Shown: positions 1 to 64,000 of the stretch, piece after piece
How the letters are laid out: each line of letters starts with the position of its first letter
How positions within the stretch are numbered: position 1 is the first letter of the stretch
Origin: Pelodera strongyloides
Taxonomy: Eukaryota; Nematoda; Chromadorea; Rhabditida; Rhabditidae
Reading direction: 5' to 3'
NCBI GenBank assembly: GCA_036852015.1
Contig: JAANDG010000207.1
Coordinates: forward strand, 1-64,000
Length of the DNA stretch: 64,000 nucleotides
The notes under the pieces: model-generated
What the model was told of the DNA's origin: nothing
Database searches by the model: none
What the model saw: only the letters and a program-made list of their open reading frames with translations
Made by a program: the position numbers and the translations under genes

Positions 1-3000
1 CATCAGAGCAATATTTACGAAATGTTAACAAATATTGGCTACTTTAAGGACATGGGAACTGAACATTAATAATACAAGTGTTCCTTTGTCAACTATGAAG
101 TGTTATGTTTACGAAAATTAAATACATTATGACATACATGAACGAGAAATACGATGTATAAAAAGTAGCAGTTGAAATTAAAATTGTTGGCAATTGCTGT
201 AGTACCTATTATTTTCACATCACAACTCTCCTACCCTGAAAACAAACATTTTGGCTAGAGCAATGGTAGACTGTCTGGAAAAAAATCATACAATATGTTA
301 TACATATTGACACTCGTGAATTATGCAAGCGAAAATGTCATAGGGTAAAACTGTTCAATATACACTTTGTGTGTAATGTAGTGCGTGTTAAAGGGAATAA
401 AGAAAATATGTACACACTTTTGGAAGTTAGTCTATACTAATAGTGTGCTATCCTTTATGGAAACAAAAAAGGAAAAAACGAAAAAAAAAAAAGAAGAAAA
501 TTAATTTCAAAATTTACTTTTCTATTGAAAACTGGTTTCTAGATACTCTTCATACATTACTAAGGAGATCAATTACTGCTGACAATCAATGTTTTGTATG
601 TGTAAGTGAGACAACTAGAAATGGAAATTTCTCGTTACTCAAAGAGCAGAGGGGTGTGTTTTGAATGCGTTTATACCCTTTTAAATATTAAACATTGCAT
701 TTCCGGCCGTTATGTTGTGGTAATGTGATGTGAGTATTATTACAATACTGCTTTAATTTTTCAATACTTTAATAAATAGACCAACAGAGCTTAAGAAGTT
801 TTTTTTATGTAAAAACGAATTGAGTAATCGATACTGACACTTATTATATCAGTTGTTTTTCTAGAACAATTTCTAGTTCGTCAATTTACTCATAGAAAAA
901 CTCAACGAAGTGTAGTAAGTAAATAGACCAACAAGAGCTTAATATTACAACACATGTTGTAATATTAAAGATTGAGTGCCTATCTGGTATACAAGCAAAT
1001 TTAATCACTCAAAAAAGGTTTTGCTAATTGTAAGATAAAGTTCATGAAAAATCCTGGATGTGGTAAAAGCAGAAAAAAAATGCGAATTTGAAACGTACAA
1101 AGCACCATAAAGAGCGTCAAGTTAGGAGTAAGGATCAGGAATGCGAAGCAAACAACGCCATGAGAGAAGTTGAAAGAATTGAATAGTGCTAAAATTCGAG
1201 TTAGTAAAGCAAAGCTAATCTGAAAAACATAGCCACCAACCATAAAATGAACTAACTAGAAAACAATGAGGCATGGAAAACTATGGTGAAGATACCAATA
1301 ATAAACAGATCACCTGATATCTACATATGACGTATATCCTAACTCGCAACCAGTATACTGTTGCTTTTTCTTAAATTTATTATTCTAAATTATAAAATTG
1401 TCAACTTGTCATTGGGATACAGTATTGCACTTTTTGGAAGACACTCTATCAACAATCAACATATAACGTCATAGTCAGAAAAAGCCTCTGTTTTACCATA
1501 TACTTGTTTCAAATTGCAGTTGTTGATCAATTAAACACACTACTTCGATAGACCAGAGAGGGTTGCAGGGACGCATAGAGGTTCCTTGACAACAGTCCTA
1601 TCTTTAATAATAAAGTTAAAAGTGCAATAAATTAAAGATGAATAAAGAGAGATATTTCCGTATAATGAACAGATCAGTCCAAGTACTATGAACAGAAGAT
1701 AAGGTTACAATTATTCTTTGAAGTTATAGTGTGAAACGGAAATTTATTACACATTTGAATCAATGTTTTAGAAGCAAGCAAAATGTAAGTAGCTTTGCAA
1801 TATAGATCACTAGTGAGCTTGATACTTTCCTAGTTGCCTGAAAACGGTCATTGTTTTTATCTAGTAGTACTCGATTTTGTCTGTGTTGACAGGTTGGTAT
1901 CTAAGTCTCACTTAATAATGAAAAGTAAATACTTTTTCATAAAGGTAGACGATATTTGATCAATATAACACTTATTAATTAAATATTTTTTTTTTTTAAT
2001 ACATACAGAACAGAATGTGTATATCTTTGTGTTCAAAACACCTACAACTAATTTCTAATGTAAAAACAATCTACGCACAAGCCCATAGAGTTGAACGAAG
2101 AGATACAGATAAATAAATAAAAAACATAAAATATATCAAGTAAAAAGATAACTTGAGTGTGAATCTTATTATCTGTGTTGGGTAACAGGAGGTGCAAAAG
2201 TGATGCAAAGCAAAGACAGCGATTGTGTTCATAAAATGTGAGGAAAATTGGAAGAAATTAGGCATAGAACAACAAAGGTTACTAACGGAAAAGAATTATT
2301 AATTGAGAAAAGTTCCATAAAAATAAAGTTCGTGCACGTAATCCTGAAGTAAAAATTATGCACTACGTTCAACTTGTATGGTTCAATGCAGAACTGCAAC
2401 AATGAAAAAATAAAATGTGCAAGGTGTGAAAAATAAGATTGCTTGTTTACCGTTACAGCAAAAAAAAAATAACAAAAAGTACCAAATACGCTAGTGAGGA
2501 AAATAATTGTGTGGTGAATTAATGACTGTTTTTCCCCAAATTGTCAGTTTTCGCTAACAAAAGTCACAGTTATAAATGGCAGATAAAGAATACAAGGGAT
2601 TGCAAATAAAAAATATCAAACATCACTTACACTATTTGATTAGTTATGATATGAAGTTCTATAGGAAAAGATGAATGGCTCGATTATAAGGTGCATTAAA
2701 ATAGAATAAAAGGGATACACACAAATTCGTTAGGCTAGGACTAGTATCAATTAACAATAAAATATCGCAAATACTAGATCAATTTTGAGATTGTTAATTT
2801 TTAGAAAATCATAATCGAGTTTTTTATGATAATAATTTGTTGGAATTATTAGCTATGGAAGTTCAGACTTGGCACTTCTGTTATTGTTTATAAATTTGAA
2901 TTAATCAAAAATGTTTTAATTTGTTCATTTGAAAAATACTTAAAATATACGAATAAATGTGAGAGAAATGCAGATTTCCATGGTAAAAGGTCAAAAAATA

Positions 3001-3590
3001 GATAAAGAAAATGTTCTTTTTAGTCAAAGCAAGGTACTAAAAGATACTAAACCGACCGGTGATAAAAACGGTACCAAGTGAAAAGTTGGGAAGGTCCCTT
3101 GGATCAGGGCTGGCCACCCATTCCGTTACGAAAGATTGCCTATCTCTGATGCGCACTACTTCTGTAGGCCAGAGTGGACCGCAGGGACCCCTTCGTGGCC
3201 CTGAAGAACTGTCCTAACTTTGACCTTTTTTTAGAAGAGGTTAAAAAATAGATAAAGAAAATGTTCGGTAAAAGCAAGGTACTAAAACACACTAAAAACT
3301 AAACGTAGGCTACTTACAATTGTTAATTAAAGTAAAGTAAACTGTTAGTAAACCACTGATTTATCAAATTCCATTAAACAATAGCGATTTACCCGTGATT
3401 ATGGGCTTGGCAAGTACGGCAAGTACGTTGACTATTGGTCTTTTTCTGCGCGAACGTTGTAAAAAAAAGGTAAAAGTATATTGTATGATATACGTTGCGG
3501 AGAATAGGTAGGAATAAAATATAAGGGTAAGCTGAAATGGATCTGACCTAACTTTCCTTGTCATTAGCATTATAAATTATCATAATTATC
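1..3590. other. AT-rich gene-poor stretch
   Basis: I see no exon with convincing codon use plus splice signals on either strand. The open frames here are short and low-complexity. The stretch holds a few duplicated fragments, described separately. Confidence 0.6.
2991..3300. repeat. Flanking direct duplication around a dispersed repeat fragment
   Basis: A ~50-bp block around AAAAAATAGATAAAGAAAAT occurs near 2992-3045 and again near 3240-3295, flanking a more GC-rich segment (3100-3230). That inner segment (GCCAGAGTGGACCGCAGGGA and neighbours) resembles 1545-1600, and in part 63110-63180, so it is a dispersed repeat. Confidence 0.45.
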
Positions 3591-4200
3591 ATTATAATTA
3601 ATTATTTTCAGTAAGTACCAATGCATTGATCAGGATCACTAAGTATCATTTATTGTCGTTTCATTAATTTTCGTGTCATTATTAACATCATTGATTATCA
3701 ATAATCATCATTAATTCAATCTCATTAATTATCTCTAATTACTCAATTGTCATTTATTTCCATTTTGTCGAGTATCCTTTTATTTATTTATTACCGTTGA
3801 TTTTATGATTATCACCAATTATCGTTAATTAACCTTAATTACCCTTAATTAGCAGTATATTAATTATCATTATCATCATCAGTAACTACCTTTTATTAAA
3901 ATCCAATTCCTTTATTCTCGATGTTATAATAATTATCATTAATCGTTAATTACCCTTAATTATCATTACATTAATTACCAGCATCATTATCATTAAACAC
4001 CATTCAATTAAATACAATTTCAATAAAGTATCACTGTTGTTATCATTATCATTAATTATCGTTAATTACCCTTTTGCCGTTCAATTAATTATCACTAATA
4101 TGATTAGGTATGGTTGTCAGTATAAGAATCATTATTTATCAATAATTGTGTTTCATTTATTATCATTTCTTTAATTATCATTGACGTTTCTTAATAATCA
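3590..4200. repeat. Degenerate AT-rich ATTAATTATC satellite-like array
   Basis: About 600 bp built from imperfect copies of a ~10-12-bp motif (CATTAATTATC, TAATTATCATTA, CGTTAATTACCC). Spacing is irregular, so this is a degenerate array rather than a clean microsatellite. No coding potential is seen. Confidence 0.6.
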
Positions 4201-4639
4201 TTCCGTTTTAATTATATTGAGATCTGTTTTACTACTGTTTGGCATATTTTCAGTATTTGTTTTGATGCTATGCTTTGCCTTCATTCATAGGTTCGAGTGT
4301 CGGATCCGGTTACCGCGAGATCCAGTACCACAAATAAAAAAGACCCGTTTGTTTTTAACTCATTATTTAGTTTATTTTTATTTAGAAATACATGCACAAT
4401 GGGTTGTATTTGTATGATGTAGATATAAAGTAGACCATGTTATTTTGTCGAAGTTGGCGAGTCACCGTATATTTTGAAATGGTTAAAGTGAATTTGTGTC
4501 AGCTTCAAGTATAACCGGTCTAGAACATCTCAACGACACGATCACTCGATCACTTGTGGTATTTATTTTTGTAGCTGTTTCATAAGAGAGATGAGTAAGG
4601 GATGAAAGTTTAAGTAACTGGTCCGATTTCTCCAATCAA

Positions 4640-6110
4640 TAAATAATTATGAAAACCTGTTTTCGATGGTCACGCCCCTTGATAATTTTGCCTTAATAAC
4701 TTAATAATATCTAATATAAGAATTTGGATATATTGTCTCAAGAAATAGGAAAGAGGGTATAAAAGAACTATAAGAACTATATGATGGATTTCACTGACAA
4801 AATAGAAAATGACGCAGAAAAGAGGTCTAAAAATAGATATGAGCCAGCTAAATTAGTAGCTGGAAAAAATGTTTCGGGTGTCCATTAGGATAAATACAAG
4901 CTGACTAAGCAGAGAAATGAGCAAAACCATAAGTTTGAGTCTCTAATTTAATTTCTGCAATAAAAAATGATGACTAATGCATTACGAAATACAGTGAAAA
5001 ACCGGTTTTGGATAACCACGCCCAACCATTGTTTATGTAAGCTTGGGTTGTGTTGGTAAAAGACGGTCATGACTAGTAAAAATAGATATGAGGCAGATAA
5101 ATTAAGATATAGGCCAGATAAATTGTTAAGATATAGGTCAGGTAAATAGCTGGAAAAATGTTTCGATTGTTCATTAGGATAAAAATAAGCCTGCTCTAAG
5201 CAGAGAAATGAACTGAAAGCAAGTCTGAGTCTCTAATCAAATTTCTGCAGTCAATAAAAATTGATGGACAGTTTATTTCGAAATATATGAAAACCAGGGT
5301 TTCGGTGGTCACGCCCACCTTTTTTGAGTTATGTAAGTTTGGCACGGGTTGAAAAATGTCAGTCATGTCATCTGCACCGCCGCAGCTCGGTGCTCCAGGG
5401 CTCACGGTTGGGTTGTGTTGGTAAAAGTCAGTCATGAGTCAGTAATGACTAGTAAAAATGGGTATCAGTCAGATAAATTAAGATATAGGTCAGCTAAATT
5501 AATAACGGAAAAAATGTTTCGATTGTTCATTAGGATAAAAATAAGCCTGCTACAAGCATAGAAATGAACTGAAAGCAAGTCTGAGTCTCTAATTTAATTT
5601 CTGCAGTCGATAAAAATTGATGACCAGATTATTTCGAAATATATGAAAAACCGATTTTCGGTGGTCAAGCCCACCACAATTTGAGATGTAAGTGTGGCAC
5701 AGATTGAAAAATGTCAGTAATGTCATCTGTACTGCCGCAGCTCGGTGCTCCAGGGCTCACGGTTGGGTTGTTTTGGTAAAAGTCAGTCATGAGTCAGTAA
5801 TGACTAGTAAAAATATGTATCAGTTAGATAAATTAAGGTATAGGTCAGGTAAGTTAATAGCGGAAAATGTTTCGATTGTTCATTAGGATAAAAATAAGCC
5901 TGCTACAAGCTGAGAAATGAACTGAAAGAAAGTCTGAGTCTCTAATTTAATTTCTGCATTCAATAAAAAATTGATGACCAGGTTATTTCGAAATATATGA
6001 CAAACCAGTTTTCGGTGATCACGCCCACCTTTTTTTGAGTTATGTAAGTTTGGCACGGATTGAAAAATGTCAGTCATGTCATCTGTACCGCCGCAGCTCG
6101 GTGCTCCCGC
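4640..6110 (+). repeat. ~356-bp tandem array carrying copies of a gene start
   Basis: Successive units share blocks such as GGTCACGCCCACCTTTTTT, GGAAAAAATGTTTCGATTGT and GAGTCTCTAATTTAATTTCT. The ATGTCAGT...GCTCGGTGCTCC block recurs at about 5356, 5711 and 6067, giving a period of 355-357 bp; a more diverged partial unit precedes at ~4640-5040. The last unit runs into the 117-aa ORF at 6067. In the two earlier copies the same 13 codons lead into AGGGCTCACGG and a stop within about 22 codons. Confidence 0.7.
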
Positions 6111-6420
6111 CAACATGTGGTACGATACCGTACCCTATATTCCCCCTCCCCGAAATCCACCGCAATTGACAGAGGAAAATAATTTGAATTTTGAGTCGGT
6201 CCCCCAAAATGTGGCTGATTATACAAAGAAGCAACGCATGTCGATGACGAAACGTCAGGTTGCAACTTGTACTCGTCAACTGATTGTATTCTATGCGTGT
6301 GAAGACTGCAAGAATAAAATGGAAGTCATTCGAAACGAAAATGGAACCGGTTCTTACACTGTCTACCAATGTGGCCCATGCAATGCTGAATCTATAAAAC
6401 TACGTTTTGGTGATAAGTAA
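6067..6420 (+). CDS. Hypothetical 117-aa protein with two CxxC pairs
   Basis: Single open frame from ATG at 6067 to TAA at 6418-6420. I do not recognise the family. The N-terminal third is Pro-rich (VPPQLGAP, YIPPPRNPPQ). The C-terminal part has CEDC, about 20 residues, then CGPC, which looks like a small zinc-ribbon arrangement, and the protein ends KLRFGDK. Codon use and the Cys spacing make a real or recently active gene plausible. The first 13 codons lie inside the last unit of the ~356-bp tandem array, so this start has been duplicated upstream at least twice. An internal ATG at 6076 could also be used. It could instead be the last exon of a longer gene, but no convincing upstream exon was found. 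Function unknown. Confidence 0.45.
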   Translation: MSVMSSVPPQLGAPANMWYDTVPYIPPPRNPPQLTEENNLNFESVPQNVADYTKKQRMSMTKRQVATCTRQLIVFYACEDCKNKMEVIRNENGTGSYTVYQCGPCNAESIKLRFGDK

Positions 6421-6636
6421 TTAATAAATTTTAGAGCTCTACCTGTGTTTTTACAATGCACTACAAATTATGCAAATTAATTAATTAATTACACTAATTA
6501 CACTAATGAACAAACATTAGGGCCCAACATAGGGCCAATACAATACAAACACATATGCCAAGTCAGAAACAGTCAATGGGTCCTAAGAATCCAATCATGA
6601 TTGATTATCGGAAATTTGCTTTTTTAACCCCGATAT

Positions 6637-6816
6637 AAGTAGTTACCGGCCGGTTTTTGAAACGCATTGCGTACACCAGCATTTTTATGCAGCATATGCA
6701 TAAAAACTAAAAATTAGCATAAAAACTAGACCCCAATTAGACCCCACTTTGCATAAATACACAAGAATGCAAGTGATTGAGATGCGTTTCAAAAACGGGC
6801 CGGTATTTCGCTTTAA
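6637..6816. mobile_element. MITE family A, copy 1
   Basis: Inverted repeat with arms GGCCGGTTTTTGAAACGCAT and ATGCGTTTCAAAAAC...CCGG; the right end is TATTTCGCTTTAA. About a dozen copies occur in this window and all end at or near TTAA. No coding capacity. Confidence 0.85.
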
Positions 6817-6983
6817 AGCGAAATGCTAGCCCCTTTAGAAAATCTGCATATGATAAGCAAATCCTATGTATCCTATGCTAATTTTGTACGATCGTCCACG
6901 GAAATCGTACAAAATTAGCATAGGATACATAGGATTTGCTTATCATATGCAAATTTTCCAAAGAGGCTAGCATTTCGCTTTAA
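6813..6983. mobile_element. MITE family B, near-perfect palindrome
   Basis: TTTAAAGCGAAATGCTAGCC... pairs with ...GGCTAGCATTTCGCTTTAAA, with ~80-bp arms almost identical throughout and a loop near 6896-6903. It directly abuts MITE A copy 1 and shares its TTAA. A half copy lies at 20395-20494 and a diverged left arm at 51556-51645. Confidence 0.85.
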
Positions 6984-7398
6984 ACTAGACCGATGACCAC
7001 TACTAATTGTAAGCTTTCTCTTGCTTCAACTGCGTGGCCAGTGGCGTTTGTGAAGAGAGAGGTTGAATATTTGGCGCGACTTTTATGTGGACACTTTCTC
7101 AACCTGTACATTTTACGTGCTCCTAATAATTTTTTTTTGTGCTTTAGGAAGGGCCACAGGGAGAGTGAAAGGTACATCGAAATGTGAGCATAAAATTAAT
7201 TAGCTTGTCAAACTAGTCAAACAACTAGGACCTAGGACTTTGTAACGAAGATAATGATAGAACAAATATTCGTCGGTGACTTTGATTAAACTGACGAAAT
7301 TAGAAAGGGTGTGACGATACATTGCATACATATGAGTCACGAGACTTGTAGATTGAGAACTAGACGCGACATGTCGATTCAGTATATTTGCACATAGT

Positions 7399-7422
7399 CT
7401 CTCTCTTCCTCTCCCTCTAGCT

Positions 7423-7461
<39 letters not shown>

Positions 7462-7525
7462 TCTCTCACTCTCTCTTTCTCTTTCTCTTCCTCTGGCTCT
7501 CCGTTCTCTTTCTCTCTTCCTCTCT
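7399..7525. repeat. CT-rich microsatellite
   Basis: Runs of CT with interspersed CCT and TTCT on the plus strand. The Arg/Glu-only frame on the minus strand is an artefact of this repeat. Confidence 0.9.
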
Positions 7526-7828
7526 CGATAAAGCTTTCGTTACTAATTCATCCTCTCTCGCCTATTCTCATGCTACTGCTGCTTCTTCGTGCCTAGTTGT
7601 TCTCCCACATCGAAACTCCCGATATGGCAAAAAATGTACCGGCAAATTTGACGCATATAGTTCATCGAAAACCATACTCTATCAGATACGCAGTTAAAGT
7701 TTATCAAATAAAACCACAACTCGTGCCGCATACAATGCGAATTAAATGTGTGTATGCTTTTATTCACAGAGAAAAGTAAAGCCACGCAGGATACAATATG
7801 CATATGAATGAACTGAAATCTATATATT

Positions 7829-9123
7829 TCAGTCAACTTTCAGAGTGTCGGCCATGGTTCCGTTGCTTATTTCCGTACTGTTATCCACACATTTACGTTC
7901 CTTATTTGACGGAATCGATAAATCGATTATTGGGATTTCGTATTTCGCTCCGAGAAACTCCTTTGGAATTTCGTAACGGGACAGCACACAATCCTGAATA
8001 GTTTATTTTTTTTCTTTGATATTTATTCGTTGCGGTGTAAATAACACCGCAAGCTTTGTATCACATCATCATATGACATGTGCGCGTACTACTCGTAGTA
8101 GAAGAACCGTATTCCCCATAGCCAAAGTTGGCATGTCGTGATAGATGTACAGACTGCATTTATTGGCGCCTCAATAAATATAATTACAAATGGGGGAGGA
8201 TTCCAGCATCGCCAGTCCCAGGTTGTGGCGTCAAAATCTGTGCAGCTCGGGGCGAAGCAGGCGCCAGGGGTTCGTCAGCTTCGCGCGTACAGTTCGCAGC
8301 GGCGACCAGTCAGGACCGCAGTGTTTGTGGCGCACTGGTTCATAATTGTTGAAACTTCCATGATCTTCCTACCTCTCTACATCGATGTTTGATGAGAATA
8401 TACGGTTGGATTGTGAGAACTTCGTCCTCGGTGGCGAATACGGTCACATTTACTGGAAGATTCTCCTCCCAGTCGAAGAGCTCAGCGGCCAGCCGGTCGT
8501 CGGTTACTGTAAACATAAAACATAATAACGTAATAATATGAACATAGTTTAGGAGCGAGAAATGGTTGCTCTTAACTTATAGAGCACAGCGAAACATTGC
8601 GACGTATCAGCCATAGTATTGGAAAGTCGCCTCAGGCGGAGGTAGCCGACTGGTAATACATAATAACATAATAATATGAACATATTTTAGGAGCGAGACT
8701 GCTCCACAGGAACCTATACCATTACGGAGACGATGGTATAGAGAGTGAATTTCTTTCTCCTTGCTGTCACAAAATATATACAACATTTTTTCATCCGCAG
8801 CGTGTCGTACTCATTTGATATTTGCAAAGCTTCTGCTGGGGTTGACGTGATTCTCAATACGTTCGTATCGTCGTGTTTTTTTTTATGAAAGTCCACTTTA
8901 GACTTTAGTTGCAGGACCATAATGTGAAAATGTTACAGTGTAAGAATATCTAAAGAAAAAACTAACCAAAATCCTTCTCCCATATTTCGACGGTCACATT
9001 TCCTTCTGGAGTAGTTCCATTGCAAGAAATCTCTCCAATGAATACGGTGACATTTTGTTGAGCGCATTCTACATTAGTAAATCCATCGAAGGACAGGAAA
9101 CATAATATGAATACGTAAAACAT
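7829..9123 (-). CDS. Transthyretin-like (TTL/ttr family) secreted protein
   Basis: Three exons on the minus strand: 9123-8967, 8506-8373 and 7993-7829, phases 1 and 0, 151 aa. Residues 1-20 (MFYVFILCFLSFDGFTNVEC) are a signal peptide. The mature part starts QNVTVFIGEISCNG, then VTVEIWEKDFG, NVTVFATEDEVLTIQPYILI-KHRC and YEIPKEFLGAKYEIPIIDL: the order and Cys positions of the nematode transthyretin-like family (PF01060). The family is secreted and large in nematodes; one C. elegans member, TTR-52, bridges apoptotic cells and engulfment receptors, but no role can be assigned to this copy. The ATG lies one base after a TTTCCATTTCAG acceptor, so spliced-leader trans-splicing is likely. Intron 1 (460 bp) holds two copies of a ~35-bp ATAATATGAACAT...GGAGCGAGA sequence. 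Exon 2 is GC-richer than its surroundings. I am confident of the family and of the phase-consistent joins. Confidence 0.88.
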
Positions 9124-9136
9124 TCTGAAATGGAAA
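9124..9136 (-). promoter_or_regulatory. Probable spliced-leader acceptor of the transthyretin-like gene
   Basis: On the minus strand the sequence CTTTCCATTTCAG lies one base before the ATG. This matches the nematode acceptor consensus and, with no upstream exon seen, suggests SL1-type trans-splicing. Confidence 0.6.
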
Positions 9137-9175
9137 GATGTAGTAAAACTCATGTGGCAACAGTAAAACTGCTGT

Positions 9176-9313
9176 GACCGTATGCACGAATGCCGGGAAT
9201 GGGCTCCCAGCCTCCCATTGGGAGGTGAGAGAATCAGAGGGATCACGTGGATTAGCGACGCGCAGAGACAAATTCTCCCAGAAGGGGAGGTTCCCGCTGT
9301 TCGTGCATACGGC
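9176..9313. mobile_element. Short TIR element
   Basis: Ends ACCGTATGCACGAATGCCGG and the inverted TTCCCGCTGTTCGTGCATACGG form ~24-bp terminal inverted repeats around ~90 bp. It lies just upstream of the transthyretin-like gene, within 55 bp of its ATG. No ORF. Confidence 0.6.
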
Positions 9314-9599
9314 CGCTGCTGAGATAATCAAACAAACGGTGAAAAATGGGAAGAATCTCTTCTGGGCTAATTGTACATTTCAACACTACACCACATCACT
9401 ACCTTACACCACCGTACACCTCAGTAGACCACAGTTTGAAGTTTGAAGTGCACTACATTTTGTGAAAAGACACCTCAGTGAGACCACGGGAACACCACTC
9501 TACACCAAGCTGTTTGAAACATAACATTCTAAAATGAGGCAAACGTGATTACGAATACCATTATTGTCCTTATTTCTCGAATGACATGTTATTCAATGT

Positions 9600-9760
9600 T
9601 CAACAGGTCCTCATGCGTAAAAGGATTGCAAATTTGCATTGAAAAATTCGAGACACAGAGAAATCTCTTTTCTGCGTCTCCGCCTTTCCCATGTTCAAAA
9701 GCCATCTCTTTTCCGCTGACGCGGTTACGCATTTCCGCGCTGCGTGCCTGAGAACGTAGA
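9600..9760. mobile_element. MITE family C, partial inverted copy
   Basis: Related in inverse orientation to the element at 10240-10420: both contain a CGTCTCCGCCTTTCCCATG block, a Phe/Ser-rich ATCTCTTTTCCG flank, and CGC-rich ends (TTTCCGCGCTGCG). The left end is lost. Confidence 0.55.
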
Positions 9761-10239
9761 TGGCGGAAAGGTGATGCCTACTGGTATGATCACGTATTCC
9801 GGAGAGCGTAGTGTGGTGTTGTGGTGTCTGTGTGGTGTCACTATGGTGTCCTTTCGCAAAATGTGGTGCACGGAGGTGCAATGTGGTGTATTGTGTTGTA
9901 GTGGTGCAATGTACAATGCTGAGAAACAGAAAAGTAAATGCAAGGTAGGTGTTTCTTTTGGTAAGCCTACTTTTAAGAAATTTTCCACATTTCAATGAGA
10001 AAAGGTGTCGGTTGCCAGGGACAACCGACGTTTAAAATGTGAAAACAAATATAATTCGTAGGAATTTTTGCCGAATAGAAAATAAGCATTATATCCGGGT
10101 GAATTGTGGTGAGGCAAGGCCCATATAATAAAATGACTTTTCTGAATGGCATCAAGCAAACGATTTCCTAGTAACAACCCTAGGCTCTTTATCTTTCATG
10201 GGAAACCAAAAACCCCGATTTCGGCAAATGATGTCCGCG

Positions 10240-10420
10240 CAGCGCGGACATGCGAATCCGCGTCCGCGGGAAAGAGATGGTTTTTTGACATGGGAAAGGC
10301 GGAGACGCCGAAAAGAGGTCGGGGCTTGTTTCTCTCCCTCTCGAGTTTTTCAGTGCAATAATTTGCAATCTTTTCTCGCGGACGCGGATTCGGATTTCCG
10401 CGCTGCGCGCCTGAGGGCCA
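10240..10420. mobile_element. MITE family C with GC-rich TIRs
   Basis: Terminal inverted repeats of ~35 bp (GCGCAGCGCGGACATGCGAA / GGATTTCCGCGCTGCGCG, then CCGCGTCCGCGGGAAA / TTTCTCGCGGACGCGG) surround ~100 bp. GC content is far above the surroundings. A partial copy is at 9600-9760. Confidence 0.65.
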
Positions 10421-10665
10421 GAGAAGCTTACTGATGAGTGTGATGCGGCTATGTTCGGATATGTCCCACGGAGTTTGAAGTGATGCTGTTATCCACAATA
10501 CGAAAACGTTGTATCGAATAACTGAGATAATGGATCAAAACATAGGCAAGACGTATTAGAATACTCAAACTTCCAAGATACGTCTTACTATGTTGACTAT
10601 GTTATACTAAGTGAATGAGATTCGTTTACAGTAAGAATAAAGAATGTGCTATAAAACACGCAAAT

Positions 10666-10794
10666 GCTTACTGGATAATACTACACTTTTTCGACAGTAT
10701 GTCTTGCTACTCTGTACGACTCCGTACGATATCGTAGGACCGTGTGCAACTTGTGACGACTTTAACGTAACCAAAGTAGTATTATCCAGTAAGC
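10666..10794. mobile_element. Small TIR element
   Basis: GCTTACTGGATAATACTAC at 10666-10684 is repeated as its exact reverse complement at 10776-10794, a perfect 19-bp TIR around 91 bp. No coding capacity. Confidence 0.7.
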
Positions 10795-11590
10795 CACTTG
10801 CACTGAGCGAGTATCACGAAATATGTCAATAGAGGAATAAAAAGTAGAACCAAATCCAACTTGAAACCGGTTCGCATACGCGTGTTTTGAAATCTAGCTG
10901 GGCAATTTTAGTAACTATACAAATCATGATGCCTTTTTTTGTGTCGAAAAAACGGTCGAGATTTACGCATTTACGATGTCGAAACACTGAAAGCCGGCAC
11001 GAAACTTTTTCCAAAAAAAAACGATTTTGGCACTTCTTACATAATTTGTCCCAAACGACTTTCAAATTTTCTGTTTAACATTTATTTTTGTTTATATCCT
11101 TTTACTTCTATTTTCTGTTACCTCGCTTTCTGTAATGGTAAAATATCATTTATTTATTTATTTCATTTATTTATTACGTACACATAAAATTCATGAGAAA
11201 TATATATGCAACGTACAGTTTTGTCGAGTAGTAATAAATAATAACAACAGAAATAGGAATAAAGCGAATCGAATAAATACAGCACACATTATACATGATT
11301 ATATGGAACAAGTTCTATTTACAAATGAATGTCGACGAACCATTTTAGTTGATCCTACTCCGTTCCTTACGAGAAGAGTATGCAAAAGGCCTGAACCTGA
11401 ACATTTCTCTGCAAGCCCACACCACATTACCCGGCTAAAAATTTTCGCAGCATTTTAGCATCCGCTCTCTTTCTACGATTTACAAGTTAATCTAGTTTCC
11501 AGGCTTCATTTCTTGCACTGCGAGAGGAAGTATCACCATACCTAAGTAAATGGAGGTTGCATAAAAACACGTTCGGTTGATTATGTTTAG

Positions 11591-11884
11591 AAACTGCAAC
11601 CATTAGTCCTCATTGGTAAAGATGAGCTTCCCGAGACCGTTCAAATCAATGGCAAATCGATCGTCTGACAAGGCCTTGCCACCAAGGTTACGGTCGCTTG
11701 TAAAACAGGACCATTCTTTTCAGGAAATCGAGCGATCTGTCCTTTCGTCTCGTCGTCAAACATCTGAAAATCTGCCCTCTACCCATGCCCCGGCGGATTG
11801 AAGAAACACTGCGCTGGACCCCTTCCGCGCTTGTTCCATGCACTCGATTGATGTTGTATCTGATTGATTGTGTGTGTGAATAAA
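11591..11884 (+). other. Candidate terminal exon with polyA signal
   Basis: After a TATGTTTAG acceptor (ends 11590), frame 11591-11668 reads KLQPLVLIGKDELPETVQIN and a few more residues to TGA, with good codon use. An overlapping frame from ATG 11621 also stays open to 11801 (59 aa). AATAAA follows at 11879-11884, as expected for a gene 3' end. I could not find upstream exons, so this is either a last exon, a small gene or chance. I do not recognise either peptide. Confidence 0.3.
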
Positions 11885-11889
11885 GTGGT

Positions 11890-13035
11890 GGTATTTCTCC
11901 AGGGCGGTACTCGGTGAATGTCGCAGTTCCTTTCCTTTTTTTCCACATGTTATTGAGCATCTTGTATAAAAATATAATATATAGAACCGAAACTTTTAGA
12001 GACCGTGCCGCTCTAATCTGCCGCAATGTTTATTGACTTTTCTTTATGTCCGGTCATTTTGAAAGCACATGCGTACAGTCGCATGTGATTCAGCCTTATC
12101 TTCTACTTATCTATGAACGGTGCTTGCTTTATCGCTGTTTGTGTTTATTGCCGTACTTACAATGAGGAATTTAGTCTCAGATCATTCGAATGAACAAAAT
12201 ATTTGTTTTGAAATAAAAAAAAACATCACTTGGGCATAACGTGTCTAACATAAATAGTTTATTGTTTGAACATGTTTAAATATGAGGGGGGTATGGTAAA
12301 AGCGTGATCAATGTATGTATAGTGAACGGAAAAATAGGCAATAAAATAAGTAAATTTAAATTAAAAAAAATAGAATAAGAAAAACAATCATGCTGCACAA
12401 GAGTCTAGGTATGTTCAGTAGCACAGTGTTAAAATCACTCGGAGATCTAGGTAATATGTAGAGTGCAATGTGAAGCAATAAAATCATCATCGGCTACAGG
12501 CAACCAACACTGTAGTACTATACACAATTCTACGGGGTTTGCAAGTATGTAACAATTCCTTGCAAGTATGTACACGAGGTACCGTACTTTGGAACTAAGA
12601 ATGAATATATAAAATCGTTCCAAGACTCATTTTTTCAAGACTTTCCAATTTTTCGGCATACGTGCAAACCCCATAAAGAATGATATGCTATGCAAGCACA
12701 ATATGAAAGGAATTAATGCATGCTATCAGGAGAGCTATTTAAAAAATGATACAAATTAAAGACATCATTAAAAATAGCGCATGGTATCCCGTTTCAACCC
12801 TTAATCGTAGACGGAGACTGTATGATCTTGGCGCGGTTGGGCTTCTTCAGTACGAAAACCACAGTGCAGTCGAATACTCACAGTAAAACATACATCATAA
12901 GTTACGCCACTTAAGTCATAAAAGAATGCAATGAGCTGGAGTTTCTCTGGAACCGGTTACTTCCTTTTTTGCGCTCTAAATACAGCCTCGGCGCAATTTC
13001 GGCGAGCAAATTAACATATTTGTGAAAAAATTGAA
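11890..13035. other. Non-coding stretch with one small TIR element
   Basis: No supported exon. At 12534-12675 GGGGTTTGCAAGTATG near the left end pairs with CATACGTGCAAACCCC at the right, a ~17-bp imperfect TIR. Confidence 0.5.
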
Positions 13036-13039
13036 AGTG

Positions 13040-13203
13040 TTAAAGCGAAATACCGGCAGGTTTTTTGAAACGCATCATGGATAAATTAATTCTTACGTAT
13101 ACTATACTCGAATTTAGCTCGAATTTGTATTCATTTGCGTAAGCTGCATAATAATGCTTGTGTACTCGATATGTTTCAAGAAACCTGCCGGTAGTACGCT
13201 TTA
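13040..13203. mobile_element. MITE family A, copy 2
   Basis: TTAAAGCGAAATACCGGCAG at the left and the inverted CTGCCGGTAGTACGCTTTA at the right. The right end coincides with the stop codon of the minus-strand gene at 13201-14519. Confidence 0.85.
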
Positions 13204-14519
13204 GACCAGTAACTGCTTTTCCTGTCGATTCCTGGGTACTGGTGTGTACCTGCTTCTGCGCTTGCAGCAGCACGGTTTTATACAGTAGGTGTAACAGCAT
13301 GCGCTCGCTATGCTGCAGCAAAATATGAGAATTAGTCCTGTTAGGAACAGGGTTCCATACCAGACAATTGGTTGCGGGTTTATGCAGCAGTCGCCGTAGC
13401 AGCATGTGTAGTAGACGAGGTCGGTCGCTTTGCCTGAAATTTCTTTTTATGTAATTTGGATCGACATGTATGAAGTTAAGTATATTTGTGTCTTTTGTTT
13501 TGCTTGCTCAATCCTATTCAGTGTCCACGAAAGTTCTTATCTCTCCTCTGACGTCGCTTGTTAGCTTTCCAGCCAGTTGCTCTCTCCTGGCGCCTCTTGT
13601 ACAATACAGTGTAGGACAAATTTAAATTTATGCTGTGTGTTCTTTGAACATTGGAGAGCACGAGGCTCGCCTGGTACGCCACAGTCCTACATGTGCTCCA
13701 ACAACAGCTAGCCGAACTTGAATACGAATTAATGTTTTCAGGTAGGAGTTATTTCCAGGGACGCCGAAGACTATCTATTCTCGACCATGGATGTTGACTG
13801 CAGAAAGAAATCTTACAGTTTCTCAGAATAATTCCCAAATGGCATCGTTCGCTCCCCGCCGTTTTTTTCAAGTGACCAGTCGCAAGAAAAACGTCAGAAC
13901 CACTTCACGCCTTGGGAAACCTCTGGAACTCTGGACCCTTACTCGAATCCTGTGTACTACTTCGCATGATCTGTGCCTGGAACCAGAACCGACTTCAAGC
14001 TAAAATGATAACTGCAAAACGCTGTCGCGAAGAATGGGACGACATAGGCATAGTCTAGCCCGTGCGGGACCTCACGGCGCCCGCATGACGTCTCTCAATG
14101 GAGGCGCCTATAGGTGTTAATGAGGCGTCGCAGGAGGGGAAGCGAAGCCTCACTTTGGGGAAATACACCTCAAGAAGGTGTCGCTCGCTTAAAAAAACAC
14201 TATAGCATATGTCATTTAGACATTTCCCCTCATTGAATTATGCAAGGCGGTCTTCACAATAATGGTTTTTTGCAATAAAGTGCATTTTTGCGAAATGGGC
14301 GATATCCTTTCTTCGTATGCTGTTGATAACTAAAAGCTCAATGATGAAATAACGTTTTATAAAAATTGTAAAAAAGGATCGGTACTCACATTTCTCTACA
14401 GCTCCGGCGTAACATTTGTCCATATTCTCGCTTTCACGTCGGTCAAGAAACGCATCGGACAGGTTTATGCAGTACAGACAGAACAACGCAACAGAACCCA
14501 ATTTATAAGTCGTCATCAT
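13201..14519 (-). CDS. Small Cys-rich single-pass membrane protein (WBP1/VOPP1/Shisa-like architecture)
   Basis: Two minus-strand exons, 14519-14390 and 13433-13201, joined in phase 1 (GAGAAAT|GTGAGT ... TTTCAG|GC), 120 aa. Residues 1-23 are a signal peptide (MMTTYKLGSVALFCLYCINL). A short ectodomain carries CYAGAVEKCK and YYTCCYGDCC; then comes a membrane span (WYGTLFLTGLILIFCCSIAS), a juxtamembrane Cys cluster (CCYTYCIKPCCCKRR) and a short basic tail. Known one-pass proteins with a CC..CC ectodomain and Cys-rich inner face include VOPP1, WBP1 and Shisa; they act at endosomes or as adaptors through PPxY tails, which this copy lacks. The stop codon TAA is formed by the edge of MITE A copy 2, so the tail may be truncated relative to its ancestor. 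The ~950-bp intron contains a possible exon (14001-13938) whose phase does not fit. Family assignment is by architecture only. Confidence 0.6.
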
Positions 14520-14524
14520 TGCGT

Positions 14525-16325
14525 TCTTAGCTTGACGGTTTTAGTAAAAACCTTTCGTTCGCTTCCAGCTTGAAGTTGCTAAAAAGGGGGAGAATTGTTT
14601 CAAAATACCAAAAATACCAAGGAAGTACAGAGTATTATAGTTTATCACAGTTCAATGTACACTGGCAGCACAAGACTACACATTTTGGTAACCCAATTTC
14701 TGTAGGAAAAACGAAGTTGACCAAAAACCAGGTGATGTAGCAATGCTTTGGTTCAATTCGCGTCAAATGCGAGTCGAATAATACATGCTGAGGAGATGGA
14801 TATGGTCAGTAAACAAGCCGTAAACTAGGCACTGACACACCGTGATTGTCCTTATTTATATATGGATGCGTCAAAAGGGTGATACACATATTATGATCTC
14901 ACAAATGCAAACAATCAATATTATACCAATATGTCAATAAAATGGGCGTGTAAATACAAACTTTTGCAGATTTGACTTAAATTAACTACTCCGAGCATTA
15001 TCAAGGAGAGAGAAAGATTTGTTTGTTAGCTTTGCCTCACTAATGAGCACATCAAATAAGTGAAGAATACATTTATTGTGATACCAATCATTCACTCATT
15101 GCTTCCTTATTAAAGTCAGTCAAGTCAGTCGCTAATATTTGCGATGTATACGTTACGATTGAAAACAAGAAAAAATAGCAGAATATGACGCGGCGGCAAA
15201 GTGTGTAGCCAATGAAGTGGCGGCCCCACCTGCCATGTTGTATGTGATAAAAAGAATGAACACTTTCAACGGATAAGAGCGAAATTAAAGAGCAAGAAAG
15301 TGTATGCAACGATACAAAATTTACAGGTATACATAAAAGTGAGAGGGATAAGAGAGAGATAGAGGGAGGGAATATTACAGTGTATACTGATAAAAAAGCA
15401 AGGAAAAAGTAGGGTCAGTAGTGATGCGGGATCAGAGCAAATAAAAGTTTTAAGGGCATAGTTCATAGACAAGCAAGTGTCGACTGTTAATTCCATACCC
15501 CGAAGTGATTATTCTTCGACTTGGGACAATCAGTCAGCCGAAAAACCTTTTGATTGAATTAGTAGGATCTAATCATAAGTGTTCTATGACTGGACTATTT
15601 CCCCCTGTGGATAAAACTTCGAGCAACAAAATAGCTTACCATAGCGTTTCAAGGATACCGTAACGACACGTCACTTGCCGACAATAATTTAGTAGTACTC
15701 CAACTGTAGTGGTTTGGTTAGTACATATAGTTCCAGAGTAATTTGCACTCGACACTCGTGCAAGCTACGACGAAGCAGCCTTATCTCCGATAACCACATT
15801 GTTTACCCACTACCACAAGAATTGAACAATATACAAGACTTCTCAAAAAAAAATGGCACCACTTCTTTCGTACTACTACCTCTACCACTACTTTGAATTT
15901 TAAACTACTTTGAATTTTAAAACTATTGAATTCTTTCATCGTCTCTTAATAGCGTTGCGCTCTTTCTAAGAGTCTAATAAACATTTAAACATTTAAACAT
16001 CAGTGTTAGTAGCGAAAGCGTCACCTTTGTTCGATGCCCCAGCTTTTTCGTTTACCTTTACACATGTCCCTTATGTCCTTATAACCGTTTTGCTGTCTTA
16101 GCTGTATTTTTTTTAAATGTATGTTTGTGCGCACCTTTATGGTGTAATAAATTATTATTATTGCATTAAAAATAGCAACAATAAAGCGGGATCTCGCATA
16201 TGGATATGAGACCAGAGTACAAACTACTACATGTACTACTCCTACTCTTCCCGTGTTACTTTTCCTATGCGCCTATGCCGTACTTTGCTTCTTTTTTTCG
16301 ACTGTTGCTTTTGTCATGAGTTTGG
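14525..16325. other. No supported gene
   Basis: Several short open frames on both strands, none with splice signals or recognisable protein. 16125-16165 (GTGCGCACCTTTATGGTG then AATAAATTATTATTATT) looks like a retroposon tail. Confidence 0.5.
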
Positions 16326-16327
16326 TT

Positions 16328-16869
16328 TTAAAGGGATAGGGTCACTAGGAATTGCACCTTTTTGAATATTTTATATTGATAGTATAGCCTATGCTGGTCA
16401 CAATAAATGAATTACAGTAAATTATCTTTGCTCCTCGAGGCAGGAGCATGCTCAGCAGCTAAGCTACCTCACCTTTATAAAACAACTGGCATACCGCATC
16501 CACGGTACGCAATCTGATAAAATTAAAATAAATTTTATATAAATAAATATTAATTGTTACAAGCGCGACATAGTGTGACAGGGCTAGAGGTGTAGAGAAT
16601 GTTATGATAGACAGAGGGTTAATATAAGGGCCTGCATCTTCTAGCGTATCCAGCTCTATAACGCTATTTCGCACTTGTAACGCTGTTTGGCGTAGTTTAT
16701 CTACGGCTGCGGTACCTCAGTTGTTTTTATAAATTCGAGGTAGTTTAGCTTTTGAGCATGCTCCTGCCTCGAGGAGCAAAGGCAATTTAATGTAATTTTC
16801 GCATTATGACCAGCGTAGGCTATACTATCAATATAAATTATTCAAAAAGGTGCCATTCCTAGTGACTAA
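16328..16869. mobile_element. MITE family E, ~540-bp inverted-repeat element
   Basis: TTAAAGGGATAGGGTCACTAGGAATTGCACC is mirrored near the right end (GGTGCCATTCCTAGTGAC); further in, GCTCCTCGAGGCAGGAGCATGCTC appears in both orientations (near 16431 and 16756). A right-half copy is at 20110-20395. Confidence 0.75.
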
Positions 16870-17157
16870 ATTTTGCGCGGCACCTTTCCACTTAATTTTG
16901 CACTTATACACACTGCTTCTTTTCCCAACTCAGGAGGCACAGTTGTGCTGATTTTGGAGCAGAAAGATGCCCATAGTTCAAACGCGGTTTCTGATAGACT
17001 AGGTTTTACTGATTGTCTTTGTTAGTCTTTATTAGAAAACGATGCAAACTGATTTTTAGTCCTTGTCTCCAGACCACAGTCAAATCATAATGTCTAAAAA
17101 CTTCGGGTCCATTTCGAAGGCAATTGTTTGCATAGCGGGTTTGCATGTTCTCCTAGC

Positions 17158-17160
<3 letters not shown>

Positions 17161-17206
<46 letters not shown>
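17161..17206. repeat. (CT)n microsatellite
   Basis: About 22 CT units. The Leu/Ser frames through it are artefacts. Confidence 0.95.
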
Positions 17207-17208
<2 letters not shown>

Positions 17209-17964
17209 CCCTTCTCTACCTATCTTCCTTTTCGCTGTCATCATTCATTCGACATCTCTACAGTTGTCTCTCCACCTAGTCCATCTGAATCCGTCGACTT
17301 CACAGAAATTCGTTTGCTCGGATTGGCCAGTGATAATTGCCACTAGCTTTATACATAGTTTTTTCCCAATTAGTTTCTTTTTTTCATACTGTATCCTGTC
17401 GTTGACCTTGCCGAAGTTTACCTTGATTTTTACCGTAACATTTCATTCATTCATTTCACGAGCTCTATGGAAGCTCTGATACTCGCAGTTTCTTTGTTTA
17501 GCTAGCAAATACGCTTCTGCAACAAAATTTAAGATTAGATTAGGTGCACTGACTCATTTCCTTGTGCACAACCCAAACATCCAATAACTTTTTTATTGTG
17601 TTAGACTAAACTATACAGTCTAGCTAACGATAACACTGCAGTGTGACTCAACCTACCCACACAAATTATTTTACTTACAGCGAAATGAAAAAAAAATGTT
17701 CCTTTTCTTTTGAAAAAAAAAATGACTCATTGACATTGTGTGTCCAACTATATTAAATTCTTTTCTGATTAGTTATGTTCCGTGAACGATCCATATTTTT
17801 ATACTGCAGGTACCATGCAAAGACCAAAGTCGATGAAAGTTGGTGCATATTCCATAAAAAGGGACTACACTGAAGTAAAAGGCCATACCTAAAAGCACAT
17901 TGCGTAACGACACTTACACTTACAACCTACGACGTTTACATTTACACTAATACCATTTCAATTT

Positions 17965-18348
17965 TCAAATTTCAAATGACCCCTATTTTTGGTGATTCCT
18001 TCTGATTCTCCATGTCAAGTATAGTAGGATACGATATTTTTCTAATTTTGAAGCGCAAAATTCACGCAGTATTTAGCAATTTACCATTGCCAGTCATACA
18101 TACCCAACAATTTATCGCAGTTGTCACGCCCCTTCGCGCTAATTGGGCAAAATGCTCTATTGAGCGTGGCAATTGCGATATTGCGATAGATAGTTGGGTA
18201 TGACTGCCCACGGTAAATTTCTGAATAGTGTGTGAATTTTGCGCTTGAAAATTAGAAAAATATTGCATCCTACTATATTTGACATGGAGAAACAGATGGA
18301 ATCGTCAAAAATAGGCGCCATTTGAAATGGGCCTGACCCTTTACTTTA
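17965..18348. mobile_element. MITE family F, copy 1
   Basis: Long imperfect palindrome: left ATTTCAAATGACCCC..TATTTTTGG, right CAAAAATAGGCGCCATTTGAAATGGG then CCTGACCCTTTA. Inner arms contain CATACCCAACAATTTATCGC and its inverse. Related copy at 49597-50153; an end fragment (AAAGGGTCAGGCCCATTTCA) at 45903-45945. Confidence 0.75.
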
Positions 18349-18349
18349 A

Positions 18350-19130
18350 CGCGTATACTTAGGTTTACACCTTACACATACACTCACGCGCCAGTGCTCT
18401 TACAAAACTGCAATATGAAAAACAAAATAAAGATACGGAATAGTAAGTAAATATTATTATTATTCAACGGGGCTGTTTGTTTCCGACAATAAAGAAATAA
18501 TAAAAACAAATATAAATACAGTCCCTGGTCACCTGCAAACGTGTTGATAATAGGTTATAAATGTATTAGTATGCACCATATAAACATTGTGCAGGGACAA
18601 TATTTAGTGCAAATAACCAAATATGACCTTAGTTTATATTTATTGAGCCTGACCCAGTTATCATTTAATAATCCATACAACAACAACACACTATTTACCA
18701 CTCACTCCCGGGGTCAAGCGAATAATAATTATTACAATTATTGCACGTCTTTTATGATAATAGTTTACTGATCACTTATCTCAAAAAATAACCCACATAC
18801 TTAAATGGATACCCTAAGACAAACATGCTTCACAACAGCTCGTGCTGACAAGGGACCAAACTACATTTTACGTCATATGTCATATGCAAAATTGCTAACC
18901 TAACAATAAGCTGAAGAGCTTTTGATCCCATCAATTCTATCAACGACATTAATCAATGGATAAACTTTGAAATTTTATTCAAGGGTTCTATAGAGACGAT
19001 TGACGATTCGTGTTTGAAAGTGGAGCGTATGGTGCAACCGGTATCAGACGAGCGACGCTGGATCGGATTATTTTGACAATATATCCGTTTGTTTACATGC
19101 AGCATTTGAATATTTACGTTTTATAATTAC
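18350..19130. other. No supported gene
   Basis: AT-rich sequence with no exon that I can support. Confidence 0.5.
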
Positions 19131-19135
19131 CCTAA

Positions 19136-19504
19136 AACGTATACCTTTCAACCGGGTTACTTTTGAGATCAGTTCAAAAAGCAGTGTCACTTCCGGCAAA
19201 AAAGGCCCACGGAGGTTCCAATGTTATTGACGCCAATCTTATCAATAGTCTATTTTCTGATATGGCCATTTTCTCCATGTTTCTAGAGGAACCAATTATG
19301 CCATTTTCAAAGGCAAGCCGCAAGAAAAAAAAACAATATAAAGTTTAAAAAACTACATTTGTTCTCTTGGACTTGGATACACCTTTGGAAATTGTTACGT
19401 CGTTTAATTTTTCATCGGGAACCGTCGTCTACGTCTATTCCACTAATTGTATAGAACAACTGTACTGCGGAACAACTCAAAAGCAAGCACTTAACGACCC
19501 TTGA
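19136..19504 (+). pseudogene. Possible decayed coding region with one in-frame stop
   Basis: One reading frame stays coding-like for ~120 codons, interrupted only by TAA at 19346-19348. The first part includes NVIDANLINSLFSDMAIFSM and a Lys-rich RKKKKQYKV; the second reads TFVLLDLDTPLEIVTSFNFS and YCGTTQKQALNDP, then TGA at 19502-19504. AATAAA overlaps that stop, as at a gene 3' end. No ATG or upstream exon was identified. I do not recognise the sequence. Confidence 0.3.
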
Positions 19505-20109
19505 ATAAAGGAGCACTCTCTTCAGCATAAAACATTTACTTGAGTTATATCCATGAAATTACGTACTGTGCTCCCCGAGTGTGCTGTGCACTAAAAGTGT
19601 GCCTCACCTGAAATTTCACACCTCATTCCTTAGAAGCTTAACTTATCTAAATCCGAATACATGGAATTCTCGGGAAGGTGTAATTCTTGTAATACTCATG
19701 ACAAATCGAAACAATTGAAATACCAGGGGGTTCAACTCCGCTAATGCTTGCAACAAATTGTTATTCGCAATTTTTTTGGAAAGTTGCCAGGAGTGTCGTG
19801 TTGCAACCAATCAGTGTTTACCTGTCAGGGGTTTGGAGCTTCAATAAAAGTAGTAATTACTGCCCCCGTCAATCTGAACTGTCAATGCATTTTCTACAAA
19901 AATAGTGACGGAAGTCGATAAAAGTAGTTTATTCAAAAATTGGAGCCGAAGAAGCGGTAAACAGATAACGATGCGCTTGCAGACATGCAAATTGCTGATA
20001 AATTTTTAATAAAGCTAGCTTTGCTAACAAAGTTGCATTGAATTGTGCACCACATCAAGGGACATTGTTTCCTGACATTCTATGATACGCTGTACATTCT
20101 ACACGCAGA

Positions 20110-20494
20110 TCCAGTATTGATGTTGTATATAGATTGTTGTGATAGACAGAGGGCGATAAAAGGGCCCTGTATCTTCTAGCGTCTCCGGCCCTGGTACGCT
20201 ATTTCCCAATTAGCTAGGCAGCGGTGCCCCAGTTGTTTTATAAATTCGAGGTAGCTTAGCTTTTTGAGCAAGCTCTCCTACCTCGGGGAGCAAAGGTAAG
20301 TTTATGTAATATTTCGCATTATGAACGTTTTCGGCCATACTATCAATAGAAATTATTCAAAAAGGTGCAAATCCTAGTGAACCTATCCCATTAAAGCGAA
20401 ATGCCGTGGACGATCGTACAAAATTAGCGTAAGATACATAGGATTTGCTTATCATATGCAAACTTTCCAAAGGGGCTAGCATTTCGCTTTAACA
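20110..20494. mobile_element. MITE family E right half joined to MITE family B half copy
   Basis: 20110-20395 matches the right half of the family E element, including CTTCTAGCGT and ATAAATTCGAGGTAGCTTAG, and ends at TTAA (20391-20394). It is followed at once by a family B arm ending GGGGCTAGCATTTCGCTTTAA (to 20494). Confidence 0.7.
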
Positions 20495-20599
20495 TTAGAG
20501 CTGTAACAGGATAAGCCTGAGTAACTATGGCTATGGCGTTTATTCGGAATTATCTGTAGCAAGCGGTTGCCGCTTGAAGAAAACAGCGTAACCAAGCAC

Positions 20600-21060
20600 A
20601 CATTCCCTCAAACCATGCACAAATTGCGAAAACTTCGCGCAGTTGCCGCGCAAGAAACTGTGTTCGCCACGCTGTGCGCTACTGGTCGGTAAAACTTATT
20701 CTACACATTCTCCGGCGTACGCAGGGTGCACACTTGAATTTTGTCTACGACGGCTATCTATTTTCATGGTAATAAAGGTATGCTCGAGCAGATTTGGGTA
20801 CTAGTCGCATATTAGCAGACTCGTAGACAAAGCACAGGACGAAATATACTGCCAAAACACAACGCGGCGCCGCAGAGCTCCGTCCCACTGACTATTGAAA
20901 CTGAATAATTCTGCACATTTCGCCGCGCACCTCCTGCGTACCCCTGGAGCGCTCTTGATTTGTCGCCGCGCAATGTTTTTTCACGCGCGGCAGTTGCGCA
21001 AAGTCTCTCATTATGTCCGTGCTTTCACACAAAAAGTTGCACAATTGCAAAAATTCAATG
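20600..21060. mobile_element. GC-rich inverted-repeat element
   Basis: TTGCGAAAACTTCGCGCAGT-TGCCGCGC near 20623-20652 is mirrored by GCGCGGCAGTTGCGCAAAG near 20985-21003 and a further GTTGCACAATTGCAAAAATT. The 105-aa frame across its right part (20895-21212) is judged an artefact of the repeat. Confidence 0.5.
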
Positions 21061-21212
21061 ACTATGTTCTTCTCTTCTCAGACTTCACCATCCACACTCT
21101 ATCATACAAGGGTTTTCATTGCACCTTCGCATGCACTAAACATAATATAAATATTCTTGGACAACGTGATGAAACACCTAATGGAGTGGCTTATTTGCAG
21201 GTGCCCGCTTAG

Positions 21213-22598
21213 AGACCATGCAAATTGTGAGACTATGAGACAAAGTAGTGGGACCAAGACAGCATGCAAACTTTAGAGGATGATGAGATAAAGCCGGTGA
21301 GAGAGTACACTCATGGGGAGTGCGCAGAGAAATAAAGCACTTCAAACATACATCCGGTGAGATGAGATCTCTTCTTCCAACGGAAGATAATCCGCCCGAG
21401 CGCCCGGACCGATTCTGGAAGATCTGGCCCTTATTCATTTATAGTTCGTAGTTTGAAAGCACGAAATTTGCATACTCTGGCCATTCTGGCACCTTGCCAA
21501 TTGTAGTTTGTAGTCTCGAGACTGTTATGCATATTACTATGCCTGAGCTAAGACTACAGTACCTTTTTTTTAGATACCACTATGTTAAACTGTGTTATTG
21601 CTCCATGATCATGTTATTGAGACCAGCGGTAGTAGCAACTAGCAACACTCAGAAAAACACTTTAGCTAAAATATTAAATTGAAGATCTACTCCCCCATAA
21701 GCAGTTAATAATTAACTATCCCATTCGTGAGTGAATGTAATTATCACTAAGTGCTCAATTACTTGATTAATATGGGCATGATACATGGGAATTTTTGCAC
21801 ATGCTACCGTATTTGTATGAGGATTTTTTTCCTAAAACCTTTTGGGTACCATTTCCCTGCCCATATGTAGTCATTGGATAATTTTCCTCAGAAAAACTTG
21901 CCCGCTTATTCCGTGAGTTGAAATCCTGTATTGACCTACGTGATCATTTTCAGTTCTATTGAAGTTAAAGGTGACTAAAACTAAATTCCTTGCATTTGCG
22001 TTTAGTAATAGAACAAATACACCCCTTCTTAGGTAAACGATTCAGTAGAGAAAAAGTTCCCTTGCCATTGAGATTGGTGGCGTTATATGAAATATAGATC
22101 TATATGAAGAAGTTTGCTTCCAATGCTTCCGTCCCTCGGTCGATTTGTGCTGAAAAGTTAATTTCTTGAAAATGTTATACTTAAAAGTATGTGGTTTATT
22201 GTACAACAACTACTAATTTGATATGATAGGACGTAGTTTTGTCACAAAGTATTTCCATGGAATATATGTGAACTTCCGTTCCTGTAATTGAAGGAAGAGC
22301 ACATAACGACACCTAATTTGCATGTAATTCACAGGAATGCAGTTGTTGAGTGTATATTTTAAAAACCACGTGCCATATAGCATTAATATCCGGGGCCTTT
22401 TGCGACTCTGATTTCATATTTCGTTTTGTTGGCATAGTGCATTATTGGACATTTGAGATTTGAAATTGAAACCGCCCGGATCAATACGAATATGCAATAT
22501 TCTATCAGACTCTATACTCCTCTCAATTTAGCACGTCTACATAGGCCCTACTACTTATAACAGTACCTAAAGCTTTGTTACGTGAGTGTTACCGTTGC
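21213..22598. other. No supported gene
   Basis: Unique-looking AT-rich DNA without a convincing exon on either strand. Confidence 0.5.
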
Positions 22599-22660
22599 AT
22601 CCATACCGCCATGCCATGATATAGCGTACAATACGTATATCATGGCATGGCGGTATGGAT
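22599..22660. repeat. 62-bp almost perfect hairpin
   Basis: ATCCATACCGCCATGCCATG plus ATATA (22599-22623) is followed by its exact reverse complement at 22636-22660; four of the twelve loop bases on each side (CGTA/TACG) also pair. No mismatch in 25 bp implies a recent origin or selection on the fold. Confidence 0.9.
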
Positions 22661-23059
22661 TTATATCAATTGTATTATACCGACCATACATAGTATCATA
22701 TCGTTTATGTATGTAGGATACATTTAGGATTTTCGAAAAAGATCGGTATTGTTTGTTAATTATCTACGCTGTTCTTCAACACTTTCCACGAAACTTTTGT
22801 TTATGTCTTCCACCACATGGTGTAGGGGGGAAAGCCTGTAAATTCACCACCGATGTCTAATGGCCTGTCACCACTTTTACAAATCATTATTTTTTATTGT
22901 CGTTAGCGTAATTACATAATTAGCTCCACATATGTACTATGTTAGCGCTTGTGTGACATTGTATGGTATTTCCACAAACTCTTATTATTATATGTTATGT
23001 ATGAAACGCATAATAGTTTCCTATATACCCGTAGCAACATCAGACTAGTCTGGTCTTCA

Positions 23060-23325
23060 ACCGCGAACGCCCCTTCTTTTGCCCCCCTACGCGGCTGGCC
23101 GGGGGCCCCCTGCGCGGTTGGCTGGGGGTGCGCTGCGCGGTTGAGCTCCCCGAGGCACCGCGCACCCAGCCGCGTAGTTTGCATACTACGCGGCTGGATG
23201 CGCCCCCCTCTGCGCGGTACGCGGTTGACTACGCCCGCACTGGAAACTGCGCGGCTGGCTACGCGTGCACTCCAATTTGCGCGGCTGGCAGAAGGGGCGC
23301 TGCGCACCCAAGAACGTAGTAGAAA
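23060..23325. repeat. GC-rich island of GCGCGGYTGG repeats
   Basis: At least eight copies of TGCGCGGTTGG / TACGCGGCTGG in both orientations within ~260 bp, in a genome otherwise AT-rich. Both strands are open by composition, so the 121-132-aa frames here are not taken as genes. Confidence 0.65.
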
Positions 23326-23829
23326 TCAGTTCGTCGATGAGACATAAAACATGTGCTAGAAGGCTAGACCCCACTTATTCCACTTTCAAATTTTTAGAAT
23401 AAGGACTGCAATACAGGAAACATTCTTGCACACACCTCTTGCAAGTCTCATAGTGTTGGTTTAAATGTACATTCTTGTAATTGTAATAGCCAATAGTTTC
23501 ATTTATATTTGTGTTTTGTATTCACTTAAACAGCAATCAATTATATATATACATTTCAAGCTCCGCTGGGTTTAAATGCCACGTGTGCACTGACGCGCAA
23601 ATATGTACGTATAACGATTGCAAATAACGTTACTGCTCGTTTTTCATAATTTTCTTGTAAAGTGGTGTCTTGTAAATTTTCTTGCAATCTCTTGTAAATG
23701 GTTTGTGAAAGGATACTCTTTACAACTGCATCCTATTTGATGGTTGTATTTTTTTTGCTCCGAAAATCCATTTGTCCACAGAAATTGGTTTATATGGAAA
23801 TGGAGATGTCCAGCATAACGCATAACCTT

Positions 23830-23860
23830 TCAAAAACCACGCGCATATCGCTTTAAATTA
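23830..23860. mobile_element. MITE family A end fragment
   Basis: TTTCAAAAACCACGCGCATATCGCTTTAA resembles the right end of family A. Confidence 0.45.
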
Positions 23861-24549
23861 ACTAAAACACCATGTTCTTAGTCCGCCCTGAAATTAGGTA
23901 TAGGACACATATCGCAACGCAACGACGCAAGTTTTATTACTTTATATTGCTTCTATAGCGAATATTCCAGGGTTTAAATTCAAACAACAGTCTGTTTCCG
24001 TTGTGCACGTGAATGAAACAAAAAAACACGATAAGAACCTTCTTCTTGTAAAAGCTTATTCATAGCGATAAGATAGAAAAGTACGTGTTTTTGTACTATA
24101 TATATATATATATAGCTTTGTTCTTGACAGTCACGATTCTGAGCCCGGACAGATAAAAAAGAAACAAAGTGTCGTATAGTCGTATAGTAGATAAAGATAA
24201 AGGGGTTTATAGTTTTAAAAACTAGAAAAAGCCCACGAGATAGTTCATCACCTGGTTCAAATTTTTAAAATTGGGGAACTCCGGATAGGGCAGTGTATGC
24301 TAGGTCAGGAAATATAATGTAGGTGTTTTGAATAACCGTAGATTTTCAAAAGTTAGAACTTCTCAGCGATCTGCTATGTCTTAGCTGCAGGTACCTTCCT
24401 AGCCATAGAACAGAACCCTCCTATTACAATGAAAAGTAGAAAAACCAGAGGTGTACCAGTCAAATTGTTGACATTGCAATATATAATTATTGTTATATAA
24501 GTGGTCGATATTTGCATTTTGCGCTTTTAATCGCTACGTGATGTGTGAA

Positions 24550-24612
24550 TAGTTGTCCGTCGTTGTCAGTCGTTGTCCGTCGTTGTCCGTCATTGTCCGT
24601 CGTTGTCCTAGT
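24550..24612. repeat. 10-bp minisatellite (GTTGTCCGTC)n
   Basis: About six units of GTTGTCCGTC with single changes. Confidence 0.85.
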
Positions 24613-24994
24613 TGACCGCGACTGTTAGTGGTCCGTCATCGTTTTCCATGGATGTTTTGGAACGTAATCTCGATTCTGTGTATGCAAATCACTGTGGGCT
24701 TCAGTCCAAGTATAATAATTTCTTTTCAGTCCATTTATAATCATTTGCATACAACATATCGGAATGCAGTTGTCCATCTGCGCATAGAAAACGGCAACTG
24801 CATTTAGTGTATTGCAGTATACCCATCCATTTTGCAAGATTTTGCAACTTGTCTTTTTGCGTCACTTTGCTTCACTTCTATGTGGTTATGCTTCTAAAAA
24901 AGAGTCCCAACTACTTATGTCCTCCCCCAACCTCAAGAGCTTTTCAAAAATGTCACTTGAAAAGAATGCTCGTTGAGAGTCCGTTCACCACCAC

Positions 24995-24995
<1 letters not shown>

Positions 24996-25040
<45 letters not shown>

Positions 25041-25157
25041 CGCACACACACGTACATACAAACATACACACACATACACACACGCACACACACATATACA
25101 TACACACACACACACAGCGACACACGCACACACATGCACACAGCGGCACACACACAC

Positions 25158-25231
<74 letters not shown>

Positions 25232-25285
25232 ACACACATACCGACATACACCGACACACACACCGACACACACACACACCGACAC
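24996..25285. repeat. (CA)n microsatellite, ~290 bp
   Basis: Long CA repeat with ATAC, CGAC and GCAC interruptions. It explains the His/Thr and Cys/Val frames on both strands. Confidence 0.97.
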
Positions 25286-25435
25286 ACATACAAACGTAGT
25301 AACTTTAATTCTCTCACAAATTAATAAAAAAAAAACCGTAAAATCTGTCAGTGTCCAGCAGAACCTTGTATGGCTTCTTTACATTACTGCGCTCTGTTTT
25401 ACCTTCGCGAATGCTTATCCATCTCGGTGGTGCTC

Positions 25436-25555
25436 TCTCACTGTCTCTCTCTCTCTCTCTCTCTCTTCTCTACTCTCCCCCTCTCTCTCTTTTCTCTCTC
25501 TCACTCCCTCCCTCCGTCCCTCTCTCTCTCTCTATCTCTCTCACTCTCTGGCCCT
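25436..25555. repeat. (CT)n-rich tract
   Basis: Interrupted CT repeats on the plus strand; further tracts at 26135-26185 and 26409-26475. Confidence 0.9.
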
Positions 25556-26440
25556 TCACTTCCAGACAGATGCCAAGTCCAGAGGAGGTAAGTAAAGAGA
25601 GAGAAAAATAGAAAATAGAAGCCCTTCAACTAAATCCCGTCCCTCCCTCTCTCTCTATTCAATCCAACAAAAACAAACAATCCTTTCTACCTCACACCAA
25701 GCGAACTCAGGTTCTTTGGAACCTTGGATACTGCTTAATGTGGTATAACAGCCAGTTTTTAAAACGTGCTCCCATATTGTGTTCTTACATGACGCGCAAC
25801 ACTGTGCAATTTTTAGTCTAATTATACTTATTTGCATGCAACATATGGGAATACATTTAACCAAGACCTTTATATCGCACTATTTTTAAATTTAATAACC
25901 ATTATATGTATGCTATACCTTTATGCTAACCCTGTCATCAGCACGGTTAGGCACTATCCGTTAGCTATTAGCAGCGCAAACAATTATTCAAACAAGTAAG
26001 CCATGGAAGTCAACATTGAACTTTTCTTGTTTTCGCTAAGTACTCAGACTGATCGTTTGCATAATCCGGGGTCACGCAATGCAGTCGTAAAACGATTAAA
26101 CTTAAGTCACTATGTCCCCTCCCTCACTTATCTCGTTCTCTCTCTTTCTCTATGTTTTTTCGTTGTCTCTCCATCTCCCTCTCTCTGTCAAACGCAACTT
26201 TTGTTAAGATGCATAGTCCAAAACTTGAGCTAGTTCAGCCTTAACTCATGACCCTCTTTTTCTCTAACCTTCTTATATGCATCTCCCTATTGTCTTTCTT
26301 TCTCTGCCCACTCACTCTCTGACCTCCCTCTAAGCATTGCAAATATAATGTAAAATATTGCCTAAAAGTTAAGCTAGTCTTGCTTTCATGGAACTCATGA
26401 CTTCATGACCCTCTCTCTCTCTCTCTTCTCTCTCTCTCTT

Positions 26441-26471
<31 letters not shown>

Positions 26472-26879
26472 CACTCCCTAAATTCGCTCCTCCACTACAG
26501 AATCTCGTTAATTGCAATAAATGGAAAAGGAGGGTTCCTTCTTTTATTCGAAAACTTCAGAAGACCCACGTCTTCTCCTCCCCTTTGTTTGATTAACTAG
26601 TTTTACTTAGGACCAAGGCCAGGGGCCAGGGCCCTAAAAAGGTAGTCTAGTGTTGAATTTGATCAACTCATTTGAACGTTCCATAGTTTCGGTGTTTTCA
26701 ATTTCTTTATTGAGTCACAGTAGAAAACCTAACATAAGATACTGTAGCCTCCTAGCTGCTGCAACGTTTATATCTGACACTAACCACCTGGTTTTGTTAT
26801 CTTTTATTTTATGCGTAACACTTATTGTTAGCTAAATTCGTCACACCATAGTCAACTCGTCAACTGCATTTTCATGCGG

Positions 26880-27001
26880 TTATGCTAAGTGGGGTCGATT
26901 GTGGTCGATTTTCTATGCAAAAGTATGTTCATTTGCATATGATGCATACAAAAGCCGGTGTCCACGATGAGTTTCAAAAATCAGCGGGTATTTCGCTTTA
27001 A
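26880..27001. mobile_element. MITE family A, 5'-truncated copy
   Basis: Contains the family's TTCATTTGCATATGATGCAT core and the right end TTTCAAAAATCAGCGGGTAT...CGCTTTAA; the left arm is missing. Confidence 0.65.
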
Positions 27002-27229
27002 AATCCGTCCGTATTTCCCTACTTGAAATCAACTTGTCAATATCACAATATGCCCAGTTTTCGCTCAAATATCGACCAGCTTTCTTCATCTACGCACTTA
27101 AATATCCATAATTGTACAATTTTTGGAATAATGTACAATTTTTGGAATAAAGAGTTAATAATAATAATAAATATCCATGTACATCGTACAGTATACTGGA
27201 CACATCTTACGCAGTGTATAACTAAATAT

Positions 27230-27390
27230 TTAAAGCGAAATACCGGCCTGTTGTTAAAAAATGCATCGTGGACAACTTAATTCTCACGTATTTATGCAAA
27301 GTTGCTCGAATTTAGCTCGATTTTTTATATTTGCGTAAGAATGCTGATGTAATCGACGTGTTTCAAAAATCGGCCGGTATTTCGCTTTAA
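27230..27390. mobile_element. MITE family A copy immediately upstream of atlastin
   Basis: TTAAAGCGAAATACCGGCCT at left, TCGGCCGGTATTTCGCTTTAA at right. It ends 24 bp before the first acceptor (exon from 27415) and 42 bp before the atlastin ATG, so it occupies the likely core promoter or outron. Confidence 0.8.
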
Positions 27391-27431
27391 ATATAGATAC
27401 AAAACTTTTTGCAGGTCGCTCTGGGTCGGAA

Positions 27432-30400
27432 ATGTCTTTTGATTTCGATCTCACTGCACCATTTCAACCCGAGTTTAGTACAAAAGATCAGCATGAACAT
27501 CGGCATAAAGTTCGACCAGTACAGGTAAAGGGATATATCGCTTATGCTAAATTTTGTTGTTCTGTTAGATCTATTTGGAACGTCTGGAACTTTTTTTTAA
27601 CCTGGACCCTCTCCTGAATTCTTCAAAAAGTTATTCTGACAATGGGCACCAATGTGCCAAAACTATTATCGCAATAGGGTTGAAATCGATATTTGCCTCA
27701 CTAAGGCCTTGGTAACTAAAATGTGATTTTTCGTCTAAATATGTGCTTGCTACTGTAAAAACCACACTGGTTGGTAAATAAAAATGAAATAAAATTGAAA
27801 AAAAAAAAATTGTTCCAACTACACAACGGAGACTGCAAACGACTCGTGTGCTTTCTGCACCACCAATTTGCATTTCATTTATTTAATAAATACGGTGTGC
27901 ATCAGGGGATGAAAAATAAAAAGAAACATATAAACGCAAACAGATGACCGATTGTATTAGTTTGCCTTTTTTTGGCAATCTTAGTTTTATTTATTAGGCT
28001 AATTCTTATAATTTTCAGATCTTGGCACCAAGTAATTCAAATCCGGGTCGATTTCGCCTCAACGAAAGTGCTCTGAACACTGTGCTAGGACATTCGGCAA
28101 TAGCGAATAAAAAGGTAAAAAAAAAGATACATAAAATATATCAAATTAGTGCTTTACATACTTTTTGTTTTTCGGTTCCAAGTGGTTTGTGGAGTTTGTA
28201 GAGTTGTTGTCATGGCTCAAATATTTGCTGCATGTTTATTCGATTCTGTACAGCAGATTACCCTTTCGTGCTTTGACCCCTATATCAAAATATAATAATA
28301 ATAATAATTTATTGACACATTATATAAGTGTGCATCATATAAAATGATGATGAGAAAGTTGGCAAATTAAGCCACATGTAACGATTAGCTTGAGGTTCGT
28401 TTATAAGAAAAGAGTAACACCTTGCTACAAATCAATTACCAATAAGATTGAGTGTTTCATATTTTTTTATATTAATTTTCGTTCTATTGTAAGATAAATT
28501 CAAATTTCTCCCTCCCTTTCTAAGCCCTAAATCTCCCCCAATTCATGCCCTTATGACACTTATCTGTTCCCAAAGTCAAAGTCCATCTTAATCATTGCGC
28601 TTCATCTCAACATTTTTCATATTTCGATCTTTTTCCCAAGCCTCTTCTTACCAGGTTTATTGTCTACTTTTTATGGAAATTCTCTCTCTCTCTATCTCTC
28701 TCGCTCTCTCTCTCTCTTCTCGCTCCACAAACTCGCGCACTATATTCCAGTTCTCAGCTTTCGCTCTCGTTCGCGCGGACAAGTGCGCGCTTATTTTGAT
28801 GATATTGTTTCAAAAAGTGCATGCTCACTAATCAGCTCCGATCCAGACCCTAGGCAGTTTTGCTGGCTCCTCGTTTTTTTCTGTAATTTCTGTTCAATTC
28901 GCTTATCATCACTGTAATTGTCATCATTGCAAAATGAATGAGCTCTGTGGAATGTGAAACACCAAGAACCAAAAGTAAAACAGAGAAATGATGAAATAAA
29001 TTATTTATTTCTACCCATAGAGTAATAATAATAAATAGAAATAATGGCAATTTGGAATTTGTTCGGCACGTGAGCGGCGAATTTACGCAGTTTGTGCGAA
29101 TTAGCGGCGAGTTCCATCCTCGAAGAAGACTCCTCCGTCGATGGCGCAGTACTTGGGGCAGATTCCCTTCTCTCCGTTCTGTCCAGGCTGTCCGGGGTGT
29201 CCGGGTTGTCCGGGGTTTCCGTCCTGTCCGGGCTCTCCGTCGGGTCCAGGAGGTCCCTTGGGTCCGGGCTCTCCGGGCTTTCCATCGGATCCATTCTGTC
29301 CAGCAGGTCCCTGAGGTCCCTGAGGTCCGACAGGTCCAGGGGGTCCAGGGGGTCCAGGAACGACAGGCTCGGCCTTGGCGGGCTCTCCAGGCTGTCCAGG
29401 TGCTCCAGGGTTTCCGGGGGGTCCAGGAGGTCCGGTAGGTCCCTTGGGTCCAGGGTTTCCAGGCAGAGCATCGGTTCCCTTCTCTCCGGGGGCACCAGGG
29501 GATCCGTTGTCTCCGGGGGGTCCGACTGGTCCGGGAGGTCCGGGAGGTCCTTGAGGGCAAGGCTTGCATGGGGGAGGAGTCACAGGCTCGCAAGGCTGCT
29601 GAGGAGGACGTCCAGGGTTTCCAGGGAGTCCGGGTGCTCCAGGCTTTCCAGGCTTTCCGGGCTTTCCAGGGGCTCCCTGGGGTCCAGCGGGTCCGGGAAG
29701 GCAGCATCCCGAGCATTGGTCCTGGCTGCCGGCCTGACGGGCGGTTCTGTTTCCGTGGGCGGGCAGGTCCTTCAGAGAGTAGACGCTATTCCAAACATCC
29801 TTGGCGGATCCCTGGAAATTTGAATATTAATTGGTATGCTAATTAAGGTCATGTCTAGTCAGCTACTGCCCTACTGTAATTATAAGGCATAAGCACCTCT
29901 AGGACATGATCACGAGCATCTCAAAAAATTCCCGTTATTAAATGAGCTATGTGCTAATCTTGTTGTCTCGTATTTAGACGAAGATTTATGGTCAAATTTT
30001 GTGGTAATTGCGATAATTATTGAGCCAAGAAAAATAGTCATACCTTGCATTGGTTCAGCTCCATATGCATTTGTCTGCGCACGTGATGAACATAGTTGTA
30101 CACCTAAAGAGCGAAATCATTTATAAAAGAAGAAGAATATAAAATGAGTATATAGTTGTAGAAATTAGAAACAACAATATTATTATCGAATATTTGGTGT
30201 ACTTTACTTTACACTAATGTGGTGTACTTTACTTACATGGTGTACTTTACGCTAATGTGACCTTAATTTGTATTAAACCATACCGTACATCAACTATTTG
30301 TACCAATCGTATGGCTCAAAATCTACAGTTGCTACGCTATTCGTACCAACCAAATACCTCAAAATCTTACCATAGGCAGTGTAATGCAGACGGAAAGCAC

Positions 30401-33400
30401 GGCGACAGCCGAGAAAGTCACTGCGGCATAGCCGACGAAGCGGTAGGCCTTGATCTTGCTGTCGATCTCCATATCGAGCTGATGATTCCCCCAATCGCCG
30501 GCGGGCTCTTATACCCCTCCCGGGCCGCCCCTCCCCCCGCCCAGCGTGCGGGCAAGAACCCCAGCGCGCTGCCAAAAGAACGGGCGAAAGAAGTGCAAGC
30601 GCCAGGAAACACCTCCGCCCCGGGGGCACAAAAAGTGCTGAAAACCATGAAATAACGAGTTGATAAGCATAGCCGGCCAGGCTGGCTAGCATATACCCGG
30701 CAGACATGGTTTTTGCTGAGGAATTTGAGAATTGAAGCAACTTTTTGTGGAAAAGAAATTAGTTAGCTGTTAGAAAAGTGATAGGAAACTTGCATTGTTT
30801 GAGTTATTGACTATCACACATTGGTATTGTAATAATTTTATGACGAGCATTTGGAAAGGCGACGCATCAAGAAACGCTTGTTCTTTATTATTGGGCACCT
30901 GACAGGCCGAAATTAAACTGGTCAATTTAAATATTTTTTAATACTACACATTAATCAGGATAAAAGCGGAGTGAAATTTTTTAAGACCATTTTAATGACT
31001 TCACAGGCACTTCTTAGAACGGGACACGTGAACGCGAGAGAGAAAATGTGGCGCCCATGTACCGCCGCGCGCCATGCTGTTGCCAGTTCGTCGCCGAGTA
31101 CGATAAGTTGGTAGGATATTACCCTGATAATCGCTCAAATATTTTCAGGTGGTAATTATCAGCGTTGCGGGAGCGTTTCGAAAGGGAAAGAGTTTTCTGC
31201 TAAATTTCTTCTTAGAATATCTCTACAACTTACAACGAGCGCAACAGGTACTTTTTATGTATGTGGGTATACTCTAAAGAGTCTAAAGGCGCTTTTTTTA
31301 CATAAACGGAAAAAAGGGGCTTTTTTTCAGTATTCAATTTATGATACTCTTTGTCGATTTTTTTGCACACCGTGGAGATTTTTTTGGAAAAATCAATATC
31401 GTTCAGAATGAAGCTAGCTTGGAATGGCTCACCGACGAGTGTCAACTTCACGGATTTCACTGGAGAGCCGGTGCTAAGCGAGATACCGCCGGTATATGGA
31501 TGTGGGGAGAGCCGATCATGATCGAGGGAGGCACCGGCGAGAATTACGCTGTAGTACTGGTCAGTGTGCGGTTACTGTATTAAAGTGTAGTGATTAATTA
31601 TCCGGTTAGTGTACGGTTACTGTATTATAGTGTACTGATTAAATATCCTGTTACTGTACTGCGACGCGCTGTGCTGGTTAGTATTTCATGATTTTACTTT
31701 CCTGGTATCGTGAAAACGTCGAGCTGGTGCACCCAGTTGCAAGTCTTTGAATAAGCGCATGTCACGTTGTCCAAGATTTCTCATTTCAATGAGGATATTT
31801 CCAGGTTTCCGGGAAATAGCTATCACTTAAAAAATTCTGTCTGATACTATTCTCTATTTTAAAGTGAACTACCAGGCGGTTTTTGAAACACTTCGTGGAC
31901 CACTGAATTCTTGCTTATTTACGCTAATTTTCCCGAATTAACTCAATTTTTTATTCTAATTTCTGCTCATTTGCATATGCTGCATAAGGATGCTGGTGTA
32001 CTCGATCCGTTTCGAAAACCGGCCAGTATTTCGCTTTAAACGAACTTTAGATGGACACGCAAGGCACGTTCGATAACGCATCTACATTTCAACAATGCAC
32101 GACAATATTCGCACTTTCCACAATTGTTAGTTCTGTGCAAATATACAATGTGGTCGATCATGTGCAGGTCAGTTTAAACTTTCATAGTGTTAGTATTTAT
32201 TATTATTTATTGATTTTAGCTTACCTAACATTTCGACGACTGTTATCACCTATGTGCCTAATTTTGCTGCTATAACTGGACGATTGTTGTAAAGACGACA
32301 GGAAATTAATTGGGCCGCTGGTGCAATCGATTTTAGTTTTATTGTTATCTGAATGCACGTATCTATAGCCTATAGTCTATAGCCTATAGTCTATATCTAT
32401 AGCCTAGACTGAGCGGGTTGGCCGTCCATACTGGGCCCATTATTGGATGGCCAACTTCGTCTTTTGTGGCCAACTTTTTCCTGAATCACGGTCCTGGATA
32501 AGATTTACATGGGAGAAGTGCTAATAAGTTATATATAATATTCTGTCTTGTATAATATTAAAGGATAATATTGTTCAGGAGGACTCTCTACAACATTTGT
32601 CGATATTCGTCGAATTTGGACGTTTGGCATTGAATGAAGCACATCAATTTGGAAAACCACTACAGGTGGGTGAGTTGTTGAACGGACACAAAAAAGTGAT
32701 AAAGCAAAAAGTTTGGAGGTAAAGGGAATTGAACCTCTGTTGTATCGAATGCGAATCGAGTTTTGTTTGTCCTATCGCGCGGCCAACTTCAAAGGTTTAT
32801 CGACACTATGTCTCCGTGAGGAGTTGGTGTTGGTTTTATTATTAGTAGTCTTGTAATATAACTGGAAAAAATATTGCAGTACAACGCGTACAACGCAGTC
32901 CTATAGGCTGGAGCGCGTCTGCAAAAAGAGGGTGCGGCGCGCCCATTTCTGGGGAGTCTGTCTTCTTTACATAAATGATGCCGTAGTACCGCCGCGCACT
33001 TTTTTTGCGCCAAATGACCGCCGCGATGGTGCCGAGTTTACACCATGTAGCTTTCAGACACTCTGTTTTTGTGTGCGGGATTTCAAGGCGCCCGAGGATT
33101 TTCAATACGGAAGAGAAGGTGGAGATGACTATTTGGAGCAGGTATTAAAGGTTGGTTTTTTTCTTATGATTCTATTCCACTTAGGGTACTTCCAATTTTT
33201 TACCGTATTTTACCCTTAACATGTCACTTTCTTGTAGTTTGTAGTTCTTGCGGCGCGCAAATTCCATTGCGCACAAATTTAGCATATTTTGGGGCCATCG
33301 GCTTCTAGCCGTTGACTATACCAAAGAGGTTTTAGTGTCGCGCGGCAAAAAAAGGCTCGCCATTACGCCGTTATCCTTAATAATTAGCTTATAGACATCG

Positions 33401-36058
33401 CCCGATCAGCCTGAGGAACTTCGATGTGTTCGCGAGCAATTATCCGAATGTTTTGATCAATTAGTGTGCTATCTTTTACCACATCCTGGACATCGAGTGG
33501 CAGAGAGGGGAAGCTTCAGGGGACATGTGAAAGGTAGGCAATTACTTTTCTAATTAGCTGCTCACCATTAGCTGGGTAATTAATGATCAATGCTATAATT
33601 ACGATGTCGTCTTGGTTAAGAGCCGCAATTTACAGTGTCTTGGGAGAAACGAGTATTACCGTATTACCCTGTTTGGAGTGTTATCTTGCTATGCACCATG
33701 ACTCTGATGTTAGCCTACATTTTTAAAGCGAAATACCTTCCGGTTCTTGCAACGCGTAGTGGACACCTACGTTCTTATGCAACGTATGAGAATGACCACA
33801 AATTATGATAAAAACAATCGAGCTAAGTTTGGGTAAATTAGTATAAATATGTTAGAATTCAGCTGTCCACGATGCGTTTCAAAAACTGGCCGGTATTTCG
33901 CTTTAAGATACAGTCATTTAAAATCTTGTTCCGCATGGAAAGCGTGCACCTTTATTCTGGTTGGTATAATATATCAGTTACAAAGTGAGCTTATGACTTG
34001 TTCCAACAATTGTTCACTTTTAAAACTTCCTTTTTAAATCTGTTTCATGTAATTTCTTTACAGACCTTCGACCAGTCTTCCGAGAAGAAGTCCGTAAGAT
34101 GGTCACCTCACTCCTGAATCCACACGCACTTCAACCAAAAGTGATCAACGGAAAACAGGTCACGTGTCGAAAGATGATACAGTATTTCAAGGTGAGTGAT
34201 CGTTCTTTGTGCGTTTTGTAGTTAGGTTTGGTTTTGTTTATTTTTCAGCCAAGCATGATCGAGGTCAATAGAGCTAGTCACGTTGACTATGCATTAGCAG
34301 AAGCACATGAATAAAAGTAGAAGATGAATATAGAGCAGATTTAGGAATATTTTCAAGGCAACATTATTGGCATATTTATTGTTTCCTCACTATTTCCTCA
34401 CTGTACTGGTTATATTTTTATATATATACATAATAAAATATATATATATATAATCAAGTTGCCATACCTTCCATTCAGGAATACGCTCGTACCTTTGACG
34501 GCGGAAGTCTACCTGAGCCCCGAAGTATTCTCAATGCAAACGCTCGACTACTGTGTGTTGAAGCTTGCGCAGAAGCCAAGTTGGCATACTGTAGAGGGAT
34601 GGACAGGGTTGGTTTCTTCATGATCCATTGAATTTTTTCAAAATGCTATTAAATGATCGAAATTTTTTGTCTAATTTAATAAACCAGACAAAATAGTATT
34701 AGTTTGTAGTGGCGTATAGTTTGTAGTTCATGGTGCCGTAGTCTATATCAAATAGATTTTTTACCATGTCGTCGGTTTCCTTCGTTTAGCTCTACTATGC
34801 ACATTAGTTGCGATGATTTACTCATTTAGTCAACCAGTGGCGCGCGTATGATGGCTGAGAAACGGCTTCTTGAACATCATATAAAACACGGAATCACTGC
34901 ACTGAATATGTTCGATAAGTGTCCCAAAATCGGCGCAAATGATGTGCGATTGAAGATGCTTGGAAACCTGCAAGAGGATATCAATGTAAGTTTCTCAGGT
35001 TTTCATTTTACGGGCGCAACTTTAGTCTCCCCCTACATCTGTGCTTGCATCCTCTCTCTCTCTCTCTCTGTATCTCTCTCTCTCTCTCGCTGAAAGATTG
35101 TGTGGTTGATATTTTCCACAGTATCACTTAACACGCTTCTTCATTTATTTTACGTCCGTTTTACCTGTCGTGACGCCATGCCTCTGTGATGTTATCAATA
35201 GGCTGATATGCGGAGGAAAAGTAAGCATAAAATAAATTAGGCAATTAGTGAGGACTCCATCATTTCATTCACTCAATGGTATATTCAGGCCGAGCTCGAA
35301 AAGTACAAACGTCTAAATGAAGCGAAGCGTGTGACTGGATGTGCGTCTGCAATGACCGCGTGTGGAGATAGTCCACTATTAGGACTCGGGCTTGGAGGAG
35401 CGGCATCGGGTAAACCTATGATAGTTTACGTACCAGTGTAGCTAAACCGTAGCGTAATATGCCATAGTTTATCTGTGAAGGTGTACATGCTTGCAGCAAC
35501 CTCATCACGTAAATACTTATTGTTAGGCGTTATCACGCAATCAAGATATGAGACATGAGGTTATGGCAAGCCCAATTCTTGCCGAATTTATGCAGGTTAC
35601 TATGAGGACTTCCAAATGAACGCCACATTATAATGACCTATTTCGCATTTCAGGAGCCGTCGCCGCTACAGTAATGACACTTCAAACTGGAATAGTTAGC
35701 GCTGGAATTGTAGCAATTCCAATATCGCTGGCAACTTTGTTCGTGATTTGGGTACGTTACTTTCCTTGCTACAAAGACATACTGGTTACTTATCCGTCTT
35801 TATTAATATTAAGATCTATAATCTCTAGTCTAAACGTAAAATTACCAGCAATTGAGGAATATGCATCAAGCAATTTTCTCACCACGCCTAGGAAGGAGCC
35901 CTAGTCCAGAAAGTAAAAAATAAAATTTCTTTGAATTCGATAGTTACAAGTTACAATATTACATCTAGTCTCGTAAACAATTTAAATTTTCTCAGGTCTA
36001 CGTCTACTCAAAACCACTCGTCCAGCGTTGTTTCAACAAGGAACAAAAAGAGGACTAG
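27432..36058 (+). CDS. atln-1: Atlastin, ER membrane-fusion dynamin-type GTPase
   Basis: Fourteen exons: 27432-27524, 28019-28114, 31149-31247, 31407-31559, 32051-32167, 32579-32665, 33058-33150, 33395-33533, 34064-34191, 34479-34607, 34830-34985, 35289-35409, 35654-35751, 35996-36058; 523 aa, all phases agree. Motifs seen: P-loop [18 protein letters not shown], the G2 stretch [19 protein letters not shown]3 MDTQGTF, RD guanine motif [11 protein letters not shown], helical middle domain, then a Gly/Ala-rich hydrophobic hairpin ([20 protein letters not shown]) and a short tail ending KEQKED. Atlastins tether and fuse ER tubules by GTP-driven dimerisation. A GCAG acceptor 17 nt before the ATG fits trans-splicing or an untranslated exon. 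Intron 2 (3.0 kb) contains a whole collagen gene on the other strand. MITEs abut exons 1 and 5. The tail is shorter than in animal atlastins generally, and the stop coincides with a Helitron-like terminus. An in-between AG|...|GT microexon at 35202-35220 would break the frame and was left out. The symbol is by orthology to the C. elegans gene. Confidence 0.93.
28116..29000. other. 5' part of atlastin intron 2
   Basis: Non-coding. Contains a retroposon-like tail (AATAATAATTTATTGACACA... GTGTGCATCAT, 28290-28345) and a CT tract (28680-28720). Confidence 0.5.
29101..30472 (-). CDS. Cuticle collagen (col family), nested in an atlastin intron
   Basis: Three minus-strand exons: 30472-30371, 30103-30044 and 29811-29101, all phase 0, 290 aa, the usual size of a nematode cuticle collagen. 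The N-terminus [18 protein letters not shown] leads into a hydrophobic signal anchor ([20 protein letters not shown]). A short basic region with GNRTAR follows (possible subtilisin-like cleavage), then QCSGCC, a first short Gly-X-Y block, a Cys/Pro spacer ([13 protein letters not shown]) and a long Gly-X-Y domain interrupted at TDALPGNPG and AKAEPVVPG. It ends [20 protein letters not shown], a C-terminus typical of these collagens. Products are secreted by hypodermis and cross-linked into the cuticle. The gene lies wholly inside intron 2 of atlastin on the opposite strand, with its own TATA-like box. A downstream AATAAA-rich stretch near 28997-29025 could serve polyadenylation. Which col gene it corresponds to cannot be told from sequence alone. 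Confidence 0.95.
30506..30516 (-). promoter_or_regulatory. TATA-like box of the nested collagen gene
   Basis: On the minus strand GGGTATAAGAGCC lies ~40 bp upstream of the collagen ATG, in a GC-rich surround (30490-30620). TATA boxes at this distance are common for cuticle collagens (general knowledge). Confidence 0.55.
31859..32039. mobile_element. MITE family A copy abutting atlastin exon 5
   Basis: TTAAAGTGAACTACCAGGCG at left and GGCCAGTATTTCGCTTTAA at right. Only 11 bp separate it from the first base of exon 5, so the polypyrimidine context of that acceptor (GCTTTAAACGAACTTTAG) is partly MITE-derived. Confidence 0.8.
32352..32410. repeat. Short tandem repeat (CTATAGCCTATAGT)
   Basis: Three to four imperfect units in atlastin intron 5. 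Confidence 0.75.
32713..32795 (-). pseudogene. tRNA-like relic in atlastin intron 6
   Basis: On the minus strand TTGGCCGCGCGATAGG resembles an A box and AGAGGTTCAATTCCC a B box, with ACCTCC at the expected 3' acceptor end. The 5' acceptor strand does not pair and the arms are degenerate, so this is at best a tRNA pseudogene or tRNA-derived repeat. Confidence 0.3.
33723..33906. mobile_element. MITE family A, in atlastin intron 8
   Basis: TTAAAGCGAAATACCTTCCGG to AACTGGCCGGTATTTCGCTTTAA; typical ~180-bp copy. Confidence 0.8.
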
Positions 36059-36538
36059 AGTTGAGTATAAAGTTGCTGTATTGAACAAAAATTGACTTGT
36101 TCAATACACAGCCACGTGCAAGTTTCACGTCCGAAAGATGAACCGTCCTTGATATCGGAGAGCTCTTTTACACCCACGTTTGTAAAAGATATCGAGTAAA
36201 CAAATAGTTGATTCAACGGCGTTTTATAATAGTTTTTCTTTTACGCTTACAGCCTTTTAGCTTCTGGCGTGTAACAGTGATAGCATCAGTATATGAGTAC
36301 CAGTCGGCCCACGCCGCCTGAGGCGACTTACATGGACATATGATTGGTTTAGCATGGGCATACTTATATATAAAGCTTCAAACGTATCATAAGAAATTCA
36401 CATAATAGGAAACAATTGCATTCGCATACTTCGATATTGAGCTGCGAAACTCTTTTTATACCCGAACACGAAATTTGCATTTCCGTCACGCACATCGGTA
36501 TGCAAATTAGGCTACAGTTACTCTTTTATATAATAAGA
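36055..36538 (-). mobile_element. Possible non-autonomous Helitron at the atlastin 3' end
   Basis: On the minus strand a 5' end A|TCTTATTATATAAAAGAG (at 36538) matches the 5' ends of the two Helitrons at 44.3 and 50.4 kb. The other end would be CTAG|T at 36055-36058, preceded by a perfect 11-bp hairpin (GTATTGAACAA / TTGTTCAATAC, 36078-36107). The hairpin-to-end distance (~19-23 nt) is longer than in the other copies, so the 3' boundary is tentative. If right, the TAG stop of atlastin is the Helitron terminus. Confidence 0.4.
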
Positions 36539-36996
36539 TATGATTGCCCATGTATGATTTTCCTCCGTATATATCATGCACAATAAACAAAATAGCGGGT
36601 ATTGCCGTAGTTAGTACAACTTTTCTATTATATAGTTCTTTACTTTACTTTACTCATCTTTGTGGTTTCTGTTTTCTATTGTTTATTTCTAGGTTTAAGT
36701 CTAGTCTTTATTTACTTGGTCGTTTTTATCGGTGCTATGATTCATAATCGCATTTTATTCCAGTGCATTTTATCCTACATATCACTCTATTCACAACTAT
36801 TGCCCTCTTATGAACCGCCTTTATTTTCTTTATTTTATATTTTATTATAAATATATCTTATTTTTGCTGATTCCATATCAACTTCTTTCTTATTGTGATG
36901 CTGCAATGCTTTGGTTGTGGTCGTTGTATTGTCTTTTATTTGTAATAAATATTAAAGTATTGAATATTTACTATCTCTTACCATTCCATTCGGTGT

Positions 36997-37442
36997 TTAA
37001 AGGGACGGGCCCATCAAAATAAACCTATATTTTGCATGTTTTTATAACTTGTATAAAGGAGGTTTATTATAATATATGTACATTAAGTTACGGCTAGACT
37101 TTATCCCGCTGAAATTTTTCGGTGTCGATAAACTCAAAAGTATACCGTAGAAGACCAACAATTGCACCCTTATTTCCTTACCGCGTCTCCCGAGGATACC
37201 TCGCTCTGATTGGGACCCGGGAGACCATCTGTCCATATAGCCACATTCCCCCGGGACACGCGGTAAGGAAATAAGGGTGCAATTGTTGGTCTACTACGGT
37301 ATACTTTTGAGTTTATCGACACCGAAAAATTTCAGCGGGATAAACTCTAGCCGAAATTTAGTGTACATATAATAAACCCCCTTTATACAAATTATAAAAA
37401 CATGCAAAATATGGGTTTATTTTGATGGGCCCGTCCCTTTAA
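36997..37442. mobile_element. TTAA palindrome family P, copy 1
   Basis: TTAAAGGGACGGGCCCATC ... GATGGGCCCGTCCCTTTAA with ~190-bp arms that match almost throughout, leaving a ~60-bp centre near 37190-37255. It lies between atlastin and the glycosyltransferase. TTAA at both ends suggests a TTAA-targeting transposase (piggyBac-like, inference). Confidence 0.85.
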
Positions 37443-37820
37443 GTTTCCAAAACAGAAGTAAGTACAAAAAATTACAAAGTCAATTATATTCATTTGCATA
37501 TGTATGCGGGAATGTATCTAAAAATCCATTTCAAAAATCGCATGTTGTATGACTTTAAAACAACGTTTATGTACCGTTAGAAAGGGCCGAAATTATGGCA
37601 ACTCGAAACTGAATTACTGCTTTTTCACTTTCTTATCCTCCGAAAACGATGCATAGAAACCGCGGCCTATCCGAAATACACGTAAGCAAATAAATATAAC
37701 AACAATAGAAAAAACAATAAGAGCAACAATAACATCTATGCAATAATGAGTGAACGTGGACATTTCGGCTCCTTGGAGTGACAAATGCTCGTGGAGATTC
37801 TGAAATTTTAGTGGATTAAT

Positions 37821-38001
37821 TTAAAGAGAAATATCGTCCGCTTTTTAAAACACATCGTGGCAACTGAATTCTTATGTATTTATGCTAATTTGCTCGAATT
37901 TAGCTCGATTTTTTATGATAACTTGCGTTCATTTGCGTACGCTGCATAATAATGTTGGCCCACTCGATGTGTTTCAAAAACCGGCCGGTATTTCGCTTCA
38001 A
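37821..38001. mobile_element. MITE family A, last intron of the UGT
   Basis: TTAAAGAGAAATATCGTCCG to ACCGGCCGGTATTTCGCTTCA. Confidence 0.75.
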
Positions 38002-38482
38002 GCAATGATAAGTGCATTCCGATATTTGTCAGCCGGTCTAGTTGAGCAAAACAGCAAGAATTCCTATGGATCGGTTCGGGGAAGCCGATTTATCTCGGTC
38101 CGTGTTACCCTGGAACCACTCTTGTTGGACCGGAATCAAACCCGCGACATTTGCGTGGACAGCTAACCACTGCAAACTACACCACCACCACCCAATATTT
38201 ATATAAGACCCTTACCTTTAACCTTTACTATTTATATTAGAAACATAACGAACCTTGAATGCAGCCGCATACTCCACCCAATCGACGAATTGGTTTTCCG
38301 GGCTTTCAGGCTTCTTATTGAGCATTGCGGATAGGTCTCTTGAGTTTTGCTTCATTCTAGAACATAAATATAATAGTGGGCTTGACCTGTTTCAAAGAGC
38401 CTAAACTTTGCACCATTTTTCACTACAACCGGTTCAATGCATTCGACATAACACAATTTAATCACCCCTACGCTGATATGTT

Positions 38483-38595
38483 TGCTGTGCAACGTATTCC
38501 GATGAGTTTTTATTTGAATTTACGTTTATTTGCATAAGCTACATATGGATGCTGGTGTACTCCATGTGTTTCAGGCCGATATTTCGCATTTTCAA
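38483..38595. mobile_element. MITE family A remnant
   Basis: Keeps the core (GCTACATATGGATGCTGGTG, TACTCCATGTGTTTCAGG) and a degenerate right end; ends lost. Confidence 0.4.
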
Positions 38596-39188
38596 TGCAC
38601 ATGTGCTGCACACGACGCATAACAGATGGATGAGAGTCTGGGAATTTAGGCTGGGAATTTACAACATAATTGTCAGTAAAGGATAATTCCCGCAAAAAAA
38701 CAAGCGTCCCCAAGAAGAACCGAACCCTCGTTTTGAAGTATGATTTCAAAGAAGCACCTCGTATTATTCAGCACACTGTTTAGCGCATCAGTAATGGTTT
38801 CTTCAGTTATTTGGTCCCTTCGTAAAACTACAGCGATCCCCCGCTTCTTGGCCAGAATTGCGTTCCATCTCGGGAAAAATATACAGTTTATTAGAAATGA
38901 CAACGGATCTATATTCTAGATTGTTGACTGTGTCAGCATTGTACTAGTACTATCCTAACCGTCCCCAACGGTGCAGCGTACCCGAGGGAAAATTCATGCA
39001 CATATAACCGACTGTTACCGAAGAAAATTTCGGTTCGTTGTTTGGCCGCGATTTCACTTGCCTGGTCGGAGAACAGCGGTATAGCAATCAGAGGAACGCC
39101 TGCATACGTGGCCTCTAGAAGGGAATTGAGACCCAGATGTGATATGAATGCGTGGACACGCTTATCATCTAAACATGGGAACGATTTG

Positions 39189-39372
39189 TTAAAGTGAAAT
39201 ACCGGCCGGTTTTTGAAACGCATCGCGTTCCCCTGCTTTCTTATGCATCACATGAAACTGAGCATAAAGTAGGATAATTGACCCCAATTCGGCCCATTTA
39301 GATTTAGCATAGCTGTATAAGAATGCAGATATTTGGGATGCATTTCAAAAACCGGCTGGTATTTCGCTTTAA
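39189..39372. mobile_element. MITE family A
   Basis: TTAAAGTGAAATACCGGCCG to CCGGCTGGTATTTCGCTTTAA, in the UGT intron before the HLG exon. Confidence 0.85.
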
Positions 39373-39737
39373 TATTGATATTTCATAGAAGTAGAATATT
39401 GGATACATAACAATAAACACGAGAATTTACTTCAAGTGGGTTGGGTTTTACACAGGTCGAGTACATGTCACATCCACAAGATACAAGATAACTCTAGTAT
39501 ATAGTATCCATAATATGTTTGCAAATCACCTCACATCAATACGTTTTCATGATAGTCTGTATTTGCACTTGCAAAAAGATGAACAGTACGAACATTTGCA
39601 AAACTATGTAAAGCTGGCCAAGACGTATACTGTATACACTTATATGACGAACCTTTCCATTTTACCCAATTGCTAATCGACCGACTACAGTATCAATTGT
39701 TTTGACAAATGTACAGTGCTTTCTCTTCATCATTATT

Positions 39738-39786
39738 TGATGCGCACCTCAGTGTTATTTAATAAATAAATAAATAAATAAATAAA
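39738..39786 (+). repeat. Retroposon-like tail (AAAT)n
   Basis: TTGATGCGCACCTCAGTGTT ATTT then AATAAATAAATAAAT. The same TGATGCACAC...TTATTTAATAAATAAA tail recurs, on one strand or the other, at 16125, 27870, 28300, 41645, 43830 and 58270. Confidence 0.5.
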
Positions 39787-40043
39787 CATCTGAATTCAGA
39801 TAACTACTTACGAAGTAAATCCGTCTGCGGTAACCACTTCATCGGATGAACATTCTTTGCATTTTCAAATAATTGTACATCTTCTTCTTGATCGTCGTAT
39901 TTCCACAGGAAATTGTACATTGGGAATTTGGAAAAGGCAGTTACAATCGATGTCTTCACTTGAATTGGAATATTTCGCGAAGGAACCTGCATATATATGT
40001 ATTGATTTGCAATGATAAATCAATAGTTTCACTCTCTTCGTTC

Positions 40044-40223
40044 TTAAAACGAAAGAGCGGTAGGTTTTTGAAACGCATCGTGGGCAACTGAATTTTTACG
40101 TATTTATCCAATTTGCTCGAATTTAGCTCGATTTTTTACTCTAATTTATGTTCATTTGCATACCCCAAATAAGAATGGTGGTCTGCTCGGTGTTTCACAG
40201 ACCGGCCAGTATTTCGCTTTGAA
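40044..40223. mobile_element. MITE family A
   Basis: TTAAAACGAAAGAGCGGTAGG to ACCGGCCAGTATTTCGCTTTG, in a UGT intron. Confidence 0.75.
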
Positions 40224-40635
40224 CACTTATGCGGGTTCGCAGTACTACACGAGGCCTAGCTGCTGTATGGCTTAAAATTGTGTAAAATCCTATGAGTGAT
40301 GAATAGTTGATATGTCGCAAACACACCTGAGTTCCAAAGGAAAATAGGACGTTTCCGACTTGTGCGCTGGATAGAATGGCTTCAAATTCCTGCAATATGA
40401 GCACAGATTGACCTTGAATCGACGAGCATTTATTTTTCTGTGACAGTGCACACTGATTAGTATGTACATAGACGAAACAGTTGCAAACCGTCTTGCGAAA
40501 GATCTTGGTTTTGTAGTGACATATTATACTGTACACCACCCACCGTTGTGAGCTGTTGCGGCTTTCGTCGATTGATTCCTCCAATATACTTTATCTGAAT
40601 ACTTTTTAATTAATTTTGTTGGTTTTCTGACTCTG

Positions 40636-40735
40636 CAGAGCTCTCTCTCTCTCTCTCTCTCTCGCTCTCGCTCTCTCTCTCTCTCTCTCGCTCTCTCTCT
40701 CTCGCTCTCTCTCTTCCTATCGTTATTTCTCTCTC
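40636..40735. repeat. (CT)n microsatellite in the UGT
   Basis: CT repeats with regular CG interruptions on the plus strand. Confidence 0.95.
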
Positions 40736-40852
40736 TCTTACAATAGTTGGTTCTTTAGGTAGAGGTATAGCCGTTAGCCGTTATGCAATTAACTTTCCTA
40801 CCTTGTGACTAATTGGCCTCGGCATTTCTAACAGTTCATTCGTGTTGACAAA

Positions 40853-41404
40853 CATTCTTATGCATTTATGCTAAAAGGGGTCTATTGGGGTCTATTTTTT
40901 ATTCAAATTTATGCTCATTTGCATATGAAGCATAGGAAAGCAGGGAGTACTCGATGCGTTTCAAAAACCGGCCGGTATTTCGCTTTAAAGGGACAGGCCC
41001 ACCGATATAAACCTACGATTATTATTTGTTTATAATTCATAAAAAGGGTATTTATTATAATATATACAAACTAAATATTATTCAGTTTCACCATGGGGAA
41101 GTGTTTCCTGTGAGCTTTCCTTACAGAAGGTACCGTAGACAGGTCATTTGCATAGTCATTTTCATACACACCTTTGTCGGAAAGGGAAGTTAAGTCGTTT
41201 GCATATCCACATCAAAGGTGTGTATGCAAATGATTGTGCAAATGACCTGTCTACGGTACCTTCTGTAAGGAAAGCTCACAGGAAAAACTTCCCCACGGTG
41301 AATCTGAATAATATTTAGTTTGTATATATTATAATAAATACCCTTTTTATGAATTATGAACAAATAATAAACGTAGGTTTATATCGGTGGGCCTGTCCCT
41401 TTAA
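40853..41404. mobile_element. MITE A fragment plus TTAA palindrome family P copy 2, within the UGT
   Basis: 40853-40988 is the right part of family A ending CCGGTATTTCGCTTTAA. Sharing that TTAA, 40985-41404 is a palindrome TTAAAGGGACAGGCCCACCG ... CGGTGGGCCTGTCCCTTTAA with ~185-bp arms and a small centre near 41190-41210. The pair lies exactly where a UGT exon is missing. Confidence 0.85.
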
Positions 41405-42011
41405 GTTCAATCCACCGACCATTTCTTGTAGGTAGCTTGGATAAACAAAGAACTCGAAATGTGCGCGTCTTATGAAGTTTTTCGCCTTCTCCACGAGGCT
41501 CAGGTCCATATCGGGACCATGTCCGAGGAAGAAGTCTGTGCGACAACGTATTAATCTAACAAAAAGCATAAAAAATGTTTTCACGCAATTACCCCACCAC
41601 CACTTATGAAGGCAGTGTTCAATCAGGGGTAAATATTTAAATATTTATTGACATATAAAATGTGTGCATCAATATGATGAACATGTATGTATGGGTATGT
41701 GTGTGTGTACAAGCAGGAACACGGAAACATTCTAAGAAAACTCGCAGCGAAGGGCAGGCTCGGCGCAATAGTTCCGCCACTTCATGTTGACGCACCCTCT
41801 TTTTATATGCGCCGCGTATCTGCAAGTGTGCTGCGCTCGTATGACTAAAGTAACTCACCTACAACATAGCTGGGTGGACTAGGCAGTCCAGCTGTATTAG
41901 CCTGTAGGAACGACATGCTAGTTGGTGTAAATGATACCACGTTGTCAACACCTGGAATTGAATTCCATTTCGGCATGGGGTGATTGGGTAATTATGTGAT
42001 GGGCATCACAA

Positions 42012-42194
42012 TTAAAGCGGAATACCGGCCGGTTTATGAAACGCAAGTCAAGTACTTGTATTAGTATGCGTTTATGCATAGTGGGGTCGAATTTGGGTCT
42101 AGTTTTTATTCTAATTTATGCTCATTTGCATAAGCTGCATAAGAAAGCAGGTGTACGCAATGCGTTTCAAAAACCGGCCGGTATTTCGCTTTAA
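42012..42194. mobile_element. MITE family A
   Basis: TTAAAGCGGAATACCGGCCGG to ACCGGCCGGTATTTCGCTTTAA in a UGT intron. Confidence 0.85.
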
Positions 42195-43269
42195 ACTCAA
42201 CGATTCAACTCCTACATCGGTAAATAATACTCACCAGCCGCATGGAACAAGACAAATGGGCAGAAATCGTAATGGCTTGCAATTGCCAAATCATAATTGC
42301 CTTCACGTAAGAAATCAGTTATACGGTCGTCGCGTAGTGACTCTGCAATAATAGGTATTGTCTTATAATTAGACTCACATTCTGAAGTTTTTTCAAACAG
42401 CTCTAGAAGGGAAAAGTGCTATGAATGGGTTTTAACAGCTGACAGAACCACCTTTGCATAATAGAGTCGTTGTTTCATAAAGAAAAGACAAGAAATCCAC
42501 ATCGATAAGGCGTTCCTCGTGCTCAACGAAAGGGTTCTAAAAGAATTGAACAACATAATATTGACTTGCCGAAAAATTGAGGATACTAGAGGGATTCCTT
42601 TGTTTTGTACAAGTCACGGCCAAGTTTGGAGCTCGGTTTACTAGCCGTGGCCATAGTTTAGTGGCCATAAATCCCATGAGAATACGGCTAACAATAAGCA
42701 CGCATACATTTAAATGTGAGCTGGTCATCCAGGGATTTTCTCCAGGCAGTGAAAACTCTGTCCATCTCCTGATCTTATTTGAAATTTTTAAAGGTGTTGC
42801 CGTGTTCATGCGAGATATGAGCAGATCCTGAATGGGTGTGGTAAGTTAGTCTTGAAATATATAGCAGTTAGTCAAGTGTGTAGTTTTTTTCTTTAAGGCA
42901 ATGGACCCGCGCGGTTATTTCAGGCACGGGAGCCGCGCGGAGTTCAGATCTCTTGCGTCGTTCAACTCTGTCCTATGGTTGCTCAATAGCGCATTTTGAA
43001 AACGAGATAATTATTGTTAGCTGCACTACTATTGTCGCTTGCTTGCTTGACTAGACACGGGTTATATCTTATAGATACTTGTTTATCCAAAAATTAGAAT
43101 AACTCACCACTATGTGTCCTCTTTGTGTTAGTTTATCAACAAGCGTTGTCACAAAATCCAGATGACTTTTTCCAACCAACGTTATGTAAATGATTATTGA
43201 ATGAGAAAATGTCTGATGTATTATCAGTAGGAATAATAGTACCAATAGAAAGTTCTGACGCATTATCTG

Positions 43270-44290
43270 TTCTAGAAAATTTTTCCAGATATGATTTTTG
43301 TATAACCTGCAAGTGAAGCGCAAAATTGCTGCAACCAATACAGTGGCAAATTGGGTTGTAGTATGTTGCATTTTCTTGAAATAAAACTAGGTACAAGCCC
43401 ACAACCGCTCAATGGCTCAATTAGTTGTAACAAAGACAAGGGAAAAAAAAACTTTTTTTATCTCTGTTTAGTTTGATCGTATGTTAGTACCAATGCTCGG
43501 CTTGAATCTCAGCCTACTCATCAAAGTTATATAGAAAAAATATATATTCTAAAAACCTTCAAAGAATATGATATAAAAATGTTTTAGATTTTTAGATTAA
43601 AAAATGTTTAAGAAGAGAAACCACAGCTGACCTCAGTAATGGTCACAATCACCAGGCTGTATTCTGTTGTTTTCTGATAACGGAGGCGACTGTTTTCTTT
43701 GATACGAATGTGCTGATTTGAGCTATGAATTAGTGGTTGCGCGTTCTTTGGTGGCTATATTTATTTACTCTTTACCACCGACACGTGCATAAGTGGAATG
43801 AAGCCGAGAAACTAAGTTATATTTCTTTATTTATTAAATAACACCACAGGGTGTGCATCACAATGAAATGGTGAAAAGAAAGTAGTATATAACTCGTCGT
43901 GTTGCCGTTGATTAGCAAACAGGTAATTTGATAATAAAGCAAAGGAAATCAACTACACAACAAACGAACAAACTATATGTGACTGTGCATTGTTGTCTCG
44001 CAATCTGCAAAAGAGAGACGAGGACCAAGAACACTAGATCTACCCTTTTTGCAATAAACATTTGTCGAGCTTCTATCAGTGTTGTTTCAGGATTCATATC
44101 GGTATAGACTTCGATGAAGTTCTGACAGGCTCACAAAATATCCACCATCTTCTATAATAGTTTAATAATTTTGTACGCAATGTACTCAAAACGTGGTGTG
44201 GGGTGTGGCACAAACGAAGGCACATTTTAAACTTGTCAAATGAAAAGAAAATACTAAATTGTATAATTTTTAAACTGCGTTTGCAATCAT
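43270..44290. other. No supported gene
   Basis: Upstream of the UGT on its own strand, so its promoter should lie here. A retroposon-like tail in reverse (TTTATTTATTAAATAACACC, 43824-43865) is the only repeat I recognise. Confidence 0.5.
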
Positions 44291-44565
44291 AATAGACCAG
44301 CCGTTCGAAGAGCCCTACGGGCTCTTCTCCGACTGGAGGAATCGGCCTTCGGCCGATTGTTACCCTTTTAAAAAAAGAATTTCTACAACGGTAAAACGGT
44401 AAGGGCAACGGTAACAACGGTAAAAAAAATATGTCGCCCTTTCTCACATCTCGTCCCCTCTTTCTCGCTCGCACTCGCTCTATATCTATATCTCCCACTC
44501 GTTCGTAACTTTCTATTTCCTCATCTCTTTTTCACGCTTTCTCAAATCGTGTCCCTACAACGTGA

Positions 44566-44877
44566 AACTTGGCGACATCGCCGCGCCAATATGAGGGTCC
44601 GCCACAGCGGGGCGGCGCACTCCGCCTAAGGTGCGCGGCGGGTGCGCCGGAGTGCGCGAATGGTAAATGGCGCACCTACGGCGGCCTCAATGCGCATCTG
44701 GAGCGCACATACGGCGGACTTGCCGCGGAACCTACGAAAAGTTCGCCGCAGGTTCGCCCAACAGCGTTGAATATCCTTTCGCGGACCTGTGGCGCGCCTG
44801 CCGCGCGCTCTAGGCGCAGTGCGCCGCCCCGCTGTGGCGGACCCTCATTTTTGGCGCGGCGATGTCGCCAAGTTTCC
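44566..44877. mobile_element. GC-rich TIR element nested in the Helitron
   Basis: AACTTGGCGACATCGCCGCG... GGGTCCGCCACAGCGGGGCG is mirrored at the right (CGCCCCGCTGTGGCGGACCC... CGCGGCGATGTCGCCAAGTT), giving ~55-bp arms around ~200 bp of CGC/GCG-rich DNA. The 193-aa frame through it is an artefact of composition. Confidence 0.75.
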
Positions 44878-44885
44878 CCAGTGTT

Positions 44886-44940
44886 CTCTCTCTCTCTCGC
44901 TCTCTCGCTCTCTCGCCCTCTCCCTCTCTCTCGCTCTCTC

Positions 44941-44991
<51 letters not shown>

Positions 44992-45055
44992 CTATCGTTC
45001 ATGCTTTTCTATTTTCTTATTTCTTTTTCACGCTTTCTCACATCGCGTTCGCGTC

Positions 45056-45095
<40 letters not shown>
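44886..45095. repeat. (CT)n tracts
   Basis: Two CT microsatellites (44886-44992 and 45058-45095), plus-strand CT, with CG interruptions. Confidence 0.95.
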
Positions 45096-45272
45096 CTATC
45101 TCTCGCTTTCGCTCTTCTCTCTATCGTTCGTCTTATATTCACACGTCTAAAAAGTCATGTATGATTGGGGAAACGTACAATTATGAGTCTGGATCTCCAT
45201 TCATCTAATAATGCCACGCAAATTTGCCATTGAAGGTGCTCTATGAAGAGCAGATTGTTACCCTTATGATAA

Positions 45273-45354
45273 GCTAGCATAGCTCAACCGGTAGAGCGTT
45301 GGACTGTGAATCGAGAGGTTGGGCGCAGTTGTGGGTTCGAATCTGGCCAGCGAC
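45273..45354 (+). pseudogene. tRNA-like sequence in Helitron copy 1
   Basis: D arm AGCTCAACCGGTAGAGC (box A), anticodon-loop-like CTGTGAA (GTG, His, if used) and GTGGGTTCGAATCTGG (box B) are in correct order and spacing. The T stem and acceptor mismatch, so it is tRNA-derived rather than a working tRNA. Confidence 0.55.
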
Positions 45355-45486
45355 AAAGATTTTGTATGCTCTTGTGAAGAAGAAATTTTCTTTATGAACG
45401 GATTTCGTTGTGCACATAAAAACAAAATCATAAACAAAGTCTGTGACAAAGTCATAAACAAACTCTTCTCCTTTATATAATAAGAT

Positions 45487-46246
45487 ATTAAATATTCATA
45501 TCGGTTAACAATTTAAATGTTTTTGTTTCGACAAAGTCACCACCATTTTATTACAGCTGGCACCCGTTGTTCATTAGCGTAATGTGTATTCTTTGTTGTT
45601 TTGTAAAACGCAGCAAAACATCACCATCTATTATGTGCATTTCCGCAACCTACTCAAAATTTATTCGTATTATGGCGTTTTCATGTGCGCTTTGTACTGT
45701 TTTCTACTGTAAACTGTATTTTATGCAATGAGCATGAATAGGCATAGGTTTCTTTTCTGCTAAACACTGCGCACGTATCGTTTTCGTATCTTCATACAGA
45801 TTTATTTTGTGTAGTGTTTATGCTTACTATTATACATTTGGATGACAGTCACATTCATTATTTTCTACCCGAGTAGATAAACATCAGTTTTTTAAACTGC
45901 TCTAAAGGGTCAGGCCCATTTCAAGCGACACCCATTTTTGACGATAGGGTTGTATTTGTATATATAAACAAAATTTAAAGTTGTTTTGAATTTCAGATTC
46001 TTTTTCTTGCACAATCCGTTGTGAATCTTACTTCGGGCTTTCGTATCTTCATACAGGATTCTTCGTGGCAGGGTCTAAACATTGTACTGCACTGCCAGAC
46101 GCAGTGACCATTCCCCCAAATAATATGCTTCAATTATCGATGAATTTGAATAACGCACCTTGAGTTTGCATTGAATATTTTGCCGTGAAATTTTCATGAT
46201 ATTTACATTAAATTATATATTCACGTAGATTTTCCTTATTCGAAGT
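45487..46246 (+). other. 5' region of tandem family copy 1
   Basis: Contains blocks also found upstream of copies 2 and 3 (TATTATGTGCATTTCCGCAA near 45630; GAGCATGAATA near 45730) and a family F end fragment at 45903. AATTTGAATAACGCA at 46143-46157 recurs at the same distance before copy 2. Confidence 0.5.
46143..46157 (+). promoter_or_regulatory. Conserved upstream motif of tandem family
   Basis: AATTTGAATAACGCA occurs 104 bp before the ATG of copy 1 and 108 bp before the ATG of copy 2 (58823-58837), in flanks that are otherwise diverged. A candidate cis-element; could be leftover homology. Confidence 0.35.
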
Positions 46247-49200
46247 ATGCTATTTTGGACGGCCGTTTTTCTACTTCTGTGTCAAGCAATTCAAGAATGG
46301 GAATGCGAAAGCTTTGAGGAAGATGACGTAGACATCATTAACCGAACTGACCCTTATGACGAACCCGCTGGTAAGGTACTATATAACTAAAATTCAAAAT
46401 ATGCCGGAGCGAAACGATTGCCCTTTTAGAGGAGGAGGCCCACCAGTAAGGGTTCGATTCATTTCCCTTTATAGAAAGAACATGGTTATGGCCTGTCCAC
46501 GTATGCGATTCGCACTTGCGAAAATGATAAATGATTGTCCATGTTCGAGTCAATGTAAATGAGACAAGGTGTATCTAGTACGGATCTATTTCAAAATAGG
46601 GTGCGAGAGAACGAGACGAACAGATGTGCGCTGATGCATGCTGGAGGTGAAAGATGCATACTAAAACGCTTTTCGTTTTTTTTAAACTACAGTATTTTGT
46701 GACAGCGTGTTATAGAATCTATGTGAATTAGGCTTGACGTCGCTGGCCTCCTGTTGAGGAGGCTCACTAGAATGAAGTGCTCAAATAGTTTCCTTTTATC
46801 AAAGGATGATGGGTTGATCTTCCAGAAAACAAGCATTATACGGTTCAGCACTTTAGTTCGGAGGAATTAATTAATCTAAAGAACTTGAAGTCAAATAAAA
46901 TAATCAATCGTATGCAGTATGCAAGGTAGGTTTCAAAGCTAAACAAGGCCCATCAAAGTAAAATTATATTTACGATATGTTCACAATTTATATAAGCATT
47001 TTTATTACAATATATCAAAGCAAATTTTACCTACATTTACCCCGGGGAGCTTTTTCCGATGAGCTCATCGTATATGTATACCGTAAACCTATAGATTTCA
47101 AGGATGTGTATGCAAATTTTGATCGCATTCTAATTTCACGATAAATTTGCATAGACATCGTTGATATCTGTAGTTTTACGGTATGAATATACTATGAGCA
47201 TGAGCGCATCGGAAAAAGTTTCCCAGGGTGAATGTACGTGAAATTTAGTTTGTATATATTTTAATAAAAATACTTTAATCAATATGAACGTATCGTAAAT
47301 ATAGGTTTGTTTTGATGGGCCTGTCCCTTTTATCACCGTTAGTAAACTAGTGTAGAACTAGCTAGCGGCCGGCCCCGCCGCTAGCTATTCTATTAAAATA
47401 TATATCTCTGTATATAGTGTGTTGTAGAATAATACACAGAGTACTTTATCTTTGGACCATGGCCAAGAGCTGACGCTCTTGGTCTGAACTGAAGTTAGTT
47501 GCAGCATGTGTTAGTAAACAACATAAGCGAGACAATTGCAATTTATCTAAGAATAGAGAACGACTGACTAACACACACACACACACAACACACCTAAGTA
47601 CATAGTAATTAATCACTTGCAACTTCTCCTCACTTACCCCGCCGCTAGCTAGATTCTACATGGCGACTGCGGAGGTCTGCCTATTCCACCTATTCTGGCA
47701 GACTTCGAACCTACATCTTCCGCCTGATTCGACAACAATTCACAACATTCAATGACATTCGTAACTTTCCTAAAACCATATCGACATTCTGCTAGCAATC
47801 GCCCCTCTGCTAATATTTTGTCGACATCTACAATACTCTCTTCTCTACTCTTCATATATAATCTGCTCTCGGGTCGATAGTCGAAGTGCAAGGATCAACT
47901 GAGAAAAGCAAAGGAGCTGCGACCTTGCCACCTGAAGCTAAGTTTTATATTTTTGTAGTATGAGAAGATGAGACACAATATCTAGTACCTTCGTTAGTTA
48001 CTGAACAATATTCTTGAGTTGGATTCCAGTTGAATGTTAAGAGGAAATAACGATAAGCAGCCCCATAAGGACAACCCAACTGAGCTAGGGATGAGATATT
48101 ATTATTGAATGTAAATAATTATATTTATGAGCCCCGCTAAGATGATGTGCGAAACATCCCCGGCAACAATTTAAGGATGGGTGGTTGGGCAGCATGGATT
48201 TTGCCGGTTCCCACATTAGCCAGTTGAGGATAAGCAAATAATGATAATATAAGTTACCCAGTAGGGCTCACTGAAGTGTAACTAGTCCTTATGTCTTTAA
48301 TTTTAATCGTTATTTTGGTTGGAATTGAACATTGTTCTAGGAGATTGTACTAGACTTTAACTTTCTTATTTTAATGTTGTGATACACCTGACATTGTTGT
48401 TGAATTGAATTCATATGTAGCCATATTGTTGAGATTCTACCTTGTAATTGTTAAGATCTTGTGAGAAGACACACAACTCTAGCCATTTTGAAGTTAAGAT
48501 CTACTAGCCATTTTGAAGTTATCTTGATATTGTTTATTTGATAGATGTTAAGACCTTGTCTTGTTTATCTAATGGACCATCTCAATAAGAGCTGGGGTCC
48601 AGCTCTTGTTGAGAGAGGGCGATGTAAGTGAGGAGAAGTTGCAAGTGATTAATTACTATGTACTTAGGTGTGTTGTGTGTGTGTGTGTGCATTGACCAAG
48701 AGCGTCAGCTCTTGGCCATGGTCCAAGGATAAAGTATAATGGCTATATTCTCTGTGTATCTTTCTGAACATCTACAACACACTATATACAGAGATATATT
48801 TTAATAGAATAGCTAGCGGCGGGGCCGGCCGCTAGCTAGATTCTACACTAGTTTACCAATGTTTTAGCGCTTCCTATTTTAGATTTTCGTTGTCTTCGAT
48901 TTGCATTAGTTGGTGATTTCGATTTTGATGAACACTTTAATTCAATTGGATATGCAATCGTTACTGATGAGCGTATTAAGCAACTTGGATGTACTGCCTT
49001 TGCAAAACCTAAATACCCAAGACTTACGGGAACCGATCCGATGATGGTGACTTTTATTCATCTTATTAGTACGTATGTATCTTCTTAGAAACACGCGGGG
49101 TCCCCGGCCAGCCTCGCTGGGGGTGCGCCACGCGATTGGAGACCAGAGACGAGCTTCTTGCTGAATGAGAAAACATTTATGGCGTTGCTTCGGGATTTCA

Positions 49201-51949
49201 ACATGATGAACATTCAGTTCAGATGAGCGAGTTAGGGGCACTTCTTCATCAAGAGACGCGGAGAGTGCAACCGCGGCCGATGCACAGAGACGAATGAAAA
49301 CCAAGTAATTAGCCACAGAAACTAGTACATTCTAAATTCAGCCATACTACATCAACAATTTGCACAGAGGAATCCCATTGGTTAAAGATTCAGACACGTT
49401 CATGGCCAGCATGACTCCACTGGGGCGCACAAAGGAATATTGTGCGAGTATAGAAGTGGTCAGTATTATATGTGTGTGGCTCATAATATGACGCAGGCTT
49501 GCATTACTCGCAACACGCAAATAATTTAAAATGCTGTATTCTAATTGAAACTTTCAGATGCTTTGAAAAAATATTATTTCGGCTGATATGCGTGTTTTAA
49601 AGGGTCAGGCTCATTTCAAGTAACCTCTGTTTTTGATGACTTCACCTGATTATCCGTCTCAAATATGTAGCATGCAATTTTTTTTCCAAATTTCAGGCGA
49701 AACCTTCATGCAGTTATCAGCAATTTAGCATGGATAATCATACCCAACAACTTATAGTACTTGTTACGCCCACCAGCGCTCATTCTACAACAACGTAGTT
49801 GCCACGCCCAATATAGCACCTCCGTTAATGAATCCCGAGCTTTTTCCAAGAAGTTTCCAATTTACGGCCGACTAAAAATCTAGTTGGAAGTTAGTAAAAT
49901 TCTACCTGGTTTTTCCTCGACCGAAAATGGGAAACTTCTTGGAAAAAGCTCGGAAACCAAGATCATAGACATTCAATCAGCGCGAAGGGGCGTGAGAATT
50001 GCGGTAGATTGTTGGTCATAAATGGAGTGGCTATGATAAACTGCTGAATAAAGCCTCGAAATTGGAAAAAATTGCATCCTACCAAGTTTTACAAGGAGAG
50101 TTTGACGGAGACGTCAAAAACAGGGGTTACCTGGAATGTTTGACCCTCTATATTACTCTTTATGATCACGGTCAATTGTCACTGTAAAACCAGAAAACTT
50201 TAGCATGTGTCTGCCTTCCTTGAATATTGGGAGAAGTTTCACAGCGAGATCGATTTATGCACGGTATTTCTCAACAATTTATACCAGACAGCTGTCGCCC
50301 CTGAGGGTACTTTCTAATAGTCGCTCCATGGGCGGGGGTGCAGTATGTATAGTCCTGTTCACCGCGGATAGTATCTTACATTTTGGAGCACTAGCATATA
50401 TATAATACCAGCCGTTCGAAGAGCCCTACGGGCTCTTCTCCGACTGGAGGAATCGGCCTTCGGCCGATTGTTTCCCTATTTAAAAAAGAATTGCTGCAAT
50501 GTACAAAGTTAACTCCCATCTCTTCCTTCTCCCACACATTCACACGTCTCTGATTGTGGAAACGTATAATAATCAGTTTGGATCTCCACTCGACTAATGC
50601 TACCATGCAAATTTGCCATTGAAGGTGCTGTATGTAGGGCAGAGGATTATCCTTGACATAAGCTAGCATAGCTCAACAGGTAGAGCGTTGGACTATGAAT
50701 CGAGAGATTGTGCGCTGCTGTGGGTTCGAATCTCGCCAGCGGCAAAGATTTTGTATGCTATTTGCCAATAGAAAATTTTCTTTATGAACAGGCTTCGTTA
50801 TGTTCACACAAACAAAAAAATAAACTCTTCTCCTTTATATAATAAGATTTGATGAGGTTGTATTATAGAATTTTACCCATACCGATGAAAACTATTGTAG
50901 AAAATGGTGGATATCATCACAATGTGCTATGAATTCCTACAAATGCGAGCCATGTATGTGGCGAAACTGTACGATAAGCTTTGTCTTAGCGAAGACGCAT
51001 GTTACAATGTTATGGATTATTACGAAGAAGACCTCCCATTCTGTGTGAAGTACACGGCAATTAATGAATTTAAGGCTAGTTATTTGTTCGATAAATACTA
51101 AAAACTGCGGGCGTACGCATTTCGCTTCGATCATAGTTTTCTCTTGATTGTGTGTTTCTATGTGTGGTGCGGACGTGTGGACACCAAGTTAGTTTCGCCC
51201 TACCAATGTTGTTGTATAAAAGTGTGTATTCATTACCTATAGCAACAAGGACGATCTTCAGACATCCCCGTTAATTTGACTATTTTTTTAACCATTTCTT
51301 TAACCCGTTGCGGATCACATCAACTTGTTTAAGAATTTCTCGGTCGGATCGTGGCATCACTCAATTATCAATTACTGCAAACTGACGGAAATGGTTCCTG
51401 AAACAAAAGCTGAAAATTATGATCGGTCAATTCTTACACAAAATGGGAGAACGAAAGAGAAATTGAGGGATATGTGCCTCTACCTGAGGTTGATCTTGTC
51501 ATTGTAATTAGTATTTGGGTGGGAGATTGGAGGATGGAATAAACATCGCATTTTTTTAAAGCGAAATGCTAGCCCCTTTGGAAAATTTGCATATGATAAG
51601 CATATGTGCATATGTATCCTATGCTAATTTTGCACGATCGCACACGGCTATCGTCGCAGCTACCGGTGTCGCTGATTAGTTTTGCAATTTTGTACTTTTA
51701 GGTGAAGTTCAGTTCAATGTGCGCTGCTTCTCTGTCGATATCCATAATGAATAAACATTTAGGTACCGTGTTCTACCAGAAGAAGGGAAAGAACAAGAAA
51801 TATCCGAGGATGCCATAGACAAAGCTGAGTATGACGTTCTTGACACAGAAACAACAACGGGAACAGAATATGAAAACGGAGCGTCAATTACGTTAGCAAT
51901 AGGAATAGGATGGTGGAACACGATTTCCCTTATCATTGATTACCTATAG
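46247..51949 (+). CDS. Secreted Cys-rich nematode protein, tandem family copy 1
   Basis: Seven exons: 46247-46370, 48883-49046, 49342-49458, 50204-50263, 50901-51074, 51334-51488, 51763-51949; 326 aa. Every exon has a homologue in copy 2 and phases agree. Signal peptide MLFWTAVFLLLCQAIQEWEC, an acidic stretch with INRTDPYDEP (N-glycosylation), GTDPMMPYYINNLHRGIPLV, the 20-residue exon EYWEKFHSEIDLC, a Cys-rich helical part (MCYEFLQMR, KLCLSEDACYNVMDYYEEDL, FCVKYTAI), SVGSWHHSIINYCKLTEMVP, and a hydrophobic end (LAIGIGWWNTISLIIDYL) that could be a GPI-anchor signal or membrane span. I do not recognise the family; the C..C spacing is vaguely like nematode DUF19 domains, unproven. Introns 1 and 3 are swollen by a TTAA palindrome, an LTR element, MITE F and a Helitron. 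The donor after exon 5 is GC (AAG|GCTAGT) where copy 2 has GT. Function unknown. Confidence 0.75.
46940..47335. mobile_element. TTAA palindrome family P, copy 3 (diverged)
   Basis: Arms AGGCCCATCAAAGTAAAAT... and ...TTGTTTTGATGGGCCTGTCCC, with CGTATATGTATACCGTA / TACGGTATGAATATACTATG inside. More diverged than copies 1 and 2. Confidence 0.7.
47351..48847 (+). mobile_element. Small non-autonomous LTR (TRIM-like) element with inverted 5' LTR
   Basis: 3' LTR 48623-48847 (TGTAAGTGAGG ... GATTCTACA), preceded by a purine run GAGAGAGGGCGA. At the left, 47351-47637 is a reverse-complement LTR with ~85 extra bases, followed by a direct LTR end (CGCTAGCTAGATTCTACA, to 47660) and a primer-site-like TGGCGACTGCGG (47661). 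The 4-bp CTAG flanks both sides (47347-47350, 48848-48851), consistent with a target duplication in a palindromic site GTAAACTAGTTTAC. No pol genes. It lies in intron 1 of copy 1, ending 36 bp before exon 2. Confidence 0.6.
49597..50153. mobile_element. MITE family F, copy 2
   Basis: TTAAAGGGTCAGGCTCATTTC ... GGAATGTTTGACCCTCTA with matching inner arms (CATACCCAACAACTTATAG / GGTAGATTGTTGGTCATA). Confidence 0.7.
49836..49952. repeat. Nested inverted repeat inside MITE F
   Basis: CGAGCTTTTTCCAAGAAGTTTCC (49836-49858) has its exact reverse complement at 49930-49952, a perfect 23-bp stem; likely a separate element inserted in the centre of the MITE. Confidence 0.75.
50408..50847 (-). mobile_element. 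Non-autonomous Helitron carrying a tRNA-like segment, copy 2
   Basis: Same termini as copy 1: A|TCTTATTATATAAAGGAG at one end and the GAAGAGCCC hairpin then CTGG|T at the other, inserted between A (50407) and T (50848). 440 bp. It lies in intron 4 of family copy 1. Confidence 0.78.
50662..50743 (+). pseudogene. tRNA-like sequence in Helitron copy 2
   Basis: AGCTCAACAGGTAGAGC, loop CTATGAA and GTGGGTTCGAATCTCG in tRNA order. Homologous to 45273-45354; the anticodon position differs (ATG against GTG). Confidence 0.55.
51556..51645. mobile_element. MITE family B, left arm only
   Basis: TTAAAGCGAAATGCTAGCCC and GGAAAATTTGCATATGATAA, then CACGATCG; the second arm is absent. In the last intron of family copy 1. 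Confidence 0.7.
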
Positions 51950-52045
51950 GAAAACTCTTTCGACATAAACTTATAACAACATTGAAAACAATTTAACTAA
52001 ATTCAGGCGTAATCGTAAAAGCAAGTTCAAAACTAAAGTGGTTAA

Positions 52046-52228
52046 ATGAATGTACGTGTGTCTTTGGATTGCTTCACTGTGCTAATTTTCGAGTATTTTA
52101 GTTGTCCATTATTACTCGACATTAGTTGTCCATTATTACTCTGCATGCTCTTTTTTTGTTTAGTTATTTATTGTCTTCCAATAAACCATATTATTATTAT
52201 TGTTATTATTAGAGTATCTGTTCTAGTA
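52046..52228 (+). repeat. Retroposon-like tail upstream of the BEL element
   Basis: GTTGTCCATTATTACTC is repeated (52102, 52127) and the segment ends CCAATAAACCATATTATTATTATT, like the A/T-rich tails of other retroposons here. Confidence 0.35.
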
Positions 52229-52232
52229 GCTT

Positions 52233-53174
52233 TGTGAAGATATTCTGCTATGTTAACGATTTACGCAGAATATCTCCAAATATATACTCTAATCTTTCCC
52301 GATTATAGTGTAAATTCCCGTGCTGACTCATGTCGCGCGGTCTACCGTCTCTCCCCGACACACACTCTCTCGTGTCGCGCACGCCAGACGAACAGCTGAT
52401 AATATTATGCAAACAAATTCAATATTATCCAAATCAGCAACCATCCCTCAAAGTTGCACAGCTGATAATGATAATGGGCGGAGCTTAACCTAAAAGAGCA
52501 ATTACCTCGTCATACAATAGAATACCAGAGTTATTCGGATCCGCCCTTCAGACATCCAGAGGCAGAAAGTATATAATCTCGTAATTCGCCGTTACGAGCA
52601 CTCGGTTGGTTCCCCGTACCATCGGACCTCTCAGTCATCTGAGGTTCTACTGTTTGGCCCAAGTCATCTGGGTTCGCCGCCTGCTCCAAGTCATCTGGAG
52701 CGGACTTCCCAACCCAAGCCTTCTGGGTCTACTCTTCCGTCCCCAGCTCATCTGGGATTCGCCGATCGTTCATCGTCAAGCTGCCCCGCCGCATCTTCAT
52801 CGTCTCCAAATTCCAAGTCATCTTGGTGTGGTCCAGTTCATCTGGAAATCTTCGTTGCCGTATCCGTCTCCAGCTGCTCTCATCGCAGCGCTCATCGTCT
52901 CCCGATCCCAAGTCACCTGGGAGTGTCCAGTTCATCTGGAAGCCGTCTTCATCCACCGCTGCACTCTCTGCAGCCGTTCATCTTCGCCGTGCCCAAGTCA
53001 TCTGGGCATACCAGACTTCTGGCCGTCTTCACTTCTGCCGTCTTCATTCTGCTGATTACCATATATAAAGATTGCCGTTACATTCAATAAAGATTGTATA
53101 TAAAAAGACCCGCGTGGCGCAGAGCATCGTACACATCAGAACATCGGAGCACACACACACTATATATTTTCATA
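52233..53174 (+). repeat. 5' LTR of the BEL element
   Basis: 942 bp, TGTGAAGATATTC ... TATTTTCATA. TATATAA at 52570-52576 and again at 53062-53068, a TATATAAAAA at ~53097, and AATAAA at 53086-53091 are candidate promoter and polyA signals. Compared with the 3' LTR I count four substitutions and one 4-bp gap. Confidence 0.92.
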
Positions 53175-53535
53175 TGGTGCGCCTCTCCAATTGAAGAGCA
53201 CGAGCCGCAGCAGAAGTGAATCGACTTCAGTCTTCTGAAATCACCTCAGTTCTTCTGAGAGCCCCCGTCCTCGGGCTCATCGACAGTCGGACAACCGTCG
53301 TCCGTCACTGTACTTCTGGACCGTTGTCGTCCACCGCCGTACGTCTTGTTCTTCGTCGGCATCCGTCGCCGACTACTGAATTCCAGCATTCTGGAATTAC
53401 CCTCAGCATTTCTGAGTGTCCCAGCACTTCTGGGAGTGGACAGAAGATCAACTCTACGTGTTGCTGACAAGGTCCCCGCTTTCCAGACTTCTGGGATCAA
53501 TCCTCAGTTCTTCTGAGTGTCTCAGTACTTCTGAG
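52578..53535 (+). other. Array of ~25 small covarying hairpins in LTR and leader
   Basis: Consecutive stem-loops with 3-7-bp perfect stems and mostly 6-7-nt loops. In the LTR: 52578-52598, 52630-52643 (CTCA/TGAG), 52658-52672 (CCCA/TGGG), 52683-52701 (GCTCCA/TGGAGC), 52712-52728 (ACCCA/TGGGT), 52742-52756, 52813-52826 (CCAA/TTGG), 52832-52846 (TCCA/TGGA), 52873-52889 (GCTGC/GCAGC), 52906-52922 (TCCCA/TGGGA), 52926-52940, 52958-52974, 52990-53008 (TGCCCA/TGGGCA), 53011-53022. In the leader: 53226-53239 (TTCA/TGAA), 53245-53259, 53259-53278 (GAGCCC/GGGCTC), 53288-53304 (CGGAC/GTCCG), 53355-53373 (GTCGGC/GCCGAC), 53379-53398 (AATTCCA/TGGAATT), 53402-53416, 53419-53435, 53483-53494, 53503-53517, 53521-53535. 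The usual loops are AGTCATC, GTTCATC, GTTCTTC and GCACTTC. Confidence 0.8.
53175..53183 (+). other. Candidate tRNA primer-binding site
   Basis: TGGTGCGCC directly follows the LTR; it would pair with a tRNA ending GGCGCACCA. Which tRNA is not determined. Confidence 0.5.
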
Positions 53536-53587
53536 AGTGGACTGAGTCAGAACACTCGTCAATTCCTTCGTAATCGACTCAACAAGG

Positions 53588-54967
53588 ATGACCAGCCTCG
53601 GTGTAGCCAAGGCTTCAGTGACCAAGGCCGTCACGGCTGCCGATCAGCTCCTACAAGAGCACAGCCAGTATCTCACTAACAAGCTGCAGTTCCCTCAAGA
53701 CAATGAAGAGGAAGTTCGGATGATGGTTCACGTGCAAGAATCTAAGCTCAACACTTGCATCGACAGGACCGAATCGCATCTCAAAACGATCGAAGAGAAA
53801 TATTCGAAACTGGAAGAACTTGCCGATGACCAAGATACTATTGCCGAATACTTCGAGAAAGTCGAGGAAATCCGTGGTCGACTTGAAGCAGCACGAGTGG
53901 AGTTCAAAGCCAAGCTCCACATCGTCATTGCACAGAAGGACATCACGTACCGTGCCCTCACAGCGCGTGCGAACAATGGAGAAACGTCTGATACACACTC
54001 TGCTTCTCTTGAACGCTTGATGACTACCGTCGTTCAACATCTTCGGGGTGGACAGAAGCACCAACTCCCGGTGATTCAACTACCGCAGTTCTCCGGAGAC
54101 CCGTGGGACTTCAAGAAATTCTGGTTCGGGTTTGAACAGCTGGTTCACGACAACTTCGATCTGACCGACTACGAGAAACTCACGTATCTTCGTTCCTGCC
54201 TGCGGAAAGATGCGCTGAGATTGGTCAACACCGTGCCTGATGATGAATACACCTACGAAAGGACAGTCTCCATCTTGAAAGGCAAGTACGACGACAAGCT
54301 TGCTGTGGCACACCAGCTACACAAGAAGATTCGCACTCTTCGCACACAGGATAATTATTCATCCTCAGCAAGAGACCTTCTGGAACGACTGCAACAATTG
54401 GTACCGCGTCTCACAGACTACGGTGATGCTATCGACAACCGTTCTTTCCTGACGGATCTTCTCCGCAAGTTCCCCGACCGCGTCCGCACAAAGACGCTTG
54501 AGAAGATTGAGGATTCCAGTGATGATCATCCGTGGACCTGGAAGACAATCTCGAGACTGTTGGAAAGAGTCATTGAACGGAACGAACTTCTCGAAGCTGA
54601 AACAGAAGTATTCGAATTTGAAAGCCAATCGGAAAGGCCGGAAGCACCGAGAACGAGCATGCCTCCGCCACGAACTCACCGTCGACAAGTGGATGAAAGT
54701 TGCCCATTGTGCTTCTTGTGTGAGAAGGGACCCCACCCTCCAGAACAATGCAGAAGCACTCCTTTCGTGGATCGCCGAAGCGTCATGCAGAGCAAAGGGT
54801 TGTGTTTCCGTTGTGGAGTGAACCACGACTACCGCAGCTGCCAACAACGATGTCCGAACTGCGATCGTCCGCATCACATCGCGCTCTGCAGAGACAGTCG
54901 CTCCGAGACAGAGGACAACAACGATCGAATCAACACGAAATGGCATGGGTTGCATATAGTATACTAA
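53588..54967 (+). CDS. BEL-type Gag (DUF1759 core and zinc knuckles)
   Basis: ATG at 53588 after the hairpin leader; 459 codons to TAA at 54965-54967, of which the last ten lie in an insertion. N-terminal coiled-coil-like part (residues ~35-125), then the BEL Gag signature QLPQFSGDPWDFKKFWFGFE and YEKLTYLRSCLRKDALRLV (~residues 160-260), and C-terminal zinc-knuckle-like CFRCGVNHDYRSC and CPNCDRPHHIALC preceded by a CPLCFLC cluster. Gag forms the particle that packages element RNA. The frame originally continued into the protease: at 54938 a 248-bp insertion with 6-bp direct repeats replaces the downstream codons, so Gag now ends early in foreign sequence. Confidence 0.88.
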   Translation: MTSLGVAKASVTKAVTAADQLLQEHSQYLTNKLQFPQDNEEEVRMMVHVQESKLNTCIDRTESHLKTIEEKYSKLEELADDQDTIAEYFEKVEEIRGRLEAARVEFKAKLHIVIAQKDITYRALTARANNGETSDTHSASLERLMTTVVQHLRGGQKHQLPVIQLPQFSGDPWDFKKFWFGFEQLVHDNFDLTDYEKLTYLRSCLRKDALRLVNTVPDDEYTYERTVSILKGKYDDKLAVAHQLHKKIRTLRTQDNYSSSARDLLERLQQLVPRLTDYGDAIDNRSFLTDLLRKFPDRVRTKTLEKIEDSSDDHPWTWKTISRLLERVIERNELLEAETEVFEFESQSERPEAPRTSMPPPRTHRRQVDESCPLCFLCEKGPHPPEQCRSTPFVDRRSVMQSKGLCFRCGVNHDYRSCQQRCPNCDRPHHIALCRDSRSETEDNNDRINTKWHGLHIVY

Positions 54968-55185
54968 CCACGTGCAATACCGCTTTAACGTTAAGGCGCT
55001 TCTCTCCCACAATAGCTCATTTTGCTTTGGCCCGACCTTCTTTTTTTCTAGCAGCTCTGCCTTGTATGCTCCTTATTCAGTTCATATTTATATTTTAATT
55101 TATTCTCTCCATTTCATATCACTTTTTGCGCTGCTTATGAATTTATTCGCATTTTGTAATAATAAACAAATAATAAACAAACACG
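54938..55185 (+). mobile_element. 248-bp retroposon-like insertion in the BEL element
   Basis: Bounded by the 6-bp direct repeat AACACG (54932-54937 and 55180-55185) in the same codon phase on both sides. The insert ends GTAATAATAAACAAATAATAAACAA, an A/T-rich tail like that of a SINE or short non-LTR retroposon, while the flanks are GC-richer coding DNA. It introduces stops and shifts the frame by 248 bases. An intron is unlikely because there is no GTAAG/TTTCAG pair. Confidence 0.7.
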
Positions 55186-57222
55186 CAGAGGCCACAAGAA
55201 GGATCCAACAACCGTCGCGGATCCGACCGTCCTGTGGAGAACAACACTCGAGAAACAAATCAACGCAATCATAATTCACGGTGGAACGATGGACAGAATA
55301 ATCTAAATTCTGGAGGAAATCGCACCGACCAGCCATGGCGCAATTCCCGTGAACCACCACGAAGCAATGATCCACCAAGGAACGGCAGAGCCAGCCCGAC
55401 CGAGACAGTCAACGTCACGAACGAGAATGTCAATGTGGTCACTCAGCACTTACCCTTGAGTTTCCCGATGCAGAAAGTTCGAAATCCGCCGGGTGAAGCA
55501 GTCATTCTCACGGGCATAGTTCCCGTCGTGCAACAGAACCACGCACCCGTGCCAGCACGCGCACTTTTCGACTCTGGAGCAAGCATCTCATTCATCGACT
55601 CCACACTTGTCAAGGAGCTCAACCTTCCCATAGTCGGACAACGATTCATCACACTGCAAACCTTCGGACAGAAGTCAACGGAGAGCATATACGCCATCAC
55701 ACGATTCTACCTGCTCGGTTTCGACGGAACTGTGCACGAAGTCCGAGCGGCATGCGTTCCAGGAACATTCTTCAGCAAAACTGTGATACCAGCTCTTTCC
55801 ACGACAGATCAGGAAACAATCAGAGACAGTGGAGTTCCCGTTGCCGACCCGAACCCCGATCGTCGAGAAGAACGATTCAGGATCCTCCTCGATTGTGATT
55901 TGATGTGGAATTTTGTATGCCGACAGTCAAAGGAACCTATGGAACTTCCGTCGGGGCTGAAGCTTATCCCGTCCGTCTTTGGATACCTCCGCACTGGACG
56001 CACGAAGGACGCCACGGAAGTTAATAACACTGGATCATTGCACAAAACGAATCAGTACAGGATCACCGGGACTTTGGGAACGAACCCGTTCCCCAACAAA
56101 ACCTTGAATGAACACATTCATCGAAAAGACGTCGACATCGAAGTGCCGAAGGAGTTCGAAGCATCAAGGAGAATTGATGGACGCAACTGCAACTCCTTTT
56201 CCCGACGTTCTGCATTCCAAGGCAATTGGAAAATACACAGGAGAAGCATGATTGAATTGTCTCCGAGGCCAGTCTCCCTATCTCTGGACAGACTGCGAAA
56301 TTCACCCTGTACTCCAGCATTTCACCCGCACCTTGACCCAAATTCGGCCAACCGCTTCAATGGAGATCGGCCAAGAATGGGAGCGCTCCGTCTGACATGT
56401 TTGAGCATCGCGGCAATGCTCACCTTCTTCTGCCTCACGTGCACACTTCTTCCTATTTGCGCTGCGCAGGCATTCCCATGTGCTTCAGGAGGACCCACGT
56501 TGACCACGGCAGAGAGACAAGGTGTTACCTACACCCGCTCCGTCCGTAATTATGCAGCAAGCAGCCCACGTTGCGCCCGCAATGGCTCATGCATTCTCGA
56601 CTTTTGTGGACAAGACTTGCCGTATATCACAATCGAAGAACTCGGAGGGGACAAGAACGCTTCAGGGAAAACCTACTGCACGGAAAGCAACGGATTCATC
56701 GCTAGGTATTGCTTCTTTCCAAGTGCAGGATGTCTCTTCTGGTGCGAGACGTTGGTCCCTGACTCTTGGACTGAACATGCAAATATCGAACTCACACTCG
56801 TCCAATATGGAACCACACAGACGTTCATACGACCACTCGTTCCCGATCGACAGAAAATTGTGAGTAGACATCGCATCACGGTCACGATCATTGAGAGAGA
56901 CGTCTACCCAATTTTGAACTTTCACTCCATTTCCGATGGAAACTACACCGCTGTTCTGGAGAACTCCGAAGAGCTTCACTCATGGTGTAGTGATCCGGAA
57001 GCTGCAGAAAAAGGACGTTGCCAAGCTGCCACGACTGTGCATCGTGAATGCAACCCAACACGTCGCAATACGTGTTTCAGGATCCCAAGCGCGTTCTGCC
57101 CGTTCACCACGCACACATTGTTCTCCGCGAACAAGTTGTTGCAGAGCTGGATGCGCCTGGACCCCTCATGGTTTCTCACTCCCCGCATTCTCGCACAACA
57201 ACGGAAGTCTCATCAGCTATGA
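55186..57222 (+). CDS. BEL protease (DUF1758-like) joined to an envelope-like protein; pol missing
   Basis: Open from 55179 to TGA at 57220-57222. An Asn/Arg-rich linker (to ~55420) leads to a retroviral-type aspartic protease with ALFDSGASISFID and a downstream LLDCDLMWNFV region (55545-55960). About 120 uncertain residues follow (56000-56370) where RT, RNase H and integrase should be. From ~56377 a signal-peptide-like segment (MGALRLTCLSIAAMLTFFCL) starts an extracellular Cys-rich protein of ~280 aa (CILDFCGQDLPY, CFFPSAGCLFWC, N-glycosylation sites), in the place of the envelope-like gene that some nematode BEL elements (Tas, Cer7 type) carry. No C-terminal membrane anchor is seen, so it looks truncated; the 3' LTR starts 45 bp later. 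Protease call firm, envelope call moderate. Confidence 0.75.
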   Translation, partial: QRPQEGSNNRRGSDRPVENNTRETNQRNHNSRWNDGQNNLNSGGNRTDQPWRNSREPPRSNDPPRNGRASPTETVNVTNENVNVVTQHLPLSFPMQKVRNPPGEAVILTGIVPVVQQNHAPVPARALFDSGASISFIDSTLVKELNLPIVGQRFITLQTFGQKSTESIYAITRFYLLGFDGTVHEVRAACVPGTFFSKTVIPALSTTDQETIRDSGVPVADPNPDRREERFRILLDCDLMWNFVCRQSKEPMELPSGLKLIPSVFGYLRTGRTKDATEVNNTGSLHKTNQYRITGTLGTNPFPNKTLNEHIHRKDVDIEVPKEFEASRRIDGRNCNSFSRRSAFQGNWKIHRRSMIELSPRPVSLSLDRLRNSPCTPAFHPHLDPNSANRFNGDRPRMGALRLTCLSIAAMLTFFCLTCTLLPICAAQAFPCASGGPTLTTAERQGVTYTRSVRNYAASSPRCARNGSCILDFCGQDLPYITIEELGGDKNASGKTYCTESNGFIARYCFFPSAGCLFWCETLVPDSWTEHANIELTLVQYGTTQTFIRPLVPDRQKIVSRHRITVTIIERDVYPILNFHSISDGNYTAVLENSEELHSWCSDPEAAEKGRCQAATTVHRECNPTRRNTCFRIPSAFCPFTTHTLFSANKLLQSWMRLDPSWFLTPRILAQQRKSHQL

Positions 57223-57254
57223 TCACACCGGGAACCGCCCGCGAGACTCTTTTT

Positions 57255-57267
57255 CGTGGGGCGGGAG
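57255..57267 (+). other. Polypurine tract of the BEL element
   Basis: CGTGGGGCGGGAG directly before the 3' LTR. Confidence 0.6.
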
Positions 57268-58213
57268 TGTGAAGATATTCTGCTATGTTAACGATTTACG
57301 CAGAATATCTCCAAATATATACTCTAATCTTTCCCGATTATAGTGTAAATTCCCGTGCTGACTCATGTCGCGCGGTCTACCGTCTCTCCCCGACACACAC
57401 TCTCTCGTGTCGCGCACGCCAGACGAACAGCTGATAATATTATGCAAACAAATTCAATATTATCCAAATCAGCAACCATCCCTCAAAGTTGCACAGCTGA
57501 TAATGATAATGGGCGGAGCTTAACCTAAAAGAGCAATTACCTCGTCATACAATAGAATACCAGAGTTATTCGGATCCGCCCTTCAGACATCCAGAGGCAG
57601 AAAGTATATAATCTCGTAATTCGCCGTTACGAGCACTCGGTTGGTTCCCCGTACCATCGGACCTCTCAGTCATCTGAGGTTCTACTGTTTGGCCCAAGTC
57701 ATCTGGGTTCGCCGCCTGCTCCAAGTCATCTGGAGCGGACTTCCCAACCCAAGCCTTCTGGGTCTACTCTTCCGTCCCCAGCTCATCTGGGATTCGCCAA
57801 TCGTTCATCGTCAAGCTGCCCCGCCGCAGCTGTCTTCATCGTCTCCAAATTCCAAGTCATCTTGGTGTGGTCCAGTTCATCTGGAAATCTTCGGTGCCGT
57901 ATCCGTCTCCAGCTGCTCTCATCGCAGCGCTCATCGTCTCCCGATCCCAAGTCATCTGGGAGTGTCCAGTTCATCTGGAAGCCGTCTTCATCCACCGCTG
58001 CACTCTCTGCAGCCGTTCATCTTCGCCGTGCCCAAGTCATCTGGGCATACCAGACTTCTGGCCGTCTTCACTTCTGCCGTCTTCATTCTGCTGATTACCA
58101 TATATAAAGATTGCCGTTACATTCAATAAAGATTGTATATAAAAAGACCCGCGTGGCGCAGAGCATCGTACACATCAGAACATCGGAGCACACACACACT
58201 GTATATTTTCATA
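57268..58213 (+). repeat. 3' LTR of the BEL element
   Basis: 946 bp, the same hairpin array as the 5' LTR. Differences are concentrated at 57800, 57827-57831 (4-bp gain), 57894, 57955 and 58201. Confidence 0.92.
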
Positions 58214-58218
58214 AGCTT

Positions 58219-58930
58219 TACTTTTATCCAATTCGATCATTTTATTAATTCTTGTTACCAATACAGGCCCGGTGCGGGTGATGTTATTTAATAAATAAAT
58301 AAAAACAATAATACATTACGTACTTATTATGTGCGTTTCCGTAATGTGATACGATTTTTATTCGTGCTATAGTGAATTGTTATGGTGCAGCCGTTGTTCT
58401 ATATTATTTACCATCTTGCTGTGCAGTGATCATAAAAATGAGCATTTTCTCTTCTCTCACTTGTTGCTACGAGAAAAACTCCGTTTTACATATATGTACA
58501 TAAAAGCACAACCATGAAAATAAATTATTTATTCAGCGGGGCCAGGTTTATGTTTAGTCGATGTCTTATCTTGAAGTCTTGAAGCATTGGAGTAGTCCTG
58601 AAGTGTAAAATATTTATTATGTATGAATAAAATATTTATTATGTATGAATTTTAACATTAAACAAGCAATCAACAAGACGAAAACAAAATTCTAGTTGAG
58701 CAGTGCCCGGGTGAGATGTAAGCCTCTGTATAATAAGACGGATAATTTTTACTGTCATGTATACTTCATTACAATGTACAATGACCATTCATCTAAAAAC
58801 TGCTTCATTGAATTGACGGATAAATTTGAATAACGCATATTGAATATGCATTGGATTTGGATTGTCGTTTGGTAATTTGCATATTATTTACATTTAATTA
58901 TTTATTACATTGTATTCATGTATTTTGGTG
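58219..58930 (+). other. 5' region of tandem family copy 2
   Basis: Retroposon-like tail (GTGATGTTATTTAATAAATAAAT, 58276-58298), blocks shared with the copy 1 upstream region (TATTATGTGCGTTTCCGTAA near 58327), a 24-bp direct duplication (AAAATATTTATTATGTATGAA at ~58606 and ~58629), and the AATTTGAATAACGCA motif at 58823. Confidence 0.5.
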
Positions 58931-61900
58931 ATGAACGTGTTCTTGTCGGCCGTTTTTCTTCTTCTATGCCAAACAATACAAGAATCGGACTGTATTGTTA
59001 TTGAAGTAAGTGAAGACGTGGAGGATATTATAAACCGAACAGACATATACATGGAACCCGTCGGTGAGATTAAAATTGTAAAGACGTTTTACATAATCAT
59101 AACCACTAAACTTATATGTTTTACATGTTATGTTCACTGTGTGTTATGTGCATTTTTTGTTCACTGTGTGTTATGTGCATTTTCGTCTTTTTATGTGGTT
59201 TAACAATAAAAAATGTATCATATATATATCAGCACGTAGTCCAGGAGCAGGAGGGACAGCGAGGTGTTGTCTTTTCCATATTACAGATTTTCGTTGCTAC
59301 GATTCTGCATTTAATGATGATTTCGATTTTGTTATGTACTTTGTTCAAATTGGATACGCATTAAAGATTGACCAATATAATGAGCAACTTGCATGTAGTG
59401 GATATGCAAAACAGAAATATCCGATACTTACTGGAACCGATCCGATGATGGTTAGTTTATTTGAAAGTTTAAACATTTTATTTGAATGAGGTCATAGGAA
59501 CTTAGGGCACATTCGGGATTGACCGAAAGGAAAGAAAAGAAAGTCTCTGCTTGTCTGGTATCTCTCACACCAGCATATTTCAGTTTTAAAATTTTAAAAT
59601 ATTTCCTTTCGTCCATCCCGAACGACATTTTTTCTTTTCTTTCTTTTCGCAATCCAACGCGCCGTTAAGGTAATGGATTTAACTCAACTCTGTATAGAAA
59701 AGAGAGGGACCGGGGCTGGGTGCCTACCAACCATTCAAGTGATCTTGCTTTTCGTGCAAAGCACAAGATATTTCCTCATTAGAGCAGGCGTAGGCTTACT
59801 TCCTAACTACGCGGGTCCGACTTGTATTCAATGAATGGCCCAAGTTGACTACTTGTTTTTCAGCCATACTACATCAACACCCTGCATAAAGGCATAGCCC
59901 TAGCAATCGAAAGACGAACTTTTGTGAAGAGGAATACTCCACTACAACGTAGAAAGGGATACTGCGCGAAAATAGAATTGGTCAGTACGCATTGTAAATA
60001 GTAAATAGTAAATAGTAAATCGACCCGGAACCCATTCACCCCACCAAAGGTGTAAAATTTGGTTGCTGGGTAAAACTGGCGGAGGTAAATCGGCTTCTTG
60101 AGAAAATTGGCCTCTGGTAAGTTTAAAGTTTAAAGGCCAGTTCGTCCGGCTTCAGAAGTGAACCGGTCCCCGGTGCACCGTTTCTGCGGATTCGGTTAAT
60201 CGACGTTTTTACCTAATTTCAATTTTTCCTCCTCATTCTCTACTCGGAAACCCTTCAGCTATACATACGCAGACAGAAGCGGAATTGTCTCTAGAGGCAA
60301 GTTGTCTCCAGAGAAATTTTACCCACGAATGGTGAATACCGAAATCTTTAGATCGCGTCGGTTTTCCCCGAATACTGGGAGAAATTCCACAGCCAAAGCG
60401 ATTTATGCGGGGTAACAAGCCTTTTCGTTTACATCATAGGTATGTGTATGTGCGTGTGTGCGTGTGTGTGGGCTTGTGATTGTAGTTTGTGGGTAGGCAT
60501 GTGAACGACCCTGAACATAACTCGTATTATTTGTGAGTAATTGTTTTCAGCGATATAACGATCGGTTTATGAAGCATACGTTTTACTACGTTCTGAAAAC
60601 CAGTTGGTATGCCGCTTCACCGTGGCTTCGGTACTAAATGCTCTGAACTATCAAAAGGACAACATTTATTCCAGAAGATTGTGGGGTTCATCAAACTATG
60701 CCACCAATTTCGACAAATGCGAGAGTTGTTTACTGCAAAACTTCTCGAAAAACTTTGTCTTGACGAAGTTGGATGTTATAATGTCATGAAGTTTTATGAT
60801 GACGACCTACCATATTGCGTGAAAAATACGGCAATTGAGGAATTTAAGGTTAGTTACAAAGAACTATATAAAAGAGACAGACGTACGGTTAAAGACCCGT
60901 CAAAGGAGATCTAATCCCTGCCAGATGCCACAATAATTTCGTCATTTTTATTTGATTTTCATTAGGAAGATTTGAACAAAATACCGCACCCTAGAGCAGG
61001 TTACAAAAAACGAACTCGGAGAGAGAAATCACTGCGTAACTGGGAGTTACTGGATTACAGTAAACGCAATTGCCCGGGTAGCGGCTTATATCCTGCGGAT
61101 TTACACTTGGGATGTGCTATCACTTCAGGGTATTCACCATCTACCGCAACCAGGGCAATTGCTTGCATACACAATCTATTGTTTTCAAATCCCATTCTCA
61201 GTGACTTATCTCCCTGAGTTCGTTTTCCCGCTAATTGCTACTGCTACCGAATTTTTCTTCACATCGTCCTATATTTAATGAAAATCAAATAATAATGACG
61301 AACTTATTGTGACTGCGTTCCTTTAAAGGAACGCAGTCACTACAAATTCGTATTTTATTTGCTTTTCATTAAATATTCAAAAATGGGAAGAAAACTACTA
61401 TTCCAGCACCAAAGTACGGCAAAACGAACTCAGGGAGAGAAATCCCTGTGTATGAGTTTTACTAGTATACCGTAGTTTATAATTGCCCGTATAGAGTTTC
61501 ATAATAAATACCCTGCAGTGATAAACCACGCGCCAGTTGTAACACTGCAGGCTGTTCACTCTCCAAGTACCCCTGGCAATTGCATATATGCACCGGCGAC
61601 GGTCATTTACCAAAACCCATTTTCATTGATTTCTCTCCCTGAGTTCGCTTTTATGTGACTTTTTACTGGCTGCATATTGTTTTATAAATCTTCTTACATC
61701 TAATAAAAATCGAATAAAAAAGTTGAATTTGAAGTGACTGCCTTCCTTTAAAGCGAAATACCGGCCGCTTTTTGAAACGCATCGAGTAGGAAAGAATTCT
61801 TACTGAGGTTTCACTTTAAAGGAGGTTTCTGGGCCCTGGTATAAGAACGCGCGGGAATTTGAAACTATACTACCTATCTTATTACCCAATTAAAACTCAA

Positions 61901-62569
61901 GATTGGTACTTGTCTGAATAAAGACGACTAGTATACCCAGTGACTGGGTATATGTTGAATTGATGCCGTCCCTTTAAGAATTCCTCGGTTGGATCGTGGC
62001 ACCACGCAATTATCAACTACTGCAAACTGACCGAAATGGTTCCTGAAACAAAAGCTGAAAAATATGATCGGTCAATTCTTTTACAAAAGGGAAGAACGAA
62101 AGAGAATTTGAGGGAAATGTGTCTCTACCTAAGGTATGGTAGATGTTGCCTTTTGTTAGAGAGAAAAGGATTTTTCTATTTCTCTAGCGTAAACATTTAC
62201 AATTTACTTTTTATATGACAGTAGCACGTAAAAGATGGTTTCGAAGTCCGTTGTTCTAGCTGTGTTTGTAGCAAGGAAAACGAAGTTCGAAACCGTAATT
62301 TTAGCGGCTGAGCGTGAAATCCTACAACTATGAAAAAAATCTGATTGTGAATATTTTTCACGTGAGTGTGCGTCTCTACCAATGTGCTCACATTTAGATA
62401 TCGCTTATTACCAGACGAAGGAAAAGAACAAGAAATACCTGAAGATATGTATGAATATGACATACTTGACACAGAAACGACAACAGGAAGAGAATATGAA
62501 AACGGAGTATCATTTGCGTACGCAATAGGATGGTGGAACATGATTCCCCTTATCTTTGATTACATCTAG
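58931..62569 (+). CDS. Secreted Cys-rich nematode protein, tandem family copy 2
   Basis: Seven exons: 58931-59063, 59287-59450, 59864-59980, 60352-60411, 60675-60848, 61979-62133, 62398-62569; 324 aa. Exons 2-6 have exactly the same lengths as in copy 1 (164, 117, 60, 174, 155 nt). Signal peptide MNVFLSAVFLLLCQTIQESD, INRTDIYMEP, GTDPMMPYYINTLHKGIAL, EYWEKFHSQSDLCG, LCHQFRQMRELFTAKLLEK, CLDEVGCYNVMKFYDDDLPY, SVGSWHHAIINYCKLTEMVP (nearly identical to copy 1) and a hydrophobic end AYAIGWWNMIPLIFDYI suggesting a GPI or membrane anchor. Exon 6 is the best conserved part at nucleotide level, hinting at constraint or gene conversion. Intron 5 (1.1 kb) consists largely of TTAA elements, and the acceptor of exon 6 (CCCTTTAAG) is the end of one. 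Function unknown. Confidence 0.78.
59118..59180 (+). repeat. 26-bp tandem duplication
   Basis: GTTCACTGTGTGTTATGTGCATTTT is present twice in intron 1 of copy 2. Confidence 0.85.
59512..59630. mobile_element. Short TIR element
   Basis: TTCGGGATTGACCGAAAGGAAA is mirrored by TTTCCTTTCGTCCATCCCGAA around ~75 bp, in intron 2 of copy 2. CAGTCAATCCCGAA near 63004 is a related end. Confidence 0.6.
60889..61751. mobile_element. Two TTAA inverted-repeat elements (family H) in tandem, sharing an end
   Basis: Left element ~60889-61326, right element 61323-61751, joined at CCTTTAAAGG so the ends AGTGACTGCGTTCC / GGAACGCAGTCACT are back to back. Each has inner arms AACGAACTC(G/A)GGGAGAGAAAT and ATTTCTCTCCCTGAGTTCG. 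In intron 5 of copy 2. Confidence 0.7.
61748..61977. mobile_element. Short MITE A derivative (to 61819) and a TTAA element ending at an acceptor
   Basis: 61748-61819 keeps TTAAAGCGAAATACCGGCCG and an opposite TTTCACTTTAA with most of the middle deleted. 61816-61977 starts TTAAAGGAGG and ends GTCCCTTTAA; the following AAG/AATTCC is the exon 6 acceptor of copy 2. Confidence 0.55.
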
Positions 62570-63739
62570 GCATGTTTCGGATACAACTCGAATTGAAAAT
62601 GGTTTGAGTATTGTTCCAAACAAAGAAGCAAAATTAAAAACGGTGCTAAATGATTTTATTGTTTTTTTTAACACAACACAACACACTTATTAGTGCATTT
62701 CCGCTAAGTAATCAAACATTTATTCGCGTATTGATAAACTTAGGCGTTGATTATAATGTTTACCACTTTTCTATGCAGTGAGCATGAATATTAATATTTA
62801 TCCTAAACTTTGAGCACGTATCGATGTATCTTTATTTATCACGAGCTGTTTGTTCGTTTTATAAGACAAAAGCTATTATTTTCGGGAATAAACATCGTTT
62901 TTTTCAATTTCCTTTATTGTCAGTAACCTTTTTTGAGAAAACATACTGCGGTTGAAAACGCGAGAAAACTGTCATAAAGGATATTCACTCGACTTTTCCC
63001 TTCAGTCAATCCCGAACCCGCCGCTACTCACCACGAACATGACCGGGGTTCAATTCCCGCACGCGAACATTGCATAGACCAGATGGTAAAAAGTTCTAGG
63101 AGAAACCTTGGAAAGACTGGATCAGGACTGCCCACACACTATTAAAAGATGGCGTATTTCTGGAGCGCACTATTTCCCAACATTAACCCTATAAAGGCGC
63201 GTTCGAGTTGGGAAAAAGTTGTGGAATTCCGGAAAAAGTTGGTTCAAGATGGAACATTTGCATAATTTAACATAATGCTGAAAAGCAGGATATTCAGCTA
63301 TGTTTGTCTGTGGCCTCTCTTTTGGCATGATCTATCAACTTTTCTCGCGTTTCCAACTTGAACCAACTTTTTCCAGAATTCTTCAAACTTTTCCCATCTT
63401 AAATGCGCCTTTATCTTTGAAAGTAGCCGCATTATAGAATTGGCTCGCAAGATTTTGAAATTTTACATGCTGATTCCTACTATGTTATGCGCTTCCTAAA
63501 TGCGATAAATTGTCTCGGAAAAGAATGTCCCGAACTGGGATTTTGCCGATTTTATTACTGAAAATCTCCCGAACATGCCCCTTATCGCACTTCATTGCAA
63601 TACGCAGTGACATTTCATTTACAATAAATAATGCCCCTCATATGCTGAATTAGATTAATGTGTATTCTATATGCCATCACAAAATTTGCATTATACTTAC
63701 ACGGAATTTTACATATTCGCCTAGAATTACTTGAATACA
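62570..63739 (+). other. Intergenic region before copy 3
   Basis: Blocks near 62685 (TTAGTGCATTTCCGCTAAGT) and 62780-62830 match the copy 1 upstream region. 63191-63413 is an inverted repeat: GGCGCGTTCGAGTTGGGAAA...AAAGTTGGTTCAAG against CTTGAACCAACTTTTTCC...CCCATCTTAAATGCGCC, ends AAAGGCGC/GCGCCTTT. Confidence 0.55.
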
Positions 63740-63866
63740 ATGCAGTTATTTTGGACGGCCGTTTTTCTTATCTTATGCCAGACAATAGAAGAACGGGAAT
63801 GCCAAATAGTTACAGAAGATGCAGCGGATATCTTGAATCGAACTGAATATTATGGGGAACCTATTG
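63740..63866 (+). CDS. Tandem family copy 3, first exon (gene continues past the window)
   Basis: ATG at 63740, signal peptide MQLFWTAVFLILCQTIEERE, then CQIVTEDAADILNRTEYYGE and donor G|GTATGT, phase 1 as in the other copies. The remaining exons would lie beyond 64000. Confidence 0.8.
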
Positions 63867-64000
63867 GTATGTTATGAAAAAACTTTGAATGTTAATCGAG
63901 CTAACAAAGAATTGCTAGAACATTATGCACAGTTACACTTGCACCGCAATCTCCCGCCCATCATCATTTGGGAAATAGATATTTTCTGGCTATGTTCCTA

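What the first reader, a model, noticed from the sequence alone, without database searches (positions are those of the whole stretch)
52578..53535. About 25 consecutive mini-hairpins with covarying stems and a shared loop in a retrotransposon LTR and leader
Seen directly: from ~52578 to 53535, stem-loops follow one another with stems that differ (CTCA/TGAG, CCAA/TTGG, GCTCCA/TGGAGC, ACCCA/TGGGT, TGCCCA/TGGGCA, GTCGGC/GCCGAC, CGGAC/GTCCG, AATTCCA/TGGAATT) yet stay complementary, while loops repeat a consensus (AGTCATC, GTTCATC, GTTCTTC, GCACTTC). Compensatory change around a constant loop is the usual sign of selection on a fold. The array spans the R/U5-like part of the LTR and the leader, stopping ~50 nt before the gag ATG; the 3' LTR repeats the first half. 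Inference: a multivalent RNA element bound by Gag or a host protein for packaging, translation or silencing escape, spread by duplication of a hairpin unit. I know of no described nematode LTR feature like it.
Basis: partly seen in the sequence, partly recalled or inferred. Interest (0 to 1): 0.88.

Follow-up and report, generated by a model that had tools for sequence, protein, structure and literature searches.

The report
Covarying mini-hairpin array before gag
A nematode BEL retrotransposon carries about 25 short sequences, predicted to fold into small hairpins, in front of its gag gene; their paired arms differ from one hairpin to the next in a matched way, and they likely act as repeated RNA docking sites, perhaps for the element's own Gag protein when it packages its genome.

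Summary
Between 52578 and 53536 there are 27 perfect mini-stems (23 different arm pairs) in two arrays: one in the R part of a BEL LTR, one in the leader between primer-binding site and gag. Stems of at least 5 bp (loops 5-8 nt) number 20 against about 3 in shuffles. Choosing sites by loop motif alone, 16 of 73 have arms matched over at least 4 bp, against 1.3 when arms are re-dealt (0 of 1000). R stems vary less than R loops and spacers between genomic copies (0 of 482 mask shifts reach it); in the leader this is weak. Most of the few stem changes between copies are not compensated. The predicted R-plus-leader RNA has 1 ATG against 11.3 in shuffles, as expected of a scanned 5' UTR. The two nearest sister families (Gag 50% and 45% identical) also have repeat arrays before gag, of unrelated sequence; the 45% one shows matched outer stems. 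I read this as a selected, fast-turning multivalent RNA element, most likely read by the element's own Gag (inferred, untested). New variant of a known kind (structured retroelement leaders).

The parts
52228..52232 (.). 5-bp target-site duplication AGCTT (second copy at 58214-58218)
52233..53174 (+). 5' LTR (TGTGAAG...TTTTCATA)
   Evidence: repeats D1/D2; ends from comparison with the 3' LTR and the target-site duplication
52570..52576 (+). TATA-like TATATAA; transcript start predicted about 25-30 nt on, near 52600
   Evidence: start site inferred, no RNA data
52578..53022 (+). Array 1, R region: 15 mini-stems starting at 52578, 52607, 52630, 52658, 52683, 52712, 52742, 52813, 52832, 52873, 52906, 52926, 52958, 52990, 53011 (the first may lie just upstream of the transcript start)
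53086..53091 (+). AATAAA, probable poly(A) signal, so array 1 probably lies in R and at both ends of the transcript
   Evidence: inferred
53175..53198 (+). primer-binding site TGGTGCGCC...; the stem 53183-53198 is probably the complement of a tRNA T arm
   Evidence: read; tRNA not identified
53226..53536 (+). Array 2, leader: 12 mini-stems starting at 53226, 53246, 53259, 53288, 53317, 53355, 53379, 53402, 53419, 53483, 53503, 53520
53588..54967 (+). gag, DUF1759 (PF03564, E 2.8e-18); C-terminal Cys/His clusters resembling zinc knuckles, not confirmed by Pfam
55177..57222 (+). open frame (stop to stop) with aspartyl protease and Phlebovirus_G2 domains
57268..58213 (+). 3' LTR; repeats array 1

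Best explanation
The two arrays are rows of mini-hairpin sequences, partly grown by duplication, whose arms differ from hairpin to hairpin in matched fashion around a 7-nt loop with a shared 3' half (about RNTCNTC), and they are predicted to form in the genomic RNA and to act as a multivalent docking element, likely read by the element's own Gag to choose its RNA for packaging. Shown: matched arms beyond chance, slower change of R stems between copies, near absence of ATG from the predicted transcript start to gag. Shown for relatives: the two nearest sister families, one locus of each read, also carry repeat arrays before gag, of unrelated sequence. Inferred: the array is transcribed as R plus leader, is scanned by ribosomes (each stem is short enough to be melted), and gains avidity by repeated weak sites.
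For: Enrichment over shuffles. Loop-anchored test: 16 of 73 sites with at least 4 matched arm pairs, 1.27 with arms re-dealt, 0 of 1000; gag 0 of 53, U3 0 of 17, window 30-52 kb 3 of 772. Pair types vary at arm positions 1-4. Folding limited to 25-nt spans: z -5.5 (R) and -4.5 (leader), 0 of 100 shuffles each; gag -1.5 and -1.3, U3 -1.8. R stems: 30 of 154 columns vary, against 115 of 329 others over 18 other LTR copies; 0 of 482 circular shifts of the mask do as well, 2 of 482 without the five most diverged copies. One ATG in 988 nt against 11.3 in shuffles (0 of 300 as low); L064 leader, L059 leader part and L068 leader 1, 1 and 0 against 5.7, 14.9 and 7.8. Sister family C132 (Gag 45% identical): true arm pairs of its type-A units anneal better than re-dealt ones (6 of 720 arrangements do as well, the identity and ties among near-identical units included; type B 2 of 24); leader span-60 z -5.2. 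Sister C61 (Gag 50%): 158-nt repeat structured on the + strand only (z -4.45 against +0.43). The R of this copy is nearly identical to that of the C810 lineage while U3 and the rest differ by 6-9%, the pattern expected if two co-packaged RNAs of different lineages took part in first strand transfer.
Against: No RNA, binding or packaging data. Between copies most stem changes are uncompensated: R 28 distinct changes, of which 5 one-sided G-U and 1 two-sided G-U keep a pair and 22 do not; leader 18, of which 6 keep a pair. In the leader the slower change of stems is not significant over all 7 copies (150 of 344 shifts) or over L010-L014 (89 of 344) and only suggestive for one lineage (L012 13 of 344, L012-L014 33 of 344). 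Both strands fold about equally well in the window's own arrays, so they do not themselves show that RNA is the target. With spans up to 60 the U3 control is also structured (z -3.8, 0 of 100), more than the R (-2.2) and leader (-2.9) arrays on the + strand. Loops hold G mainly at their first two positions, whereas retroviral nucleocapsid zinc knuckles favour exposed G (recalled). The second C61 repeat (77 nt) folds worse than shuffles (z +5.1) and the L068 39-nt array is not clearly structured (z -1.75 and -0.38), so not every array before gag is a hairpin array. Zinc knuckle of Gag not confirmed (PF14787 E 0.33).
Confidence: 0.42

Rival explanations
1. The array is a docking element for a host RNA-binding protein that promotes nuclear export or translation of the unspliced RNA (as the constitutive transport element of Mason-Pfizer monkey virus does through NXF1).
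For: A nematode LTR element, Cer1, needs a dedicated factor for export of its genomic RNA, and that paper cites an MPMV RNA structure that binds NXF1 directly (PMC10309623, start of abstract and passages). TCATC occurs 15 times in R plus leader against 4.7 in shuffles, and pyrimidine-rich words of this sort resemble sites of known cellular RNA-binding proteins (recalled). ATG depletion shows that the region behaves as a translated leader.
Against: A host reader is constant, yet the sister families have unrelated arrays.
Confidence: 0.22
2. Neutral minisatellite: a short palindromic unit multiplied by slippage, and template switching during reverse transcription copied one arm onto the other, so matched arms arise without selection on a fold.
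For: Part of the array is tandem (about 86-nt units, 13 matches to one hairpin in C156); compensated changes between copies at one site are nearly absent.
Against: R stems change less than loops and spacers; the excess of matched arms is not seen in gag, U3 or 22 kb of flanking window. ATG depletion shows constraint on the region, though not on the stems.
Confidence: 0.2
3. Terminal hairpins keep the genomic RNA from receiving a spliced leader, which would destroy R.
For: The genome has tandem SL1 genes with the canonical 22-nt SL1 (canonical sequence recalled); C. elegans mRNAs that escape trans-splicing have 5'-terminal hairpins, e.g. of 7 and 6 bp in vit-2 (PMC9984361, abstract and section 8); a 7-bp stem lies at 52578-52598 near the predicted start.
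Against: One or two terminal hairpins would do; 27 over a kilobase are not explained. TTTCAG is absent but is expected only 0.5 times.
Confidence: 0.08
4. DNA-level array of binding sites for a transcription factor or insulator protein, as the Su(Hw) sites in the gypsy leader (recalled); CATCTG in many R hairpins is an E-box.
For: Downstream-of-start position and repetition; folds equally on both strands.
Against: Outer arms are matched although no constant DNA word is kept there; the leader hairpins have no CATCTG; ATG is depleted while its reverse complement CAT is common.
Confidence: 0.06

Closest known systems
Belpaoviridae (Bel/Pao LTR retroelements) of nematodes, such as Atlas virus of the hookworm
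   Same: DUF1759 Gag, aspartyl protease, phlebovirus-like G2 envelope domain and LTRs here; Atlas virus has a Gag-Pol-Env polyprotein with a phlebovirus-like Env (PMC9094657, passages)
   Different: LTR of 942-946 nt here against 271 nt in Atlas virus; word searches of PMC3118150 (no hit for hairpin, stem-loop, leader, tandem repeat) and PMC9094657 (hairpin once, for a protein) show no such array
Retroviral psi/leader packaging regions (HIV-1 SL1-SL3, MLV GACG-loop hairpins, MMTV purine loop; details recalled, listings)
   Same: hairpins between PBS and gag
   Different: about 25 short hairpins partly grown by tandem duplication, pyrimidine-rich loops, a second array in R; Gag binding unknown
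Multiple dispersed packaging signals of ssRNA viruses (MS2, STNV)
   Same: many stem-loops contacting the coat protein as the model (PMC6281560, PMC4751978 and PMC3593212, search listing with start of abstract only)
   Different: there dispersed over the genome and bound by coat protein; here clustered at one end and binding untested
Ty1 5' TIPIRT domain
   Same: 5' RNA region joining translation initiation, packaging and start of reverse transcription (PMC5454406, search listing with start of abstract)
   Different: kissing loops there (title), no repeat array known to me
MPMV constitutive transport element
   Same: RNA structure read for export of unspliced RNA (cited in a passage of PMC10309623)
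   Different: one element near the 3' end (recalled), not an array in R and leader

Membership tests
Bel/Pao (Belpaoviridae) element | Gag with DUF1759 | tested here: met
   PF03564 E 2.8e-18; that this domain marks Bel/Pao Gag is recalled
Bel/Pao (Belpaoviridae) element | LTRs, target-site duplication, tRNA-type primer-binding site | tested here: met
   primer tRNA not identified
Bel/Pao (Belpaoviridae) element | reverse transcriptase, RNase H and integrase | tested here: not met
   no such domain in the two long frames scanned and only 4.1 kb between the LTRs; three contigs have R matches about 10.5 kb apart. By Gag this copy descends from Bel/Pao; it is not a complete element
Retroviral-type packaging signal | structured RNA in the leader upstream of gag | tested here: met
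   by prediction only:
Retroviral-type packaging signal | bound by own Gag and needed for packaging | not testable with these tools
   needs binding and packaging assays
Retroviral-type packaging signal | Gag with CCHC zinc knuckle | tested here: inconclusive
   Cys/His clusters read in the Gag C terminus; Pfam zf-CCHC_5 only E 0.33
Conserved RNA fold with covariation | matched changes between paralogous units | tested here: met
Conserved RNA fold with covariation | two-sided compensated changes at orthologous pairs | tested here: not met
   no two-sided Watson-Crick change in the 27 stems kept, one two-sided change to G-U, one to a mismatch; one two-sided Watson-Crick change fell in the discarded stem 52763
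Rfam family | match above gathering score | tested here: not met
   0 matches in the window
Gypsy-type leader insulator (DNA) | repeated constant DNA word bound by a zinc-finger protein | tested here: inconclusive
   TCATC recurs but the arms vary; binding not testable

The most novel reading that the evidence does not exclude
BEL retroelements of one nematode carry a replaceable RNA bar code: each lineage grows its own array of self-matched hairpins in front of gag by tandem duplication, keeps the pairing while the letters drift, and is recognised by its own Gag, so the hairpin code and its reader change together and separate the packaging of lineages that share one germ line.
Probability: 0.27. 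Interest if true: 0.82.

Novelty: new variant of a known kind. Interest (0 to 1): 0.62.

Why it matters
In the rows listed by my paper searches I saw no description of how Bel/Pao elements pick their own RNA. A leader with some 25 interchangeable hairpins, and sister families with arrays of unrelated sequence in the same place, would make packaging specificity and its evolution testable within one genome, and would be a natural case of multivalent RNA recognition built by duplication.

Tried and rejected
Whole-region folding energy as the test: weak for R, and in 300-nt windows with spans up to 60 the window's own array is not outstanding (z + of -0.7 to -2.9); at that span U3 folds better than the arrays. 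The signal is in short stems. Compensation between orthologous copies: mostly absent. G-U against A-C asymmetry as proof of RNA: inconclusive (between copies 6 and 8 in R, 6 and 4 in the leader; first pair outside the stems 5 and 4, second pair outside 6 and 2). Protein homologues of Gag: one distant hit, from Ptiloglossa arizonensis, 24% identical. Rfam: none. L068-type 39-nt array and the 77-nt C61 repeat as hairpin arrays: not supported by folding. CGGTG loops as a shared BEL hairpin: seen in several families, not pursued. Loop GTCATC as antisense to the gag start GATGAC: GATGAC also occurs at two more gag sites and the leader loops do not fit; set aside. Searches read some reverse-strand loci in the wrong orientation (thereby lost L004, L005, L007, L008 and others; one search took the wrong side of the reverse-strand loci); corrected from then on, and no count in this report rests on the wrong ones (one search listed L060 and other loci unflipped, as told under noticed items). 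One search stopped on a wrong coordinate and was rerun. The loop motif was chosen after I had seen the loops.

Full report
What is there. The window holds an LTR element of the Bel/Pao group: LTRs 52233-53174 and 57268-58213, target-site duplication AGCTT, primer-binding site from 53175, a DUF1759 gag at 53588-54967, and a frame with an aspartyl protease and a phlebovirus-G2 domain. No reverse transcriptase or integrase was found in the two long frames scanned and only 4.1 kb lie between the LTRs, whereas on three other contigs R matches lie about 10.5 kb apart; this copy is probably shortened. The genome (160 Mb, unnamed) has 32 SL1-like matches, below Rfam's gathering score, many in tandem; the two genes read carry the canonical 22-nt SL1 (canonical sequence recalled), so I take it for a nematode.

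The hairpins. After dropping a stem in the primer-binding site and one broken in 16 of 18 other copies (kept in L023, not covered in L026), 27 perfect stems of 4-8 bp remain, 15 in R and 12 in the leader, with 23 distinct arm pairs. Stems of at least 5 bp with loops of 5-8 nt number 10 in each array against 1.2 and 1.5 in shuffles, 0 of 200 each; gag and U3 are not clearly enriched. To avoid choosing by the stems themselves, I took every NNN[CT]NTC in the two arrays (73 sites) and asked how often its flanks pair: 16 pair over at least 4 positions, against 1.27 when right arms are re-dealt among the sites (0 of 1000); in gag 0 of 53, in U3 0 of 17, in 22 kb of window 3 of 772. The motif was chosen after seeing the loops, but it names no arm letter. 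Without asking for the motif, 22 stems of at least 4 bp with a 7-nt gap are found, 16 of which have it. The loop reads about RNTCNTC; where its first and last letters are G and C the stem can be one pair longer.

Is the fold selected? For: with spans of at most 25 nt, z is -5.5 for R and -4.5 for the leader (0 of 100 shuffles each), gag -1.5 and -1.3, U3 -1.8. Over 18 other LTR copies (this element's own 3' LTR and both LTRs of three other elements among them, so not all independent), 30 of 154 stem columns of R vary against 115 of 329 others; no circular shift of the stem mask does as well (0 of 482), and 2 of 482 without the five most diverged copies. Against: of 28 distinct stem changes in R only 6 keep a standard pair, and of 18 in the leader only 6; there is no two-sided Watson-Crick replacement. 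Many of these copies may be dead, which would explain breaks, but I did not sort live from dead. In the leader the stem mask is no better than shifted ones over 7 copies (150 of 344) or over L010-L014 (89 of 344), and 13 of 344 for L012 alone, 33 of 344 for L012-L014. The whole-R fold is unremarkable (z -1.6), and with spans up to 60 U3 folds better against its shuffles (z -3.8) than R (-2.2) or leader (-2.9). 18 of 27 stems have median pair probability of at least 0.5 in an unrestricted fold, 19 of 27 with spans up to 100.

Is it RNA? From the predicted start to gag (988 nt) there is 1 ATG, at 53174 where LTR and primer-binding site meet, against 11.3 in shuffles (0 of 300 as low), while CAT occurs 28 times; U3 (5 against 5.9) and 1 kb downstream of the element (28 against 28.4) show no such loss. 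This is the mark expected of a leader scanned by ribosomes and suggests that both arrays are transcribed. The window's own stems are Watson-Crick perfect and fold on either strand, so they do not add to this; the 158-nt repeat of the sister family C61 folds on the + strand only (z -4.45 against +0.43).

Growth. Several R copies are longer than this one by about one unit of 86 nt, each unit with three stems; the C156 copy has 13 matches (10 exact, 3 with one mismatch) to one 15-nt hairpin. In the whole genome that pattern with up to one mismatch has 49 hits per strand against 2 for the reversed control.

Relatives. A search with the Gag domain scored 150 matches of 179 candidates. Among the loci held, the nearest other families are C61/C206/C695 (Gag 50% identical) and C132/C398 (45%). 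I read one locus of each: both have repeat arrays that end just before gag, of unrelated sequence. In C132, core-anchored units have outer arms that anneal better with their own partner than with others: 6 of 720 arrangements do as well for type A (the identity and ties of near-identical units) and 2 of 24 for type B; span-60 z is -5.2, span-25 z only -0.6, so these are longer hairpins. In C61 one repeat is structured and the next is less structured than shuffles (z +5.1). A more distant family (L068) has a 39-nt array that does not clearly beat shuffles (z -1.75 and -0.38). Of 28 other loci examined, 11 have at least one 300-nt window, within the 1.5 kb upstream of the Gag domain, with z of -3 or lower on the + strand; the loci are not all independent families and windows were tested with 30 shuffles each.

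Mosaic R. Against the C810 copy this one differs by 26 of 294 in 52233-52532, 3 of 600 from 52533 to 53132, and 81 of 1425 in the rest compared. Two of the three middle differences lie beyond the TATA region (52764, 52916), and there this 5' LTR stands alone among the 8 loci compared. Such an R, swapped between lineages with U3 and the body left, is what first strand transfer between two co-packaged RNAs would give; this is inference, and gene conversion is not excluded.

Mechanism. I commit to a multivalent RNA docking element, likely read by Gag. Its place, repetition and melting-friendly stem length fit a packaging region in a scanned leader; the replacement of the repeat sequences between sister families fits a reader that evolves with the element better than a constant host protein. 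The host-factor reading (export or translation) and a neutral origin by slippage and template switching are the serious rivals; protection from spliced-leader addition may explain the first hairpin but not the array.

Literature. Searches for nematode or BEL leaders with hairpins, repeated stem-loops in LTR elements, packaging signals, and Bel/Pao envelopes showed nothing like it in the rows listed (20 of 280 papers listed; 59: 15 of 225; 65: 3 of 3; 66: 10 of 10; 73: 12 of 78; 74: 12 of 17; 78: 3 of 3; 79: 8 of 16; 84: 8 of 28). In PMC3118150, PMC9094657 and PMC10309623 I looked only at passages found by word, in PMC9984361 at the abstract and section 8; the other papers named were seen in listings only. 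The library lacks most subscription journals, so absence from print is not shown.

Noticed in passing
52233-54560 against L003, L011: R tract nearly identical to the C810 copy between U3 and leader that differ by 6-9%: a mosaic LTR suggesting co-packaging of two lineages.
   Followed up: partly
53588-57222: Probably shortened element: Gag, then protease and phlebovirus-G2 domain in one open frame; no RT or integrase domain in the frames scanned.
   Followed up: partly
L031 (C156:223800-226700): LTR-like locus with a strongly expanded R array, 13 matches to one hairpin.
   Followed up: partly
L053, about 129-380 counted on the reverse strand of the locus: Four copies of an 8-bp hairpin GACAATGA-gtagaag-TCATTGTC (one with loop gtataag) with about 75-nt spacing upstream of another BEL gag; z -9.1 on + and -11.8 on - in the first 300 nt.
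   Followed up: no
L049, L050, L051, L060, L063, L068-L070: Hairpins with loop (A/T)CGGTG and differing stems near the LTR end or leader of several BEL families (L060 seen only on the strand opposite to gag).
   Followed up: no
52658, 52907, 52992: Three R hairpins share CCCAAGT with the SL1 exon; may be chance.
   Followed up: no
53587-53592: GATGAC at the gag start is complementary to the GTCATC loops of R; also present at 53825 and 54019.
   Followed up: partly
61186-61753: A 143-nt direct repeat (72%) and inverted arms of 106 nt (75%) downstream of the element.
   Followed up: no
5126-6107: 356-nt tandem repeat, 2.8 copies.
   Followed up: no
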